Virus record (IMG/VR): IMGVR_UViG_3300048924_000191
Location: 126,001 to 190,000 of that record
Length of the DNA: 64,000 nt
Direction: 5' to 3' (one strand)
From: a virus
Position numbers and translations under genes: made by a program. Positions 1 through 64,000 of this stretch are shown here, piece by piece. Numbering within the stretch: the stretch's first letter is position 1; each line of letters starts with the position of its first letter. Below the pieces are notes generated by a model that was not told the DNA's origin, ran no database searches, and saw only the letters and a program-made list of their open reading frames with translations.

Positions 1-26
1 TTCCCATTCTCCAAGGACGTGTGTTC

Positions 27-1286
27 ATGAGCATCACGGGCGATCTGTCTCGGCGTTCCATCCAGCAATCTCAACAACTGTACCGCGACAATGCTGTCGC
101 ACTAGGCAATGATGCTCTTACCGCCGAGATGGCGTCTTTCGAACACCTCCTTGATCGTCACCGCCGTGTGACTGAAGCGATGCGTTCGGTCGAAGACCTG
201 ACTCGGATGTTCTTCAGTCAGCACCGTCTCGGTGTACCGATCGAACAAGCCAAGATGTACGAGTTCTCGGTCGAGTCGATTATCCGCGCCACTGGCGAGG
301 AATTCCCACACGACATGCACGAACTCTCTTTCGAGTCGTCTTACGACTACTCGACTGAAGCTGAGTCGAAGGTCGGCAGTTCCCTGAAGAAGGTCGGCGC
401 TTGGTTGATGGAAATCCTCACCAAGATCGCAGAAGGTCTCAAGGGTATCCTCACCAAGTTCACCACTTCCGTTCAAGGCAACAAACGCAAGCTGGAAGAA
501 CGTCTTGCTCAGATGCGTGCCAAGGGCAGTAAGAAAGAAGGTGGCGAGAAGGACGACAAGGAACCCAAGCCAAGTACCGAGGCTAAGGGCCGTGCAATCG
601 AAGTGCCAGACATCAAGATCCTAGGCGGCACTGGCGTACGTGTCGAAAACACCATCGACAAAGCCAACGCCAACACTCGTAAGGGTGGTCAGGATCTGCT
701 GGGTATTGTGCGGGCATGTGGTGAAGCAGCCAAACGCTTCAATCCTTCGCAACACACCAGCAAGGACGGCCTGGATGACTTCATGAAAGACATCATGTTG
801 TCGGTAGGGATGAAGACCGATGGCGGTAATGGTCATCGTGAGTTCCTCATCGTAAACGGTACTGGCGTCGAGATCACCTTCAACCGTAAGTCTGACGCAA
901 CAGTCTCTGCCAAAGCTGGCAAGATCGCTTACGAGAAGAAGTCTGGTGAGATGCCTGGTCTGGATGAGGGCGAAGCCATGAAGTTGCTCGAGCACCTGAT
1001 TGAGTCGTACAACCAGATCGATAGTCTGCGTAAACCGCTCGACACCGTCTCCACCGTCTTTGGTCAATTGGCCAAGTCGATGAACGACGCGTACCGAGCT
1101 ACGCTGAACTCTCTGGCAGGCGCCGATAAGGACGCTGCCGATAAAGCTACTCAATCGAGCCGCGTGTACTCCACTCTGGGCCACGTCATGGCGACTCTGG
1201 GTCAGCTGCCGTCTAACCTGCTGAGTGGCTACCTCCAGGTTCACTACGCCGCCGACAACTACGCCGACAAAGCGTCTCGCGGTTAA
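27..1286 (+). CDS. Internal head protein, S-x-E processed family
   Basis: Predicted internal virion protein of 419 aa. Residues 1-100 are an acidic, helical presumed propeptide. SFES (101-104) and YSTEA (108-112) follow, both fitting the S-x-E cleavage rule known for phiKZ prohead protease substrates. After them comes an amphipathic helix region (about 115-150) and a Lys-rich stretch. The same order recurs in the next two genes and in genes at 11.1-15.3 and 25.9 kb, so these look like paralogs. I chose the ATG at 27 because AAGGA lies 9 bases upstream; a GTG at 21 in frame is too close. Processing and packaging are inferred, not shown. Confidence 0.8.
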   Translation: MSITGDLSRRSIQQSQQLYRDNAVALGNDALTAEMASFEHLLDRHRRVTEAMRSVEDLTRMFFSQHRLGVPIEQAKMYEFSVESIIRATGEEFPHDMHELSFESSYDYSTEAESKVGSSLKKVGAWLMEILTKIAEGLKGILTKFTTSVQGNKRKLEERLAQMRAKGSKKEGGEKDDKEPKPSTEAKGRAIEVPDIKILGGTGVRVENTIDKANANTRKGGQDLLGIVRACGEAAKRFNPSQHTSKDGLDDFMKDIMLSVGMKTDGGNGHREFLIVNGTGVEITFNRKSDATVSAKAGKIAYEKKSGEMPGLDEGEAMKLLEHLIESYNQIDSLRKPLDTVSTVFGQLAKSMNDAYRATLNSLAGADKDAADKATQSSRVYSTLGHVMATLGQLPSNLLSGYLQVHYAADNYADKASRG

Positions 1287-1310
1287 TCACTCCTCATCAA
1301 GGAACAACAC

Positions 1311-2714
1311 ATGAGCACCATTTCTGAAGCACTGGCCAAACGCAACATGGCTGGCGGTACTGGTATCCGCGATACCCTCAGTCTGGAATCGGCCGCAGTG
1401 GACGCACGCGACGAAGTCGTAGGTCACATCGAAGGCCTGCATGAAATCGCCGCACAGATCGCCAAAGAAGGCGAGGATATCACCACCGGCACGTTGCTGG
1501 CGGACAACATCGACACGCTGGTCGATAACACCATCCAGGCTTACAAAGAAGGCGGTGTGGACGAGCGTGGTGCTGACCTGCTGGAAGTATCGATCGAATG
1601 TCTGATCCGTGCAACCAACCTGCCTCTGCATTATCGCGCCGTTGTACCTTCGTTCGAATCTGTTGCGCGACGTGAAGACTACTCGACCGAAGCCGAGAAG
1701 AAGAAAGACGGTTTCCTCTCCCGTCTGTTCACCATGCTGCGTGAAGCGCTGGCACGTCTCGGTTCTATTGTTCGTAGCTTCGTCGCTCGCATGCGCAAAA
1801 CCAGCGGTTCGCTGGAAAGCTACATCAAGTCGGTGAAGGCGCGTGCTGATCGTCTGCAAGGTGCCAGCAAAGGCGGTAAGGTCAAGATCGCCCAACAGGT
1901 GGCGTGGAACATGATCGACTTCGGTGGACATCTGCTGAAACCTGCCGACGCTATCGATCGCAACACCACTGCCTACGCTCGCTTCGTTGCCCAAGTGCAG
2001 AACGATCTCGGCAAGGTGACTCAGGTCGGTAAGCTGTCCACCACTCCTACCGACGCTGATGTCGATAAGTGGGTTAAGGAGCAGGCCGAAGGTCTGGGCG
2101 GTCACTACACCACCGGCCTGCCGCATTTGGTAAACGTGGCCTTCCTGCCGACCTGGAAGTTCAACATCAAGCACACTGCTGGTGTCGGTCGCGAGCACGG
2201 TGCCAACATCAAGAACAACCCGCTGATCGGCGCCAAGGCCGAAGTGTTCATGGAACACCAGGGCACTACCCCTACCGAGGCCGATGCACTGTCGGTGGCG
2301 GAAATCCATGCAACTGTCGACAAGGCTCTGCATGCGCTGTCGAACATCCAGCAAGTCGAGAAGAAAATAGACGCCTGGGTCACCAACAGCGATACCGCTG
2401 TACGCATCCTGACCAACATCTCCAAGTTCTTGGAGAGCAAAGAAATCAAGATGCCTGGCCACGACGATACCGTCCGCGCCATCAAGTCGCTCATGGCGGC
2501 GAACAACCTCTACTCCCAGGCATACACCCTGACGCTGCCGCACGCGATCACCATGATCCGTACCAACGTCTCGTTCGCCGACCGCTGCATCAGTCTGATC
2601 TCTCACGGCGAGCTCAAAGAAGTGAATGCCAACCAACACAAACTCCTGGGTCACTCCCCAGCGGCCAAGGCCGAGCCTGAGCACGAGTACGCCCACTTCG
2701 AGCCGGTTCACTGA
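1311..2714 (+). CDS. Internal head protein, S-x-E processed family
   Basis: 467-aa paralog of the preceding gene, 24 bases downstream with its own AAGGAA ribosome site. SFES is at 114-117 and DYSTEAE at 123-129, followed by a basic amphipathic segment (about 130-165) rich in Leu, Arg and Ala. Cleavage at either S-x-E site would remove an acidic N-terminal propeptide and leave a basic mature protein, as in phiKZ inner-body proteins. The C-terminal half has no recognised domain. Co-orientation and short spacing suggest one transcript with its neighbours. Confidence 0.8.
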   Translation: MSTISEALAKRNMAGGTGIRDTLSLESAAVDARDEVVGHIEGLHEIAAQIAKEGEDITTGTLLADNIDTLVDNTIQAYKEGGVDERGADLLEVSIECLIRATNLPLHYRAVVPSFESVARREDYSTEAEKKKDGFLSRLFTMLREALARLGSIVRSFVARMRKTSGSLESYIKSVKARADRLQGASKGGKVKIAQQVAWNMIDFGGHLLKPADAIDRNTTAYARFVAQVQNDLGKVTQVGKLSTTPTDADVDKWVKEQAEGLGGHYTTGLPHLVNVAFLPTWKFNIKHTAGVGREHGANIKNNPLIGAKAEVFMEHQGTTPTEADALSVAEIHATVDKALHALSNIQQVEKKIDAWVTNSDTAVRILTNISKFLESKEIKMPGHDDTVRAIKSLMAANNLYSQAYTLTLPHAITMIRTNVSFADRCISLISHGELKEVNANQHKLLGHSPAAKAEPEHEYAHFEPVH

Positions 2715-2729
2715 TAGGAAGGTTCTCCA

Positions 2730-4004
2730 ATGAACGTACATGAAGATGCATTGCAAGAAGCCATCGCCGCTGCTGCGCTGGCCGACACTCCCACCGAAGC
2801 GGTGGATGCCGAGCTGACCGCCAGTACCGATGACCTCAACGCAGCGTCCGAAGAATTGGGCGCCATGTCCCGTCAGGTGGAAAACGTTGGTGGTCTGCAC
2901 GAATCGATGGAGTCGTTTGTATTCGGCTTCATGGACCGTGTACCTGAAGGTGAGTGGGACGGTCGTGTCTCTCGTCAGTACCGCGTCGGTATCAACGCCC
3001 TGATGAATGCACATGGCTACACGACCAAACCCGACGCCATCTCCGCGTCGTTCGAATCGGCTGGCGTCAGTCAGACCAACGATGAGAACCGCAAAGAGAA
3101 CAAGGACAAAGCCACCGGTCTGCTGGGTCGTCTCTGGGACGCTTTGAAAGCTGCGCTGGCTTCGCTGGGCAAGATCATCGTTAGCTTCGGGTCGAAGATC
3201 ATCAATAACGGGTTCGTGGTGAGTAAGGCGGCTAAAAGCCTGCGTAACTCCCTCACCGTTCTGAAGGACGAAGTTCCTTCTGGTGACTTCGAAGGTAAAC
3301 CGGCCTGGGGTGTCTACTACCAGACCAAAGACGGTGCCGCTTCCAGTGCCTCCAGCATCGTTCACGAAACGCCGCTGGAAGTCAATACCCTGCTGGGTGG
3401 TTGGGACGCTTCGTTCAAGTCGCAGATCCGTCTGCTGGCTTTCCCTGGTCACACCGACGCTTCGGCTACTGTGGGTGGGGTGAAGAAGTTCAAGATCTCC
3501 GGCGGTATTGCGCTCGAGGTCGAATACGTCGACGAGCACCTGAAGGGCACTGGTAACAAACTGGCCGAAGCAACCATCAAGGTCAGCAAGGCTGAGTTCC
3601 CAACCGGCAAGATCCCTTACCTGAGTAAGGCCGAGATGCACAAGGTCGCGGATGCAATGGACAGCGCTGCGACCAGCATGAAGAACATGGCCGAACAAGG
3701 TAAGCCGATCGAACAGGAAATCGAGAAGCTGCTAGGCGAACTGAAGAAGCGTACCGGCGACTTCAAGGTCACTGCCAAGGCTGGTGTCGAGAAAGGTTCC
3801 GACGTCCCTGCTCTGGCGAAGAGCGGTAAAGACCAGGTGGCGATCGTGCGCAAGATGATCAGCCGCTACCCAATGGCCATGCAGGTGCTGGCACCTCAAG
3901 TGGCTCTGGTGGCAATGAATGCATGGCGTCACTGCCAAGCGTCCATCGGTAAGGCTCGCAAAGGTAAGAGCGACGACAAGGAAGGAATGCCTGTCGGCGC
4001 GTAA
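2730..4004 (+). CDS. Internal head protein, S-x-E processed family
   Basis: 424-aa third member of the tandem family. The acidic N-terminus (1-105) ends in ASFES (106-110), an S-x-E site. Unlike its two neighbours it lacks the second STEA site and has a polar N/K/E stretch there instead. An amphipathic helix (about 128-150, GLLGRLWDALKAALASLG) follows and matches the neighbours in position. The C-terminus is lysine-rich. The ATG at 2730 follows AGGAAGG. Paralogy is judged from architecture; pairwise identity looks low. Confidence 0.78.
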   Translation: MNVHEDALQEAIAAAALADTPTEAVDAELTASTDDLNAASEELGAMSRQVENVGGLHESMESFVFGFMDRVPEGEWDGRVSRQYRVGINALMNAHGYTTKPDAISASFESAGVSQTNDENRKENKDKATGLLGRLWDALKAALASLGKIIVSFGSKIINNGFVVSKAAKSLRNSLTVLKDEVPSGDFEGKPAWGVYYQTKDGAASSASSIVHETPLEVNTLLGGWDASFKSQIRLLAFPGHTDASATVGGVKKFKISGGIALEVEYVDEHLKGTGNKLAEATIKVSKAEFPTGKIPYLSKAEMHKVADAMDSAATSMKNMAEQGKPIEQEIEKLLGELKKRTGDFKVTAKAGVEKGSDVPALAKSGKDQVAIVRKMISRYPMAMQVLAPQVALVAMNAWRHCQASIGKARKGKSDDKEGMPVGA

Positions 4005-4009
4005 GCAGC

Positions 4010-4053
4010 AAAAAAAAAGAAGTGTACAGCAGGAGGCTCACGCCTCCTGCTGT
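4010..4053 (-). terminator. Intrinsic terminator, minus strand
   Basis: A perfect 12-bp stem (4026-4037 with 4042-4053) has a 4-base loop. Read on the minus strand it is followed by TTCT then a run of nine T (4018-4010). The hairpin overlaps the last codons of the gene ending at 4038. On the plus strand no U-tract follows the stem, so it serves the minus-strand operon. Confidence 0.85.
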
Positions 4054-4529
4054 ATGCCGTCGTAGTTCTGAACTGAATACTTGGCGTGGTCTGGTAGTAG
4101 TACGCTATCGGCCCTCATCCCCCGATACACAGGATCGATGATCGATACGTACACGCGACCATCGCACAGACCTCGCTGAATCAGAATGTCTGCAACAGCG
4201 CCGATCACTTCACCCACCGTGAAATCCAACGTGTGTCGCCAGTTGGCTACGATGTCGTAGGTAGTGCCGTCATGCTCAGCAGAACCGATGATCAGATCCT
4301 GGGTCGGAAAGGTTGCAGACTCCAGAAGGATCTCTCTGGCGTATCGACTTTCCGAAAGCGGTAGGAGTGTCTTCTTGCGAAGAGACCCCGGCGCTCGTTT
4401 GGCAAGGTTGGCGGCTACTTGCTGGATCGTGTGGTTATCGTCATGCAGAAGCGTGGCGATTGCGAGGGTGGTGAAGATGTCTTCTCGTATTGCCCGGGCT
4501 TGGGTTCCTGGTGTATTGTCATTGGTCAC
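4038..4529 (-). CDS. Hypothetical protein
   Basis: 163-aa protein of unknown function, last gene of the minus-strand run that starts near 5524. It starts at GTG with AAGGAGAG seven bases upstream. No signal peptide, membrane segment or known motif is visible. The N-terminal half is helical and the C-terminal half has beta-like segments. Its last eight codons form one arm of the terminator hairpin, and they contain the GACGGCATA element that precedes other terminators here. Confidence 0.7.
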   Translation of the reverse strand: MTNDNTPGTQARAIREDIFTTLAIATLLHDDNHTIQQVAANLAKRAPGSLRKKTLLPLSESRYAREILLESATFPTQDLIIGSAEHDGTTYDIVANWRHTLDFTVGEVIGAVADILIQRGLCDGRVYVSIIDPVYRGMRADSVLLPDHAKYSVQNYDGIQQEA

Positions 4530-4538
4530 GGACTCTCC

Positions 4539-4775
4539 TTAGATACGTTCTGTTGGTACGCGCAAACGCACATCCCCTATCTGAAGTGTGAGGATAGGCG
4601 CTGCGTGGTGGTGTTGGATATTGCGGGCCTTCAAGGCCTCCATGAGTAAAGACAGCGGATTGCCATTCGCTAGCCAACATTGGATCGACAGCGAGATGAG
4701 CATGGGTGCATCAGGATCGTTAGTGCTTAGAATCGCGTCGATATCGTCCAACAGTTTTCTTGCGCAAGGGTGCAT
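4539..4775 (-). CDS. Small hypothetical protein
   Basis: 78-aa protein. A longer reading is open to 4838, but the ATG at 4775 has a strong AAGGAGGC site just upstream and is preferred. It overlaps the 3' end of the preceding gene by 56 bases in another frame, which suggests coupled translation. The product is helical with no recognised motif. Confidence 0.65.
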   Translation of the reverse strand: MHPCARKLLDDIDAILSTNDPDAPMLISLSIQCWLANGNPLSLLMEALKARNIQHHHAAPILTLQIGDVRLRVPTERI

Positions 4776-5415
4776 AGATCGCCTCCTTAGCCAGAACCAG
4801 ATCGGATTTCTTCGCGCGGACAGTGATTCCGATATCAAGCTTCGGATACTGACCTTTGAGGTATTGCGTTATTGCTTGAGTAAGGATGTCGTCAAGGTCA
4901 TCCGGAATGGGGTAATCCGGTGGGCCGATCAGATCCAGCACTATTTGCTCGGATAATGCTTCATCGTCGAGGAAGATTCTGACTTGCGCCAGCGTGTCGC
5001 CTTGATCGATCTTCAGCAGGTGGAGATCCCCAGCTCGACATTCGATGCTGAGATAAAGGTCATTCACTTCCCGTGCCAACGCCCGGAGCATTTCATGTCT
5101 GGAGTTGTACGTGTAGCGCCCAGCCTCCTGTAACGCTCTGGAAGCCCTTCCTCGCTCTCCTACGTCCAAGATGCATGCATCTGCTTTCCAGACGTAACCT
5201 CGCTCTAAAACGAGCTCACAGAAGCGTTTAGAGACATCTTCTGACATGATGATGCCTTCACCCCGCACTTCCTCCATTACAGCGTGGTAATCGAAAGCTT
5301 CCACCGCGATAAACGATTGTGTTTCCAACTTGCCTTCCGGTGACGTAAGCGTCACGTAGAAGATATTACCCACTCCTACCTTTGACAACCCTGGACTCAG
5401 GCTGGTTGTGTTCAT
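4720..5415 (-). CDS. Hypothetical protein
   Basis: 231-aa protein, first gene of a three-gene run. The ATG at 5415 has GAGG 9 bases upstream; a TTG at 5430 in frame lacks a site. The N-terminus looks beta-rich (GNIFYVTLTSPEGKL) and the rest mixed alpha/beta. No family is recognised. A copy of the recurrent promoter-like element lies 97 bases upstream (5513-5524). Confidence 0.7.
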   Translation of the reverse strand: MNTTSLSPGLSKVGVGNIFYVTLTSPEGKLETQSFIAVEAFDYHAVMEEVRGEGIIMSEDVSKRFCELVLERGYVWKADACILDVGERGRASRALQEAGRYTYNSRHEMLRALAREVNDLYLSIECRAGDLHLLKIDQGDTLAQVRIFLDDEALSEQIVLDLIGPPDYPIPDDLDDILTQAITQYLKGQYPKLDIGITVRAKKSDLVLAKEAIYAPLRKKTVGRYRRDSKH

Positions 5416-5512
5416 GTCGTTTGACCTCAATTCGAATAAACATCAAACTGTTCCTTTCACCGAGGTGGAAGTGACGGGTCGAATCCGAAGACTCAACCCA
5501 TTAATCACTTCT

Positions 5513-5524
5513 GTAATGTATCAC
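5513..5524 (-). promoter_or_regulatory. Putative phage promoter element
   Basis: Minus-strand GTGATACATTAC, the best match to an element found seven times in intergenic regions of this window. It lies just past the stop of the 473-aa gene and points at the three-gene run starting at 5415. Confidence 0.55.
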
Positions 5525-5525
5525 T

Positions 5526-6947
5526 TTAATTGACTTGGATCGTGGAGATCTCAGGTAGTGCCGAAACCTCTCCGCCTGCTTGCAGGTACTTCTGGAACTC
5601 AGGGGATGAACGATCTACTGCGATCACCAACGACGACTTGGCGCGTGCACGATCACCCACCATACCCGTACCCTCAACTTCGAGTGAGGAGATCTGGTGA
5701 CGTACCACGCCTGGGAGCGTTTGGATCTCGTTGTTGTACTCGTAGATGATCTCGGTAGGCATCCCCGGGATGATCTTCGATGGATCACTGCGCAACCATG
5801 TCACGATCACTGAAGCACAACCACGCTTAGCCATCTTACTGGCTTCGAGGTAGACGTTGTCGGTCACCTTGGTCTTGGCCACACGCATGAGGTTCGACCC
5901 ATCCCCAACGACAGTCGTTGCAAACTCACTGTTGTTCTTGGAACGGGAAGCGACCATCTTGTTGTTGCCGACCTGGACTGGTGCGTTCAACACCTGAGAC
6001 GCCATCTGGAACCGAACCCCGTTACCTTCGGTGTTCAGCTTATCCAGCGTATCGTCCACTACCTTAGCCATACCGGCGGCATAGATCGTGAGGGTCCGCT
6101 CGGTGTCTCGCCAAGTACGGTCGATCATCTGTGAGTTCTTGTTAGGTGACATGATCACCTGCAAGACCCGCGGAGCTTTATCGAACCGCGTGGTGTCGTA
6201 CACCGGGAAGATGTAGACGATCCGATTCTTGATGAAGAACCCAAGGCCTGTCGAGTAGATCCCACCCTGCTTGTTCTGAATGTGGTCAGGCAAGTCAGGC
6301 AACATCGTGCCGTCAGGCACAATCACAAACGGCCTTGACGTCTTGTTGTTCGGAGTCACCACGTCCACTCGTTGGATGGTTTCGTCCTTACCGAGACGCA
6401 GCGCTTGAGTGGCCCTGTTCATCAAGGTCTCGAGCACCACGTACGGCGGAACGACTTCACCGATCACACCGGTAGATTGCTTGCGCAGTTGGCTGATGGC
6501 AGCCTCCTCCAGATAGAAGGTAACAGCACGCATCGAAGTGCGGTTAGCCGTCTCCTTGTCTTGGAGGGTGATATCGTTACCTACTTCCGCAGGAGACTCG
6601 GTATCGTCGCCCAAATACGCTTTGTAGGTCCTGGTCTCAACAGCAGCATCGGGAATCACATCTCCCATCTCTGTCATTGGAGAACGCAGTACCGTGATCT
6701 TCAGGTCATCCTGAAAAGGCGCCACGTCTTGGAGAAGATCGCCCGCTCCAAGATAGATCACGATCGTTGCGCTCTCGAACCATGCAGACGTGAAGTCCTC
6801 ATCGGAATCCAACCGCATGGTCTTGAGGGGGAGGATGTCCTTACCGCCAGCGTGAATCAACGACTGGAACTTCCAGTAAGGACTACCGGGTGCCGCTGCG
6901 ATCTTGGTCAGCTCCTCCAGGAGTGCGGAGCTTTGAAGATCAGCCAT
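5526..6947 (-). CDS. Probable virion structural protein
   Basis: 473-aa protein with no recognised enzymatic motif. Its start overlaps the end of the upstream gene by 8 bases (GGCAATGGCTGA), so translation is probably coupled. The sequence is a mix of beta-rich segments without membrane helices, typical of a large phage structural protein. It ends a block of co-directional genes (11026 down to 5526) of similar character, which I read as tail or baseplate components. That role comes from context only. Confidence 0.65.
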   Translation of the reverse strand: MADLQSSALLEELTKIAAAPGSPYWKFQSLIHAGGKDILPLKTMRLDSDEDFTSAWFESATIVIYLGAGDLLQDVAPFQDDLKITVLRSPMTEMGDVIPDAAVETRTYKAYLGDDTESPAEVGNDITLQDKETANRTSMRAVTFYLEEAAISQLRKQSTGVIGEVVPPYVVLETLMNRATQALRLGKDETIQRVDVVTPNNKTSRPFVIVPDGTMLPDLPDHIQNKQGGIYSTGLGFFIKNRIVYIFPVYDTTRFDKAPRVLQVIMSPNKNSQMIDRTWRDTERTLTIYAAGMAKVVDDTLDKLNTEGNGVRFQMASQVLNAPVQVGNNKMVASRSKNNSEFATTVVGDGSNLMRVAKTKVTDNVYLEASKMAKRGCASVIVTWLRSDPSKIIPGMPTEIIYEYNNEIQTLPGVVRHQISSLEVEGTGMVGDRARAKSSLVIAVDRSSPEFQKYLQAGGEVSALPEISTIQVN

Positions 6948-7578
6948 TGCCGTATTGCTCCAGGTAACGTTCGATAGCGTCCAGCTTTCTGAGAGGCGCT
7001 GCGGTCACTTCTTCCATCTCCACCTCTGGAGCTTGGAAACCTTCCTGACGCAACTTCTCTTCTTCGGCCATACGCAGCGAATCGGAGAAACGTGGGAACA
7101 TACGCATGCCACGCTTGATGGTCTTCTTGGCACCTGGGTTGTCGACGTCGGTATCGTAGATCTTGACGATCGAGCGAATCTTCATCGCGAACTCCGCAGC
7201 GTCCTTGAAGAACTGTGGATCAGGCGCTTCGTACATCTTGTCGGTACGCATCAGACGCGCATGCAGAGACAAGTGATCGAGGATACGTTTGTAGGCGACA
7301 TGCGCTACCTTCGGGTCCGAGAACCCTACGCTGGCACCTTCAGTGAACAACTCGATCATTTCGAGCACAGTACCCGCTGTTGGGATCATCTGCTCGGTGA
7401 TCCGCGCCATGTCCTGATAACTGCCATCGGACACGATACCCGTCTTCATTCGGCCAGCACGGGCTACGAAGTGAGGGTACGACAGATTGAACAACAGCTC
7501 TTCGGATTTATTCGACAGGTAGTACCACGTGGTACGTTCCACCGGTTGGGTGGGTTTTGGATTGCAGACGGCTCGCAT
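6940..7578 (-). CDS. Probable virion structural protein
   Basis: 212-aa protein. The ATG at 7578 follows GGAG and lies one base past the upstream stop; a longer GTG start at 7599 would overlap the upstream gene. The protein is largely helical, with a charged C-terminal third (KLRQEGFQAPEVEMEEVTAA). It sits between two larger structural-type genes with overlaps on both sides, so it is probably made in stoichiometry with them. No specific family recognised. Confidence 0.65.
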   Translation of the reverse strand: MRAVCNPKPTQPVERTTWYYLSNKSEELLFNLSYPHFVARAGRMKTGIVSDGSYQDMARITEQMIPTAGTVLEMIELFTEGASVGFSDPKVAHVAYKRILDHLSLHARLMRTDKMYEAPDPQFFKDAAEFAMKIRSIVKIYDTDVDNPGAKKTIKRGMRMFPRFSDSLRMAEEEKLRQEGFQAPEVEMEEVTAAPLRKLDAIERYLEQYGNG

Positions 7579-7579
7579 G

Positions 7580-8953
7580 TCAGAGCACTCCAGGGGCACG
7601 TTTAATCAGGTTGATGATGATCGGGATGTAGTAGTAGCGCTCGAGGTTGTTGAACTTCTGAGCGTACTCTGCAAGGTCGGCCAAGTCCTTGAGGTTGATC
7701 GAACGATTACGCAGACGATCGAGAACCATGGACTCCAACATACTCATCTCGCCTTCGTCCTCGTAGAACTCTTTGCTGAAGATGTAGTAGTTGTCGACCA
7801 GTACGCGTTTGATGTACCGCGTGTGATCCGGATGCGTCTCTTCCTCATGCAGGCCGAGTGCAGGGAGGATGTAGTCGATGTCCTTGAACAGGACGTTGGC
7901 CTTGGACGTTTCCACACCGATGTACGGCAACATCTGAGACGTCGACACGCGATACTTCGGATCTTGCGGAGACATCACGTAACGAACGCCACTGTAGTAG
8001 ACGCCGTGCATCAATGGGTGAGAGTAGAAGTTGTTGACGTCGACCAGATTCCACTTCTGAGCGCAGCTGTAGAGCAGCGTGTCATCCTTGTTCAGGATCA
8101 CGTCAACCAGCGACGGCGTTGCGGAATACAGGTCATCCCCCACACCCAGCTCAACGACCTTTACGATCGATGGCATGTCGACCACCGAGATCATCCGTTT
8201 CACGAACCGGGTGATGTTCGGGTCGTACGCTGGTGTACCGGCTTCCCTTGTACCAGGCATGATGAAGGTCATGAACTGATCGTCGAAGAAGTCACGGAAG
8301 TACGTGCCCATCAAACGACGGTGGGCGCGCTCGAGGCGCTTCATGACGTCCACGTCTTCGTTGGTCAGCAGACACTTCAAACCGTTCCGGAAGTTCTCCC
8401 GGTCGAAGAACGCGGTTTCCACCACAGAACGCTGGAGAGTAGCAAGACCTTCTTTGTCCAACCACTTCTGTGCTTTAAGCGTTACCCGATAACCAGACTC
8501 CTCAAAAGGACTCAGACGCTCAGGGTTGTTGATCTGGAACAGTACGTTGCGCCACGATCCGAGTTGACCGACGAAGATATCGCCAGATTGTGGTACCAAC
8601 CCAGGGATGCCGTACACGACAGCATCAGCCGTGGTATTGAACCCGTTGGTATCGGAAGTGTTCTGTTTGTGGTTGAGTTGACCGTCAACAATCAACTCGA
8701 ATCCACGAATCACGCGGCGTTGACCGTAGATGACTGGGATGTCGGCTTGATACGACGCAGCAGCGCTATCACGGCGCTGATGCATTTGGTAATAGTCGCC
8801 AGGAAGCTTCGAACCACTGTAGAAAGTGGCGAGGCTGTCGTAGCCTTCTTTGCGAGTATCGACTACGGGGGAGTCGTACTGCTGATCGGCGATCTGGAGC
8901 GTGGGTTCTGGAAGATCTTGTGGTTGATCTTCGTCTTCAATAAACGCAGGCAT
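7580..8953 (-). CDS. Probable virion structural protein
   Basis: 457-aa protein, first of three tightly linked genes. It starts at an ATG after GAGGG. The acidic N-terminus (MPAFIEDEDQPQDLPEP) is followed by a beta-rich region and then a helical C-terminal half. No catalytic motif or membrane segment is visible. Its size and company suggest a baseplate or tail component. The gap upstream (8954-9050) holds the terminator of the next transcription unit. Confidence 0.62.
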   Translation of the reverse strand: MPAFIEDEDQPQDLPEPTLQIADQQYDSPVVDTRKEGYDSLATFYSGSKLPGDYYQMHQRRDSAAASYQADIPVIYGQRRVIRGFELIVDGQLNHKQNTSDTNGFNTTADAVVYGIPGLVPQSGDIFVGQLGSWRNVLFQINNPERLSPFEESGYRVTLKAQKWLDKEGLATLQRSVVETAFFDRENFRNGLKCLLTNEDVDVMKRLERAHRRLMGTYFRDFFDDQFMTFIMPGTREAGTPAYDPNITRFVKRMISVVDMPSIVKVVELGVGDDLYSATPSLVDVILNKDDTLLYSCAQKWNLVDVNNFYSHPLMHGVYYSGVRYVMSPQDPKYRVSTSQMLPYIGVETSKANVLFKDIDYILPALGLHEEETHPDHTRYIKRVLVDNYYIFSKEFYEDEGEMSMLESMVLDRLRNRSINLKDLADLAEYAQKFNNLERYYYIPIIINLIKRAPGVL

Positions 8954-9001
8954 GAAAGTACCCTCGGTTGGAAATGCTCATACCACTCGACCTAAATTGA
9001 A

Positions 9002-9044
9002 CAAAAAAAAAGAAAGGGACTGGATGAGCCGAAGCCCACCCAGT
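9002..9044 (-). terminator. Intrinsic terminator, minus strand
   Basis: An 11-bp stem with two G-T pairs (9019-9029 with 9034-9044) is closed on the minus strand by a TTCG tetraloop. CCTTTC and a run of nine T follow. It lies just after the stop of the 93-aa membrane protein gene. Confidence 0.85.
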
Positions 9045-9050
9045 CGTCCG

Positions 9051-9332
9051 TTAACGATGACGGTTTGTTTCAGTGTGGATCATGTCCACTAGCAATACAC
9101 CACAGGCTGTAGGTCCAACCAGCCAGGACGATCCAAGATCAAACAACACTACAAAGCCCGCGTAGACAGCAGCAAAAGCACTGATGCTGGTGGCGTGGAA
9201 GATGTACTGGTGCGATATCTCAGCGGTTCGACCCTTCCTGAATCTACCCAGTCGACGATAGGCTACGAGCAACACCAACAGTGCGCCTAACGTAGCCGAG
9301 AGATCAATGTACCAAAATACATCACGAGTCAT
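9051..9332 (-). CDS. Small three-helix membrane protein, holin candidate
   Basis: 93 aa with three hydrophobic segments at roughly residues 10-25 (SATLGALLVLLVAY), 49-65 (SISAFAAVYAGFVVLF) and 70-83 (WLVGPTACGVLLVDM). A basic RRLGRFRKGR loop lies between the first two. Three helices in about 90 residues is the usual layout of class I holins, but no lysis gene is nearby, so this is only a candidate. The gene is a single-gene unit with its own promoter-like element (9366-9377) and its own terminator. The ATG follows AGGACT. Confidence 0.6.
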   Translation of the reverse strand: MTRDVFWYIDLSATLGALLVLLVAYRRLGRFRKGRTAEISHQYIFHATSISAFAAVYAGFVVLFDLGSSWLVGPTACGVLLVDMIHTETNRHR

Positions 9333-9365
9333 GGCTTAGTCCTTGTCAAGTTTCATGACAAGTGA

Positions 9366-9377
9366 GTAATGTGTCAT
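9366..9377 (-). promoter_or_regulatory. Putative phage promoter element
   Basis: Minus-strand ATGACACATTAC, 33 bases upstream of the ATG of the membrane protein gene. It is a two-base variant of the GTGATACATTAC element. Confidence 0.5.
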
Positions 9378-11026
9378 TATTTTTCTTTATCTTGCATAGC
9401 GACAATGGCCAGCCACTGCACGTAACGACCACCGCTATGCCCACGGCGACCACCGTCGCCTCCGTCGGTCGGATCAGGATACTTGTCCTGTCCTGGCGAC
9501 TCACCCCCACCTCCAGGCTTAATGCCCCCGCCCGGCCCTTCTGGCCAACCAATACCCCGATCAAGCAGATACCGATAGAACCACCGAATGTACGGATACG
9601 GCAACGAGTCGTCATCCAACAGCAACGTCTGAGCGTATTCGACATCCAGTTCAGGGACGATCGATTGGAACACCTGAAGAGTAGCTGCCCAATGTCCGGC
9701 CATCTGGTCAATAGCCTTTGGCGTGAACGCAGCGTACTGCACTGGGAAAGACAACCGAACGTGATACGTGTGTCGCAAGTCCAGAGGTTTTACCGAACGC
9801 ACCTGCAACTGTTCGTTGATCTCAATCGCGTCCTCACCCATGGGGATGTTGTTCTGATAGAGCGTGATGAGACACGACCCACCAGACCGACGATTGAGGG
9901 TCTTGTGAACGGACACGAAGTAGTCGTCCATTTCTTTGGTCAGCGTGATCGCCGGAAGTTCCCGCAACTTGATGATGTCTTGCGGATCTTTCGGATTGAG
10001 CAATACCAACCAACTGACCGCTGGGATGGTTTTCGGTGGTACGTTGCGATACCCGGGAATCCACTCATCCCAATACGGGAACCTCAATCCATCAGTAGGA
10101 GGAGGGAGGGAGTCCACATGTCCATCCAACACATCCAGTGCTCTCACACCGATGGGTCCATTCTTACGGACTTCTTCGACGCTGAAGTTCTGGTGTTTAT
10201 CGTACCACTTCTTCCCGATGTGGGATTGGTGCACAACCAATGGATAGGCGATGTAGAAATGACGCGGGCGTTTGTAGACGGCCTTGTAGCTGAACTCCAC
10301 CGTCCACGAGGTATCGCCTTCTACCTTTTGCTCCTCAGGGATCTCATCGAACTCGAACCATCCTTGAGCCTGCACCTGACCTTCATCGATAGCAAGCGTC
10401 AGCTTGTTCACGTCGTGGTCGACGGCACCCAGCGGTACGAGCTCGCGTAAGGCGATTTCACGCACGTACTCTTCAAAGGTCTGTCCATATCCGGCAATCT
10501 TCTCACGCAGCGTGTAAAGATGCAGGAGGAGCTCCCAGACACCATCTTGGAACGGGATCTGGTAACGGACCTGATGTTGGATCGATTCCCGGTTCTCGCC
10601 ACGGTCGGAAGAGAGTGAGTCTTTCCAATCCACCGCCTGTTGTCGGCTGGAGGCTGTGTACTTGAACTCAAACGTGATTTCCGAGGTGACGTAGTTGGGG
10701 CGCAGACTGAATCCAATCCGACGGTCTTCAAGGAACGGCGGCTCCTCGTTGGTGCGGATGTTTTCATTCAGCGTCTTCTCGTGCTTGATTCGTTCGATAG
10801 CCCTGACACGCAAACGTTGGTCGCTTTCGAACGTAGCCGAGTCTGTACCAGCAGCGTTTACCAGAGGTGAGTCTGGCTGGTTGACCTGATCGAACTCGTT
10901 AGTCACATAGACCGGAACAGTGTCAGGAATACGCATCAACTTCATCACGTCGCGAGCGATAGACAACGCAACGGGACGTGAGATGTTTTCATACGTGACG
11001 GGGAGAGGTACTTTGATTCTTGGCAT
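9377..11026 (-). CDS. Probable virion structural protein with Gly-rich tail
   Basis: 549 aa from the ATG at 11026 (GAGGA five bases upstream); a longer reading to 11065 has no site. The central region is beta-rich. Residues about 495-535 form a Gly/Pro/Asp-rich linker (GPGGGIKPGGGG), followed by a short C-terminal segment. The linker suggests a flexible tail. It heads the structural block running down to 5526, from which it is separated by the small membrane protein unit. No family is recognised; baseplate or tail is the best guess. Confidence 0.62.
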   Translation of the reverse strand: MPRIKVPLPVTYENISRPVALSIARDVMKLMRIPDTVPVYVTNEFDQVNQPDSPLVNAAGTDSATFESDQRLRVRAIERIKHEKTLNENIRTNEEPPFLEDRRIGFSLRPNYVTSEITFEFKYTASSRQQAVDWKDSLSSDRGENRESIQHQVRYQIPFQDGVWELLLHLYTLREKIAGYGQTFEEYVREIALRELVPLGAVDHDVNKLTLAIDEGQVQAQGWFEFDEIPEEQKVEGDTSWTVEFSYKAVYKRPRHFYIAYPLVVHQSHIGKKWYDKHQNFSVEEVRKNGPIGVRALDVLDGHVDSLPPPTDGLRFPYWDEWIPGYRNVPPKTIPAVSWLVLLNPKDPQDIIKLRELPAITLTKEMDDYFVSVHKTLNRRSGGSCLITLYQNNIPMGEDAIEINEQLQVRSVKPLDLRHTYHVRLSFPVQYAAFTPKAIDQMAGHWAATLQVFQSIVPELDVEYAQTLLLDDDSLPYPYIRWFYRYLLDRGIGWPEGPGGGIKPGGGGESPGQDKYPDPTDGGDGGRRGHSGGRYVQWLAIVAMQDKEK

Positions 11027-11048
11027 GATGTCCTCACGGATAGGGCAT

Positions 11049-11080
11049 ACTGCGGAGAGGGACAACGCCCTCTCCGCAGT
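11049..11080 (-). terminator. Intergenic hairpin, probable terminator
   Basis: A perfect 13-bp stem (11049-11061 with 11068-11080) has a 6-base loop. It lies between the stop of the 430-aa gene and the start of the 549-aa gene. No T-tract follows on the minus strand, so it could instead be an RNA processing or stability element. Confidence 0.6.
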
Positions 11081-11093
11081 ACCGTAGACAGAC

Positions 11094-12386
11094 TCAGTCC
11101 TGGAAGACGGACTCTTCTACCAGCGTGAGGACGGCGTCCAAACGAGCGAGCAGGTCGGCTTGCAGACGACTCAGACGATCGCAGATGCGACCGATCTCAC
11201 TCACCAGTTGGGACTCCAGACGCAGCAGGTCAGCGGTGTTGATATCGCTGTCCAGTTCGTAGTCGTATTCGACCTCGACGTCGTCAGTCGACATGTTGGT
11301 CAACTTCTTGATGGTCACACCGACGCTGGCGTAAGACACCTTGACGGCGTCCGACACTTTCTCCAGCAAACGGATCTGTTCGCCAATCACCCGATCCAAC
11401 TCCTGACAGTATTGCAGGATGGTTTCGGTAGACAGGGATTTGATCTGATCGGTGTACTTGACCACGTCGGTAGCCAACGTGCCATCTTGTTGCAGGTGGA
11501 ACGCCATCAGGCGACCCATACGCTCTTCGTTGCGGGCGTACTTGACGTTACCCAGCAGCGGGAGTGGTTGGGCCTTGATAGCCGCATCCAGGCGCTGGAA
11601 CAGATCGTCCTGCTGGATACCTGCGAACAGGTCATGCGGAAGATCTTGCGCGCTGATAGCCTGCACCAAATGCGTCTTGACCGTGTGGTCACAACGACGG
11701 TGGTATTCCATCACGATGTCGGTCAGGGTACGACTGGTTGTGGCGAACGCAGTCAGGTCGTGAGTCGGTGCCTGAGAGTAGTTACTCCCATTGACCAGTA
11801 ACTCAAGAACCTTTTGCGGGAGACGGATGTCTACACCACCACTGCCTTTGCGAGACCGCACCTTGTCGCGAACACGACGGGTACGATTCTGAAGACCGAC
11901 GGTGCTTTGGTTCAGACGAACGAACGACAGTGCCAAACGACCACCGGTGCGAGCAGCGGCGGCGGAGAACGCTTTCACAGCAGAACCGAACCAATCGGAC
12001 AGCGACTCCAGCGACACTTCATCAACACCGCCGTCACTCCCCATGGCAAGCTTGGGGATGGTGGTCTCCAAGACTTGTTCTGCGGTGGCGATGTTCATGT
12101 TAGCCGTAGCGACGAAAGCATCAGCAGCAGCGGCTGGCATGTCTTCAGCGGCTTTGGCAGCGGCACCGATAGCGGTAACCACAGCAGCACCGGCTTCCAT
12201 GTCCTTGGCCGAATTGTTCGTCTGGACTTCGTGCAGAGCTTCAGCCATCTCACTGCGTTCTTCGCGCGCTTCTTGCACGTCTTCGACAGTGAGTTCGTGG
12301 GAGGGTGGTGGGATCACCACTTCGGAGGCTTCGAGCGAGAGTTTACCGCGCAACGCCTCTTGCAGAGTAGTTTTGAATACAGACAT
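11094..12386 (-). CDS. Internal head protein, S-x-E processed family
   Basis: 430-aa member of the internal head protein family. An Ala/Glu-rich presumed propeptide (1-124) ends in VSLES (124-128), an S-x-E site. An amphipathic helix (DWFGSAVKAFSAAAARTGG, about 131-149) and a strongly basic stretch near 165-182 (RTRRVRDKVRSRKG) follow. The C-terminus is helical and acidic. It lies 3 bases downstream of another member at 12390-13556. Cleavage is inferred from phiKZ. Confidence 0.75.
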   Translation of the reverse strand: MSVFKTTLQEALRGKLSLEASEVVIPPPSHELTVEDVQEAREERSEMAEALHEVQTNNSAKDMEAGAAVVTAIGAAAKAAEDMPAAAADAFVATANMNIATAEQVLETTIPKLAMGSDGGVDEVSLESLSDWFGSAVKAFSAAAARTGGRLALSFVRLNQSTVGLQNRTRRVRDKVRSRKGSGGVDIRLPQKVLELLVNGSNYSQAPTHDLTAFATTSRTLTDIVMEYHRRCDHTVKTHLVQAISAQDLPHDLFAGIQQDDLFQRLDAAIKAQPLPLLGNVKYARNEERMGRLMAFHLQQDGTLATDVVKYTDQIKSLSTETILQYCQELDRVIGEQIRLLEKVSDAVKVSYASVGVTIKKLTNMSTDDVEVEYDYELDSDINTADLLRLESQLVSEIGRICDRLSRLQADLLARLDAVLTLVEESVFQD

Positions 12387-12389
12387 GGA

Positions 12390-13556
12390 TCACCTGTAGG
12401 TTTTAATGGAGGCGTAGCAGTATTGAATCGCAGCGCGGCAGACCGACATCGAGTGGATCAGCAGCGAACGGGTGGGTTGTTGCAACCAGTGCGTGAGGGT
12501 GTTCACCGTCTTGCGCACTGCGTCCATGTCAGACGGAGCGAAGGAGCTCGTCTTCAGGAACGTATCCAACGAGGTACGCGAACGGTTAGCCGCTGCACGT
12601 ACACCGGAGTTACTGGACTTGGAGATGTCGTCCAACAGACTGCGGATCACTTTCGGCAGTTCGCCGATCTGACCAGGCTGAAGAGTAGTCAACGTATATT
12701 CACGTTGAACCTTCAGTTCGTTCCGACCAGTCTTCTCGAAGAGGAATCCGTGGAAGCGGAACGCGTCGATACCACGCTCACGCAGATCACCGCGTAGGTA
12801 GAACAAACTCATCCCACCCAGCAGGGAAGGAGTAGCCTGAACATTGTTGCGCTTGAAGCGATCGTACGGCGCTGCGTGCATACCGCACTGAGATGCCATC
12901 TTGTCGAACGGGATCTTGGTGATCACAGCTACCATGGCATCAGTCAGTACCTTACCGGTCTTACCACGAGCTGCGGCTTGCAGTTCAGCAGACGCGTCGA
13001 TGACTTCCTTACGGTAGTCCATCGCCATGACCTTGACCACATTGTGCAGCTGATGGATTTGAGACTCGAGCTTACCAGCGTCGTCGATCTGGATACCGTG
13101 CACACGCATGTACCGACCGATACGACCCAACTCAACGGTAGGTTCGCTAGGACGCATGCCTTTGGTGGTAGCCACCTGACGTTCCAGGAAACTCAGTTTA
13201 CGCGAGAGCCACGTAGCGGCAAGGTCGATGTTCGAGAAGAAGTCGAGCAATGCCTTGAAGAACTGTTGGAGCGCACTGATGGCAGCACGGACTACCGACG
13301 CCGCTACCGTCTTGACCGACTCCACGCTGATCTCATCCAAGGACCAGCAGTGACCGATCTCACCCGTGACTGCCGTCATCAAAGGACGGGCAGATGCTTC
13401 GAACGAAGCCTTGGGCATTTCACCGGCTTGACTGAGCAAGTCTTCAAACGCGGTGTGGGAATTCATGAATCGAGAGAAAGCTTCGAACGCGATCGTAACT
13501 TCGTGATCCGCTCTTACCAGCTCCTCGAAAGGATCTTCTTCCAGCAGCAAGTCCAT
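12390..13556 (-). CDS. Internal head protein, S-x-E processed family
   Basis: 388-aa member of the same family. An acidic N-terminus (MDLLLEEDPFEELV) leads to ASFEAS (50-55) and ISVES (76-80), both with S-x-E. A hydrophobic amphipathic helix (about 81-108) rich in Val, Ala and Phe follows, then a helical core. The ATG at 13556 follows AGGTAACC. The propeptide is shorter than in the other members. Confidence 0.74.
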   Translation of the reverse strand: MDLLLEEDPFEELVRADHEVTIAFEAFSRFMNSHTAFEDLLSQAGEMPKASFEASARPLMTAVTGEIGHCWSLDEISVESVKTVAASVVRAAISALQQFFKALLDFFSNIDLAATWLSRKLSFLERQVATTKGMRPSEPTVELGRIGRYMRVHGIQIDDAGKLESQIHQLHNVVKVMAMDYRKEVIDASAELQAAARGKTGKVLTDAMVAVITKIPFDKMASQCGMHAAPYDRFKRNNVQATPSLLGGMSLFYLRGDLRERGIDAFRFHGFLFEKTGRNELKVQREYTLTTLQPGQIGELPKVIRSLLDDISKSSNSGVRAAANRSRTSLDTFLKTSSFAPSDMDAVRKTVNTLTHWLQQPTRSLLIHSMSVCRAAIQYCYASIKTYR

Positions 13557-13600
13557 GAGGGTTACCTTTCACAGTAAGGCTTAGTTATACCATCTGCAGC

Positions 13601-13630
13601 ATAAAGCGGGAGCCGAAGCCCCCGCTTTAT
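13601..13630 (-). terminator. Hairpin terminator
   Basis: A 10-bp stem (13601-13610 with 13621-13630) is extended by two inner pairs and closed on the minus strand by a TTCG loop. It follows the stop of the frame ending at 13645. No long T-run follows. Confidence 0.65.
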
Positions 13631-13644
13631 GTTTTACGGCCTGA

Positions 13645-13977
13645 CTATTTCTTCTTCAGATAATCGTGGACCTCAACCAGATGGTTGAACCGTTTCTCCG
13701 AGAAGTTAGTCTTCAGGTAGACTTCCTGAAGGTGGAAGTAGTCCTCATTCCATTTCGACTTATCCGTTTCCAATTCGCGGGCGAAGGATTTCTCTTCGTA
13801 CGGTTGCCACAGGTCTTTGACCTGTTTGGCCGCGGCGCGAGCCGTCGCTTTGATATCGGCACCGGAAAGCTTGGAATTATTGAACTCCAACCGCAAGGCA
13901 GTTCTGACGAGGAGGGCGTCCGACTTCCCCGACTTATATTCACGAATGAATTTGTCGACGTTGTCGGACCCAGTCAG
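13645..13977 (-). CDS. Minus-1 frame extension of the 434-aa head protein
   Basis: 110 codons open in the -1 frame relative to the upstream gene, continuing from its last codons without a stop. The encoded peptide is protein-like and Lys-rich (ends VHDYLKKK). It has no ATG; the only early start-like codon is a TTG at 13896 without a ribosome site, which would give 83 aa. It is best explained as a frameshift extension: GGGAAAC at 13983-13977 lets ribosomes slip from GGA AAC into GGG AAA and read on, giving a product of about 544 aa. An uncorrected sequence error or translation from TTG are the alternatives. No domain recognised. Confidence 0.65.
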   Translation of the reverse strand: MTGSDNVDKFIREYKSGKSDALLVRTALRLEFNNSKLSGADIKATARAAAKQVKDLWQPYEEKSFARELETDKSKWNEDYFHLQEVYLKTNFSEKRFNHLVEVHDYLKKK

Positions 13978-13994
13978 TTTCCCGCAGCACCTTT
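13914..13994 (-). promoter_or_regulatory. Putative programmed -1 ribosomal frameshift signal
   Basis: On the minus strand the order is a Shine-Dalgarno-like AAAGG (13994-13990), 6 bases, slippery GGGAAAC (13983-13977) in phase G GGA AAC, stop TGA at once, and a 5-base spacer counted from the heptamer. A stem of GGGTCCGAC (13971-13963) with GTCGGACGCCC (13924-13914) follows: 9 pairs with a 2-base bulge. All three standard bacterial -1 elements are present at usual distances. Confidence 0.7.
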
Positions 13995-15278
13995 GTCGTC
14001 GGCGGCAGCCGGTTCTTCCTTCGCCTTGGCACCGTGGGCACCCAGGGAGGCTTTACCGAAGTTGTAGGCATCTTTACCCAGCTGCGACAGGTAGTTGACG
14101 TAGGTCGGAACCACGCCTTCGCCGGCCTTGATGATGCGGGCAGCGGTGGTAACGACTTTCGCCACGCCTTGACGCTTGGCTTTGGCATCGTCGCCTTCGG
14201 TCTTGTTGGCGGCCGCTTGGGCAGCTTTCATGACCTTCTCGGCGTCGTCCAGGTACTTCTCGGCTTTCGCCTCGGCCAGCTTCATGCGGCGACCCAGGGT
14301 CACCAGCTTACCGCCCAGAGCGGAAACTTCCGAAGGAGACAGCGGAGCGGTCTTCTCGGCGCCTGGAGAAGGCTTGGTGACGTTGAAGGTGATCTTGTCG
14401 CCGTTCAGCTTCAGCTCGGCCTTCACGCCGCCTGGCAGTTCGATGGAAGTATCGCGCAGACCCATGGAGGCGAACTTGGCTTGCCAGTTGGCATCGGTCA
14501 GGTCGTTGGCACCGACGTCGCCTTTCAGCGCGGCAACAACAGGCTGCAGGACCTTCTTCATCGGCTCGACCACCTTGGAGGTGAACTCGCCGTCGAAGAC
14601 CTGGAGGGCCTTGTCGATCGCTTGGCCAGGATTACCGCCCAGACGACCGTAACCGGTGGTCTTCAGTTCGGTTTTCTTGGCTTCGCCTTTGGTCTTGGAA
14701 GCCAGACGCTGCAGTTGCTGACCGCCGGTCACGATGGCGTCGGCGGAACGACCCATGGTGCCGAAGAACTGCTTGATGCTGGTGCGAGCGGAGTTGAAAG
14801 CCTGGACCAGAACTTTCCACAGACGGGACAGAACGCCCTCGGTCTTCTCTTCAGCTTCGGTGGTGTAGTCTTCCACCTGAGCCGATTCGAAGCTGTGTTG
14901 CATGGCCATGACTTCATCACGGACCAGGGACGACGGCAGCTCGCGAGCTTCTACCGACAGGGCAACGTTCTGGATGTACCAGCGCATACCGCTGTTGTCC
15001 AGAGGTTGACCGCCAGCGGCCATAGCGCGCAGTTGAGCCAGGTTGCTTTCCAGCGAGTCGACGGCTTCGGCGACTTTCTCGGCAGCAACGTCCGAGGCTT
15101 GCATCTTCTCGACCTTCTCGGCGGTGTCGGCGATGGCCTCTTCCAGCTCGGTGGCGGTCTCGTCGGTGACGACGGTGATTTCCTCGGCACCGAGGTAGCT
15201 GTGATCTTCATCGGACTCAGGCGCTACCGCACCCGATTCGACCGACAGCTGGTTCAACATTTTAGCGAGTTCGCTCAT
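13974..15278 (-). CDS. Internal head protein, S-x-E family, with frameshift site
   Basis: 434 aa from the ATG at 15278 (AGGAG 10 bases upstream). A very acidic propeptide (1-128) leads to SFES (129-132) and DYTTEAEE (137-144), matching the tandem members at 0-4 kb in order and spacing. An amphipathic helix (about 148-165) follows. Codon use is more G/C-biased than in neighbours (many GCC, GTC and CTG-type codons), which suggests high expression, so this may be the major inner-body protein. The gene ends in GGA AAC TGA, the slippery site that would fuse it to the 110-codon extension. Confidence 0.78.
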   Translation of the reverse strand: MSELAKMLNQLSVESGAVAPESDEDHSYLGAEEITVVTDETATELEEAIADTAEKVEKMQASDVAAEKVAEAVDSLESNLAQLRAMAAGGQPLDNSGMRWYIQNVALSVEARELPSSLVRDEVMAMQHSFESAQVEDYTTEAEEKTEGVLSRLWKVLVQAFNSARTSIKQFFGTMGRSADAIVTGGQQLQRLASKTKGEAKKTELKTTGYGRLGGNPGQAIDKALQVFDGEFTSKVVEPMKKVLQPVVAALKGDVGANDLTDANWQAKFASMGLRDTSIELPGGVKAELKLNGDKITFNVTKPSPGAEKTAPLSPSEVSALGGKLVTLGRRMKLAEAKAEKYLDDAEKVMKAAQAAANKTEGDDAKAKRQGVAKVVTTAARIIKAGEGVVPTYVNYLSQLGKDAYNFGKASLGAHGAKAKEEPAAADDKGAAGN

Positions 15279-15338
15279 CTTGGTATTGCTCCTAGGCAAA
15301 TTGAACGTCGGTATGCAAGCCGACGGCGTATACGCACA

Positions 15339-15854
15339 TTATTGCAATGGAGGCGCGACTGTACGGTCACCCACATAGAGTTCTAGGGATGCGGACAGGT
15401 CGTCGACACCGGCGACCGTAACCCACAGCTGGATCAAGGCTTCCGGCGTATACTGCGCCAATTCTTCAACCGCTTGCCGTTCGATGTCAGTAAACGAAGG
15501 TAGGCGGGTCTGCACCACACTATCCTGTTTGATCATCAGCGCCCGATCCTGGAAACAGATACGACGACGCGTGATGTTCTTCATCAGGAACATGGCGGTT
15601 TCGGCAATGAACGACTGAACGTTATTGCCAATGCGGCAGGCTGGGTCGAGTGCTGCGCGGAAGAAACCGTTGGTGTACTTCCACTCTTTCGACAGCACCG
15701 CGATCTGAGCGAGTTCTACATCGAAGGTCGGACGGGTCTGCCCCGAACGCTGACGGTAGATGTCACTCACCCTGGGCGATTCATAGACCGACCCCAGGGT
15801 GGGAACAGCAGCGATCAACGTCGGAAACCCACGGTGGGTATAGATGACGTTCAT
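15339..15854 (-). CDS. Probable virion structural protein
   Basis: 171-aa protein. Its ATG overlaps the upstream stop (ATGA), so it is translationally coupled to the 304-aa gene. Mixed alpha/beta, with no membrane segment or known motif. Length and position would allow a small baseplate or head-completion protein, but nothing in the sequence decides this. Confidence 0.6.
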   Translation of the reverse strand: MNVIYTHRGFPTLIAAVPTLGSVYESPRVSDIYRQRSGQTRPTFDVELAQIAVLSKEWKYTNGFFRAALDPACRIGNNVQSFIAETAMFLMKNITRRRICFQDRALMIKQDSVVQTRLPSFTDIERQAVEELAQYTPEALIQLWVTVAGVDDLSASLELYVGDRTVAPPLQ

Positions 15855-16765
15855 CGTGCTTTGATCTCCATCTTCCGCTCCATCTCCTTGATACGTTCAC
15901 GAATCAGAACCAGCTCGTTTTCGTAGTTGTTGACGATGGCTTCGGCACCGGCGTCTTGGCGACCGGCCAGGCGTTCACGGCGGGCTTCGAGACGCAGCTC
16001 AATGATGCGCTTCTCTTTGACCGCACGTTCAAAACGATCCAGCTCCCAGTGAGCGTGGCGGATACCTACCCAGCGGAAGATGTTCGAGACCAGCGGGATC
16101 AGGCCGAGGTGCAGCGGGTCAGCCGAAGCACCGGCCAGTGCAGGTACAGCACCGACATCCATATCGCCCAAGACGATCTCAGGGATGTCGTTGACCTGCT
16201 TGAGCATGCCCTTCGGATCATCCTGGAGCATGGCCATCAACTTGATCCAGGTACCTCGATTGGTCTCGAGGAAGCGCAGTTCATCCGGCGTGAAGGCCAG
16301 ACCGTCGGGACGACCGTACTCGTCGATGTTGGTCTCGGAGGCGGTGATGTAGGCCAGGTGACGGATGCTGTAATCCGAGAAGAAGTCCAGCAACTCAATG
16401 AGTCGCAGTACCGTGGCCTTCTGGTAGTTGATGCCTTCGATGTGGATCGAGGCTGCCAGGTTCTTACCCACGTACTGCTCGAGTGAATCCAGCAGTTGTT
16501 GAGCGTGAGTGATCGCCTTCGGTAGGAAGGTGGTGACTGGCCGACGCTCGTTCTTCAGGCGGGTTGGAAGAGCCACGCTGAAGTCTTTGGCAACCGACTT
16601 GGCGAAGGCCGATTTGAACTGACTTTCGTCAAGTGCTTCGACCATCAAGTCGTACGATGGTCGTACGATGGTCAGCAATTTCTTGCTGACGTTCTTGATC
16701 TTCTCCAAGACGTCGTTTCGAGTGAACGTCGGCATGATGTTGCGGAGGAAAGCTGGGATATCCAT
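15851..16765 (-). CDS. Probable virion structural protein
   Basis: 304 aa. The N-terminal half is helical. The C-terminal 80 residues are highly charged and predicted coiled coil (RFERAVKEKRIIELRLEARR and following). A tandem 11-base repeat at 16651-16672 encodes part of an unremarkable helix. It overlaps the downstream 171-aa gene by 4 bases (ATGA). No family recognised; structural by context. Confidence 0.6.
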   Translation of the reverse strand: MDIPAFLRNIMPTFTRNDVLEKIKNVSKKLLTIVRPSYDLMVEALDESQFKSAFAKSVAKDFSVALPTRLKNERRPVTTFLPKAITHAQQLLDSLEQYVGKNLAASIHIEGINYQKATVLRLIELLDFFSDYSIRHLAYITASETNIDEYGRPDGLAFTPDELRFLETNRGTWIKLMAMLQDDPKGMLKQVNDIPEIVLGDMDVGAVPALAGASADPLHLGLIPLVSNIFRWVGIRHAHWELDRFERAVKEKRIIELRLEARRERLAGRQDAGAEAIVNNYENELVLIRERIKEMERKMEIKAR

Positions 16766-16792
16766 AGGGCACTCTCGGCTGGACGTGATGGG

Positions 16793-18043
16793 TTAGATGC
16801 GACCTGGCACGCGGCCTTCCAGGTAGTTCTTCATGATGTCGGCCAGGTCGTTGTTGTTCGAGCTTGCCGAGGACTTCAAGTCGCGCAGGGTGTACTTGGC
16901 GACGTCGTCGATGTCACGGGTGTAGATAGTGACAACTTCGGCATCTTCGTCCAGCACGATCATCATCATCATCATCCCGCGGTCGAACACGTTCTGACGG
17001 ACTTCGAAGTCGCTGATTGGGCCGTCCATCTTCTCTTCAGCTTCGAGCAGAGTCTGACGAGTCACGATGGCGATAGACACAGCGTCGCCGATCGATGGAG
17101 TGCCGGTCATGGCAGTAGCCAACAGCGCCTTGTTGCTGCGAGCCAACGCCTTGCGGAAGTAGCCGGACTTGTCGGCGTACAGCGCTTGACGGTAGCGGCG
17201 TACCTGGTCCTGCTTGGTGACGAGGTCCATGAACGACGGGATGTCGCCCAGACGGAACTTCTGCCAGCGCGGACCGATCTTGTCGCTCTCACCACCCAAG
17301 GCAATGATTTCAGACAAGGCGTGTGGGTCCATGCCCAGAGGACGCATGCGTACCATCACCGGAATGGTACCGGACTGGTTGCCGTCTGTGATGGTCACGT
17401 CGAGCATTTGACCTACAGCGAGGTTCTGCACGTCGGTGATGACGTTGTTGGTCTTGAAGCTCGCACCATCGCCATTCTTGTTACCTTCGGGCTTGGCGCC
17501 TTTGGTTGGGTCGTTGGCTTCGGTGGAGTAATCTGCCCAGCGATTCAGCCCAGCCGCCTCGCCGACGAACGGCAAGCCGAATTGATATGACTCGAGGGAC
17601 AGGTATTCCGGCGCTTTGGCTTCCATACCCAGGAAGTGGGTGGTAGCACTACGCAGGTCGCGATCGGTCGCGAACTTGTCCAGACGTTTGCTGATCTTCG
17701 CACCGGCGATGGTGTTCTCAGCAGCGTTCGCCAGCAGGTAGTAGCTGGAGTAAAGCTTTTGCGCCAACATCATGGCGTCTTTGGTGTACGGTAAGCGCGT
17801 GGCGCGGGCGTCGACCAGGACGTACGGTTCGACACGAACGGAAGCCGAGGCAGAGACCAGACTCTGGCCGTGACCTTGTTTCCATGCAGCGAAGACCGCA
17901 GAAATGGTTTTGTCCAGAGCGTTACCCACCCGCTCGGCAACAACGTTTTCCGCCACTTTGTCGACGATTGCTTCGCCGAGCTTTCTGGCGACAGGTGTGG
18001 CCAACTTCAATCCAGCACCAGCCATGATACCGATGATGCTCAT
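16793..18043 (-). CDS. Virion protein with STEA processing site
   Basis: 416 aa from the ATG at 18043, which has GGGAG six bases upstream; the frame is open to 18286 but that part is antisense to the next gene. A Gly/Ala-rich N-terminus (MSIIGIMAGAGLKLA) precedes LSLES (148-152) and DYSTEAND (171-178), the same processing-type motifs as in the internal head proteins, then a Lys/Gly-rich linker. The rest differs from that family. A run of five Met (coded by ATGATGATGATGATG, near 16960) lies in the C-terminal third. Confidence 0.72.
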   Translation of the reverse strand: MSIIGIMAGAGLKLATPVARKLGEAIVDKVAENVVAERVGNALDKTISAVFAAWKQGHGQSLVSASASVRVEPYVLVDARATRLPYTKDAMMLAQKLYSSYYLLANAAENTIAGAKISKRLDKFATDRDLRSATTHFLGMEAKAPEYLSLESYQFGLPFVGEAAGLNRWADYSTEANDPTKGAKPEGNKNGDGASFKTNNVITDVQNLAVGQMLDVTITDGNQSGTIPVMVRMRPLGMDPHALSEIIALGGESDKIGPRWQKFRLGDIPSFMDLVTKQDQVRRYRQALYADKSGYFRKALARSNKALLATAMTGTPSIGDAVSIAIVTRQTLLEAEEKMDGPISDFEVRQNVFDRGMMMMMIVLDEDAEVVTIYTRDIDDVAKYTLRDLKSSASSNNNDLADIMKNYLEGRVPGRI

Positions 18044-18100
18044 CTCGTACTCCCGGGTTTCAATTAATTTTCGCAGGCTGATTATTCGATCGAGATCACT

Positions 18101-18112
18101 GTAATGTCGGAC
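18101..18112 (-). promoter_or_regulatory. Putative phage promoter element
   Basis: Minus-strand GTCCGACATTAC, 57 bases upstream of the 416-aa gene. It is the weakest match to the recurrent element, and it also covers the ATG of the divergent plus-strand gene at 18104. Confidence 0.35.
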
Positions 18113-19171
18113 ATTATCTACAAAGAGCTTCTCGAACAGATCCGCACCAGTGGCGGTATGAAAAGCACCGAGGAACTGCTCGATTCCATTTCTCGGTCGA
18201 TGGGCGGTGGTGCCGAATACAGTCGGTACAACGACGTGTTCTACGGCATCAACCGTTTGCCGAACATGGCCCCGATCCCACTGCATAAGGAAACACAGGG
18301 TCTCGTGCTGTTCACGAGGCCAAATCTCAACTTGTCATACGATAATATCGCAACCACCCGTATTCTGACCAACTTCTTGGTTCAGGACCCGTCTTCGTAC
18401 CAGTACGCCGTTCGGATGATGCTCGATCCAACGACCTATCTGGTTCCTGACGCGCGGCTCTCACCGCTGGTTGATCCACATATACCTTACATCACATTAC
18501 TGACGAACAGCATCATGACCATGACTCCGCCACCGGATATTGGTCTGAACATGTACACTTCTCCTGAGGGGCAATTCAAGGAGCAGTGGATGATGAACGA
18601 CAGTATCAGTGAGTACAACGGTAAGTACGACATCACCTGCACCTTCAGCAACTTCAAGGGTAACGCGATCCTTGGGTTGTTCCAGTTGTGGTTGGCGTAC
18701 ATGTCGGCCCTGCGTATCGGTCCCGTCATCCCTCACCCCTACAACCGTAGGGCAGACGAGATGGACTACTGGACTCGTATCGAGCGTTACAAGTTCGATG
18801 AGTCAGGGCGGTATGTCGTGGGGTGGTTCCACACCGGCGGTAGTGTTCCTCAGAACCTGTCGATTGGTGCTTCGTTCGGTTACGACCGGTCGAGTGGGTT
18901 TGACTTCGAGAACAAAGAGATCAGCGTTCAGTTCGCATCGATCGGTGCGGTCTACAACGATCCGATCCAGTTGCTCGAGTTCAACCTGCGTGTGCAGATG
19001 TGGAACAAGGACATGGCTGACGGCAAGCGTGAACGGTATTACACCAAGGTTCCGATGGCCGCAACGAAAGCCTGTAACTTCAACGGGTATCCTCGCATCA
19101 ACCTCGCTACTCAAGAAATGGAGTGGTGGGTGGCGAACGACGAATTCCAATCTCTGATCAAAACGGTTTAA
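18104..19171 (+). CDS. Probable virion structural protein
   Basis: 355-aa protein, first of a two-gene plus-strand unit. It is rich in aromatic residues and Asn/Tyr, with beta-type segments and no membrane helix. The ribosome site is weak (GAGATC, 10 bases from the ATG). It lies 10 bases before the large probable baseplate gene and probably shares its role. No family identified. Confidence 0.65.
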   Translation: MSDIIYKELLEQIRTSGGMKSTEELLDSISRSMGGGAEYSRYNDVFYGINRLPNMAPIPLHKETQGLVLFTRPNLNLSYDNIATTRILTNFLVQDPSSYQYAVRMMLDPTTYLVPDARLSPLVDPHIPYITLLTNSIMTMTPPPDIGLNMYTSPEGQFKEQWMMNDSISEYNGKYDITCTFSNFKGNAILGLFQLWLAYMSALRIGPVIPHPYNRRADEMDYWTRIERYKFDESGRYVVGWFHTGGSVPQNLSIGASFGYDRSSGFDFENKEISVQFASIGAVYNDPIQLLEFNLRVQMWNKDMADGKRERYYTKVPMAATKACNFNGYPRINLATQEMEWWVANDEFQSLIKTV

Positions 19172-19181
19172 GGGGCTCTTG

Positions 19182-22130
19182 ATGACTATCACGGGTGATG
19201 AAATCCTCGCTCAGTTTTCGAGCTTTGGATACGAGCCGACTCGAGTGATGCAGTACATGATCTCGATTCAGGAACGACTGCGTAATGGCGAACAGCTGTA
19301 CGTCGACCCGTCGAGTCCTGCGGTAGAGATCATGGAGATGTACGCTCTGATGACGCATGGTGCGATCCTGCGTAACGAAGCGATCGACTACCACTCCTAC
19401 CCCAACATGTCGCAGACTGTGGGTGACCTGCGGTACCACAAGACAGACCGGGACTACGTGGGCGACTTCACTACACCGGGTGGCGCGTGGTTCGACATCT
19501 ACGTGGCTGAAGATGAGTTGGTCAGCAAAGCGGTGCGAGTGGGTAACTCCAAGACGCGTAAACTGACGTTCCCCAAACATTCGAATATTGTCGTGAACGG
19601 GATGACCTTCACGTTCCAGTATCCGATCAACGTCATCGTCAAGAGCCACAACGGCATCGACATCGTCTACGACATCAGCCGTCCGTCTCCGCTTCAACAG
19701 ATGGGTGGTAACGTCGTAGACTGGGGCGTGGTGACCACTCCGCTTGCGACCGATACCCAAGGTCGTATTCGCATGGTTTGGATGCGGGTCTATCTGCGAC
19801 AGATGGGTCTGTCGACAACCGTGCACAGCGTAAGTGACGCGAAGATCCTGAAGAAGACATTGGCGCTGTCTGATAACTTCTTCTTTGTCCGGGCATTCAA
19901 CCGCAACAACGGGAAGTGGGTGGAGATGAAAACCACCAACTCCCAGCAGGTCTTTGACGCATCCGATCCTACGCTGCTCTACACGCTGGAGAACGATGAA
20001 CTCACGATCGAGTTGCCGTACGTCTACAACAAGTCGACGTTGGTGAACGATAGCATTCGGGTTGACGTCTATACGACGAAAGGTCCGATCAACGAGAACT
20101 TCGAAGGTCTGACGCCGGGTGACTTCACGGCAACGTGGCTTGATCTCGACAAGGACGATAATGGGATCTACTACGCACCGCTGAACACCATGAGCACCAT
20201 CTCGGTCTTCTCGACGGATATCGCTTCGGGTGGTGCGGCTGCGCCTACGTTCGAAGTCATGCGCGATCGTGTGAAGAACAACGCCATTGGTGATCCGGTC
20301 ATTCCAATCAGTAATGCGCAGTTGGGTGTGGAGCTCGCCAACATGGGCTTTGACGTCGACACCAAGATTGACGACATCACCACCCTGACTTACCTTGCGT
20401 CCAAACCAATGCCGACCAACACCGGTGGGCGGGCAAGTACTGGTATCGACTCAGCTGTCATCACGCTCAAGTCGACCCTGACCGATCTGGTTAAGTACAA
20501 GACTGTGGTGGACAACACTGATCGAATCACGCTCACGCCAAAGACGCTGTACCAATACGTCGACGGTGTGCTCAAGATCGTTCCGGATGACCTACGTGAA
20601 GCTATCGATGTACTCGAAGGCGACGCTAAGGTCAACAAACTCAATGGCCAGCACTACATGTGGACACCGTTCCACTACGTGTTTGACTTCGAGGAGGAAA
20701 AGTTCGAGGCACGTCCTTATTACCTGAATGATCCGAAGTTCGGTCTGTCGTCCTACGAGGACAGTAACGACACGTTGGGTCTGACGATTGGCAGCAGCAA
20801 GGTCAAATCGATTGTCAGGGATGAGAACGGCTACCAGATCGATATCATGGCCACGTCCAACGACACCTGGAAGGAGTTGAAGGATGAGCAGGTCCATGTA
20901 CAGTTGGGCTTCGTTCCTATCGGTGAGAGTAAGCTCGCTTTCGTGAGCGGCACTCAGATGGCCGTTGATCCGGGTTCGAAGGAACGCATCTTCCGGTTCC
21001 GTATCAACACTCGTTGGGACATTGACGACGACCATGCGTTGATCACCACCAACTTCTCGATGTTCGAAGCGATCGAGCGTAAATATTCAACACCGTTAAG
21101 CGCACCGTTCACGTTGGTGTGGGCTGTGAGTGATTACGTGGCCGATGGTTCTGAGCCGACCGACATCGATCAGGTCATGGGTACGTGGTTGCTGCCGAAG
21201 GGCTCTGTTGGCGTCTATCAGGAATCGGTGATCGTTAACCTCGGTGCGGAGCTCTCCGGGCTGTGGGCACGGTGCCGGAGCATGATCGGTAACCGTAAGG
21301 TCCTGACGTACGAAGAAGACGTCTACAAGAAGTATTCGAAGAACGAGTACGAGAAGGACCCAGTCACCGGCCAGTACGTCATCATCACCGGCAGTGATGG
21401 CAAGAAGAGCCTCAAACTCCTCCACGCCAAGGGTGACTTGGAACTCGACGAGACCACCGGTGAAGCCATCATCCAACATCCGAAAGGATACGCTGTGTTG
21501 GACGAGAACGGTAACCCGGTGTATGAGTCCGATCGAAACATCTTGCGGTGGGTTGACTTGACGTTGTTTGACGCGGTCTATCGTTACGCTACGTACGCCG
21601 GTGACGTGTCCTACACTGCCAGCGTGCCGAACGTGCTGGTGGAGTGGATCAACGATCAGTTGGGCAGTCTGCGCCCAAACCTGTTGGCAGAAACCATCAT
21701 GCTGTTCCAACCGCTTACGACGTTGCGTTATGTCGACACGCGGGTGGAGGATGGCGAGCTCAAGACACTACACAGTGCTCAACAGCTCACGATCGACCTG
21801 TACGTCACGGACGACGTCTACAAAGATACCGACCTGCGCAAGTCTCTCAAGGCAAGCGCTATCGCACAAACGGTGGCCGGCCTCAACGCCGTCACTGTGG
21901 CAAGGAACGTCATCGAGAAGGCCATTACCGACAACCTCGGTACGGACATCATCGGTGTACACCTGTCGGGTCTGGGTGGTCTCAAGAACGACTACAACGT
22001 CATCGTGCTGCTTGACGAGACGACGCGTCTTGGATTGGCTAAAGCGCTGGAAACTACTGCGGACGGTAAGTACGCTGTGGTCGATGCGATCGAAGTCAAC
22101 TTCAAACGCAACGACGCTTTGGGGACATAA
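19182..22130 (+). CDS. Large structural protein, possible gp6/J-like baseplate wedge
   Basis: 982 aa from the ATG at 19182 (AGGGG six bases upstream). The N-terminal pattern, SPAVEIMEMYALMTHGAILR near residue 45 followed by a beta-rich segment with FPKHSNIVVNGMTFTF, recalls the start of Mu gp47/T4 gp6-type baseplate wedge proteins, where a D/SP-x-x-x-ExxA helix precedes beta modules. The remainder is long and beta-rich. The likeness is by eye and weak; a different large tail protein is possible. It ends just before a bidirectional hairpin shared with the polymerase gene. Confidence 0.6.
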   Translation: MTITGDEILAQFSSFGYEPTRVMQYMISIQERLRNGEQLYVDPSSPAVEIMEMYALMTHGAILRNEAIDYHSYPNMSQTVGDLRYHKTDRDYVGDFTTPGGAWFDIYVAEDELVSKAVRVGNSKTRKLTFPKHSNIVVNGMTFTFQYPINVIVKSHNGIDIVYDISRPSPLQQMGGNVVDWGVVTTPLATDTQGRIRMVWMRVYLRQMGLSTTVHSVSDAKILKKTLALSDNFFFVRAFNRNNGKWVEMKTTNSQQVFDASDPTLLYTLENDELTIELPYVYNKSTLVNDSIRVDVYTTKGPINENFEGLTPGDFTATWLDLDKDDNGIYYAPLNTMSTISVFSTDIASGGAAAPTFEVMRDRVKNNAIGDPVIPISNAQLGVELANMGFDVDTKIDDITTLTYLASKPMPTNTGGRASTGIDSAVITLKSTLTDLVKYKTVVDNTDRITLTPKTLYQYVDGVLKIVPDDLREAIDVLEGDAKVNKLNGQHYMWTPFHYVFDFEEEKFEARPYYLNDPKFGLSSYEDSNDTLGLTIGSSKVKSIVRDENGYQIDIMATSNDTWKELKDEQVHVQLGFVPIGESKLAFVSGTQMAVDPGSKERIFRFRINTRWDIDDDHALITTNFSMFEAIERKYSTPLSAPFTLVWAVSDYVADGSEPTDIDQVMGTWLLPKGSVGVYQESVIVNLGAELSGLWARCRSMIGNRKVLTYEEDVYKKYSKNEYEKDPVTGQYVIITGSDGKKSLKLLHAKGDLELDETTGEAIIQHPKGYAVLDENGNPVYESDRNILRWVDLTLFDAVYRYATYAGDVSYTASVPNVLVEWINDQLGSLRPNLLAETIMLFQPLTTLRYVDTRVEDGELKTLHSAQQLTIDLYVTDDVYKDTDLRKSLKASAIAQTVAGLNAVTVARNVIEKAITDNLGTDIIGVHLSGLGGLKNDYNVIVLLDETTRLGLAKALETTADGKYAVVDAIEVNFKRNDALGT

Positions 22131-22136
22131 ACCTCA

Positions 22137-22168
22137 CCACACTACAGACCGTAAGGTCTGTAGTGTGG
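22137..22168. terminator. Bidirectional hairpin between convergent genes
   Basis: A perfect 14-bp stem (22137-22150 with 22155-22168) with loop GTAA lies between the stops of the 982-aa gene (+) and the polymerase gene (-). Confidence 0.75.
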
Positions 22169-22175
22169 CTTTATG

Positions 22176-24008
22176 TCAGCTCATTTCTTCTTCTTTCATT
22201 TCTGCTTTAGCGGCTTCGAGCCATTCATCCATGGTAGGTGCGTTGCAAACAGTCTGCAGAATCTCAATCGAGTTCACAGGACCTGCGGTGAGGTTGATAG
22301 ACGCCTTACGCTGCGTCTCTGAACCCACCCCATCGATTCGACATGGTTCTGCAACTGTCGTCTCTTTGGAAAGGTTCTGGATGATCTCAGCGGTCGGGTA
22401 AGTCGTTTCAACGTCGGCGTCAGCACAGTACCTGTTGATCATCGACTGGATAGTCGGCATGTCGTAGAACAAGAACACGCCAGAGTCCACAACGTTGTAC
22501 GAAGGGAACGTGACAATCCAACCTTCCTTAGGCAGAACCTTGAAGTCCAGTTCTGTCTTCATCTGGTCAGAGGTCGAACAAATAACCTTACGACGCTTCT
22601 TCAAGACACTGAAGAGCATGTCGTTACTATTGACCTTCGGTTGCGAGTTGAAGTTCGAATAGTCGGTCGGACCTGCCAGCGAGGAGATCTGGGAAGACAA
22701 GTCGTTGTTCTTCTTGTCGAGTACCCACACACCCAAGGAGTCGAAGATGTTGTACACGCCGTACCGTACTTTGTACTTGCGTTGCATCTCCATGTGCCAG
22801 TGGAGCGTTCCGCCAGGGATGCTGGAGTCTTCGGTCGGGTAGGTAATCTTACCCAACTTCAGTTGACGGTCGAGGATCGCGCCTAAGCCGTATCCGCCCG
22901 ATTCCTTACCCTTGGCCTTACGCAACTGCCAATACGTCTGCATCGCGTCCTGGAAGCGCCAGGAGGCCGAGTGCATCGCGACGTTCCAACGTTCCTGTGG
23001 TTCCAGGTCCATTTCACGACCTGACGACATCTTCTTCTTGCGAGGACCTTCCCGAAGATACTGGTACTGGTACTCGAAAGGCACACGGGGGTCGGATGTA
23101 ATCGTGGCCGTATCATGACCAGCATACGTACACGACAGATCTACCACGTTAGCATCGAAGAACACGTTCCATCCGGTCACAATGTCCGGCTGGGTTTTGT
23201 GTAGGTTGTCGATCATCGCTTTGGTGATGTCGAAGTGAGTGTCGAGCACTTCTACGCGCACCGGGATTTTCAGGATGTGGTCAACCCACTCAGGGTACTG
23301 ACCTTTGGTCTTACCCTTCTTCTCCTTCATGGTTTCGCGCAGGTTGGTCACCCACTCTTCACGAACGAGCTTGTACTCGGCAATGACTTCATTGACGTAG
23401 TTCGTCTCGTCGTACATCCACTGCTTGTTGGCGAAGAGGATGATCTCATCGTCATCAACGTGCGACCACAGGATCGGCAATTGCTTACGGTTGTCGATAA
23501 CACCGTTTACGTCAGTCTCGGCGTCGACTACCGCGATGCGGTTAGGCTGGAATGCTTCCGGCCATTTGTTCATGTAGCTGTACTTGAGGAAAACCTCAGG
23601 TCCTTGGTCAAGACCGTAGACGTAAGGACTGCGCGCCAATTGCTTGATAGGGTTGGTTGGGTTACCAGAGCCTAATCGGAAACAGATGTCCCGACGCAAT
23701 TGACATTGTGGAATCTTGAACATGTCCAGTCGATCAACATCTTCGAACTGGATTTTATCCGGGTGGGTTCGGAAGTGCGGCTTGGTGACCCAATACGGCC
23801 GCGGGAAGTTCTCGTACAACTTAAGGGTCGGATAACGACTGCCGTCATCCAGGGTTACCCATTCCTTCACCACGAGCATGTCTTTCAGCTCGTCTCGGTG
23901 AGTCACGTACGTCGCGTGTTTACATTCACGGGAAACGATACGTTCCTTCGGGATCGAACGTAAAAACGCGTCGATATCACGTGGTCCAGCAAAAGTCTGT
24001 ATGGACAT
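22176..24008 (-). CDS. Family B DNA polymerase, N-terminal half (exonuclease + motif A)
   Basis: 610 aa carrying the 3'-5' exonuclease and the start of the palm. Exo I is VVDAETD (D162, E164), Exo II GWNVFFD (N281, D285) and Exo III YNIFD (Y419, D423). LGAILDRQLKLGK (about 375-387) fits the conserved stretch between II and III. Motif A reads DVETTYP (D532), followed by NLSKET, as in D-x-x-S-L-Y-P...N-I-S-x-E-T. The protein ends about 65 residues later, before motifs B and C. Those motifs are in the gene at 58110-60236, so the polymerase is split in trans. The proofreading residues are intact. The C-terminus is acidic (EMKEEEMS). Confidence 0.8.
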   Translation of the reverse strand: MSIQTFAGPRDIDAFLRSIPKERIVSRECKHATYVTHRDELKDMLVVKEWVTLDDGSRYPTLKLYENFPRPYWVTKPHFRTHPDKIQFEDVDRLDMFKIPQCQLRRDICFRLGSGNPTNPIKQLARSPYVYGLDQGPEVFLKYSYMNKWPEAFQPNRIAVVDAETDVNGVIDNRKQLPILWSHVDDDEIILFANKQWMYDETNYVNEVIAEYKLVREEWVTNLRETMKEKKGKTKGQYPEWVDHILKIPVRVEVLDTHFDITKAMIDNLHKTQPDIVTGWNVFFDANVVDLSCTYAGHDTATITSDPRVPFEYQYQYLREGPRKKKMSSGREMDLEPQERWNVAMHSASWRFQDAMQTYWQLRKAKGKESGGYGLGAILDRQLKLGKITYPTEDSSIPGGTLHWHMEMQRKYKVRYGVYNIFDSLGVWVLDKKNNDLSSQISSLAGPTDYSNFNSQPKVNSNDMLFSVLKKRRKVICSTSDQMKTELDFKVLPKEGWIVTFPSYNVVDSGVFLFYDMPTIQSMINRYCADADVETTYPTAEIIQNLSKETTVAEPCRIDGVGSETQRKASINLTAGPVNSIEILQTVCNAPTMDEWLEAAKAEMKEEEMS

Positions 24009-24105
24009 GAATGCCTCTATAACTCGATCCGTCTAAATCATTCGACAGTCTCTTAGGAAGTTACTGGAGTGCTATGAGTCTGAACTATTCCCCTGGGGAG
24101 TCCGT

Positions 24106-25416
24106 ATGTCTATCCTTTCTGCTTCTTTCGAGGCGGTGGCTTGGCAGCGTAACAGTACGCTGAAGCCTCGAATGACCGAGTTGTTCCAGAAGATCATCAA
24201 CAATCACACCGACGAATCTTTCGTGCGTCGTGTGTTCCTCGAGATCAATGACCTTATCTTCCAGGAGACTGGTCTCAAGTTCGAATCGACGTTGGTCGAT
24301 CGTTCGTGGTTCTTTGGGCCCTACGAGATCAGTGTCGAACTACCGAACCTCAACACCTTCTCACCCGTCAACCCGCAAGCCGTTAAACGGATGCGCAACT
24401 ACGATCTGGATAACCTGTCGATCTACGACACCATCACGGGTCGGGTCGACTATTCGAAAGGTCGGGTGAGTGGGTTCTTCAGCACACTAATTCATCGTAC
24501 GTCGTATTCACGCAAGACGTTCGAGGGCGAGATCCCGGCTAACGAATTGGCAGCTGCTAACCTACATGAAGTCGGGCACGCTTACGTCAACTGCGCCTAC
24601 ATGGGTGAGACGCTGGCTACCAACGTGGTGTTGGCTGAGCTGGTGGGTCAGTACGACATGGAAGCCGATGTCAAGAAGAAGTTCCTCATCGGTAAGGCTG
24701 CAATCCGGATGTCTGGTTCTCCTGCTGATATCCGTGACGATTACACCGCTGCTGACATCACTGCCTTTGTGCTGGAAGGTCAGGTACGCCGGATGCAGAC
24801 CTCGGTAGGCACTCGCTGGTACGACCAGCGCTTGGCTGAGACCATGGCCGATCAGTTTGCCGTACGGTTCGGTGCAGGCGCCGACCTCGTCAAAGCCATG
24901 ACTCGGTTTGAGCGTTCTCGCCACATCTGGGCAGGTACTGGCTACGATCCGAAGTGGTTGGGCGTGCTCTTCAACTTTACCAACATCGTCATGTTGCCGT
25001 TCAGTATCAGCGCTGAGGTAGCGGCACCTGCCGTTATTCAGTTGTTGAAGCAGGCGAGTAAGTCGTTCACCTTCAACTTCTTCCTGACTGGTATCGGTGG
25101 TGAGCTGAAGGGGCGGATGAGCGGCAGTAACCACGCCCCACTGCGTGAGCGGCTGCAAGTCATCCGTCGTGACGTGGTCTCGGAATTGAAGAATCCGAAC
25201 CTCGATGAAGCGACACGGAAACTCATCCTCAATGACCTTGAGGTGATCGACGAAGAGGTTGCAACGGCACATCCTTTCACTGATGTGTACTCGCAGCTCT
25301 CTCGCTGGATCGTCAATGTGGCTACTGGCCGCAAGTCCGAGTTCGGTCACCAACACATGGTGGATGACCTGGCTAACAACAGACTGTATGAATTCTCCGC
25401 GAAATTAAAGGGATGA
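24106..25416 (+). CDS. Zinc metallopeptidase-like protein (HExxH)
   Basis: 436 aa. HEVGHAY at 154-160 is a zincin signature. E245 in LAETMADQFA, about 90 residues later, suits the third zinc ligand of the gluzincin type (ExxxD). Catalytic residues therefore look complete, but the substrate is unknown. A hydrophobic stretch near 283-300 (WLGVLFNFTNIVMLPFSI) could be a membrane segment. The ATG at 24106 follows GGGGAG. It heads a plus-strand unit that includes an internal head protein at 25878, so the enzyme could be packaged or act in head maturation. This is inference. Confidence 0.65.
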   Translation: MSILSASFEAVAWQRNSTLKPRMTELFQKIINNHTDESFVRRVFLEINDLIFQETGLKFESTLVDRSWFFGPYEISVELPNLNTFSPVNPQAVKRMRNYDLDNLSIYDTITGRVDYSKGRVSGFFSTLIHRTSYSRKTFEGEIPANELAAANLHEVGHAYVNCAYMGETLATNVVLAELVGQYDMEADVKKKFLIGKAAIRMSGSPADIRDDYTAADITAFVLEGQVRRMQTSVGTRWYDQRLAETMADQFAVRFGAGADLVKAMTRFERSRHIWAGTGYDPKWLGVLFNFTNIVMLPFSISAEVAAPAVIQLLKQASKSFTFNFFLTGIGGELKGRMSGSNHAPLRERLQVIRRDVVSELKNPNLDEATRKLILNDLEVIDEEVATAHPFTDVYSQLSRWIVNVATGRKSEFGHQHMVDDLANNRLYEFSAKLKG

Positions 25417-25420
25417 TCCC

Positions 25421-25849
25421 ATGAATGCACTGAAAATCCACGGCCACTTCAACGCCACCCCGGAAGGCTTCGACATCGGTAAGGTGTCTCAGCGTACCTG
25501 CTGCCAGATCGGCATGGCCATCGGCGCAATCGTACCGCTGCCAGGCGCTGAAGTGTCTCGCACTGACCTGCGCAACTACTACATGGACAACAGCAAGGTC
25601 CTGCGTGAAGTCGCCTTCGACATCAACGAAGTCGTGCCTTTCAACGTTGACCGCGCTGTCGACTACGGCTACCGCGTTTACGCTCGTCGCTACGAGCTCG
25701 CGCACTTCTGCCACCCGCACGATCTGCTGGAGCCGATGAACACCGCTGACCACATCCCGGAGTTCGAAGAATGTGCTCTGGATCGTGAAACGCTGGCCAA
25801 GACCATCACCTGCCTGCGTGAAGGCGTCTCTGAAAAGACTGGCGCCTGA
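25421..25849 (+). CDS. Hypothetical protein
   Basis: 142-aa protein, 4 bases after the peptidase-like gene and 28 before an internal head protein. Rich in Cys and His spread along its length (CC at 27-28, HFCHPHD near 95) but without a classic zinc-finger spacing. Codon use is strongly biased to GCC/CTG/AAC-type codons, which suggests high expression. Function unknown. Confidence 0.65.
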   Translation: MNALKIHGHFNATPEGFDIGKVSQRTCCQIGMAIGAIVPLPGAEVSRTDLRNYYMDNSKVLREVAFDINEVVPFNVDRAVDYGYRVYARRYELAHFCHPHDLLEPMNTADHIPEFEECALDRETLAKTITCLREGVSEKTGA

Positions 25850-25877
25850 TCACCCCACTTAGAAGGACGGAAACACC

Positions 25878-27212
25878 ATGACTGTACACGTAAGCCTGGG
25901 CGACCTGTCGTTCGAATCGAACGAGGTGCTGGCAGTCGATGTTGATCCGAGTGAGTCGTTTGCTGGCGTGCCCTCGGATATTGCCGAGAGTGCTGGTATC
26001 GATCAAGCCGATCGACTGCTCGACGTCTACAGCGCCATCATCAACCGCGGTTGTGTCTGCCGCGCCGACATGGACCAGATCAAAGATCTGACCGAGACGT
26101 TCCCGTCGTTGGCGAAGTTGTTCAAGCGTTACCCGATCAATAGCTTCTCCGTCGAACCCAGTAACATCAACTACGAGGTTTCGACTGAAGGCTTCGCCAG
26201 AACCGCTTACGACGCAGTCGTCAACGCACTGCGCGACGTACTCAGGTTCCTGGTCAACAACCTCTCCCGTCTGTGGAAGTTCCTCACCCAGAACGCTCAA
26301 CGGACTGCTGCCGTGGACGACGTACAAAACAAACTGGCTGACATCCAGCGATTCATCCTGGAAGTCGACAAGATCATGTCCGACACTCCGGTAGCTGCTG
26401 ACTACGCCAAGGCTCGTAAGGCCGTCATGGAAAGCGAGCGCCACAATGTCTCGAAGAGCTGGAACGAGTTCCGTAACTTCGTGGTCACTCGTCCTGCCGA
26501 TTCGTTCGAGCTGATCGACATGTTGTCTGGCGTGTTGAAGGTCAGTGTCCCAGCGTTTGGTGAGGCGGTAGAAACCCTACTGACCGATCTGACCAATTCG
26601 GCTACCGAACAAGACGTCATGGCAGCGGTTGCCAAGATGGAGCTGTTCCAGACTCCCAACGGGAAACTGGCGGCACTGTCGTCGAAGTATGGTTACCGAC
26701 CAGGGCAGATCCGTATCGCAGACAACATGACTCCGTTCCATGCGAATGCGTCGTTCATCAAGTCGATCTTCCGCAGTTGGAGTAACCACCGTATGGACAT
26801 CAGTCCAGAAGCCTTCTCCCAGGCTGTGGTGAGTCAAACAGTCATGAACTGGGGTGAGGTCGTCACAGACGCCGTACGGTCCTCCAGTCAGCGCACAGAG
26901 CGTCTCCTGTCGAAGATCAACAGCTTCAACGAGAACTCGCTCAAGCCTGGCATGGATCAGATCTACTCCACAGTCCTGGTTCCGTTCTTCAAAGCACTGC
27001 TCAGCATCATCCAGGGCTATACGCTCATGGAAGGTTGCTTGGGTGAGTTGGTAGCAAACCGCGACAACGCCGTAATCTCCATTTCCAAAGCGTCGCTCAA
27101 CGTCGCCAAGGATTTGGATAAATTCGTGCGTAAGAATGGTGACCACCTCACCATAGGCGGGAAGACCGTTCTGGCCAGTCGTCGCAGAGCCGTCATCGCA
27201 GCCATGTCGTAA
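25878..27212 (+). CDS. Internal head protein, S-x-E processed family
   Basis: 444-aa family member. SFES already occurs at 11-14; SVEP (91-94) and VSTEG (101-105) follow at the position of the two processing sites in the 0-4 kb genes. A long amphipathic segment (about 106-140) rich in Val, Leu and Arg comes next. The C-terminus is basic. The ATG follows AAGGACGG. It lies away from the other members, next to the peptidase-like gene. Confidence 0.72.
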   Translation: MTVHVSLGDLSFESNEVLAVDVDPSESFAGVPSDIAESAGIDQADRLLDVYSAIINRGCVCRADMDQIKDLTETFPSLAKLFKRYPINSFSVEPSNINYEVSTEGFARTAYDAVVNALRDVLRFLVNNLSRLWKFLTQNAQRTAAVDDVQNKLADIQRFILEVDKIMSDTPVAADYAKARKAVMESERHNVSKSWNEFRNFVVTRPADSFELIDMLSGVLKVSVPAFGEAVETLLTDLTNSATEQDVMAAVAKMELFQTPNGKLAALSSKYGYRPGQIRIADNMTPFHANASFIKSIFRSWSNHRMDISPEAFSQAVVSQTVMNWGEVVTDAVRSSSQRTERLLSKINSFNENSLKPGMDQIYSTVLVPFFKALLSIIQGYTLMEGCLGELVANRDNAVISISKASLNVAKDLDKFVRKNGDHLTIGGKTVLASRRRAVIAAMS

Positions 27213-27226
27213 GTGACGAGACAGCA

Positions 27227-27254
27227 TAGAGCCGGGGCACTTGCCCCGGCTCTA
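27227..27254. terminator. Bidirectional hairpin between convergent genes
   Basis: A 12-bp GC-rich stem (27227-27238 with 27243-27254) with a 4-base loop lies between stops at 27212 (+) and 27265 (-). No T-run on either side. Confidence 0.7.
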
Positions 27255-27264
27255 TGCCCTTACT

Positions 27265-27729
27265 TCACTGTTTACCGTTACGTTGAGCCTCAGCGATCGC
27301 TCGCTTAAGCTCTTCAGCTGTCTGTGCGTCTTTCTGTGCACCCGGCCTGTAGCGTTTGATCATCCGATCCAACACGTACTTAGGCCATTCCAACAGCGTG
27401 TGTACCGATGTGTTTGTCATCTCGGGGATTCGACAGGAGACGAGCTCATCCATGAGCGCATACATCTTCGATTCTCCGTACAACATCTCCGCGTCGTGAG
27501 CGCCCACTACCGACATGATTCCGTCCGGTCCATCCACCTCGCCATGAGGGAACAGGCCGTAGTCGATATCGTACGCCTCCATCAACAACAGTTGAGCCGT
27601 CATCCCGTCTGGAGCCGAATGGTTCATGATCAAATCGAACGACTCGGTACCCTCTTGGAATGGCGAGATGCCATGCCCAAAGAAGGGAGCAGCGACGTGG
27701 TGTATCGTCGTGTTCCCTTCGTCGTCCAC
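27265..27729 (-). CDS. Hypothetical protein
   Basis: 154-aa protein starting at a GTG that overlaps the upstream TAG by one base (TAGTG), so probably translated by coupling. The C-terminal 50 residues are basic and helical (VLDRMIKRYRPGAQK). No domain recognised. Last gene of a three-gene minus-strand unit. Confidence 0.6.
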   Translation of the reverse strand: MDDEGNTTIHHVAAPFFGHGISPFQEGTESFDLIMNHSAPDGMTAQLLLMEAYDIDYGLFPHGEVDGPDGIMSVVGAHDAEMLYGESKMYALMDELVSCRIPEMTNTSVHTLLEWPKYVLDRMIKRYRPGAQKDAQTAEELKRAIAEAQRNGKQ

Positions 27730-29465
27730 TACTTTCCGGAGTTCCGGATTTTGTGGCGGAGTAGGGTAAAAAACAGCTCGACCGTATTGACTTGTACCAA
27801 CGCAGGATGGTTGGCAATGTCGTCACCGGTGATCGACTTCCCGCACTCAGGGTTCGGGCAGCAGGTCTTCGGAATGGCGAACACGGCCAGGGTCATGTCG
27901 TTGATGAACTTACGGATCTCGGCAACGATACGCTGAGTCTGACCACCGTCGGCAGACAGATCGATCAGTTCCTGGTCCACCGCCTGGTCAGCGGCGTACT
28001 GTTCGTCAGGATCAGTCACGAGACGAGTCACTACGGTCTTCGGCGGAGCGTCGATGGTAGGGACGTGTTCGAAGGCCACGATCCAGTGAGCGTACGCCAT
28101 GATCAGCGCGATGTTGGCCTGACGCTCGATGAAGTCTTCACGTTCCCCGCGGTTGGCGTTGGAAACGATCAGGTCTTTCGCACCGTTGGTCAGGTTGGAC
28201 ATCCAGCTGCCGGCGATACGCTTGTACTGAGCAATGGTCGGCACTTGCAGACGCAGCTTATAACCACCGCCCAGATCCACCAGACGAGAGATGTCTGGAC
28301 GGGTCATGTCCTGGTAGTTGCGGATAGTGGCAACGTCGTGACGACCGCTGCGCTTGGTCATGAAGTTCTTCTGGTGTTCGGACACCCGTTCCCAGCGAAC
28401 GAACAGACCACGGCGCAATTGGATCTTGCGACGTACTACGGTACCGCAACCACCGTTGGACTTCAGGCAAGGACGCTCAAGAACAAAGCCGTCCGGATAC
28501 ATCGAAGCAGCTACACTACCGGCCAGAGGTTCGAGGTCTGTCAGCAGGACGACTTTCTCGAGGTCGGCTCGGTTGGTCGTACCCAGAGTGGACGAGATAA
28601 CACGGTCCAGGCAGAACTCAATCACCGGAATGTTCATGTAGATCTCGCTGGCACTCAGCGAGTACCCGAGCGTATCACGCGCCTGCTCAATCTTCTCGAG
28701 TGCGATCTTGGTCTCAAGACGCAGACCTTCGATAGCGCCTGGAGAAACGGTCTTCAGGTGCATGCCGGTACTCCACAGCGGAGTTGGGAACTCACCGGAC
28801 ATGCCAAGCGCGCCGCGCATCTTCAGACGTTCGTTATTGGAGTTCTCGAACGAGGTCTTGCCTGGAGCCAGGATGTGTTCGCCCACTTGCGGCAGGTTGG
28901 TCCACTGGTCCTGTTCGAAGAGGTCTTTACCAAGACCGTGACGCGCCATCTTCCGGAAATAGGAGATGGCAGCCATCGCAGTGCGTTCTTTCTCAGTTAC
29001 GAACAGAACGGTACCGCGATCGTCGATCGGAGCGCCCAGCAAGTGTCCACCCTGACCGACATCTACCAGTTTCTTACGTTTGGCTTGATGCCGCACGATA
29101 GTCGTGGTGATGTGGGTGTAGATCCGGTCGAGCATCTCGTGATCGTCGTTACCGGCGATGAACGAGCCTTTCTCGAGCAGCTTGTCGAGCTCTTCTTCGG
29201 TCGCTTCTTCGAAGATCTCAACACCGATGTCGATGTTGGGACTGGAGGTCATCTCGCCGCCGAAGACTTCTTCTTGCGGTTGATCTTCCAGCTCTGGATG
29301 GGTCGGCATGTTCTCGAGTTCAGCGAGCTGTTTTGCCAACTTGTCTTCGATCTCAGCTGCCGTCGGCTTGGGTGCTGATACTTGCTCTGCAGCTGGTGTA
29401 GGTGCAGCTTCGGCTGGAGTCACCGGTACTTCAGCGCCAGTATTTTCGTTTTCGTTTTCAGTCAC
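27729..29465 (-). CDS. Hypothetical protein with N-terminal Pro/Ala linker and Cys cluster
   Basis: 578 aa from a GTG overlapping the upstream stop (GTGA). Residues 1-45 are disordered and rich in Glu, Pro and Ala; 60-110 are acidic. Two Cys groups, CLKSNGGC (mid-protein) and CCPNPEC (535-541), could bind one zinc. The bulk is mixed alpha/beta. It is flanked by a coiled-coil protein before and a basic protein after. No family recognised; structural or assembly roles are both possible. Confidence 0.6.
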   Translation of the reverse strand: MTENENENTGAEVPVTPAEAAPTPAAEQVSAPKPTAAEIEDKLAKQLAELENMPTHPELEDQPQEEVFGGEMTSSPNIDIGVEIFEEATEEELDKLLEKGSFIAGNDDHEMLDRIYTHITTTIVRHQAKRKKLVDVGQGGHLLGAPIDDRGTVLFVTEKERTAMAAISYFRKMARHGLGKDLFEQDQWTNLPQVGEHILAPGKTSFENSNNERLKMRGALGMSGEFPTPLWSTGMHLKTVSPGAIEGLRLETKIALEKIEQARDTLGYSLSASEIYMNIPVIEFCLDRVISSTLGTTNRADLEKVVLLTDLEPLAGSVAASMYPDGFVLERPCLKSNGGCGTVVRRKIQLRRGLFVRWERVSEHQKNFMTKRSGRHDVATIRNYQDMTRPDISRLVDLGGGYKLRLQVPTIAQYKRIAGSWMSNLTNGAKDLIVSNANRGEREDFIERQANIALIMAYAHWIVAFEHVPTIDAPPKTVVTRLVTDPDEQYAADQAVDQELIDLSADGGQTQRIVAEIRKFINDMTLAVFAIPKTCCPNPECGKSITGDDIANHPALVQVNTVELFFTLLRHKIRNSGK

Positions 29466-29911
29466 GACGATGCCTCTTCAGTCGAAGATGGTTGCAGGAG
29501 TTCAGCGATCTGTTCGACCAGACCACCAGACACGTTCATCACCCGCTGGTTCAGCTCGATCGCCTCACCACCTACAGCAAAGCAACGAGTGTAGTGGTCG
29601 GCGTAATGGCGTGGGCGTGAGGGTCTGGATTGCAGAACCCGGTCTTGTTTTTCTTCCAGGCCTTTGAGTTCTTTCTTGAAACGTTCAGCGTCATCGTTGG
29701 CGGTGCCGGTAAGAACGAGGAGTTTCTTAATCCCATCCCGATCGCCGCGTGATGCCAGCACTTCGATACTGTCCGGCAACGTGCGGATGGACTCATCGAT
29801 CACGTCGATGGTTTCGCGCACAGCGTTTACCGAATTCTTGGTGTCTTCTTCAACTTGCGCAACATTGACCTTCTCGGTCGTATTGCGGCTGGTATAACGA
29901 CCGTCGGTCAT
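29462..29911 (-). CDS. Coiled-coil protein
   Basis: 149 aa with charged heptad-like helices at about 15-45 and 75-92 (AERFKKELKGLEEKQDRV), separated by a basic SRPSRPRHYADHYTR segment. It heads a three-gene unit linked by stop/start overlaps. The ATG follows AGAGG. The 87-base gap upstream is shared with a divergent plus-strand gene and is A/T-rich (CATATATAGGGG), so it probably holds promoters for both. Function unknown. Confidence 0.6.
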   Translation of the reverse strand: MTDGRYTSRNTTEKVNVAQVEEDTKNSVNAVRETIDVIDESIRTLPDSIEVLASRGDRDGIKKLLVLTGTANDDAERFKKELKGLEEKQDRVLQSRPSRPRHYADHYTRCFAVGGEAIELNQRVMNVSGGLVEQIAELLQPSSTEEASS

Positions 29912-29998
29912 GATTGGCCTCTACTATGAAGCGATTTGATTACCCATATATAGGGGCATAATTGTTCAATTTTTACGCACATCGATGGGAGCCGTCCG

Positions 29999-30910
29999 AT
30001 GGAAGAATCTGAGATCGTAGCAGCTGAAGGGCAGGACCTGCGTGGGGCGTATGCCAACGCTGCTACCGACATGATCGAAGAGCTGTGCTTCGGCCGTTGT
30101 GCCGAGGAATTGACGCGTTGTTACGTCCAGCTGAGTAACACCCTGTTAGGTTGCAACATGCCAGTCCACATGGACGAACTGGACATGCTGCGCAGCAAGA
30201 TGAACAGTCAGACCATCGACATCCTGGGCATTGTACCGGCGGTTGATGAGATCCTGCGGGTCGGTATTGCTCGCTCTCTGCTCAACCTGGGTATTGAGTT
30301 CGCTGACACCATCCGTATCGAAATGCTGGCTGAAGCCGCTGAACAGTTGTTGCTGTTCGATCCAACCGACAACCCAACGCTTATCAGCGAAACCATGGCT
30401 GATACCGAAGATGATGCAGACGCTCTCTGCCGTCTTCTGGAACTGATTGGTACGTACACCTACGACGATTGGTTTGAAGTCGTGGTTGACGTGGTGGATA
30501 CGTTCACCAAGAACCTGGTCAAGGTCTGCAATAAGGCTGAAGCATTCAACGAGTCGCCTGCTGGTGATCCTGAGTACCAGACCAAGTTGCTCCAGCGTAT
30601 CGGTCGGATGATGAAGGCCGCGGGCGATTCCTTCGCTGCTGACTTGGTTTCGAATCAGGTGGGTGTGGGTACTTCGCTCGAATCTCTGTATCAGGTGCAC
30701 GTTGGTCGTTATATCGACATGCAACCAGAGCAGGCGGTGGGTGAACTCTACGCATTGGCTGCCATGAGTTCTGAATCGTTCGAATCAGCTCAAGTCAGTA
30801 TCGGCAATTGCCTTGATGACCTCTACACTGACGGCATGGAGCGCGCTGCAGCCGAACGCGCCCGTGCTCGCATCCACGAGAGCTACAAGCCTGTCTTCGG
30901 GGATAACTGA
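29999..30910 (+). CDS. Hypothetical protein, acidic and helical
   Basis: 303-aa, strongly acidic, almost wholly helical protein. Near the C-terminus it carries SESFESAQVS, the same SFESAQV string seen at the processing site of the 434-aa head protein, plus SLESL. These could be chance S-x-E matches or true protease sites. Its TGA overlaps the ATG of the RNAP fragment downstream (TGATG), so the two are co-translated. No domain recognised. Confidence 0.6.
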   Translation: MEESEIVAAEGQDLRGAYANAATDMIEELCFGRCAEELTRCYVQLSNTLLGCNMPVHMDELDMLRSKMNSQTIDILGIVPAVDEILRVGIARSLLNLGIEFADTIRIEMLAEAAEQLLLFDPTDNPTLISETMADTEDDADALCRLLELIGTYTYDDWFEVVVDVVDTFTKNLVKVCNKAEAFNESPAGDPEYQTKLLQRIGRMMKAAGDSFAADLVSNQVGVGTSLESLYQVHVGRYIDMQPEQAVGELYALAAMSSESFESAQVSIGNCLDDLYTDGMERAAAERARARIHESYKPVFGDN

Positions 30911-32211
30911 TGGATAAGTACAACTTCTTCATCGGATCGATGAAGGCCAAGGCGCACTATCAGCGCCGTTGGATGCTCCGTGCGTTTACCGTGGTGTTGA
31001 CTCCTACTCGCAATGGTGGAGTCACACCGGAAGACCACTGGATGCTCCGCCACACTACACAGCACGTTGAAGTCTGTGTGCCGAACAATGGTCAGTTCGC
31101 CTGGGAAGTGCTGGAGGGCGCTAAGCCCTACGACATCCCGTTCGTCTACCACGATCCTGTTCCTCGGGTCATGGCAGGCGATGTAGAGAACCTCAAGCAG
31201 GACATCACTGACGCTACTTGGGGTGACCTGCTCTTCAACAGCCGTGTGCTCGTGTACGCAGCTGGCGAGAAGATCCCATACCGGATTGGTCCTATCGATC
31301 TCGGTAAGCTCGAGGAAGACATCATCTCGATCATGGTCTCCAACGTCCCTGAAGATCAGGAAGACGACAAGACCATCTACGTGCGCAACTACCAGCGCTT
31401 CGGGAAAGCGATCTCTGACCTTGCCGGTTATGAGATCTTCATCCCGTCCGTGACCGAGGCTGTTCTCCAAGCGCCCGCCGACAACGTCGAGCTGCGTGAT
31501 AAGTTGTTCGAGGAGAACAAGGACACGCTGGACGATCCGGTGACGCACGTCAAGATCCAAGATGCGCTGGTCAAGAACTACATCGACAAGTGCATCAAGG
31601 GAACTCCTGCCGAAGGCTTCCTCTACAAGACGAAGTCGCTCAACACGGCATTGAAGCGGATGTTCCTGATCCACGGTCCTGAGGCTGGGTTCAATGAGGG
31701 CGGTCGTGCCGTATTGGTACCGACCAGTCTTCAAGAACAGACCGACCTCAAGTACTACCCGGAGATGGTGAACTCGCTGCGTGCGGGTTCCTACTTCCGT
31801 GGTGCATTGACCGCAATGGCGGGTGAGGACGTTGACCTCTTCGGCCGTATCTTCCAGAACGCCAAGATCGTTCCTGGCTATTGCGGTACTCAGGATACGT
31901 GGTCGTTCCCGATCATTACGCGTAACCTGGGTCGTAACCTCCTCATCGATGGTGAGGTGGTGAAGATCACCCCAGAGAACATCGAAGGGTATCTGGGTAC
32001 CGTCCAACCATTGTTGTCTCCGATGTACTGTCTGACCGAGCACGGTGATATGTGTGAGGTGTGTGCGGGCAAGAAACTGACAGCATACAGGGATGGTGTG
32101 GGGTCCATGATGCAAGACATGCCGTCTACCATGATGGCCCGAATGATGGCTTCCGCTCACGCCAAGGCGCTCAAAACCGTGCGCCTGGACATCAAGAATT
32201 TCCTGAGGTAA
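30910..32211 (+). CDS. RNA polymerase beta-prime C-terminal fragment
   Basis: 433 aa that align by eye to the bridge-helix/trigger-loop and second zinc region of bacterial beta-prime. NSLRAGSYFRGALTAMAGED (288-307) matches the bridge-helix end. YCGTQ (C325) matches the conserved DCGT. C374, C382 and C385 (MYCLTEHGDMCEVC) match the other three ligands of the zinc site. After that, SMMQDMPSTMMARMM replaces the usual AAQSIGEPGTQLT. A second beta-prime C-terminal gene lies at 36562-38547. phiKZ has two RNAPs, one in the virion and one not, so this shorter copy may belong to the virion enzyme. That assignment is inference. Confidence 0.72.
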   Translation: MDKYNFFIGSMKAKAHYQRRWMLRAFTVVLTPTRNGGVTPEDHWMLRHTTQHVEVCVPNNGQFAWEVLEGAKPYDIPFVYHDPVPRVMAGDVENLKQDITDATWGDLLFNSRVLVYAAGEKIPYRIGPIDLGKLEEDIISIMVSNVPEDQEDDKTIYVRNYQRFGKAISDLAGYEIFIPSVTEAVLQAPADNVELRDKLFEENKDTLDDPVTHVKIQDALVKNYIDKCIKGTPAEGFLYKTKSLNTALKRMFLIHGPEAGFNEGGRAVLVPTSLQEQTDLKYYPEMVNSLRAGSYFRGALTAMAGEDVDLFGRIFQNAKIVPGYCGTQDTWSFPIITRNLGRNLLIDGEVVKITPENIEGYLGTVQPLLSPMYCLTEHGDMCEVCAGKKLTAYRDGVGSMMQDMPSTMMARMMASAHAKALKTVRLDIKNFLR

Positions 32212-33786
32212 ATGACCATGGGCAGAAAGAACAGGAACCGGAACAACGATGAAAACCTTAAGGACGATCAGTCTCTGGACGGCACTGGAATTGAGTCTGG
32301 CGCTGAAAATGCAACAGGCGAGCTGGTGGAAGGAGTTTCGGAGCAGCCACTGGATGAAACACTCGATCCGGTAGAGGATGAGGTCATTGACTTCTCCGAA
32401 CTGCCTGAGACTCCAGTTCTGCTGGAACCGGGTAGTCATTCCGCCGACCACGTCGCTCTGCAACCGACCGATGACGAACTGATCGTACTCGACGGTGACG
32501 ACGTCGTAGCCGAGACGCCGGTTGTCGAGCAAGAGGGCGGGCGTTATAAAGACATCCTCCTACACCCGGAACTGGCAGCAAATCGGCCGGTGCCTGAAAT
32601 CGATCTGGAATACGCCGGTATGCCCGGACTACCTCCTCAGGAAGCCGAAGTAGTTCAACCAACACCTGAGGTCGACGCTCCGGTGGCTGAGTTGACTGAA
32701 CCGGAGCCAGAAACTCCGGAGCCTGAGTCGACTGCACCAGCAGTGGTCGAGACGCCAGAGCCTGAACCTGAAGCTCCTCTGGAAGAAGCAGTTGAAGACG
32801 CTGCGCCGGAACGTAACCTGCGTCTGGAGCTCGCTCATGTCCTCCCTGCTCAAGCCCTCAAGGCCTGGCCTGAGAAACACCTGGTCCTCTTCGAGAAGAC
32901 CGGTGCGTGGCCTGAGAAGACCCGTCGGGGCAACTGGTTGGAAGACATTCGTCGTCAGGCCAACTTGAAAGACTGGCAGACCAGCGAACTCGAAGACTGG
33001 CTCGATGGCAAGATCGCTACGCCTCGTGGTGTGGACTCCGATCTGATCGTCGACGAGATCTTCCGCCGGTGGCGTCTGCCTGGCAACTGGACGCTGGATG
33101 CGGTACGTGCCTTCATCGCTACCGGTGAGAAACCAGGGTACACCAAAGACGGTGTACTGATCGAAGACCGTACCCGCGACACCGCGCCGATCTCCCACTG
33201 GACCTATCTGGAACTGCGCGCTGCGCTGCTGGGTCAGATCGAAGTCCGTCACGAACGTAAAGATGTGGTCGCCCAGTTCCGTACCCGCCTGGGTCTGCGG
33301 GATAGCTACTCCGAAGAGAAGCTGCTGGCCGACCTCGACAAGTCTCAGACCGAGGTCAATATGGACATGGTTGTACTGAAACACAAGCTGGAAGAATACA
33401 AGACTGCGATGACGCAGCACGGCCCTCACCTGACCGAGGCTACCGCGGCCAAGGCTCAGCTGATGCTTTACAAGGTCATTCGTGACGTGATGAAGCAAGA
33501 CCCAGCAACCTTCGCTGAAGGCTGGCTGATCATCCTCAACTGGATCAACGTCGAGTACAACACCCTGTTCAACATGGGTCGTGCGTACTACGGCTGGAGT
33601 AAGATCAGTCTCTCCAAGCCTGCGCTGACCAGCTTCGAAGAACTGCTGGGTCTGATGATCGACACCCGCACCCCTGCTGCTCGCATGGCCGGTACTGGGT
33701 TCCGCAACGTCGAAACCATCCTGCGCCACATCCCGAGCGAGGAAGAGCGTCAGAATATCATTCAGTTCTACGCCAAGCCTTTCTAA
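32212..33786 (+). CDS. Hypothetical protein with long acidic N-terminus
   Basis: 524 aa. After a basic start (GRKNRNRNN), residues about 15-195 are disordered and rich in Glu, Pro and Thr. From about 200 to the end it is helical and globular, with two similar Trp-containing repeats near 215-260 (KAWPEKHLVLFEKTGAWPEK). It directly follows the RNAP fragment; two ATGs (32212, 32218) are possible after GAGG. Size alone would suit the fifth subunit of a phiKZ-type RNAP, but no sequence evidence supports that. Confidence 0.6.
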   Translation: MTMGRKNRNRNNDENLKDDQSLDGTGIESGAENATGELVEGVSEQPLDETLDPVEDEVIDFSELPETPVLLEPGSHSADHVALQPTDDELIVLDGDDVVAETPVVEQEGGRYKDILLHPELAANRPVPEIDLEYAGMPGLPPQEAEVVQPTPEVDAPVAELTEPEPETPEPESTAPAVVETPEPEPEAPLEEAVEDAAPERNLRLELAHVLPAQALKAWPEKHLVLFEKTGAWPEKTRRGNWLEDIRRQANLKDWQTSELEDWLDGKIATPRGVDSDLIVDEIFRRWRLPGNWTLDAVRAFIATGEKPGYTKDGVLIEDRTRDTAPISHWTYLELRAALLGQIEVRHERKDVVAQFRTRLGLRDSYSEEKLLADLDKSQTEVNMDMVVLKHKLEEYKTAMTQHGPHLTEATAAKAQLMLYKVIRDVMKQDPATFAEGWLIILNWINVEYNTLFNMGRAYYGWSKISLSKPALTSFEELLGLMIDTRTPAARMAGTGFRNVETILRHIPSEEERQNIIQFYAKPF

Positions 33787-33788
33787 GC

Positions 33789-33830
33789 AAAAAAAAGAAA
33801 GCTACAGCCCGGGCGTAATGCCCGGGCTGT
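33789..33830 (-). terminator. Intrinsic terminator, minus strand
   Basis: An 11-bp stem (33804-33814 with 33820-33830) is followed on the minus strand by TTTC and eight T (33796-33789). It is preceded by GACGGCATA next to the stop of the 333-aa gene. Confidence 0.88.
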
Positions 33831-33836
33831 ATGCCG

Positions 33837-34838
33837 TCAAAGCATGTACTGACGAGGGTCAGTCTTACCAGCACAGAACATCTCGAGGAAATGAACCGTG
33901 TGTTCAGGCGTATCCATGTCGTCAATTGGGAACGGCTTAGGGGCAAGACGTCGCGATGTAATACCTTCACGGATCTCGGCTTCTGGTTTATCTTCGCATT
34001 GTTTACAGGCGATGTAGCCGGTACCAATCCACCAGCCGTTCTTCATACTGCGCTTTTTCGTGAAGAGCGCTTTAGTGCAGCATTTGGGAAACCCGTAGTA
34101 GACGCCATGACAATACGCTTTATAGTCGGACTTCCTGACGTATACGGCGTAGAGCGTGCCCGTCGTCTCGTTGTATAGGACTATCTCCGAGCTCTCAAGA
34201 TCCTCTTCAACACCGTTACGTAACATCGAGTAGTGCTGTCGATGTAAATCGAGATACGTACCTTCTTCAAACGGTAGGTTGGTAAGTACTGCCAATCTTT
34301 CGATTTGTTCTGGCGTCACCTTACTCCCTTTCGGTTTACGGCCGTTGCTGGACAACTTACCTTTATGCGAAACTAACCGGTATATGTGCACATCACCCAC
34401 AGCGGTGGTATCAGGCGATTCAAAGACGGTACGTTCGAAGATCTTACCTCGAGTTTCCCGTTCCTGAGGTTCTTTGCCAAATAATAGCCATTCAATCAGA
34501 TCTCTCGCAACGTCATCGACCTGATGTTCGCTGTATTCGATGCGAGTTACTCGACCTACCGCCTGGTTCGAAGTACGGTCGTATTCACTGCTGGGACCGT
34601 AGTTGATTGCGATCCCGTCACACACTCGTTCTTCGGTCAGGTTTGCTGATCGTTTACTGCGGGTGGTGGCGAAATGCAGTCCGGTTACCGCAAGGGTGTT
34701 GAATCCCGTAACTTCAATAGCGTCATTCGACCCATCTTCATCTTCTGCATACTGTCCCCAAATGCTCAACATGCGTTCGTGAACACGTAGTGCTGTCTTC
34801 AATCCTGGACTCATGAAAATATACGGTCTATCCGACAT
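33837..34838 (-). CDS. Hypothetical protein with Cys/His motif
   Basis: 333 aa from the ATG at 34838 (AGGGGG upstream; the longer reading to 34856 has no site). The C-terminal third contains CHGVYYGFPKCCTKALF (C-H-G-x5-P-x-C-C) and later CKQCED, a possible metal- or thiol-based centre. The N-terminal half is mixed. It follows the helicase gene and ends in a strong terminator. I do not recognise the family. Confidence 0.6.
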   Translation of the reverse strand: MSDRPYIFMSPGLKTALRVHERMLSIWGQYAEDEDGSNDAIEVTGFNTLAVTGLHFATTRSKRSANLTEERVCDGIAINYGPSSEYDRTSNQAVGRVTRIEYSEHQVDDVARDLIEWLLFGKEPQERETRGKIFERTVFESPDTTAVGDVHIYRLVSHKGKLSSNGRKPKGSKVTPEQIERLAVLTNLPFEEGTYLDLHRQHYSMLRNGVEEDLESSEIVLYNETTGTLYAVYVRKSDYKAYCHGVYYGFPKCCTKALFTKKRSMKNGWWIGTGYIACKQCEDKPEAEIREGITSRRLAPKPFPIDDMDTPEHTVHFLEMFCAGKTDPRQYML

Positions 34839-34860
34839 TTCTGCCCCCTGCAACATAAAG

Positions 34861-34883
34861 CCAGGGCAGTAGACCTGCCCTGG
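34861..34883 (-). terminator. Hairpin between helicase and 333-aa gene
   Basis: A 9-bp stem (34861-34869 with 34875-34883) with a 5-base loop lies just past the helicase stop. CTTTATG follows on the minus strand, not a full T-run. Confidence 0.6.
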
Positions 34884-34886
34884 AAA

Positions 34887-36428
34887 TCAAATGGAAAATG
34901 GTGCCATGTCAGTGCATTGAGCCTTGACTTTATTCTTGAAGTAGTCCCTCTTGGCTTCGTGATACGTGACGTGCTTATCGATCGTCTGACATACGAAGTA
35001 ACAGAACTCCGCATCGACGTCCGGCCAGTCACGCAACGGTCGTGTGCGCAACATCGCCTGTTCGTTGGACTCCCACGAGTTCAGTGCGATCGTCATGAGA
35101 CTTACGCGCAGGTTCGGGATGTCTACCGCTGTACCGCAAGACAGCACGGTACTGACGATAATGTCAGCGTTCTTCAGGACCTCATCTTTGACCTTCTGCT
35201 TCTCGGTACTGACGTAGATACCGATCTTCAGGTGAGGCCAGAGTTTCTGTAGCTGCTTGACCACGACTTGGCAGAATTTGATCGTCGAACAGAACACGAG
35301 CATCTTCTGTCCAGGTGAGCGCACCGAGACGTACTTGATGTTCACGTAGTACGCAATCATATCCACGTACATCTTGAGACGATCGCGGTTCTTAGCCAGC
35401 TGCAGAGTTTCTTCGAACTTGGCGTGGTTATACGCCCCACCGTAGCCCGTGCACTTGATGGAGTTCATCTGCTTCAGCTGATACATGCAGGCGGTCACAA
35501 CGATGTACTTGTTGTAGTAGTCTGCCGTAAAGCGCTGAGACGTCGGGAACATCAGGTCGCGCATCCGAGTCTTGAATGGGTCCTGAGTTTCCAGGGTACC
35601 GGACAAGTTGACGAACTTGTGGATGTGCAGATACGAGAAGAACTTCATGATCGCATGCGTGAACTGGTGAGCCTCGTCCAGTACCCCAAGACCAATCCCC
35701 AACTTGTGGAAGAAGTCAATGGGGGCGATCGGATACATGTCCGTGGTGCCGTATTGCTCAAACGACTCCAGGTACAGCGATAGCGTCTTGGTCGAGAAGA
35801 ACAACGTCTTGGCAGCCAAACTACCTTCGAGCGCGTCCTCCATGATGGAGTTCATTGCCGAACCGCCGGAAATCTCCAGCAACTCTCCTTTCTTATAAAC
35901 GAAGGAGTCTTCCATGTCCGGAATCCATCGGTCGATGTAACTCGACTTCATGATACAACCGGTCCGCAGTTGAGTGCGGTACATGGCGTGTTTGGAAATC
36001 TCGGTCTTACCACCACCTGCTTGCAGGTTGATGATTTTGTTGTGCGGGTTATTGACATCGTCCAGGATGTGGTCGATGCATTTGATCTGGTGTTCTTTTG
36101 GGTCCCAGAGGTGCGTCTTCTCCAACTGGATGATTGAGCGCTCATCAACGACCGGCTTCCAACGAAACACTTTGATGTTCGTCTTAGGGACGCCGTAGAA
36201 CATGATGGTGCGCAGGAAGTCGTTTGCCAGATTGATGTGGAACCGTGCGTAGGTCCCATGCTCATCTCTGGAGTAGAATTCCTTGTCGGGTATCCAGTGT
36301 TTGCGTCCCCCTTCGTAGGACATCTTTTTGGACACGAGATTGCGCGAAACGTATTGTTCGATTGCGATACGCTCGTCTCGCGACATCTCGGTCACACAGA
36401 AGTTGTGACTGTATACGTCGATCCTCAA
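34887..36428 (-). CDS. SF2 DNA/RNA helicase
   Basis: 513 aa with the SF2 set in order. Motif I is QAGGGKT (136-142), II DEAH (251-254) and III SGT (276-278). The motif IV region is MLVFCST (376-382). Motif V is STVLSCGTAVDIP (426-438) and VI lies in NEQAMLRTRPLR (455-466). The layout resembles UvsW-type phage helicases, which remodel recombination intermediates and forks, but the specific role is open. The start appears to be TTG at 36428 with GGGAG 7 bases upstream; no ATG nearby fits. It lies downstream of two RNAP genes. Confidence 0.8.
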   Translation of the reverse strand: MRIDVYSHNFCVTEMSRDERIAIEQYVSRNLVSKKMSYEGGRKHWIPDKEFYSRDEHGTYARFHINLANDFLRTIMFYGVPKTNIKVFRWKPVVDERSIIQLEKTHLWDPKEHQIKCIDHILDDVNNPHNKIINLQAGGGKTEISKHAMYRTQLRTGCIMKSSYIDRWIPDMEDSFVYKKGELLEISGGSAMNSIMEDALEGSLAAKTLFFSTKTLSLYLESFEQYGTTDMYPIAPIDFFHKLGIGLGVLDEAHQFTHAIMKFFSYLHIHKFVNLSGTLETQDPFKTRMRDLMFPTSQRFTADYYNKYIVVTACMYQLKQMNSIKCTGYGGAYNHAKFEETLQLAKNRDRLKMYVDMIAYYVNIKYVSVRSPGQKMLVFCSTIKFCQVVVKQLQKLWPHLKIGIYVSTEKQKVKDEVLKNADIIVSTVLSCGTAVDIPNLRVSLMTIALNSWESNEQAMLRTRPLRDWPDVDAEFCYFVCQTIDKHVTYHEAKRDYFKNKVKAQCTDMAPFSI

Positions 36429-36517
36429 AGCCCATCTCCCGTAGTCTACAACGACCCAGCAGAGAAGCAGGGCCTATCATTCCATTAGTATCTCCCGTAG
36501 CTCCTTACTGTATTGGG

Positions 36518-36559
36518 CAAAAGAAGAAACACTAGGGGAGGGTTGCCCCTCCCCTAGTG
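36518..36559 (-). terminator. Intrinsic terminator, minus strand
   Basis: A 13-bp stem (36530-36542 with 36547-36559) is followed on the minus strand by TTTCTTCTTTT. It separates the RNAP beta-prime gene from the helicase. The rest of the gap to 36429 shows no clear promoter. Confidence 0.85.
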
Positions 36560-36561
36560 GA

Positions 36562-38547
36562 TCAGATCTGCGACAGGCAGTCCATCAAGTGCTGATCGCG
36601 GTCCGTGTTCAGGTATTGCTCCATGTCGTTCAGTGCGGCTGCACCGCCTTGATACGCCAGGAGTGGTCCCATGGAACGGTACTGCATGATCTGGTCGTAC
36701 TTACCGAAACGTGCAGGCTCACCCAGAGGAGGAATCCGCATGTCAGTGGTTGCGTAACGACCAACCAGCATCGACGTCATTACGACGGCGCAGTGAGTGA
36801 ATGCCACAGGAACCTTGGCGGTCTCTGCAATCAGCTCGTGCATGTCCAACAAAGCTTCTGTTGGATCGTCGTAGTGCCGCAGTTGTTTCAAACCACCCAG
36901 ATGCCGCATGGAGGAATCGCGGGTGGAACGGATGAACACCTCGATTTCAGCAGCCAGGTCTTTCATGGAGGTCTGGCGGTTCGGCAATGCGAACGCTGAC
37001 TTCTTGAAATCCCATTCGTCCAGTTCGATGTGATAGTAACCATCGTCACGGATCTTGAACTTCTGATCGAGGAAGAAGCGCAGGAACTCGCTGGTGAGGT
37101 AGGACAGACGACCACCACGGGATACGGCTACGTGATAGCGCTGTGGGTTCTTCCCTTCCTCAGCCGCTGCGATTTCGAACGTCACATCCTTGAACTGACT
37201 GAGGCGGGCTGCCGCAGCCGGCTCGGTGATGTGGGACGCTTTCATCGTCGGCAGGCGCGATGCGTTCAGCAGACCCTGGTGGGCGTTTGCCTTCAGCAAC
37301 AACTTCACGCCTTTCCCTTTCATCTCCGGGTTAAGCCGGATTTCGTTGGGACTTGGTGCGTGGATGATGTACGCCCGTTCTTCCTGGCTGATGTTGATGC
37401 GTTCGATCGAACCCGATGCTTCGGAGTGCTTAACCTTCAGTACCCGCTGCGAGATCACGGACTGAGTCATGGTGGAAGCCAAGTGACCCAGGTTGAACCC
37501 GTACGGGATGTTGAACGCCAGCAGACCGTAACACTTCTCGCAAATACAGTTGTGATGACGGTAGTTGCAGAAGAACGGCAGGCGGAACTGACGAGTTTCC
37601 CCGATCAGGTGCTTGTCGGTCTGGCGGATCGGTTTCAGGCGCTGGGTGTCCGGGTCCAGGTAATAGAGGCCATCCATGTCCTTGAAGCGACTTGGGGTGA
37701 TCTCGATTGTCCCGTACGTCGTTGACCCACAGTCGTTCATAACCAGCAAATCCACCTGGTGGGAACTGAACTGCATTTTCCGGTTAGCGTACTCGGTTTG
37801 CTCAAGCGGCTGACCGGTAAAGATGATCGCCTTCGCAGCCAGCGTCGATTCCATGGCAGCTTCTGCAGCATCGATGATGCCAGAGTGGTAGTTGCCGAGG
37901 ATCGGTTTGCTGTAGCGGTACGAGTCGATGTCGGTGTTGAACCCACGGACCAGCAGGATTTGCAGCAGCTGTTCCATCTTCACCAACTTCGCCCGCAGTT
38001 GCGACACCACGGTATTGCGTTGCAGGAGCGGATCTTTCATCAATACTTCAACGGCTTTGGCATAACCATCGTCGATATTGATGTCCGTCGGATCTGCCAA
38101 GATCTCGTTACGGATCGCAGCGATCGGTGGATAGAAGTACAGCTCGTCGTAAGTGAACGAGTTAGCCCCGCGCACGTATTCCGAATACTCCGTACTCCAC
38201 TCGTTGTACAGTTTCTGCATCGTCTCGTAGACGGTTCGCCAGACTTCCTCGCGGTTGTAGTCCGGATCTCCGTAGTAGAGGATGTGGATGTCCTCCACGA
38301 TTGCAGACATGATGTCCTGGAGACGATCGTTCGACAGCGATCCTGTCCCGACGTGATGTCGTTTCAGAACGTCCAGCTTTGGGTACCTGGCATGGATAGA
38401 CCAGATTCGGAATGAGTCCTCCGTTCGATACGTGTTGGTAACGATCTCGTCACCATCATCGAAGATGAGCTTGAACTTCTCCAGATTCCCGCACGGCCAA
38501 CGATGGCGTGGGGTATCCAGCAATGTTCTGGCTTGAAATGAGCGCAT
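36562..38547 (-). CDS. RNA polymerase beta-prime C-terminal subunit
   Basis: 661 aa corresponding to the beta-prime C-terminal part. NDCGS (C273) is the first ligand of the second zinc site; C327, C334 and C336/C339 (FFCNYRHHNCICEKCYG) complete it. GHLASTMTQSVISQRVLKVKH (354-374) aligns with EAVG-IAAQSIGEPGTQLT-RTFH of bacterial beta-prime. The N-terminal 200 residues are helical and diverged. It directly follows the beta C-terminal gene. It probably belongs to the non-virion phage RNAP that transcribes later genes; this is by analogy to phiKZ. The ATG follows AAGGAG. Confidence 0.8.
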   Translation of the reverse strand: MRSFQARTLLDTPRHRWPCGNLEKFKLIFDDGDEIVTNTYRTEDSFRIWSIHARYPKLDVLKRHHVGTGSLSNDRLQDIMSAIVEDIHILYYGDPDYNREEVWRTVYETMQKLYNEWSTEYSEYVRGANSFTYDELYFYPPIAAIRNEILADPTDINIDDGYAKAVEVLMKDPLLQRNTVVSQLRAKLVKMEQLLQILLVRGFNTDIDSYRYSKPILGNYHSGIIDAAEAAMESTLAAKAIIFTGQPLEQTEYANRKMQFSSHQVDLLVMNDCGSTTYGTIEITPSRFKDMDGLYYLDPDTQRLKPIRQTDKHLIGETRQFRLPFFCNYRHHNCICEKCYGLLAFNIPYGFNLGHLASTMTQSVISQRVLKVKHSEASGSIERINISQEERAYIIHAPSPNEIRLNPEMKGKGVKLLLKANAHQGLLNASRLPTMKASHITEPAAAARLSQFKDVTFEIAAAEEGKNPQRYHVAVSRGGRLSYLTSEFLRFFLDQKFKIRDDGYYHIELDEWDFKKSAFALPNRQTSMKDLAAEIEVFIRSTRDSSMRHLGGLKQLRHYDDPTEALLDMHELIAETAKVPVAFTHCAVVMTSMLVGRYATTDMRIPPLGEPARFGKYDQIMQYRSMGPLLAYQGGAAALNDMEQYLNTDRDQHLMDCLSQI

Positions 38548-38577
38548 ACATCAGGTCTCCTTTTGTTACAGCTCTCC

Positions 38578-40731
38578 CTAGTCCCGGGAGAGCTGCTTGC
38601 CAGAACAGTAGAAGTGGTGGGCAATGAAGTTGGCTGGGCGGTGTCCCACAGGCCGGAACTTGCGACGATCGATCAACCGTGGAATGTTGGTCGGCGTGCG
38701 AGTGTCCAGGATTGTGTTTACTGCTTCTTTGTGGACCACCGGGTTGTTGTTCATTTCCATGACGTCAGCTACTACGCCCGGCCCTACCGACTTGGCTTCG
38801 CCACGAGCCTCAGCTTCACCGGTAGACCGAGTACCGGTCTCACGCGCTGGGGTCGAGTGCTTGTCCGCATTGGTCAGCTTCGAGGTTACGCCGAAGTGGT
38901 TGGTCTTCGCCGAGGAAACACCAGAACCGTCCGCAGCAGTCTTCTCCAGTACCATGTACGGGTTAGGGCCGATGAGGAACGAGTCTTTGGTACGAGTGCG
39001 CTTCCCAGCGTGGTCGACGTACCAGACAGGCGACATTTTCGGGCAGTAATCGGAATGACGGATCGTGTGGATCACCTCAGCCATATCCAGGCCTTGGTCA
39101 GACCGCATCCGAAGGAACAGGCCATAAGGCTCGTTACCATCGAGAATGACTTCCACCAGATGACGCAGGTGACGACCACTCGGAATGACGGACGGCTTGG
39201 CCAGATACTTGCCTTCACCAGTCGGTGCTACCAGCTTGTAGAAACCCATCAGCCATTCAAACTGTTTAAGGCCGTTTTCCGCGTTCTTCTTGGCGTGGAC
39301 CACCTTCTCTACTTCGTCACGTTCCAGAACCGCATGGGTATCCAGACCGTAGCTGTGACGAATAGTGCGGATGATATCACGACCAGCTGCACCGATACAC
39401 GCCGAATGGTCACGGGCATTATTCTGCCGGTTCACAGTGGAGCCGTCGAACGTTACCACGTCTGCACGGTTGCCGAAGTCATCGATGGGCATGTCTTCGT
39501 CTTCAGTTACCTGAGAGACTACGCCTTTACCACCGTTTTCGTCGGAGAGTTTCGGACCGTCACCAATAGACGTCATGTACCGGTAGGTGATGTCCACCCG
39601 ATACTCGTCCATGGTGCTACCACGGTAGTTGGTCTTCGCTCGCAGGATATCCACGTACTCTTTGTCGCAGATACCTTCTTCAACCAGGTAGTCGCCTGCA
39701 AAGACAATGGCTTCATCCAGCAGCACGCGCAGCTGGTCAGTCATGTCGATGTCATCGCTTTCCCGTATAACGCCACCACGGCGCGCTAGACACGCTTTAA
39801 CGATCGCCATGTAGAACCGGCGGTCTGCTTCGTAATACTTACGCAGCTGGCGTGTCATGGCCTCTGGGAGGCGCTTGTTCGGTGCATGTGGGTTGTGATA
39901 CACCTTGATGTCCACAACTTCCGCATCTACCTTCCCGTACGTCAGGATGTCCAGGTTGTACACCGGCTTGAACAGACGCTTCTCGGTCATGTAGACCGCG
40001 TCAAGCTTCGCATCGAACGGGCGGAGCGCACAGATCAAACCGTTGCTCTGGATTCGCTCACCGATATCAGGGATCGGTCGATACGCCTGACTGTTCCCGT
40101 AACTGTTGATCGGATAATGCGAACGACCGAACTCAAACGTCCTGGTCTCGAATGCCGTACTGCGCATCCGGTTGGCAAACGATCGGGAGATCTTGATGGC
40201 GTCTTCAGTCACTGCCGGATCAGACATCCGGATGACGTTGACTTCCATACAGCTCATGTAATCGCCATCGTCGGTAATGGCCGGCGATGTTGCGATCACC
40301 GTACCGGCTTTGAACTTCGGCCGGTGCTCGGTCTTCAGACGTTCGTACAACTCTTCACGAAACTTGAACTCGAATCCATAATGCTGGTGCATTACGTGAA
40401 ACTTAGTCAGCTCAACAAACCCCAGTTGTTCGGTGCGGTAGTCCTCGTAGATGACGATGTCCTTCGGGTTCAGCGCGAAATCTTCGCCGAACTTCTCCCC
40501 CTGAAAGCGAGGGATAACTGCCAGAACGACACAGTCGGTTGGAAACGTATGACTGAAGGTACCTTTTGCGAATTCACGGTCAAGGCCAGAACGTTGACGC
40601 TTCCTGGTCAGACCGGCGGTAACCAGACGCTGATCCTGGTTACCTGTAAACATGGCTTGGCGGGCACCAGCCACGCAGTGAAACAGAGCGTTCATCCCGC
40701 TGATCGGGACCATCTCCGGTGGAATGAGCAT
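38578..40731 (-). CDS. RNA polymerase beta C-terminal subunit
   Basis: 717 aa from the ATG at 40731 (GGGAG upstream). EDAIKISRSFA (about 176-186) fits the NFEDA-VISE region of bacterial beta. GDGPKLSDENGGKGVVS (390-406) fits GDK-x-GRHGNKGVIS, with both active-site lysines kept but the Arg-His lost. EDMPIDDFG follows, as in beta (EDMPYDENG). The C-terminus has GHRPANFIAHHF. It forms a two-gene unit with the beta-prime piece; the beta N-terminal subunit is not in the window. The leader AAGGGAGAGTCAA is also found before the 526-aa gene. Confidence 0.83.
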   Translation of the reverse strand: MLIPPEMVPISGMNALFHCVAGARQAMFTGNQDQRLVTAGLTRKRQRSGLDREFAKGTFSHTFPTDCVVLAVIPRFQGEKFGEDFALNPKDIVIYEDYRTEQLGFVELTKFHVMHQHYGFEFKFREELYERLKTEHRPKFKAGTVIATSPAITDDGDYMSCMEVNVIRMSDPAVTEDAIKISRSFANRMRSTAFETRTFEFGRSHYPINSYGNSQAYRPIPDIGERIQSNGLICALRPFDAKLDAVYMTEKRLFKPVYNLDILTYGKVDAEVVDIKVYHNPHAPNKRLPEAMTRQLRKYYEADRRFYMAIVKACLARRGGVIRESDDIDMTDQLRVLLDEAIVFAGDYLVEEGICDKEYVDILRAKTNYRGSTMDEYRVDITYRYMTSIGDGPKLSDENGGKGVVSQVTEDEDMPIDDFGNRADVVTFDGSTVNRQNNARDHSACIGAAGRDIIRTIRHSYGLDTHAVLERDEVEKVVHAKKNAENGLKQFEWLMGFYKLVAPTGEGKYLAKPSVIPSGRHLRHLVEVILDGNEPYGLFLRMRSDQGLDMAEVIHTIRHSDYCPKMSPVWYVDHAGKRTRTKDSFLIGPNPYMVLEKTAADGSGVSSAKTNHFGVTSKLTNADKHSTPARETGTRSTGEAEARGEAKSVGPGVVADVMEMNNNPVVHKEAVNTILDTRTPTNIPRLIDRRKFRPVGHRPANFIAHHFYCSGKQLSRD

Positions 40732-40765
40732 TTGACTCTCCCTTGCGGCCTTATACTTCAATTAG

Positions 40766-40777
40766 GTAATGTATTAC
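40766..40777 (-). promoter_or_regulatory. Putative phage promoter element (palindromic)
   Basis: GTAATACATTAC on the minus strand, 34 bases upstream of the RNAP beta ATG. Its near-palindrome reads GTAATGTATTAC on the plus strand, 24 bases before the divergent 114-aa gene, so it could serve both. Confidence 0.55.
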
Positions 40778-40801
40778 CCAAACTCTTTAGGGAATATTGC
40801 G

Positions 40802-41146
40802 ATGTCTCTTCTCGACAGCATGGCGGTAGCATCTCCAGACGCGTACACCCTGACCGAGGATTACCGCATTTTCGTGGAATCCATGACTGGTTGGTTACGC
40901 ACTCAATCACAAGACCGGGTGGTTTCCATCATTCCAGAGACCGGTTATCTCTACCGGTTTGATCTAACGTCGTTCCTGCTCGACAATAAAGTGCCTTTGG
41001 AGGACCATTGGCTCGTTATGCGGGTCAATGGAATGACCACGCCCCAAGAGTTCGATGAAACAGTAACGGCGCTGATCGTCCCTGCTCAAGAGTTGATCAC
41101 GCGTTTGAAGCAGGCCTACCGTACAAAGCTCACGGCAAGCGGGTAA
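40802..41146 (+). CDS. Hypothetical protein
   Basis: 114-aa protein, the only plus-strand gene between 34 and 56 kb. The ATG at 40802 has AGGGA 9 bases upstream; the frame is open to 40769. The product is alpha/beta with hydrophobic beta segments (RVVSIIPETGYLYRFDL) and a C-terminal basic helix. It faces the divergent RNAP beta gene across a short A/T-rich promoter region. Function unknown. Confidence 0.6.
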   Translation: MSLLDSMAVASPDAYTLTEDYRIFVESMTGWLRTQSQDRVVSIIPETGYLYRFDLTSFLLDNKVPLEDHWLVMRVNGMTTPQEFDETVTALIVPAQELITRLKQAYRTKLTASG

Positions 41147-41184
41147 AAGAAAGAAAGAAGAGCGGGGAGGTCACCCTCCCCGCT
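41145..41184 (-). terminator. Intrinsic terminator, minus strand
   Basis: A 10-bp stem (41161-41170 with 41175-41184) is followed on the minus strand by CTTCTTTCTTTCTTTT and preceded by GACGGCATA. Confidence 0.85.
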
Positions 41185-41202
41185 TTATGCCGTCAGCAAC
41201 CG

Positions 41203-42462
41203 TTACCAGTCGCGGCGGCTGCTGCTACCGCGACGGTCATCACGGCTGTCACGGCTGTCACGACGGAACGGATTGCCCGAACGGCGGTCGTCACGACGAT
41301 CATCCCGACGGTCGTCGCGGTCACGATCCCGATCACGGTCGCGGCGGTCATCGCTACGGGAGCTCTTGCCTTTCAGCAGGTCTCCCATGGACTTACCGCT
41401 GGAACGACGCGATTCACGGCGATCGCTGTCATCGTCATCCCACGGCAGGTCGACGTCTTTCTTCTCGCTTCTTTCACGACGCTCACCAGCACCGACGTCG
41501 TCAGCGTCCGATTCGTAAACCGAGGAAGCGTTACTGCTTTCTTCTTCGATCTCGTCATCGTCCACACCAACGTTGCCAGGCAGCGCAGGTACAGAGACGC
41601 CGTAGGTACGGACGAACTCATCGAACTTCGGCAGGTGGTGCGCCCATTCCAGACCGTACTTCAGGGGGGTCAGGGTTTGGCAGGCCTTGCCGTGGATTTC
41701 GATCAGCTTGTTCTGCCGCTCGGCCAGTGCGTCGAAGGACTTCAGCAGGGAGTTCAGGTACGGTGCATCACCATCCTTGACGCTCTGCGTGTACAGGGTG
41801 TTGCGTTCTTCTTCATTGCCCAGGACGTACTCGAGCAGAGCGATGATCAGCGCCTTGTCCTTGGTCTTGCGCGGCATCTTCACGCCGAAGAAGGTGGTTG
41901 GGTCGGATGCGTCGTCGTTCTCCATGAATGGGAACGATACCTGGCAGGTACGCAAGGCTCCGTCTTTACCGCCGTTCTGGAGGAACAGGTTGATGAACCG
42001 TTTCTCCGGAACATTGCTGGTGGCCTTGAGCACAGCGCGCAGGGTCTTCAGCGTGGTGGCATCGAACTCCTGACCGTTGAACAACGACAGGTATTGTGCG
42101 GCCTTGGCCGACAGCGGCTTCTGACGCTTGGTGTCGGATGCCAGTTCGCCCAGTGCGTCGATGATCGACTTGAAGGTTTCTTTGGTGCGCTCGACGATGT
42201 AGTTCTTCAGCGCGTTGAGGATTGGGGATGGACCCTGGGTGATCTGTTCGCATTCTGGGTGGAACGCAATGCGCTCTTCCCAGTCGCCTTCGCGCAGCAG
42301 GTTCTTCAGAGTCAGGACCAGGCGCTTACCGCCGATGGTTACCGGAGTAGGGGAACCGGCCAGATCGACCAGCATGAAACCGTTATCGTCCTTGTCGTAA
42401 ATGCCGACATCGAGCAACAGACTGCGGTCAAACTCCAGTTTGGTATCCAGTTTGGAGGACAT
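41203..42462 (-). CDS. Protein with Arg/Asp-rich C-terminal tail
   Basis: 419 aa. Residues 1-300 form a globular, mostly helical domain with no known motif. About 300-370 are acidic and Ser-rich (DDDEIEEESSNASS, LPWDDDD). Residues 371-419 are almost pure Arg/Asp/Ser with repeated RDRD and DDRR, ending RRDW. The adjacent 526-aa gene ends in the same kind of tail (QRDW) and the 683-aa gene has it too. Such tails usually bind nucleic acid or drive condensation. It lies in the transcription/replication block, so a role there is likely. Function unknown. Confidence 0.65.
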   Translation of the reverse strand: MSSKLDTKLEFDRSLLLDVGIYDKDDNGFMLVDLAGSPTPVTIGGKRLVLTLKNLLREGDWEERIAFHPECEQITQGPSPILNALKNYIVERTKETFKSIIDALGELASDTKRQKPLSAKAAQYLSLFNGQEFDATTLKTLRAVLKATSNVPEKRFINLFLQNGGKDGALRTCQVSFPFMENDDASDPTTFFGVKMPRKTKDKALIIALLEYVLGNEEERNTLYTQSVKDGDAPYLNSLLKSFDALAERQNKLIEIHGKACQTLTPLKYGLEWAHHLPKFDEFVRTYGVSVPALPGNVGVDDDEIEEESSNASSVYESDADDVGAGERRERSEKKDVDLPWDDDDSDRRESRRSSGKSMGDLLKGKSSRSDDRRDRDRDRDRDDRRDDRRDDRRSGNPFRRDSRDSRDDRRGSSSRRDW

Positions 42463-42500
42463 GTGTTACCTCGTGATTTTCCTAATGGGTGTAGCGTGAC

Positions 42501-44081
42501 TTACCAGTCACGCTGCGAACGGGTGCGGCGATCACTGCGACGGTCGTCGCTGCGGTCGTCTCGATCTCGGGTCCGATCATCGCGTGCGCTGCGCATGTCG
42601 GAGGACAAGCTGATCTTCGGCGAGTCCGTGTGGGTAGGCATTGCATCCAGACGACGGGCGGACAGTTCTGCTGCCAGGCCGACGATACCTTTGGCCAAGG
42701 AGTCGAATGCCTTGTTGTCGGTTTCCAGCGTAGGCGCAACTGCGCCGGACATGCATGCCGGGAACTCGAAGTAGGCTTCTTCGCCATGGTCGATACGAAT
42801 CCAGATCTTGATCAACCGGTCCAGGTTCGCATCGATACGGGCAGTCACTTGGAATCGACCACCGCAGGTCGCTTCGCGCAACAGGATGTTGCTGCAAGCG
42901 CTCTCGAAATAAGGCCAGCTGCCTTGAGTCGAGATACCGTCTACGAATGGCCAGACCTTGGAGATCTCGACTTCGTTCTGACCGCTACGGACAGTACTGT
43001 CGAGAACCAAGTGCTCTACCTCGTTGTACATCGACTGAATCATCAGGTTCGGCAACGACTGAGCGATGATGCGAGCCGCTACAGTTTCGTTGTCGGTACC
43101 GTTCCAGCCCGCCTGGTTTGCCAGACTGATACCGCGACCACCACGCCCAGTGCGGCCAAAGATGATCTTGTCCCAGTCGTAGTCTGGGTTCATCCGCTGA
43201 AGCTGACCGAAGGTGATGTAGCCGTCATCCAGGATGCGGTACTGTTCCTTCATCTGTTCGATCCACGGATCGAGTTCCAGATCGTTCTCCTCGACACGAT
43301 CATGGGCATGGTTCAGCGTATCGTGCTGACCCTCGTCGTAGTGGTGTGCTTGCTCAGGATCGGCTGCAGAAGCCATGTACGCCGACAGAGTCCGCGACAG
43401 ATACATCGAGGTGCTGTTGTTATCCAGCGTCGATGCTTTCAGCTGACTGGTAAACGCACCACACATGTTGGTAACGTTCTCATCACCGCTGAAGTGCTTG
43501 GCAAACTGCGTAGCGCCAGTACGACGACGGAAGATATCCGTCGGACGCAGACTGACTGGCCGATCCCGCAGACCGATGTTGTCGCGATCGTAACCGGTCA
43601 ACGAAGCACGGTTGAGGATCTGGTCATGCGCCTGGATCTTCGGTACCCACACGTTACGGTCGCGGTGACGCGACTCGTTCATGTGAACGCGAGTCACCTT
43701 GTCGAAGTACAGCTTCATCTTCTTGTCGAAGACGATCTTCGAATCGGTACCGGCATGCATGTCCTCGTCAGTGGTGCCGACGATGTAGTGGTACGTCTTG
43801 CTGTGGTTACGGTTGTTGACCGCAATCACCATGGCGAAAGCCAAGCGGTCGGCATCCCAACCGTTCGCAACGTGAGATTTGATCCGCCGCTCACGGGCGG
43901 TGTTCGGTACGAACAGACCGGCTGCGGTTTTGGCCAGACGGAACGGTGACACGTTGGTGCCTTCGTTGGTCGCTTTGGCGAACTCGTCGACCATGTGCTT
44001 ACGCAGGTCCAACGCATGCGGGGTGATCGGAATATCCAACTGTGGGGCCAGTTGGGTAAAGACCAGTTTAATAAGTTCCAC
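42501..44081 (-). CDS. Protein with Arg/Asp-rich C-terminal tail
   Basis: 526 aa starting at GTG after AAGGGAGAGTCAAC. Residues 1-495 are globular, alpha/beta, with a Gly-rich GRTGRGGRGISL stretch near 310 and no known catalytic motif. Residues 499-526 are Arg/Asp-rich and end QRDW, like the next gene's RRDW. Shared tails suggest the two proteins meet the same partner or compartment. The leader before its start matches that of RNAP beta over 13 bases. Family not recognised. Confidence 0.65.
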   Translation of the reverse strand: MELIKLVFTQLAPQLDIPITPHALDLRKHMVDEFAKATNEGTNVSPFRLAKTAAGLFVPNTARERRIKSHVANGWDADRLAFAMVIAVNNRNHSKTYHYIVGTTDEDMHAGTDSKIVFDKKMKLYFDKVTRVHMNESRHRDRNVWVPKIQAHDQILNRASLTGYDRDNIGLRDRPVSLRPTDIFRRRTGATQFAKHFSGDENVTNMCGAFTSQLKASTLDNNSTSMYLSRTLSAYMASAADPEQAHHYDEGQHDTLNHAHDRVEENDLELDPWIEQMKEQYRILDDGYITFGQLQRMNPDYDWDKIIFGRTGRGGRGISLANQAGWNGTDNETVAARIIAQSLPNLMIQSMYNEVEHLVLDSTVRSGQNEVEISKVWPFVDGISTQGSWPYFESACSNILLREATCGGRFQVTARIDANLDRLIKIWIRIDHGEEAYFEFPACMSGAVAPTLETDNKAFDSLAKGIVGLAAELSARRLDAMPTHTDSPKISLSSDMRSARDDRTRDRDDRSDDRRSDRRTRSQRDW

Positions 44082-44111
44082 GTTGACTCTCCCTTGGGTC
44101 GATGTATCGAA

Positions 44112-45776
44112 TTAGCGGCTGAAATCGTTGAGCTTGATCAGCAACTGCGCGCACTGGTCGCGGAAGTCGGGCGAGACTTCAATTCGTTTGGTCTTGTCGC
44201 TGCGATAGTAGCTCGCAGCCAGTTCTTTGCAGCACCGTGGTTCCCACTCGTTCTTGATGAACTCGTTGGCCACCATGTCGATGCCGCGGACGGCCGTGTT
44301 GACAGCCAGGGTTACGTCAGAGCCTTTGCTATCGGTGTAGTCGTACGGACTGATGGCTTGAAGCGTTTGGATGTTGGCGTTACTGACGGGCAATCGAGTA
44401 ACTCCCATCAACATCTCGCCATCGGCCAATTCGATCTTCTTGGCAGTCAGCAGAATCGCCAACTGCGGAAGACCCCACTCCCACAGTACCGCCTGAGCGA
44501 TACCCATGGAAACCAGAAGCGGTTCTTTACGGTCGTAGACTTCAACGATACAACCAGCAATAACGGTTGACATGATCCAGATGCAAAGGGTCGTCTGGGC
44601 TTCTGTCGGGATGAATCGGTCGATAGCCATGGTGCTACTGACGCACATCTCGATCCGTTCTTTGCTGAGGTTCGGTTCGATCGTCTGCGCGGCATTGATG
44701 TACCGCATGACGTACTTCTGACTGATCATGAGATCGCCAGCCGAAACCTGCTCTTTCATTTTGTACACGCAGAGCACCGAGCTGTTATCATCCAGCGCAG
44801 TTTCTGCGTCCACCTTCGGTTTGATGTTGCTGCCGAAGACGGAAGGTTTACGGTTGTTGTTGGAGCAGCAGTAGTTGAAGATAATCTTCATCATGTGCTG
44901 TTTGTCATGCTCCGGCGACAGTGGGGCTACTGCCGCTTTCCGGATCAGGCCTTGCGCCATCAGGTATTCAGGCACTTCATCGCTGGACAGGTGTTTGAAC
45001 GACACCGCGAGTTCGTACTCTTCTTCCTTCAGGTTTGCCGCAAGATACGTCTCCAACCGTGCGAAGACCGAGAGGTTCGGTTCTTCATCATCCAACACAT
45101 CGCCAAACCAACGAGAGTCTGGGGAGATTATCCCTTGTGCTCGATAGATAGACGACTTGGCCAGGAGCTTATAAGCATTGAGCTCCTTCATGGAGATCCG
45201 ATCTTCCTTACCAGAGATTGGCAGGTATCGGCCCCAGACCGGGATCATCAGACGCAGGCCGAGTGCAACGGCCACGAGATCGATGTACTCGTTACGCAGA
45301 TAGGTCCGCTGCATGTAGCGCGGCGTAACCTTGTCGGCTGTGGCGTAACTGTCCATTAAGTCAGCTGGAATCTTGAACTTGCGGCTGAACACCACAAACT
45401 CTCGCAGATCCTCGAACTTGACAATCTCGTAAATCCTGGCGACTTGCTCAGACAGCAACTCCGCCAGAAGTTTCGAACTGCTGACGCCTTCAGCTGACAT
45501 TTCGGTTGTCCCGAACTGGCTGAAGATTTCATCGATTCGATAATAAATTTCGTACATCGTGTCCTGCTGATCTTTAGTCAACTTCTGCAGGAACTCGTTG
45601 ATCTCCTCGAACAGTTCTACGCGGACACCGGTTTCAGAAGTATCGTCTTCCTTCATTGCACCGGGTTTTGCGGTAGAATAACCTTTGGCTGAGAATGTCA
45701 GCTCTTCTTCTGTCCCATGTCGAATCGACACGAGAGAAAAACTGCTCTTCGTAAAACCCGTGATGACAAGTTCCAT
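44112..45776 (-). CDS. Hypothetical protein
   Basis: 554 aa from the ATG at 45776, which has GGAG seven bases upstream and the promoter-like element 32 bases upstream. The frame is open to 46100, but that part runs through the terminator and the next gene. Helix-rich, with hydrophobic segments near 410-430 (TTLCIWIMSTVIAGCIVEVYD) that look buried more than membrane-spanning. First gene of the unit that continues through the two Arg/Asp-tail genes. A transcription- or replication-linked role is guessed from position only. Confidence 0.65.
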   Translation of the reverse strand: MELVITGFTKSSFSLVSIRHGTEEELTFSAKGYSTAKPGAMKEDDTSETGVRVELFEEINEFLQKLTKDQQDTMYEIYYRIDEIFSQFGTTEMSAEGVSSSKLLAELLSEQVARIYEIVKFEDLREFVVFSRKFKIPADLMDSYATADKVTPRYMQRTYLRNEYIDLVAVALGLRLMIPVWGRYLPISGKEDRISMKELNAYKLLAKSSIYRAQGIISPDSRWFGDVLDDEEPNLSVFARLETYLAANLKEEEYELAVSFKHLSSDEVPEYLMAQGLIRKAAVAPLSPEHDKQHMMKIIFNYCCSNNNRKPSVFGSNIKPKVDAETALDDNSSVLCVYKMKEQVSAGDLMISQKYVMRYINAAQTIEPNLSKERIEMCVSSTMAIDRFIPTEAQTTLCIWIMSTVIAGCIVEVYDRKEPLLVSMGIAQAVLWEWGLPQLAILLTAKKIELADGEMLMGVTRLPVSNANIQTLQAISPYDYTDSKGSDVTLAVNTAVRGIDMVANEFIKNEWEPRCCKELAASYYRSDKTKRIEVSPDFRDQCAQLLIKLNDFSR

Positions 45777-45808
45777 CAAGTACTCCGATGTATGGGTTCG
45801 TTCGAGTT

Positions 45809-45821
45809 GATAATGTATCGT
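45809..45821 (-). promoter_or_regulatory. Putative phage promoter element
   Basis: Minus-strand ACGATACATTATC, 32 bases upstream of the 554-aa gene's ATG. Spacing matches the copies at 9366 and 40766. Confidence 0.55.
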
Positions 45822-45887
45822 TGTAAATCTTTGGACATTATATATGGCGGCACAGTAAGTTTTAACCGTGAGCGGCATACAGGACTG

Positions 45888-45917
45888 TCCTCTACATGCC
45901 CATGGACATGTAGAGGA
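45888..45917 (-). terminator. Hairpin after SSB-like gene
   Basis: An 11-bp stem (45888-45898 with 45907-45917) and an 8-base loop lie 13 bases past the stop of the SSB-like gene. No T-run follows. Between it and the next promoter element lies an A/T-rich stretch (ATTATATATGG) without a gene. Confidence 0.65.
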
Positions 45918-45930
45918 TCGAGGTAACCTA

Positions 45931-46746
45931 TCAGTAAGGCAGGTCTTCGTCGAACGAATCGAAGCTATCGTGACCAGGTGCCGCTGGAGCTTGAGCTTGA
46001 GATTGTCCTTGCCCTTGCTGCTGGTATTGCTGTTGACCGCCTCCACCACCTCCGCCACCATTGTTGCGGTTCTGGTACTGGCCGCCACCACCGCCACCAC
46101 CGCCGTTATTGCGCTGAGCGCGTTCGGCTTGTTGCTTGAGGCGCCATTCCTTCTTGTATTCCGGTTCTTTCCAGTCGCGCTCGACTTTATTGACCAGAAT
46201 GGTTTTCCACATCTCGGCCCAGGCCAGTGCCGCTTCGGACGAACTGATGTCGACAGACACCGGCTGGCCGTTTTGGGTAATAGCCATGTAGTCGTTCTGC
46301 TTGAAGTCGAAGCGCATTTCTGGCTTGTTGCGAGCAGTCACCGACAGGGAAACCTGACCATCTGCACGCTTCTCGATGAGCATGCGGCCGACGTGCAGCT
46401 TTTCCTTGGACTTGACGTTCTTGCCCTGACCGCGATCGTAGACCCACGGGTGACCGTAGATATCGGTTTCAAACGCCAGACCACCGCCTTGATGGCTGGC
46501 TACCCGACGGATCAAGTTCAGAACGGTGAGCATGTTGGCGAGCATGATCGGCATCTCGACATCGACTTTGTAGCCTTTGTCGGTCTTGGTGCCGGAGTCG
46601 ACGGTCAGGATCGGGCCGTTTTCGTCGAAGGAGAACTTGCCGCGAATTGGGAAACCGTCGGGCCGGATAGGCGGACCCCAAAGCATCAAAGCCTTGTCGT
46701 CGGTTACGTCATAGTCGCGGGGCGGTTTGCGTGGAGCTTGGCTCAT
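45931..46746 (-). CDS. Single-stranded DNA-binding-like protein
   Basis: 271 aa with the layout of an SSB. A folded N-terminal domain (1-210) is followed by a Gly/Gln/Asn-rich flexible linker (213-259) containing two runs of eight Gly. The acidic tip DSFDSFDEDLPY (260-271) resembles the DDDIPF tip of bacterial SSB that docks replication proteins. The N-terminal fold is not clearly an OB fold by eye, so the assignment rests on tail and context (next to polymerase-, helicase- and nuclease-type genes). It probably coats ssDNA during phage replication. Confidence 0.6.
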   Translation of the reverse strand: MSQAPRKPPRDYDVTDDKALMLWGPPIRPDGFPIRGKFSFDENGPILTVDSGTKTDKGYKVDVEMPIMLANMLTVLNLIRRVASHQGGGLAFETDIYGHPWVYDRGQGKNVKSKEKLHVGRMLIEKRADGQVSLSVTARNKPEMRFDFKQNDYMAITQNGQPVSVDISSSEAALAWAEMWKTILVNKVERDWKEPEYKKEWRLKQQAERAQRNNGGGGGGGGQYQNRNNGGGGGGGGQQQYQQQGQGQSQAQAPAAPGHDSFDSFDEDLPY

Positions 46747-46803
46747 GGTGCCTACCTCTGGGGGTTAATCGGTGAACATCTTATCTAAGAGTTGTGTAAC
46801 GAC

Positions 46804-47661
46804 TTACTTGCGGTACAAGTCTTTGACCAACACTTCCAACGCAGGGTCGCGGTTCTGCTCGATCGAGTAGATCACAAAGTCCTTCGTGGTTGCTGGAGTC
46901 CAGGCGTTCTTCGTAGCCACCTTGTACACTCGCTGACGGATCTTTACCGCCATCGGAACAAAGAGCACGTTATCGCCAAAGATCTGCAACGACATTCTGT
47001 CAAACGGGATGATTTCCAAATCCCGTCCTTCATGCAGCTTGGTGTTCCACATCATAGGCGGCTTTATAGCGCCTGTGTGGGACTCTAGGAGCACGAGCGA
47101 CTTGAACTTATACCGTTGCAGCAGGTCGATCGGATAATGCGTCAGAATCGCTGTATCGGCGTCTATGTTAGGGAAGTCCGTGGTGTACTTCTCAACAGGC
47201 GCCTGATCCTTCATCTCACCCAAGATGTATTTGATCACCGACATCTCCGAAGCGGCGTTCTGCTTCTGGAGGATGGTGTTCGCCGTCTTGGGGATCGACT
47301 TGGTGAACTTACGCAGGAAGTCGTCGTACGAGCAGTAGTAGAACATCGTTTGGCACACACCGTCTGACTCTTCGGTGATGATACCTTCGATAGTCCGCAT
47401 CTCTGCAATCAACGATTCCGCTACGTTGTACTCGTCGACCTTCGCTCGCTGGTCTTTATCCATCGACCCGAAGATGTTTCGGATCAGAGTGCGGATATTG
47501 ACCATCAGCAAATCCCGGCGACGAATCTCCGGGTCAGCAGTAGGAGCTTCTGGGAGCTTACCGATGAAAGACTCGATGGCCTGACTTGTAGCGATGGAGA
47601 TGGGAAAGTTCCCCATCGTCCGTTGCGACAGTGCGTCTCTGGATATAGAGTCGACTGACAT
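46804..47661 (-). CDS. Hypothetical protein
   Basis: 285 aa, alpha/beta. The C-terminal half holds hydrophobic beta strands (SLVLLESHTGAIKPPMMW, LQIFGDNVLFVPMAVKI). No catalytic motif recognised. It lies between the phosphoesterase gene (10-base gap) and the SSB-like gene, with GGAG before its ATG. A DNA metabolism role is suggested only by these neighbours. Confidence 0.6.
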   Translation of the reverse strand: MSVDSISRDALSQRTMGNFPISIATSQAIESFIGKLPEAPTADPEIRRRDLLMVNIRTLIRNIFGSMDKDQRAKVDEYNVAESLIAEMRTIEGIITEESDGVCQTMFYYCSYDDFLRKFTKSIPKTANTILQKQNAASEMSVIKYILGEMKDQAPVEKYTTDFPNIDADTAILTHYPIDLLQRYKFKSLVLLESHTGAIKPPMMWNTKLHEGRDLEIIPFDRMSLQIFGDNVLFVPMAVKIRQRVYKVATKNAWTPATTKDFVIYSIEQNRDPALEVLVKDLYRK

Positions 47662-47670
47662 GGTAGCTCC

Positions 47671-48849
47671 TTAACTGTTTAGCTCTTGCTCAGCGAACTT
47701 CAGCGCCTCAGGGCTCAGATTACTCAACCTTGGTACCACCAGCCCCGACAACGTGTCAGAACGGATGGAGGTCAGGATAGGACGTTCTACGGGAGACTCG
47801 TAGGCGCCGGTAATCTTCTTAGCCTCAACGGTGTCGTGGGTGAGTTTGAAATGAGGGAAGCGGGTCTTCAAGCGGGAGAAGTTGGAATAGGTCTCATCCG
47901 AACGACTAAGCCGTAGACGATAGTTACTGCCGTCAGGACTGTCCTCCAGAGAAGACAACAGCTTCTCAACCTCAGGATACGACTTCCCGACTACGTCTAA
48001 CGTCGTGAAGATGACCGCGCGGTGGTTAACAATGAACTGCTCGTCGTGAACGCCTTTCTCTGGCGAGAAGGAGAACTGGAGGTGACCTTTGGCTTCCTCC
48101 TGCCGGTGTTTATGCCGGTCTGGCGATCCTGGGATACGAATGATCCCTAAGACCTTGTGCGTATGGTCGTGGCCGTTAACGATCAGGTGGCGGACAATGC
48201 CTTGATACCTGTCCTCATCATGACTCGAAACTGTCTCTACCGGCGCTTGGAACCGGAAGAAACCGTGCATGAATCCGAAGTCAACCTTATCCAGCGCTCT
48301 GTCTCGCATCAGGGCTTGGACTTCAAGCCAAGTACGGTTCGCGTCGTGGTTGACCTCATCCGGCACCCAAAGGACCATCGGCCCGCCGGGAAACAGTTCG
48401 TCAATCGAAAGTTCCGGGTAGTACCGCAGATCCACACCAAGGCAAGTCATCTCGTTGTACGTGACCATCCACTGCGATTGCCGCTGGTCATGACTCGGAG
48501 TGCCTTCCAGGATACGGATAGCGACGTTGTACTGTTTACAAGCTCGCAGGAGACGTTCCATCCACCGACTGATCAGATACGCTTCGGTACTGTCGTGCGG
48601 CAGACGTTGGTCAAACAGATCCCCTGTGATGATGATGAAGTCGATGAGTTTCAGACGGTCAGGGTTGAGAAACAACTCCAGGTCTTCAATCATCTTGCGG
48701 GTCGGAACCCGACCGTGTCCTAAATGGACGTCACTCAGGATAACAACGTGAAACGTGCCGGGGGCAGGAGTAGGATTGATGTAATCTACCCACTCCACCT
48801 GCCGGACTGGATTAGTATTCGAAAGCGCCTGGTTCATCGTCATCGTCAT
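47671..48849 (-). CDS. SbcD/Mre11-like metallophosphoesterase
   Basis: 392 aa with the calcineurin-like phosphoesterase motifs. SDVHLG (D40, H42), GDLFD (76-80), GTPSHD (116-121, in place of the usual GNHD), HGFF (H195) and GHDHTH (226-231) are all present. Two-metal ligands are thus all present except that Asn of GNHD is Pro-Ser. The family includes SbcD/Mre11 nucleases that trim DNA ends with an SbcC/Rad50 ATPase; no partner is in the window. The start region (MTMTMN) overlaps the upstream gene by 38 bases and the exact ATG is uncertain (48849 or 48837). Confidence 0.78.
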   Translation of the reverse strand: MTMTMNQALSNTNPVRQVEWVDYINPTPAPGTFHVVILSDVHLGHGRVPTRKMIEDLELFLNPDRLKLIDFIIITGDLFDQRLPHDSTEAYLISRWMERLLRACKQYNVAIRILEGTPSHDQRQSQWMVTYNEMTCLGVDLRYYPELSIDELFPGGPMVLWVPDEVNHDANRTWLEVQALMRDRALDKVDFGFMHGFFRFQAPVETVSSHDEDRYQGIVRHLIVNGHDHTHKVLGIIRIPGSPDRHKHRQEEAKGHLQFSFSPEKGVHDEQFIVNHRAVIFTTLDVVGKSYPEVEKLLSSLEDSPDGSNYRLRLSRSDETYSNFSRLKTRFPHFKLTHDTVEAKKITGAYESPVERPILTSIRSDTLSGLVVPRLSNLSPEALKFAEQELNS

Positions 48850-49507
48850 TGCCGTTATCGGTAGTGGACTGTTTTACCACCCCCGATTCTGCTTCGAGCA
48901 ACGGGGCCAGCTGGGCAGCGCCTTCTTCCCCGAGGATTTCTACCAAGGGGAGTTTGTAGTAGTGGTACATCCTGACCAATTGGGTCAGGGCATGGGCCAT
49001 GCTGTGTTCAGCTGGTTTTGCCATGTTGTCCTGGACGAGGCTTTCCTCGATACCCCAGAATTCCCGTAGGTTGGTGTTGTCCGCATACACGCCTTGCAGG
49101 TTGATGGCGTGAAGCATCGACTTCTTACGGGCGGCCTTGTGGTCGGTGGTGTTCAACTGGATATCGACGAACGCTGGAGGTACGACGAACAGGATGTTGT
49201 CGTTAGCATCCACAACGTTGATCGGGTTGTGCAGGCCGTCGGCTACGTTGAGCCAATGACCAATTTCTGGAGCAGGATCGGCTTTAGTGACCCATGCTCG
49301 CACAACATGTAGCAAATGTTTAGCAAAGTACGGTTCAGGTACACGGCGGATACGCGCTGCCGTCATGCGGTTGATTTCGTCCGCAGCGCTGTCAAGGGAA
49401 GACAGGCTTTCCTGAAGATACCGCTGGTAGGCGGTAGGAGCCATCGGCTTTACGTTCTTTGGCGGAACGAAAGGGTTCTCGCCCATTGCCACATCTTTGC
49501 GAATCAT
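48812..49507 (-). CDS. Hypothetical protein
   Basis: 231 aa. The N-terminus is Pro-rich (FVPPKNVKPMAPT), the middle helical, and the C-terminus acidic (NGNDDDDEPGAFEY), again a short acidic tip ending in aromatic residues. The ATG follows GGAGG, with a TTTTCTTTT tract between site and start. Upstream hairpin 49523-49552 ends one base before the GGAGG. Overlaps the phosphoesterase gene by 38 bases. Function unknown. Confidence 0.6.
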   Translation of the reverse strand: MIRKDVAMGENPFVPPKNVKPMAPTAYQRYLQESLSSLDSAADEINRMTAARIRRVPEPYFAKHLLHVVRAWVTKADPAPEIGHWLNVADGLHNPINVVDANDNILFVVPPAFVDIQLNTTDHKAARKKSMLHAINLQGVYADNTNLREFWGIEESLVQDNMAKPAEHSMAHALTQLVRMYHYYKLPLVEILGEEGAAQLAPLLEAESGVVKQSTTDNGNDDDDEPGAFEY

Positions 49508-49522
49508 AAAAGAAAACCTCCA

Positions 49523-49552
49523 GTATACGACGGCCTTGCGGCCGTCGTATAC
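49523..49552 (-). terminator. Hairpin with U-tract inside next gene's start region
   Basis: A 13-bp perfect stem (49523-49535 with 49540-49552) with loop GCAA. On the minus strand T-GGAGG-TTTTCTTTT-ATG follows, so the ribosome site and start of the 231-aa gene sit in the termination tract. Confidence 0.65.
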
Positions 49553-49559
49553 GCAGCAC

Positions 49560-50042
49560 TTAGCCTTGGGTGACGTTCTGCCCGATCATCGAGTCCTGGA
49601 ACTTGTGGACTTCGGCGGTGGTGGTGATGAACCACACGTCGCCATCGTGGGTGACCTGAGACAGAACCAGTTTCTTGGCGCCGGCGATCACGTAGTCCGG
49701 ACGCTCCAGCGGTTTCCAGCCGTCGGTGCCGTCACGCTCTTCCAGGACCACGTCGAAGCCTTCAGCGGCGGCCACGACGGTCGCACGGGCAGCGCCCGGG
49801 TATTCGACGCGAACCAGTTGTGGGTGAGCTTCCATACGCTGGTTGATGATGTTGACTTGTTGCAGGGCGCCGGCCTGAGCGCTGGCAACCGACATGGCCA
49901 GCTGCTGGATGTTTTCCGGGAACGACAGGATGCGGCCGACGGCTTCAGCCACGATCAAGTGCAGTTCCTCGTGGGTAGTCGGGAACGGACGCTCGATTTG
50001 AGCTTGGGCTTGTTCGGCTTGTTGCGGAGCTGCTGCGGACAT
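49560..50042 (-). CDS. Hypothetical protein
   Basis: 160 aa. The Ala/Gln-rich N-terminus (SAAAPQQAEQAQAQ) is flexible, then a helical region and a beta-rich C-terminal half. Codon use is strongly biased, which suggests high expression. It ends just before a long hairpin. No family recognised. Confidence 0.6.
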   Translation of the reverse strand: MSAAAPQQAEQAQAQIERPFPTTHEELHLIVAEAVGRILSFPENIQQLAMSVASAQAGALQQVNIINQRMEAHPQLVRVEYPGAARATVVAAAEGFDVVLEERDGTDGWKPLERPDYVIAGAKKLVLSQVTHDGDVWFITTTAEVHKFQDSMIGQNVTQG

Positions 50043-50056
50043 GATGTCTACCTTGC

Positions 50057-50482
50057 TTAGTTGCTAATAAGGGTGGTGCCGTTGGAGAGATTGATCAGAC
50101 GCTTGAGTTTCGAGTCCTTCGTGAGGAGTGAATAACCCACGCTGGTGGACGAAGCGTTAATGTCGTCTCCTGTGCTTACCATTGCATTGATCTGTAACTT
50201 AATACCAGGATCGGCACTGTCGCTTTCTTCACGAACGACAACAGTTGCACTGGCGAATGTGCGCCGCAAGAATGTACCGAGTTGGTTTTCGATCTCTACA
50301 CGCAAACCAGTAGCATCCGTGGCGTTCATCTGGATGATCTTGGTGAGTGAAGTAACCCGTCCACGGTAGAGTGTGGATTGACTGTACTTCGAATAAAAGA
50401 AACAGCACATCAAATAGTCGATGGCCTTATCGACATCCCGGGTGACGCCTTGGATGCCCAATGTGACGACACTGACGCCCAT
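50057..50482 (-). CDS. Hypothetical protein
   Basis: 141 aa from the ATG at 50482 (GGAG seven bases upstream); the longer frame to 50560 runs into the upstream terminator. Alpha/beta, with a Cys pair in a hydrophobic segment (YLMCCFFYSKY). The C-terminal region is Ser/Thr-rich. Function unknown. Confidence 0.6.
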   Translation of the reverse strand: MGVSVVTLGIQGVTRDVDKAIDYLMCCFFYSKYSQSTLYRGRVTSLTKIIQMNATDATGLRVEIENQLGTFLRRTFASATVVVREESDSADPGIKLQINAMVSTGDDINASSTSVGYSLLTKDSKLKRLINLSNGTTLISN

Positions 50483-50518
50483 GTGAATTCTCCAGATAGC
50501 TAACATCCTATTGGAAAC

Positions 50519-50560
50519 AAAAAAAAGAAAGTCGTGTAGCGACCCCGTAGGGTCGCACAC
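50519..50560 (-). terminator. Intrinsic terminator, minus strand
   Basis: A stem of 7 plus 4 pairs with one bulged base (50534-50545 with 50550-50560). On the minus strand TTTC and eight T (50526-50519) follow, and GACGGCATA precedes it. Confidence 0.85.
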
Positions 50561-50567
50561 TATGCCG

Positions 50568-51107
50568 TCAGGCAGGGGTCTTTGGAAACGTGAAGCTGAT
50601 CTGGTTGCGACCGGTCCAGAGCACCATGGTTTCTTCCTTGGTGAGTGGGTCGATCATCTTGGTCAGGTCCGAGTCGTGTTCGTTCATGTTTTCAAGAACG
50701 GCTTTAACGACTGGATCGCTGTTGAGTTGTGGGCCGGCGTAGGTATCGAAATACTCGCCGATCATGGTCTTGCCTTCACCGACCTTTCTCGAGAAGTCTT
50801 CGCTCCAGGGTAGGCGACCCCAATTGATCAGGTAGTTCACCAGATCGCCGTCGGTCCAGGCGTGAACCATGGTATTCGACTTGGTCACGTCGCTGTCGGT
50901 CAGCTCGCCGCGTTTACAGGTTAGGCTGTAATCGAGTTCGACAACGCGACTACGAAGCCCAATCTTCAAGATCCCGTCCTTGGTCAAAACATAGAACCAA
51001 GGATTAGAAGACTCGCGATGGTATTCGTTGGGGATTTCGTGAATGCTGATCGGTTCGATGCGGGCCAGTAGCAATACAGCTTCCAGTTGTTTGCGATTCA
51101 ATGTCAT
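50568..51107 (-). CDS. Hypothetical protein
   Basis: 179 aa from the ATG at 51107, 4 bases after the upstream stop. AGGAGA abuts this ATG unusually closely, so a TTG two codons on may be the real start. Alpha/beta, no membrane segment, no recognised motif. It lies second in a two-gene unit ended by a strong terminator. Confidence 0.58.
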   Translation of the reverse strand: MTLNRKQLEAVLLLARIEPISIHEIPNEYHRESSNPWFYVLTKDGILKIGLRSRVVELDYSLTCKRGELTDSDVTKSNTMVHAWTDGDLVNYLINWGRLPWSEDFSRKVGEGKTMIGEYFDTYAGPQLNSDPVVKAVLENMNEHDSDLTKMIDPLTKEETMVLWTGRNQISFTFPKTPA

Positions 51108-51111
51108 TCTC

Positions 51112-51618
51112 CTAACGTCTATGCCACAGGTCAAGGGCCAAACTGTGTTCGACTCGATTGACGCGGTTACCGTCCTTGTCCAGAATCACGTAGCCGTGAT
51201 TGTGGATGGTATCGAAGATGGTTTCGGCCGCCGTACCGTACCCTTCAGTCCAGGCGCGATCTTCCGTCGTATGCTTACGCTCCGTATCGCGCTCTCGAGC
51301 ACTTTGGAGAAGCTTGACGAATTCGGTTTGCGGGTTTTCAGGTTGGTGTGCGCTCACTATTCCATCGGACGGACTGTTAACGGCAGCTTCTGGAAAGAAC
51401 AATTTCCAGCAATCGGTGTCGATATCTGCGCCTTCCCCGACCAGATTCAACCGCACTGCGTCGCAGGAGGTCTCTTCCCACTCAGGTTCGCTGAGCATTC
51501 CTTTCTGCCGACAGTGCTCGAGAGCATTCTCCACGACAGCGGCGACGCGTTTACCATCAACGGGATCGCCAGAGTAACTGACTGTAACGGCCAGATGAAT
51601 CTGTTGTTGTTTGCTCAT
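51112..51618 (-). CDS. Hypothetical protein
   Basis: 168 aa from the ATG at 51618 with GGAGG five bases upstream. A beta-like N-terminus (IHLAVTVSYSGDP) is followed by a charged helical centre. No motif recognised. The upstream gap holds the hairpin that closes the RNAP beta-prime N-terminal unit. Confidence 0.58.
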   Translation of the reverse strand: MSKQQQIHLAVTVSYSGDPVDGKRVAAVVENALEHCRQKGMLSEPEWEETSCDAVRLNLVGEGADIDTDCWKLFFPEAAVNSPSDGIVSAHQPENPQTEFVKLLQSARERDTERKHTTEDRAWTEGYGTAAETIFDTIHNHGYVILDKDGNRVNRVEHSLALDLWHRR

Positions 51619-51649
51619 TCTTACCTCCAATGGATTGTTAACGACATAA

Positions 51650-51670
51650 AGCCCGGCGCGAGGCCGGGCC
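51650..51670 (-). terminator. Hairpin after the 208-aa gene
   Basis: A 7-bp GC stem (51651-51657 with 51663-51669) with a 5-base loop is preceded by GACAGCATA, a one-base variant of the element before other terminators. No T-run. Confidence 0.55.
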
Positions 51671-51683
51671 CTATGCTGTCGGT

Positions 51684-52310
51684 TTACAGGGTCTTGCGTT
51701 TCACGCTGGTCGGGTCTTGCGTACCGCGGTTGAGGATCTCTTCCATGGTGCGCATGTTTACCCGCAGATCCTGACGTCGCGCGCCAGTCAGCGGTTGTTC
51801 ACCCTCGTCGTCTTCCACGCCGAGATAAGTAACGAAGGTATCCTCGTCCTCATTCTCCTCGACGTAGGAACCGTTCATCATTTCCCGGTACGGCGTGTGG
51901 TTCCGGCCAATGGCGCCTGGTTCCTCGTCGTGGTACAGATCGCCATAGCCATCACTGCGACCAGCCTGCCAGAGCGCCCGCAGTCGCGGAATTGCCATGA
52001 TGTACCGGCGATTCGACGGCTTGGCGTTCTGGAAGTCCGAGATTGACGGAAGACGGCAAACCCGGTCTTCGTCCCAACGTTTGGTGAAACGGTCGCGCAT
52101 CGCCTCCACGCGATCCCGCAGCCTGTCCAGGTTGAAGCTCGCCAGATTGTCGTAGGCCGAACGCAGATATTCGCTAGCGCCCGCACCTGCGGAGCGTATC
52201 GCTGTATCCATCCGGTCTCGAAAGAATCGCAGATCCTCCCGTGACATCATCCCATGGGAGCTCGTCCGGATCAGATCTGCGTCATCATCCAAACAAAACA
52301 CAATTGCCAT
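51684..52310 (-). CDS. Hypothetical protein co-translated with RNAP beta-prime
   Basis: 208 aa whose ATG overlaps the stop of the RNAP subunit gene (TGATG). N-terminal helices are rich in Arg and Asp (RLRDRVEAMRDRFTKRWDEDR); the C-terminal third is acidic then basic. Coupling to the RNAP gene hints at a transcription-related partner, but no domain is recognised. Confidence 0.6.
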   Translation of the reverse strand: MAIVFCLDDDADLIRTSSHGMMSREDLRFFRDRMDTAIRSAGAGASEYLRSAYDNLASFNLDRLRDRVEAMRDRFTKRWDEDRVCRLPSISDFQNAKPSNRRYIMAIPRLRALWQAGRSDGYGDLYHDEEPGAIGRNHTPYREMMNGSYVEENEDEDTFVTYLGVEDDEGEQPLTGARRQDLRVNMRTMEEILNRGTQDPTSVKRKTL

Positions 52311-53833
52311 CAGTCCTCCATAGCTACTGAAAGGGCGTCCCCTTCCTCATAGCGTGCGTTCACGGTTGACAGTACCGTTGCTGGGATTGCCGCGTGATTG
52401 CTTACACGGAACGGGTGCTTCAGGTCCATCAGACCGGTGTGGGATTCCATGCGCAGGTACTTCTGGGTTGTCCAGTTGTCCAACGTCAGTTGTCCAGTCA
52501 TGTAGTCGCCGTCGAAGTCGGCGTTGAATGCCACGGTGGTCAGCAGCGGCAGCGAGGTGCTGAGCTGCGTTGGGTCGCGCTTGATCTCATCGATCCAGTA
52601 CAACTGCGTCGAGCCGTGCATGAGCGATGGGAACCGAGTAAACTTCGTCGGTATCCCACGGCCGCCAGGGCTTTCAGCGATCATCCGGTCGAACAGCTCT
52701 TCGAGCTTGTAGTGCGTTCGCAGGACGTTGTCGTAGATCAGGGACGCGATTTCGTTCGGCGTGTAATCCTCAGCCAACAAGTAGGACGACAAATGCGTCT
52801 TCATCGTCAGCACAGCCGTTCCCCACGGCCACGACAGAGAGTTGTACTTGTGCGGCTTGAACTGCGGGGTGATCACAGTCCGCCATACCCAGTGAGGGCT
52901 CGTACCGAATACCAGCTTCCGGTAGACACCTTTCTTGTCGAAGATCTTCGACCCTTCGTACCCTGAGTAGTACTCGATCAACTTCATCATCGATCGGGCA
53001 ATACGACTTTCCACCACTTTCGCGCCGCTGGTGGTGTTACCGGCGTTGGCGATGGAAATAAGGGCACTAAGTGCTGGGGCCATCTTTGGATCGACGAAGG
53101 TCTGCTCGTTCACGTTCTCGACGATGAAGCCGATCTTGGACGGGAACGGGAGATGCTTACACCACACGATATCCCGGTGGATCTTGAGGAATCGCTGCGT
53201 GGTGGTCGCTTTAGCGGCCTTCAGGAAATGCCTGCTTTTACACAGACCTTCCATGATGTCGTCGAAGTTGTCGTGGAAGTACGTCAGACCTCGACGTTCG
53301 ATCAGTCTGTTGACGATCAGTTCTTCCTGACTATCCGACTTGGGCGGCGTGTACTTCGGATCAAGCAGGTAATCGATCACGCTGAACCCGCTTTTGGTAA
53401 AGCGAGCTTTGAGCAGCCGATAGATCTGCAAGTTCATGAAGCCCGGAATCTGCTCAGGCGCGGATACCCAGATGATGGGCTCGATTGTCTGCTCAGTCAG
53501 CGGCACCACTGGGTAGCCACATTCCTCACAGTTCTCTCCGATGAACGGAGTTCCTTTGGTGTGTCGACAAGGACACGCCGGGATATTCGAGAACACATCT
53601 CCATCGTACCGGCTATACACCAACCGGTTGAACTTCTCCCGTCCAGGCTCAGTGCTCAAATCGAGCTCGTTTGCCAGAATGGGCCGAATCTCCAGCCGGC
53701 GGAAGACGTCATCAAAGTCAACCACCGTCGGGTAGATCCCCTTACGACCCGGATACCGCTGTCTGGGTGCGTGTATATCTTCGAGGATCTGGTCCGTGAA
53801 GTCTTCGTAAACCGCGGTAGAGAGTTGCGCCAT
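52310..53833 (-). CDS. RNA polymerase beta-prime N-terminal subunit (catalytic)
   Basis: 507 aa. Zinc site 1 is CPC (87-89) with CEEC (102-105), spaced as in bacterial beta-prime. A HWVWRTVITPQFKPH region (about 314-328) fits the G-R-S-V-I-x-x-G-P segment. The catalytic loop is NADFDGDYM (437-445), with all three metal-binding Asp present. The protein ends about 65 residues later, as in phage RNAPs split after this motif. With the pieces at 36562-40731 it probably builds the non-virion RNAP; the virion enzyme has a similar subunit in phiKZ, so the assignment is not certain. Confidence 0.85.
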   Translation of the reverse strand: MAQLSTAVYEDFTDQILEDIHAPRQRYPGRKGIYPTVVDFDDVFRRLEIRPILANELDLSTEPGREKFNRLVYSRYDGDVFSNIPACPCRHTKGTPFIGENCEECGYPVVPLTEQTIEPIIWVSAPEQIPGFMNLQIYRLLKARFTKSGFSVIDYLLDPKYTPPKSDSQEELIVNRLIERRGLTYFHDNFDDIMEGLCKSRHFLKAAKATTTQRFLKIHRDIVWCKHLPFPSKIGFIVENVNEQTFVDPKMAPALSALISIANAGNTTSGAKVVESRIARSMMKLIEYYSGYEGSKIFDKKGVYRKLVFGTSPHWVWRTVITPQFKPHKYNSLSWPWGTAVLTMKTHLSSYLLAEDYTPNEIASLIYDNVLRTHYKLEELFDRMIAESPGGRGIPTKFTRFPSLMHGSTQLYWIDEIKRDPTQLSTSLPLLTTVAFNADFDGDYMTGQLTLDNWTTQKYLRMESHTGLMDLKHPFRVSNHAAIPATVLSTVNARYEEGDALSVAMED

Positions 53834-53849
53834 AATACCTCCGCAAAGA

Positions 53850-53889
53850 CAATAAAGAAAAAATCAAGAGGGGTGGAAACCCACCCCTC
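53850..53889 (-). terminator. Intrinsic terminator, minus strand
   Basis: A 9-bp stem (53868-53876 with 53881-53889) with a 4-base loop is followed on the minus strand by GATTTTTTCTTTATTG. It separates the 683-aa gene from the RNAP gene. Confidence 0.85.
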
Positions 53890-53914
53890 GAGATCTCACT
53901 TGCCTGCGAAGCGA

Positions 53915-55966
53915 TTAACGACGATCCCAGTCATCGCTGAAGAAGCGACCACCACGACCTTCGCGATCACGATCGCGGTCACGACCACGACGACGGCTCA
54001 CGCCGCCTTCGGAGATTGCCTGCGACGAGAACAGACGGTTACCCACCGAACGACGACCCGACAGGGTGTCGCCACCGGCGATGTACGGGCTCATGCGGGA
54101 CTTGTCCAGGGCGGACGCGAGAGCCGGCAGCAGGTTCTTCTGGAAGACCAGCTGTTCGGCAGTCTGTACGACATGGATGTCCGGCACGAACTTGCGCAGG
54201 ATGTGGTAACGCTCGGACAGGTTGTAGTCGACGGTGTGGCGGCTGTCTTCGAAGGTGAACTGGTAGTCGCGAACGAGCTCCAGATCTTTCGAACCAGCAC
54301 GGGTCAGCACAGCCGGTACGTTCCACTCGCTCAGCGGACGCAGAGTCGAGGTGTCCGGGTCGGTCCAGGTACCGATCAGAACGCGAGTACCCGCGGATTC
54401 AACAGGCAGAGGCATGCTGCCGCCGTTCATTTCGCGGTATTCTTCGCGGAAGCGGTCGTCGGTCAAAACGTCCCAGGCATCGTACAGCTTGGTGCACAGG
54501 GCGTCGACTTTCGACTTGCTTTCCTCGGTGGCGATCTTCTCGAAGATCGACAGGATTGCGGCGTTCTGGCCGGAACTGGCGGTGACCATACCGAACGACA
54601 CGTCGCGCTTGAAGAACGCGTCGATGAAGTCGGCGAAGTCGTCGTCGTTCATGTTGCTGGTGACCAGGTCCATTGCGTCGCGACGCTGATCATCTTCCAG
54701 ATCCGCCAGCAGGGCGATATCCTTCAGATCGAACACCGGCTTGACTTTGCCACCGACGGTCTTGCGAGGACGCGCCATGTTGGTCCAGCGGTAGTCGTTC
54801 GACAGCAGAGCCACGGAGCCCAGCGCCAGACCTACCAGACCCAGGCTGTTCGGGTAACCGTCGACCGGGGCGATGGAGTTGATGTTGATAACGCCCTGCA
54901 TGAAGGCGGTTTCGTCATCTTCGTCGCGGCGGCGGGTACGCTTACGGCTCAGGCGGTTGCGGTCACGATCGTTGTCGTCGTCCTGGATGAACATATCCAG
55001 AGAGCAACGGGCTTCGACCATCGGAGTACGCTCGTACAGATCGTCCTCGTCATCGTCGGTCCGTTCCGAGTAGTGCGAAGTTACCAACGCATCGGTACGG
55101 ATCGGCAGGCCGGAGGTGTCGTGGCCGAACGGCTGGTTGTAATCGATGGTGGCTTCCAGACGGTCGCCGCTGTCGATCAGTTCCGGACGCAGAGCGAACT
55201 CGCTGATTGCGTCTGGATTGCTGGCGTCCAGGATTTCCTGACGGTAACCGCACAGGGCATCGATGGCATTGTCGAAGATCTGAGCAACCACGCGGTTGTT
55301 TTCTTTCTCGGAGACTTCCGAGATCAGATCCGCCAGGATCACCTGCGAGTTGACCAGCACGACACGTTTGCAACCCAGGCCGGCCGCTTCTTCACGAATG
55401 CCTTTGGTGTAGGCGTCGTTCATGCGGTCTTCCGGCAGCACCAGCGCCTCGTAGTTGTCGCCACGAGATACCGCGTTGCGGGTGGTCTGGGAACCCGGCT
55501 GCTCGATGCAGAGGGTGTAGACCAGAGTTACGCCGCCCGGGATCAGTTTCGGCAGAGGCAGGCAGACCAGCAGGGACGGCAGAGCACGCGAGCCTTTACG
55601 GCCGGTATACGGCAGAACCTGGAAGCGCGACTGCTGGATGTCCGGGTGGATGTTTGGATTGTCGAAGGTCTTGGCAGCCTTGAAGGTATCCATCAGGATA
55701 GCCAGGGCAGCGTCAGAAACACCCGACATTTGCGGGCGGTTCATGGCACGACCGAGGGACGCCATGTTGAAGCCACGGCCTTCGTCTTCTTCTTCACCAC
55801 GACGCCCGCGCTTACCGCCACGGTCGCTGCGGTCACGGTCGCGGCCACCACGATCTTCATCACGGTCGCGGTCACGGTTTTCGGTGCGGTTCTCGCGGCC
55901 TTGATCGCCGGTCGACTTGTCGCCGCCGGTTGGTTCGTCGTCGAGTACCAGATCGTCATTGCTCAT
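53915..55966 (-). CDS. Large protein with Arg/Asp-rich segments at both ends
   Basis: 683 aa. Arg/Asp/Glu-rich disordered stretches lie at 24-65 (RDRDRDEDRGGRDRDRSDR), again in the middle (DDDNDRDRNRLSRKRTRRR) and at 658-683 (ends DDWDRR). The globular remainder is alpha/beta without a recognised catalytic motif. Codon use is highly biased, so it should be abundant. The gene has a 423-base leader region with two promoter-like elements, unique in the window. Together with the two other Arg/Asp-tail proteins it may act in a shared replication/transcription compartment. That is a hypothesis. Confidence 0.65.
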   Translation of the reverse strand: MSNDDLVLDDEPTGGDKSTGDQGRENRTENRDRDRDEDRGGRDRDRSDRGGKRGRRGEEEDEGRGFNMASLGRAMNRPQMSGVSDAALAILMDTFKAAKTFDNPNIHPDIQQSRFQVLPYTGRKGSRALPSLLVCLPLPKLIPGGVTLVYTLCIEQPGSQTTRNAVSRGDNYEALVLPEDRMNDAYTKGIREEAAGLGCKRVVLVNSQVILADLISEVSEKENNRVVAQIFDNAIDALCGYRQEILDASNPDAISEFALRPELIDSGDRLEATIDYNQPFGHDTSGLPIRTDALVTSHYSERTDDDEDDLYERTPMVEARCSLDMFIQDDDNDRDRNRLSRKRTRRRDEDDETAFMQGVININSIAPVDGYPNSLGLVGLALGSVALLSNDYRWTNMARPRKTVGGKVKPVFDLKDIALLADLEDDQRRDAMDLVTSNMNDDDFADFIDAFFKRDVSFGMVTASSGQNAAILSIFEKIATEESKSKVDALCTKLYDAWDVLTDDRFREEYREMNGGSMPLPVESAGTRVLIGTWTDPDTSTLRPLSEWNVPAVLTRAGSKDLELVRDYQFTFEDSRHTVDYNLSERYHILRKFVPDIHVVQTAEQLVFQKNLLPALASALDKSRMSPYIAGGDTLSGRRSVGNRLFSSQAISEGGVSRRRGRDRDRDREGRGGRFFSDDWDRR

Positions 55967-56172
55967 GTGTTGCTCCTAAAGGACAATTGTCTTGCGATAA
56001 TGGATTGCACAACTTCTCCTAATCGCGTCAGAGATTCCCGATCACGACTCACCGTCGTGAGCCCATCGGGCCTAGATTTCCCGGTGTGCAGCCGGGTATA
56101 ATGCGATTCGGTTCAAACCTTATATTGCCAAAGTAAAGTCTTACATCGAATCTCCCCTTCTGAATCAGTACA

Positions 56173-56184
56173 GTAATGTACTAA
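56173..56184 (-). promoter_or_regulatory. Putative phage promoter element
   Basis: Minus-strand TTAGTACATTAC, 206 bases upstream of the 683-aa gene. Confidence 0.45.
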
Positions 56185-56185
56185 C

Positions 56186-56231
56186 GTGATATTTTTAATC
56201 ACAATCATCGTCACGTTTGTATCACGATGAT
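56186..56231. repeat. Pair of inverted repeats
   Basis: GTGAT/ATCAC arms (56186-56190, 56198-56202) are followed by an 8-base perfect inverted repeat, ATCATCGT/ACGATGAT (56204-56211, 56224-56231), next to the promoter-like element at 56230. It could be an operator, a leader hairpin or part of an origin. Confidence 0.5.
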
Positions 56232-56241
56232 AATGTATCAC
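56230..56241 (-). promoter_or_regulatory. Putative phage promoter element
   Basis: Minus-strand GTGATACATTAT, 11 of 12 bases as at 5513, 263 bases upstream of the 683-aa gene. It overlaps the end of the inverted repeat by two bases. Confidence 0.5.
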
Positions 56242-56389
56242 CCACGAATCTTTAAACGTGGTGGTAATACAATGAAGGCGGAGTTGCGTAATTCTCCCCG
56301 GTCCAGGGACCTGCGGCAGACAGGTCATGTGAGTTCTTCACATATAATGGATATTGTCCGTAACTTTTTACATAGCGAGGGTAGAGTGG

Positions 56390-57502
56390 ATGTTCCAGCT
56401 ATTTGATTCGAGGAATATCTTTGATCGCTCGCCGTTCCAGTACGCCAGGATGGACTACCTGCGAGAGCGGGTTGGTGAGAACTACAAGAAACTGGTGGAC
56501 CAGCGGCGCTGGACTACGGGGCGGTTGGACAGCTCGCATTTACTGCGGTCTATCCTGCTCGGCCTCGCTGTTGAATTCAAGGGAGATCTACAGCAATACA
56601 TTCAGGCAGTGGGGGCAGCTGAGCGAAGAGTCGTACCTACGCTGAACCTGACATCTTCCTACAGCCGTGGGCGGTTGTTCACCGAAGGCGTCTTCTACAA
56701 CGACTGTCCTGAAATCATCATCGCCGCTCCAAGCTTTGATTGGACGGTCATGGATCTGTGGAAGGACTACCGGAAACTCAGTGCAGTAACGGTACTGTCT
56801 CACCCCATCACAGACATCGATGTAGTCGAGTTGGGGGTGATGAACAACTTCACCGTCAACAAACGGTTGGACTTGGCAATCATCGCTATCGACATTCCGC
56901 TCCTGGCGGCGCAATGGCAGCTGTGGAGAGCCGGTAACCCAGACGGTACACCAGAACACTTCCTGACGGAGGTTCCTCTGGTAGGGGCGGTGAAGAGCCA
57001 CCTCAACATCGCTTTCTTCAACAAGGTACGTGCGGCCATGGGGATCATCCCCTACATCAAGGCACGCACCAACCTGACGTTCCAGCAGTTCCCGGCAGAT
57101 GGCCCAGCCAACGACTTGGCAGCAACTGTAGTCAAGAACATCACGTCCAAGGCTATGCATGAGAACCAGATCCTCTCCAGCATCCCTGTGATCTTTGGCG
57201 ACAACTATCTGGACAGCGTCAGGTTCCCTGATGTGATGACGAGTTTCCAGATTGCCTGGGCGGATCAGGCTTTCAAGATGGACCCGGCTTCTGTAGTGCT
57301 TGAATGCATGAAGTACGTCGGAGACTCTCGTCTTCTGGATGTTCTCAAAATCATCCGCAGGACTTTGATTCAGAACGAAGAAGCCAAGACGCTGACGACA
57401 GGTTTGACCACCGCCGCTAGCGCCCTTCTCATGGATCGATTGACGGGGCTGGTAGTATCGCGTTTACCTAATCCGTTGGGTGTTGAAGAACCAACAGCAT
57501 AA
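56390..57502 (+). CDS. Hypothetical protein
   Basis: 370 aa from the ATG at 56390 (GAGG 10 bases upstream; the frame is open to 56354). Mostly helical, with hydrophobic stretches (LDLAIIAIDIPLLAAQWQLW) that look buried. No catalytic motif recognised. A single-gene plus-strand unit facing the minus-strand cluster, sharing a hairpin with the converging 138-aa gene. Confidence 0.6.
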   Translation: MFQLFDSRNIFDRSPFQYARMDYLRERVGENYKKLVDQRRWTTGRLDSSHLLRSILLGLAVEFKGDLQQYIQAVGAAERRVVPTLNLTSSYSRGRLFTEGVFYNDCPEIIIAAPSFDWTVMDLWKDYRKLSAVTVLSHPITDIDVVELGVMNNFTVNKRLDLAIIAIDIPLLAAQWQLWRAGNPDGTPEHFLTEVPLVGAVKSHLNIAFFNKVRAAMGIIPYIKARTNLTFQQFPADGPANDLAATVVKNITSKAMHENQILSSIPVIFGDNYLDSVRFPDVMTSFQIAWADQAFKMDPASVVLECMKYVGDSRLLDVLKIIRRTLIQNEEAKTLTTGLTTAASALLMDRLTGLVVSRLPNPLGVEEPTA

Positions 57503-57505
57503 GAC

Positions 57506-57536
57506 TACAGGGAGTGGGGAATCCCCACTCCCTGTA
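57506..57536. terminator. Bidirectional hairpin between convergent genes
   Basis: A 14-bp stem (57506-57519 with 57523-57536) with a 3-base loop lies between stops at 57502 (+) and 57542 (-). GACGGCATA precedes it on the minus strand. Confidence 0.75.
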
Positions 57537-57541
57537 TGCCG

Positions 57542-57958
57542 TCAAAGGACGGAGACGGCTTGTTGGGCCAGGTCTTCTTGTTCTTCGGTGTTGACGATAC
57601 GCTGTTGGCTGAAGTGCAGGTGCAGGATCTCGCCATCGGTGACGTCGTTTGCTGCACGGATCATCAGCTCTTGCACCGATTCGCCTTCTTTACCTTCGTA
57701 CACGGCCGACAAGATCTCACCGCCGTTGGCAGGTCGGATTGCCAGATAGATAGTCGGCGGACCTAACGTTACCGACGCTACGTTTTGAATCACTTCGTTG
57801 ACTATTGCTTGTGCCATCACAAAACCCTTCATGGTCGGCAAACGTTTAGCGACATCCCGCATGACTTCTTCCGAAGACTGTTGGGCGGCTTGAGGGACCC
57901 TGATCGACGTACGGCAACTCTGGGCCCGCTGACTCAGTTCGAACACATCGATATTCAT
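57542..57958 (-). CDS. Hypothetical protein
   Basis: 138-aa alpha/beta protein. Its ATG overlaps the stop of the 52-aa Cys-rich gene (ATGA), with AAGGAG inside that gene. Last gene of the unit containing the polymerase C-terminal half. No motif recognised. Confidence 0.62.
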   Translation of the reverse strand: MNIDVFELSQRAQSCRTSIRVPQAAQQSSEEVMRDVAKRLPTMKGFVMAQAIVNEVIQNVASVTLGPPTIYLAIRPANGGEILSAVYEGKEGESVQELMIRAANDVTDGEILHLHFSQQRIVNTEEQEDLAQQAVSVL

Positions 57959-58113
57959 TGTCGATTCTCCTTATTCTGACAATGGGCGCAGAAGCCGCAA
58001 TACTCACACCAAGGCACAGGTGGTGGCGCTGTCGGAACCGTTGTCGGCAGTGGTTTGCGGACTATCTCTGGACCAGCCGTGATGCGGTAGAGCAGATACA
58101 TTAACCATTTCAT
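57955..58113 (-). CDS. 52-aa Cys-rich small protein
   Basis: Small gene joined to both neighbours by ATGA overlaps: its ATG covers the polymerase stop and its TGA covers the next ATG. The product starts with a hydrophobic helix (MKWLMYLLYRI), then a Pro/Thr linker (PLPTTVPTAPPPVPW) and CEYCGFCAHC, four Cys at regular C-x2-C spacing. It looks like a metal-binding peptide, possibly membrane-anchored. Its place directly after the polymerase half suggests a link to replication. Confidence 0.6.
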   Translation of the reverse strand: MKWLMYLLYRITAGPEIVRKPLPTTVPTAPPPVPWCEYCGFCAHCQNKENRQ

Positions 58114-60236
58114 ATTTTCATCCCAAGGAAGTCGAACACCAAACGGTAGTTGTTTCGGTCAACAATGTGCAGACCGGTGGATTCCAGCGTGCGGTAGAAA
58201 CCTTCGTTGATCTGGTAGGTCAGCTTACGCACGTTGGCCGCAGACTGGATCTCTACAGGCAACCCACACTGCTTGATCGACATGGTCGGCAGATACACTG
58301 TCGGCAGTTCTGTACGGCCGTGCTTCGCCATCCACGCAATCATACGTTCAGCCAACGCTCGGTCTTCGATCTCAGCCAGCCATTCCTGCGTTTTGGTTTT
58401 GTTCACCAACTCGGTAGTGACTTTAACCACAGGGATAGGCGGTTGAATCGATTCACCGTACTTTGGACCAAACACTTCTTGCCACATCTCGAAGTAAGGG
58501 ACCTTGTTGGTCTCAGGTTTGATCGACGCAGACTTCAGGTAGGTGTACTCACCGCGCATGATCGAACGGATAGTGTCCAGTTCGAACTTAGCCACTTCTT
58601 CCAGCAGCTCTTTGGCCGAGATCTGTTCACTGTTGTTGGCAGCGTCCAGGATCTTACGGCGCATGCGGTCACCGCCTTGCAGCGTTTGTTTCTGGGTGGA
58701 CGAACCACGCAGCCCCACGCCTTTGGTTTCAGTCTCGTCTTCTTCGTAGATGTTACCTTCCCGCATCGACATCAAGGCGTAATAGTGCTTCGCCAAGTTA
58801 GTCCGAGCAAAGACTGGGAAGCCGTACTCGTTCTTCATCGCCAGACGGAAGGTGTTGGCAACTTCCACACCAACGTTGGCAGACAACATAGCCAGCGAGT
58901 GCGCAATGCACTGACACGCCATGTACGTCGCCAGATACCAGATCCGGTCGTTAACCTCACCACGAATCATGTTACCCGAGTACCACTGCACCCAGTATTC
59001 GGTAGTGAAGATCGAGGAGTCAGTATCCGCTGCCAGACAGGCACGACGCTGGATAGACTTCAGACTCGCCACAGTGGGAGGCAGGTGATCAGGTACGAAC
59101 AGACCAGAGATAAAGTCGGACCACTTCGCAGAGGACTGCATGAACTTCTGAGCAGTCTTACCGATGGTCTTCCAACCTTCCGGATTGTTCTCTTTCACCA
59201 GCTCGTGAGTTGTACCCTTGAGCACAGAGGCACACAAGGCGTTCACGTAAGCGATGTCAGTAGCATCCAGAGACTTCAGTGCTACGTCGGTATCGATATC
59301 GTCGGGAATGTCCGAAAGATCCAACGCGATCAGCTCGGACATCATTTGTCGAATGATGTCCGGGTTGTGCTTGGCTACGTGGAACATGTCGCCAGAATAC
59401 ACGACAGCTGCGCGCTCCAGCGGAGTCATGCCCTCAGCCAGCTGCAAGAACTTCTCCAGCTCGTGCGGGATACGCCAGTACAGTCTACCAGAGTACTCGA
59501 CCATGTCGACCACATCTTGAGCGGTCGGATAAACCAGATCGTACTTGGTGATGGTCTCCTGCATCCGATCGAGGTTTTCGATCGTTAAGATAGCCATTAA
59601 GTTTGCCCTGGCTATCTCTGGCGTATGGTAGTGCTTCGATCCCATGAGGAACCGTTCTACCGTGGCGTTACCGTAACCTGCGGCAGCACGGCAAAGCGAA
59701 GTCAGACTGGAGTGACCTGTCGCCAGATACAGCGCGTTACCTTCAAAGCCCCGCTGTCCAGATACCGAGTTGATTCGGATCTTACGGGCATTCTGGTCGT
59801 AGTCCGCCAATGCAGACTTGAGCATCTCGCCCAACTGCTTGAACTGGAACATCGCCTTCTTGGACGTCTTACGGGCTTTGATGTTGTCGTCCTGCCATTC
59901 CGCAGTAACTGACTTCTCAACTTCCGGACGTTCATACACCACCATCGACGGCGAAACAATACGACCGCTGTCAGTGATCTCCTGCACGTAGTTCAGGAAA
60001 CTGGTGGTATCTTCTACCCGATGTCCTTTGGCTTTGCTGATCAGCTGGGTCATGGCCGGATCTTTGATCGCGAGCTCTTTCCCTTCCTTGATCTTTTCTT
60101 GAACGAACTTCAGACTCCCCGTGTAACCACGACGGAGCATCAGCGAAATGTACTTGGCGTTCTGCCTGACGTAACCACGGCGAATGTCCAGGTTACGACG
60201 GTACTGCTCTACTGGGCGAACAAACGGGTTAGCCAT
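58110..60236 (-). CDS. Family B DNA polymerase, C-terminal half (motifs B and C)
   Basis: 708 aa from the ATG at 60236, two bases past the upstream stop. KIRINSVSGQRG (152-163) fits motif B (K-x3-N-S-x-Y-G), and AADTDSSIF (402-410) is motif C with both catalytic Asp. The exonuclease and motif A are missing and lie in 22176-24008, so the active site must be built from two proteins. Motifs B and C are about 250 residues apart, far more than usual, so the palm carries a large helical insertion. The thumb follows. The gene sits in a coupled cluster with small Cys-rich proteins on both sides. Confidence 0.78.
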   Translation of the reverse strand: MANPFVRPVEQYRRNLDIRRGYVRQNAKYISLMLRRGYTGSLKFVQEKIKEGKELAIKDPAMTQLISKAKGHRVEDTTSFLNYVQEITDSGRIVSPSMVVYERPEVEKSVTAEWQDDNIKARKTSKKAMFQFKQLGEMLKSALADYDQNARKIRINSVSGQRGFEGNALYLATGHSSLTSLCRAAAGYGNATVERFLMGSKHYHTPEIARANLMAILTIENLDRMQETITKYDLVYPTAQDVVDMVEYSGRLYWRIPHELEKFLQLAEGMTPLERAAVVYSGDMFHVAKHNPDIIRQMMSELIALDLSDIPDDIDTDVALKSLDATDIAYVNALCASVLKGTTHELVKENNPEGWKTIGKTAQKFMQSSAKWSDFISGLFVPDHLPPTVASLKSIQRRACLAADTDSSIFTTEYWVQWYSGNMIRGEVNDRIWYLATYMACQCIAHSLAMLSANVGVEVANTFRLAMKNEYGFPVFARTNLAKHYYALMSMREGNIYEEDETETKGVGLRGSSTQKQTLQGGDRMRRKILDAANNSEQISAKELLEEVAKFELDTIRSIMRGEYTYLKSASIKPETNKVPYFEMWQEVFGPKYGESIQPPIPVVKVTTELVNKTKTQEWLAEIEDRALAERMIAWMAKHGRTELPTVYLPTMSIKQCGLPVEIQSAANVRKLTYQINEGFYRTLESTGLHIVDRNNYRLVFDFLGMKI

Positions 60237-60238
60237 CG

Positions 60239-60505
60239 TTACAGAATCTCTCGTTGTTGACACACTGGGGGTTGGTCTGGCGTATCGCCGAAGTGGCCGG
60301 CAGCGCCTTGGGACGACTCAAACCTCGACCCGCAGTGGAAACATACCCACGCCTTATCGTGCATGGTGTACGACACGGAATCATCTTCCGTACCACGGAC
60401 CAGATCGACTCGCATGCCGAATTTGGTCCTGAACTCCGTCATTGCTTTGTAGAGTTCTTCTTCGTCGACAATGGGATCGACGACGGTGAGTGTGAGTCGG
60501 CTCAT
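60239..60505 (-). CDS. Small zinc-finger-like protein
   Basis: 88 aa. CFHCGSRF in the second half, then H about 15 residues later and a Cys near the end (PPVC), give a C-x2-C...H...C pattern that could hold one zinc. The N-terminal half is beta/alpha and acidic. It lies 2 bases before the polymerase half-gene and carries that gene's ribosome site, so the two should be co-expressed. Function unknown. Confidence 0.62.
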   Translation of the reverse strand: MSRLTLTVVDPIVDEEELYKAMTEFRTKFGMRVDLVRGTEDDSVSYTMHDKAWVCFHCGSRFESSQGAAGHFGDTPDQPPVCQQREIL

Positions 60506-60548
60506 GACCTTCCCTCCTGTTAACTACATCAGTTGGACGTTCGTTAAC

Positions 60549-60591
60549 AAAAAAAAAGACCACCCTACCCGCCCCTTTCGGAGCGGGTAGG
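60549..60591 (-). terminator. Intrinsic terminator, minus strand
   Basis: A 9-bp stem (60564-60572 with 60583-60591) is followed on the minus strand by GTGGTC and nine T (60557-60549). It separates the small-gene run from the polymerase unit. Confidence 0.85.
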
Positions 60592-60597
60592 TGTGCG

Positions 60598-60996
60598 TCA
60601 CGGGTTGACGTACTCGAACGAGAAGTTCTCGATACCAGACTTGAGCGCCATGGTCTTGAGCGATTCGATCTGCTCGTCGGTGGCGTCAGGTAGACGCATG
60701 ATCCGAGGGACGTTACCGCCACTCTCGATCGAGGTCTCGATGATCCACGGAATGCCGTAGTAACTCGGCACGCTGTTCGCGTCAATGAATTTGGCATAGA
60801 GGTAATCGGTATATCTCACCGGCTTTGGGTCGGGGATGAACGGCAGGTACTGGCGGTGATCTGCCACCGGGTCCTCACCGATCGCCAGGAGAGTCTGTGC
60901 ATCCAAGAAGCTAATCAACTTCAAGTTACGCAGTTTCTCCCCGGCAACAGTGGTGAAGGTCAGCGTTTGGCCGACCGCATTGTTGTCCAACTTCAT
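60598..60996 (-). CDS. Hypothetical protein
   Basis: 132 aa from the ATG at 60996; GGAGGA lies seven bases upstream inside the previous gene's end, whereas the GTG at 61002 would be too close. Alpha/beta. No motif recognised. Last gene of the small-gene run. Confidence 0.6.
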   Translation of the reverse strand: MKLDNNAVGQTLTFTTVAGEKLRNLKLISFLDAQTLLAIGEDPVADHRQYLPFIPDPKPVRYTDYLYAKFIDANSVPSYYGIPWIIETSIESGGNVPRIMRLPDATDEQIESLKTMALKSGIENFSFEYVNP

Positions 60997-60998
60997 CG

Positions 60999-61337
60999 TC
61001 ACTCCTCCAAGACAGCCAGGTAATAGCCGTCCTTATCAAACTCCAGGGACTTCACTTGACCCGTACGCATCAGGTCGAAGAGATTCACATCATCCACTTG
61101 AAGGAAGAGTTGTTCCAGATAGAAGCACCCGTAGCCCAGCTCTATTTCTTCGAAAGCCTTATCGTTGCCAGACATGGCATTGAGGCACAACTGGACATGC
61201 TCCTCATAATCCATGGGGTGGCAACTGTGTTGCGGCGGGTAAGTGTCACAGGGCTCGTACTGGAACTCTTGATAGGCTAATGCCTGCAGAGCTAAGTAGA
61301 ACTTAGGACTATACCCAATGAAGGAATGTTCTCCCAC
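60999..61337 (-). CDS. Hypothetical protein
   Basis: 112 aa starting at GTG with GGAG seven bases upstream. Acidic, with Cys and His scattered in the first half (EPCDTYPPQHSCHPMDYEEH) but no clear finger. Stop and next start are two bases apart. Function unknown. Confidence 0.58.
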   Translation of the reverse strand: MGEHSFIGYSPKFYLALQALAYQEFQYEPCDTYPPQHSCHPMDYEEHVQLCLNAMSGNDKAFEEIELGYGCFYLEQLFLQVDDVNLFDLMRTGQVKSLEFDKDGYYLAVLEE

Positions 61338-61355
61338 TCGGGTTCTCCAGTCAGT

Positions 61356-61799
61356 TTAAACGACCATCATTATCACGTTACAGTATATCTTCCGGTTAGC
61401 GCCGGTGAGACTGACTGTACCTTCGACTACCTTTGCTCCAACATACCCTAAGTGCTTTGTGTAACGAGCTATTGCTGGGTAGAAGGAGTTGACTACGTAA
61501 TCGGCAACGATCAGCGCGTCTTCGAAATCTTTGACTCGGCCTTTGTCACACAACTCCATGGCTTTCTTCGCGAGTAGCCCTGGATCGGTAGTCGGTGGAG
61601 ACTTAATCGAATCGTAATCCGTGAGAATGCCGGCAAGGTCATACCCCAAATCACATACTTCGTAATCCACCTGGTTAATGAACTTGCGGGTCAGGTCAGT
61701 CACATCAACTACGACGTAGGACTTATCGCCGCGGTTATTGGACGCTGATGACCTGTCGTCGCTTGTTGAGTTCGATGACCGTAAGTGATTTCGGATCAT
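61356..61799 (-). CDS. Hypothetical protein
   Basis: 147 aa from the ATG at 61799 with GAGG 10 bases upstream. It overlaps the upstream gene by 65 bases. The N-terminal 25 residues are Ser/Asn/Arg-rich, probably because they are read across the overlap; the rest is alpha/beta. No family recognised. Confidence 0.58.
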   Translation of the reverse strand: MIRNHLRSSNSTSDDRSSASNNRGDKSYVVVDVTDLTRKFINQVDYEVCDLGYDLAGILTDYDSIKSPPTTDPGLLAKKAMELCDKGRVKDFEDALIVADYVVNSFYPAIARYTKHLGYVGAKVVEGTVSLTGANRKIYCNVIMMVV

Positions 61800-62103
61800 G
61801 GGAGATGACCTCAATGTCTTCCAGGGCCGTTACGGGAAACCCGCACTGACCCACTGTGTTGTACAGCAAGTCGTACAGCCTGAGTGCTGGGTGACCCCGC
61901 GGTAAGTCCGGAAACATCCCAAACGGTGGTGGCCACGACAGCTGATGATTGGCAAACGGCATTTGCTCTGCAAACTGCCCAGCTCGGATACGCAGGATTG
62001 ACATCGCAAACGAAAGCTGCTCTTGCGTCCTGTATCCAATTAAGCACTCGCTGTGAAAACTCACGCGATGCGGAATGCGGTTCAGTGGGATTAGGTTGGA
62101 CAT
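61735..62103 (-). CDS. Hypothetical protein
   Basis: 122 aa. The ATG at 62103 follows GGGGGTG. Pro-rich centre (SWPPPFGMFPDLPRGHPALR) with a short C-terminal beta region. No motif recognised. Confidence 0.58.
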   Translation of the reverse strand: MSNLIPLNRIPHRVSFHSECLIGYRTQEQLSFAMSILRIRAGQFAEQMPFANHQLSWPPPFGMFPDLPRGHPALRLYDLLYNTVGQCGFPVTALEDIEVISHDPKSLTVIELNKRRQVISVQ

Positions 62104-62106
62104 CAG

Positions 62107-62424
62107 TCACCCCCAAATGAGTTTGAGACACGCAAGGTCTCGTCGGACTTCAGTATTGACGCTGACTAAGAACGCTTTGCGGTTAGCTAACTTGAAATGA
62201 ACGCCGGCTCCTTCTAGAGCATTGAGGATATAACTGGACACTCGCTCGATGTCATTTGCATCAAGGTTGTAGTCCTCCTGCAAGATTTCGATGACGTCAT
62301 CTTCCAACCACTGTTCGTAGTTAGCCAGCGTCAATATCCAACACGACAGCATATAAGCCACGGTATCTTCCTCGATACCGTGGTGTCTGCTGATTTCGAT
62401 CATGAGTGTTTCGGTACGTTCCAT
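62107..62424 (-). CDS. Hypothetical protein
   Basis: 105-aa helical, acidic protein. Its ATG overlaps the upstream TGA (TGATG) and GAGG lies five bases before. No motif recognised. Confidence 0.6.
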   Translation of the reverse strand: MERTETLMIEISRHHGIEEDTVAYMLSCWILTLANYEQWLEDDVIEILQEDYNLDANDIERVSSYILNALEGAGVHFKLANRKAFLVSVNTEVRRDLACLKLIWG

Positions 62425-62849
62425 CACATCCTCTCTCGACAGATTGTAACGGAGATCACACGGCCTGACTTTGGGAGGTAAACCCTATCGAAGAAGATCT
62501 GACTATCCTCGTGTCGCAGATAGTCTTTCAGGTACTTCACTATCCGGCGAGTTTCCCGATAGTCACTGCCGTGCAGAACTGAGATCTCCTCGATGATACC
62601 GACATCGGATTCGACGTGGTGGTCGTGAGAGTGTTCCTGAAGGATGTCTACGAGATTGGCCAGAGCTTGGTACTCACACTCTACCCAGAACTCAAACAAC
62701 GCCCTCAGCAATTCACCGCTGATCTCCTCCCGAGTCGAACCTTGATAGTCCTCAGTCAACTCAAGACAGCTGATCGCAAGTTCTACCTTATCGATCAGCA
62801 CCTGGTCAACATCGAAGACAAATGGCTCATCTTCGTTGTATTCCCTCAT
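62424..62849 (-). CDS. Hypothetical protein
   Basis: 141-aa acidic, helical protein with a His/Asp cluster (EHSHDHHVESD). The ATG at 62849 overlaps the upstream stop (ATGA); the longer frame to 62882 is inside the upstream gene. Function unknown. Confidence 0.6.
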   Translation of the reverse strand: MREYNEDEPFVFDVDQVLIDKVELAISCLELTEDYQGSTREEISGELLRALFEFWVECEYQALANLVDILQEHSHDHHVESDVGIIEEISVLHGSDYRETRRIVKYLKDYLRHEDSQIFFDRVYLPKSGRVISVTICRERM

Positions 62850-63241
62850 GAGACCACCAGTACATCGCCGTGTCGTGACCACTCGACAGTGAAGATCTCT
62901 TCGGGGAACTCTCTGAGATCGTTCGGGAGGATATTCTCCAGTTCCATCAGCAGGTACTTGTACCGACGGTACTTGCCGATGAACAACCCACTCAGGCCAA
63001 GGAACTCCCCGTACAGTCGTTCCCGTTCGATTTCCTTGACTTTATCGAGATCATTGAGAATGCGCTCAAACCCGTCGAATGCATCATGGTCTCCTTCCAA
63101 CAAGAGCGATACCAGCAAGAGACTGTACGTCTTGCGGATCACTTGGGATTTTACGAGCGGGTTGGAGACGTAGTCCGCCAGAGCCAACACCGCGCTGCCG
63201 GCATCTCGATCGATATCCAGCATTACTTTACGACGCGTCAT
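62846..63241 (-). CDS. Hypothetical protein
   Basis: 131-aa protein from the ATG at 63241 (AAGGAAGG upstream), helical and rich in Leu and charged residues. The frame is open to 63307 but that part lies in the upstream gene. No motif recognised. Similar size and style to its neighbours suggests they may be diverged paralogs; not tested. Confidence 0.58.
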   Translation of the reverse strand: MTRRKVMLDIDRDAGSAVLALADYVSNPLVKSQVIRKTYSLLLVSLLLEGDHDAFDGFERILNDLDKVKEIERERLYGEFLGLSGLFIGKYRRYKYLLMELENILPNDLREFPEEIFTVEWSRHGDVLVVS

Positions 63242-63260
63242 TTCTCTGCCTTCCTTCCAT

Positions 63261-63845
63261 TCATTCCAAGGGATCATTGGCCGTGCCAAGAGGTGGGGAC
63301 AGTTCACCGGACTTGATGCGGGCTACGAAGTCATCTTCGATGGCTCGCTTGGCCAGCTCGGCAAACTTGTCGATTTCGGCTTGGGAGAGATCGTACTCTT
63401 CGATCACCTCGATCAAGACATGATTGCCGTCGACCATTACCACATCGGTGACGTTGAGCATGTCCTTGATAAACGAGAACGTCCGCAGCATTGCTGACTT
63501 GTACTGGGAGTACCAGGAGTCGAGCATCACCGCCAGATTGTCGATGTTGTCCATTTCTGGTGGTTGGTTGGTCATCAACATCAGACCTTCCCACGCACGC
63601 GTATCGTTCAGGAACGCCAGCGTCAACGCAGCTTCCAGAATCGGGGCTGGGTCGAGGTTGGTTGACTGCGCGACATCATCGAGACCGAGATGGTCGCAGG
63701 TAAGAATGAATCGATGAAAACGGTTCCCGATCGTCTGTGTCTCTAGACAGTGATCGGAAGTCACGTAACTTCTTGTCGAAGTCGAGGGGGATGAACTCTC
63801 CAGCTTCTCGACAAGCTTCGAGGAAATCTTCGAATCGTTGCTCAC
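63261..63845 (-). CDS. Hypothetical protein, start uncertain
   Basis: Up to 194 aa. A GTG at 63845 has GGAGG five bases upstream, but the first 56 residues overlap the upstream gene by 170 bases and are Ser-rich in a way typical of an antisense or shifted reading. A GTG at 63764 is the other in-frame option. From residue 57 on the sequence is a normal acidic helical protein. Function unknown. Confidence 0.55.
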   Translation of the reverse strand: MSNDSKISSKLVEKLESSSPSTSTRSYVTSDHCLETQTIGNRFHRFILTCDHLGLDDVAQSTNLDPAPILEAALTLAFLNDTRAWEGLMLMTNQPPEMDNIDNLAVMLDSWYSQYKSAMLRTFSFIKDMLNVTDVVMVDGNHVLIEVIEEYDLSQAEIDKFAELAKRAIEDDFVARIKSGELSPPLGTANDPLE

Positions 63846-64000
63846 GGGGGCCTCCGGGCAATAGAAAGTGAATTGTGATCACATGGTCGTCGGGGAAGAT
63901 CCGAGCCTCTGTGAACGTCCAGTCAAACTCAGCAGTCAGGCGCACCTCACGGCGTACGTGTTCTGTGAATTGAATAACCGTGTTGGTGATTACCGCTCTG
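63676..64000 (-). CDS. Hypothetical protein, truncated by window edge
   Basis: C-terminal 107 residues of a gene that enters from beyond the right edge. The frame stays open and protein-like to base 64000. It begins beta-like (AVITNTVIQFTEHV) and ends basic (LRPSRSR). The start is outside the window; no motif recognised. Confidence 0.6.
   Translation of the reverse strand, partial: RAVITNTVIQFTEHVRREVRLTAEFDWTFTEARIFPDDHVITIHFLLPGGPREQRFEDFLEACREAGEFIPLDFDKKLRDFRSLSRDTDDREPFSSIHSYLRPSRSR

Follow-up and report, generated by a model that had tools for sequence, protein, structure and literature searches.

A probable programmed −1 frameshift at the end of an internal head protein gene in a phiKZ-like giant phage

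The window analysed here, a stretch of 64,000 nucleotides, corresponds to positions 126001–190000 of a 243,378-base virus record (G000) from a phiKZ-like giant phage. It contains a gene for a protein of 434 amino acids (IP) whose last codons overlap a second frame (EXT), in −1 relative to the gene, that stays open for 110 codons past the junction to 13645; the first-pass annotation had described this open frame and it was reproduced here. The arrangement raises the question of whether EXT is translated and, if so, by which route ribosomes enter it. The features at the junction are the following.

13974–15278, minus strand: IP gene, zero frame, 434 amino acids, stop TGA at 13976–13974.
13983–13977, minus strand: slippery heptamer G_GGA_AAC in X_XXY_YYZ phase, the sole in-phase heptamer of the IP gene.
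13645–13983, minus strand: EXT, the −1 frame extension, 112 codons from GGG AAA, stop TAG at 13647–13645.

Judged from the sequence, the best explanation, and very probably the right one, is programmed −1 ribosomal frameshifting, by which a minority of the internal head protein would be tagged with EXT.

The zero-frame product matches PF12699, the phiKZ-like internal head (inner-body) proteins, with an E of 4e-14 and 53.1 bits over residues 37–402 (Pfam profile, gathering cut-off 27 bits), and its gene is syntenic with PA10_00200, a 'putative internal head protein' of Pseudomonas phage pPa_SNUABM_DT01 (DT01). The gene had been described as that of a head protein; the protein is of the internal, inner-body class and does not belong to the capsid shell. 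In SPN3US and phiKZ, inner-body proteins undergo cleavage after S/A-x-E, and some of them reach hundreds of copies per head (PMC5694885). IP similarly contains S/A-x-E motifs (e.g. SVE-14 and AEE-144), which are putative prohead-protease sites, and shares these and PF12699 with phiKZ gp93, gp94, gp95, gp162 and gp163 and SPN3US gp53 and gp54 (paralog family A, PF12699; PMC5694885). Internal head proteins of the PF12699 type are inner-body components that are probably ejected. A search of open papers turned up no frameshift-extended member among the phiKZ and SPN3US inner-body proteins. In the window, three genes of internal-head type lie consecutively on the minus strand (11094–15278; 434, 388 and 430 amino acids, PF12699, the third below the cut-off).

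The 3′ end of the IP gene reads GCG GGA AAC TGA, the heptamer forming the last codon pair before the stop, and the sequence and a phase scan agree with the initial observation that GGGAAAC is in the correct phase. GGA accounts for only one of the 37 Gly codons of the gene, the one located in the heptamer. G000 as a whole has in-phase heptamers at 62 of its 69,739 codon positions. With the IP protein and the codon use of the family taken as given, an in-phase heptamer would fall in the −1-open overlap with P = 0.0014 and, under the same conditioning, at the last codon pair with P = 0.0004; its presence at the end of this gene exceeds chance. On bacterial ribosomes AAC in the A-site is probably less slippery than AAG. 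G_GGA_AAC is the frameshift site of the archaeal virus HCTV-1 (PMC5009743), and for Burkholderia phage KL1 a site has been predicted at a GGGAAAC directly 5′ of TGA (PMC3483164).

The extension itself resembles a coding sequence: its coding score is 0.38, where pieces of genes read in frame score 0.38 ± 0.18 and other frames −0.23 ± 0.24. Searches by tblastn found relatives of EXT in two annotated phages only, Kosakonia phage Kc263 (30% over 109 amino acids, pairwise E 1e-19) and Edwardsiella phage pEt-SU (33% over 84 amino acids, pairwise E 4e-15), and in both a longer protein has EXT, in frame, as its C-terminal domain. The EXT-bearing protein of pEt-SU scores above the PF12699 cut-off (31.0 versus 27 bits) and that of Kc263 under it (17.7 bits); with the Kc263 protein as query, tblastn against the pEt-SU genome aligned 97% of the query length. 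EXT is thus found in nature as a tail of internal-head-type proteins. The 13 kDa of EXT are modelled by AlphaFold as a compact six-helix domain (pLDDT 88.7, pTM 0.81) whose fold begins at residue 7 after the junction; this model was obtained from a two-sequence input and replaced a poor single-sequence model. Foldseek with the EXT model retrieved a 333-residue entry, the length of the Kc263 protein, with a TM of 0.80 and the pEt-SU protein with a TM of 0.74. Pfam, PHROGs and the PDB gave no function for EXT, and no PDB structure matched. The codon use, the predicted fold and the homologues together indicate that EXT is a real domain. A further Foldseek match to the EXT model is the viral protein A7KUX9 (BFVD, 171 amino acids; TM 0.75, E 7e-5, 25% identity).

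Close relatives were obtained from IMG/VR with alignments of two conserved neighbour genes plus DT01 homologues as queries. They are 60–69% identical in the two neighbour genes, and their IP orthologues are 34–42% identical to that of G000. Direct IMG/VR scans gave no matches, whether the query was a single sequence (IP, EXT or one of the neighbours) or an EXT alignment of three rows; EXT was not found in genome contigs, nor IP in plasmids. Among 17 related viral records scanned, EXT is present in one only, L037 (IMGVR_UViG_3300006051_000001), where its frame is again −1 with respect to the IP stop. The two EXT sequences share 52% amino acid identity over 107 residues and are constrained, with a dN of 0.44 and a dS of 1.85 (NG86; dS near saturation). 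In L037 the IP tail contains GAC CCA AAG and with it the canonical heptamer C_CCA_AAG, a sequence with a high propensity for shifting in E. coli (PMC5009743); this is exactly the point, nine codons upstream of TAA, from which the −1 frame is open. A hop from AAG to AAA was considered for L037 as well and dropped as not needed. The −1 frameshift first proposed from G000 is thus supported both by a relative with its own heptamer and the same −1 relation and by the fusions in Kc263 and pEt-SU.

The sister of L037, L040, has an IP protein 96% identical to that of L037 and is without EXT, its terminator hairpin following directly after the IP stop. At the corresponding position it has GATCCAAAG (GAT CCA AAG), which is no heptamer, and its −1 frame meets a TGA in AAC GAT GAC where L037 has AAC GAG GAC and no stop. 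In these two sequences the domain, the heptamer and the open −1 frame are present or absent together. This pair also bears on a sequencing or assembly indel, by which the true gene would be an in-frame IP–EXT fusion. One additional G or A at GGGAAA would join the frames, and in-frame fusions do exist in two distant phages; however, the base runs at the site are only 3 long, no gene among the G000 ORFs with DT01 homologues is split, and the zero-frame end of L037 (LLKNEDK and stop) matches that of the EXT-less L040 (LLKNDDK and stop). Since L037, a second and independent assembly, shows the same −1 arrangement, such an error is very unlikely.

Across the nine IP orthologues compared (G000, L024, L025, L036–L040 and DT01) two in-phase heptamers were seen, both at EXT junctions (G000 and L037), against 8.1 expected from the proteins and the codon use of the family. 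For L037, a heptamer would occur in the overlap with a probability of 0.19 given its protein, so that this heptamer alone is weak evidence and its weight comes from the joint pattern. As a separate observation, in-phase slippery heptamers seem to be avoided in the IP family, none occurring outside the EXT junctions.

The two −1 carriers, the only ones found, fall in separate places on the IP tree: G000 stands apart and L037 pairs with L040. There has been more than one gain or loss of EXT, and its two carriers have different heptamers. Such a patchy distribution could also be left by recombination, EXT being an unexpressed remnant behind the IP stop. The low dN/dS and the good predicted fold argue against this, as do the open frame and heptamer in both carriers and the differences between L037 and L040 at precisely the heptamer and the −1 stop, and a remnant is highly improbable.

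A further alternative is that EXT is a separate protein. The −1 frame of EXT in G000 has no ATG or GTG, and its first TTG, at 13896, lies 80 nt past the IP stop and inside the EXT domain. Ribosomes could re-initiate at this TTG, or at a CTG in the EXT frame that shares bases with the IP stop (CTGA, comparable to the widespread ATGA overlap), aided by AAAGGTG upstream; G000 has terminal overlaps of this type, with starts at −1 relative to the stop. Yet in L037 the −1 frame has no ATG, GTG, TTG or CTG near the junction, its first start being at +68 nt, and the TTGs of the two carriers occupy different positions within the conserved domain. This lack of a start in L037, together with the conservation of residues that precede the first TTGs, argues against initiation within the −1 frame. 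Re-initiation would also make the canonical heptamer at each junction a coincidence, and the homologues in Kc263 and pEt-SU are fusions; in no relative found is EXT a separate gene with a good start. Re-initiation is accordingly regarded as unlikely, if less so than an indel or a remnant, and the frameshift remains the preferred reading.

Further elements flank the slippery site and the end of EXT.

13963–13971, minus strand: 5′ arm of the 3′ stem, GGGTCCGAC, starting 5 nt after the heptamer (folding).
13914–13924, minus strand: 3′ arm of the 3′ stem, GTCGGACGCCC, with a 2-base bulge (folding).
13990–13994, minus strand: AAAGG, putative internal Shine-Dalgarno, 6 nt upstream of the heptamer, weak and not conserved.
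13600–13631, minus strand: terminator-like hairpin directly 3′ of the EXT stop (−26.8 kcal/mol, z −4.3).

Folding reproduces the 9-bp stem noted at first in G000, with an inner hairpin carrying a UUCG loop between its arms. The fold has −24.2 kcal/mol and a z of −4.1 over a chosen 58 nt, falling to −2.3 over 66 nt and −2.2 over 96 nt. Its position is not conserved, since L037 has no hairpin 5–9 nt after its heptamer and its first fold starts 11 nt downstream with a z of −1.1. Comparison of relatives, which had been proposed as a check, hence bears out the −1 relation and the heptamer, which L037 has in a canonical form of its own, but not the placement of the stem, for which a role as stimulator in G000 is plausible. 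The AAAGG had been taken as an internal Shine-Dalgarno. It is indeed present, but it is weak and badly spaced, dnaX having its Shine-Dalgarno about 10 nt from the slippery site, and it has no counterpart in L037. It corresponds to Lys-Gly codons (AAA GGT), and the tails of IP proteins that have no EXT repeatedly show dipeptides of this kind. The site shares with E. coli dnaX a heptamer, a 3′ stem and a possible upstream Shine-Dalgarno; it differs in the strength and spacing of the latter, in having its heptamer on the stop codon, in a shifted product that would be longer and not shorter, and in that only the heptamer recurs in L037. The label 'dnaX-type' is therefore not retained: it relies on that Shine-Dalgarno, and the stem, too, is not conserved in its position.

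The terminator-like hairpin directly after the EXT stop places EXT inside the IP transcription unit. An equivalent hairpin lies directly 3′ of IP in the EXT-less relatives and 3′ of EXT in L037. At 13631–13570 (minus strand), and in L024, L025 and L036–L040, the GC hairpin after IP or EXT ends in TATGC(T/C)G without a T-run, and a TATGGTATAAC- or ATGATATAGC-like motif stands between it and the next gene, perhaps a terminator combined with a phage promoter.

In the proposed mechanism, the majority of ribosomes would terminate at TGA and release the 434-residue IP. In a minority, the Gly and Asn tRNAs would re-pair on GGG AAA (tandem −1 slippage at GGGAAAC), probably aided in G000 by the downstream stem, and 110 further codons would be read, so that at this presumed low efficiency the six-helix EXT domain would be added to IP. 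The N-terminal propeptide would target both forms to the prohead for packaging and would then be cleaved off. A small fraction of an abundant inner-body protein would thus bear EXT, and may carry it into the host on ejection. The role suggested in the first-pass annotation, in setting the position or copy number of the protein in the capsid, would be hypothetical.

Frameshift-extended head proteins are known from gene 10A/10B of T7 and T3 and from the coat genes of Listeria phages A118/A500 and PSA (PMC5009743). In these, similarly, a C-terminal domain is added near the end of a head gene to a minority of copies; IP differs in that it is no shell protein: it is internal, part of the inner body of a giant phage and presumably matured by proteolysis. 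Tail-assembly frameshifts, gp18/gp19 of KL1 (PMC3483164) and the lambda G/GT type, are also close. KL1 likewise has GGGAAAC with TGA right after it, and the ribosome would move by −1 to a frame that overlaps the first; its site, too, is predicted only. There the protein functions in tail assembly and carries another extension, whereas IP is a head protein. Finally, phage Ig-like domains resemble EXT in being optional and in occurring on different proteins in different phages, and some are added by frameshifting (PMC5009743), but EXT, all-helical in the model, is not Ig-like.

A second −1 frameshift candidate was noticed in the window at about 27790–27265 (minus strand), with much wider conservation than IP–EXT. 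Here a U-run (TTTTTTTTACCC; six T in G000, G_TTT_TTT) lies near the end of a phiKZ gp077-type gene (window 27729–29465, phrog_4585; labelled in DT01 as T4 gp26-like baseplate hub assembly), with 'FFYP' or 'FFHP' in the −1 frame and a −1 ORF of about 110–150 codons after the run. The arrangement recurs in L021 (16762–17282), L024, L025, L036, L037 (6256), L039, L040, L042, L046, L048 and L049, and also in L053 (PhiPA3 gp074/gp073), L054 (Moabite) and L055 (KpLz-2_45). The two frames are annotated publicly as separate genes, and may represent a tail-assembly frameshift of this lineage.

Frameshifted head proteins being already known, the IP–EXT case is not categorically new; what is new is the class of protein and the EXT domain. 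If true, it would be the first recoding event described for internal head proteins, as judged from the open papers searched, and a clear candidate case of domain capture by a phage via a heptamer adjoining a stop codon. L037 and L040 provide a natural pair that differs jointly in the domain, the slippery site and the −1 frame. Tentatively, EXT could be seen as a plug-in cargo domain behind an abundant inner-body gene, tapped via a newly made heptamer so that a set fraction of the ejected protein carries it, while in other phages a fusion in frame, dedicated to it, would serve that need. The domain may act in the host after ejection. The heads of giant phages contain internal proteins in hundreds of copies, and EXT, if true, would give such a protein a well-defined domain that is removable and supplied at a low dose.
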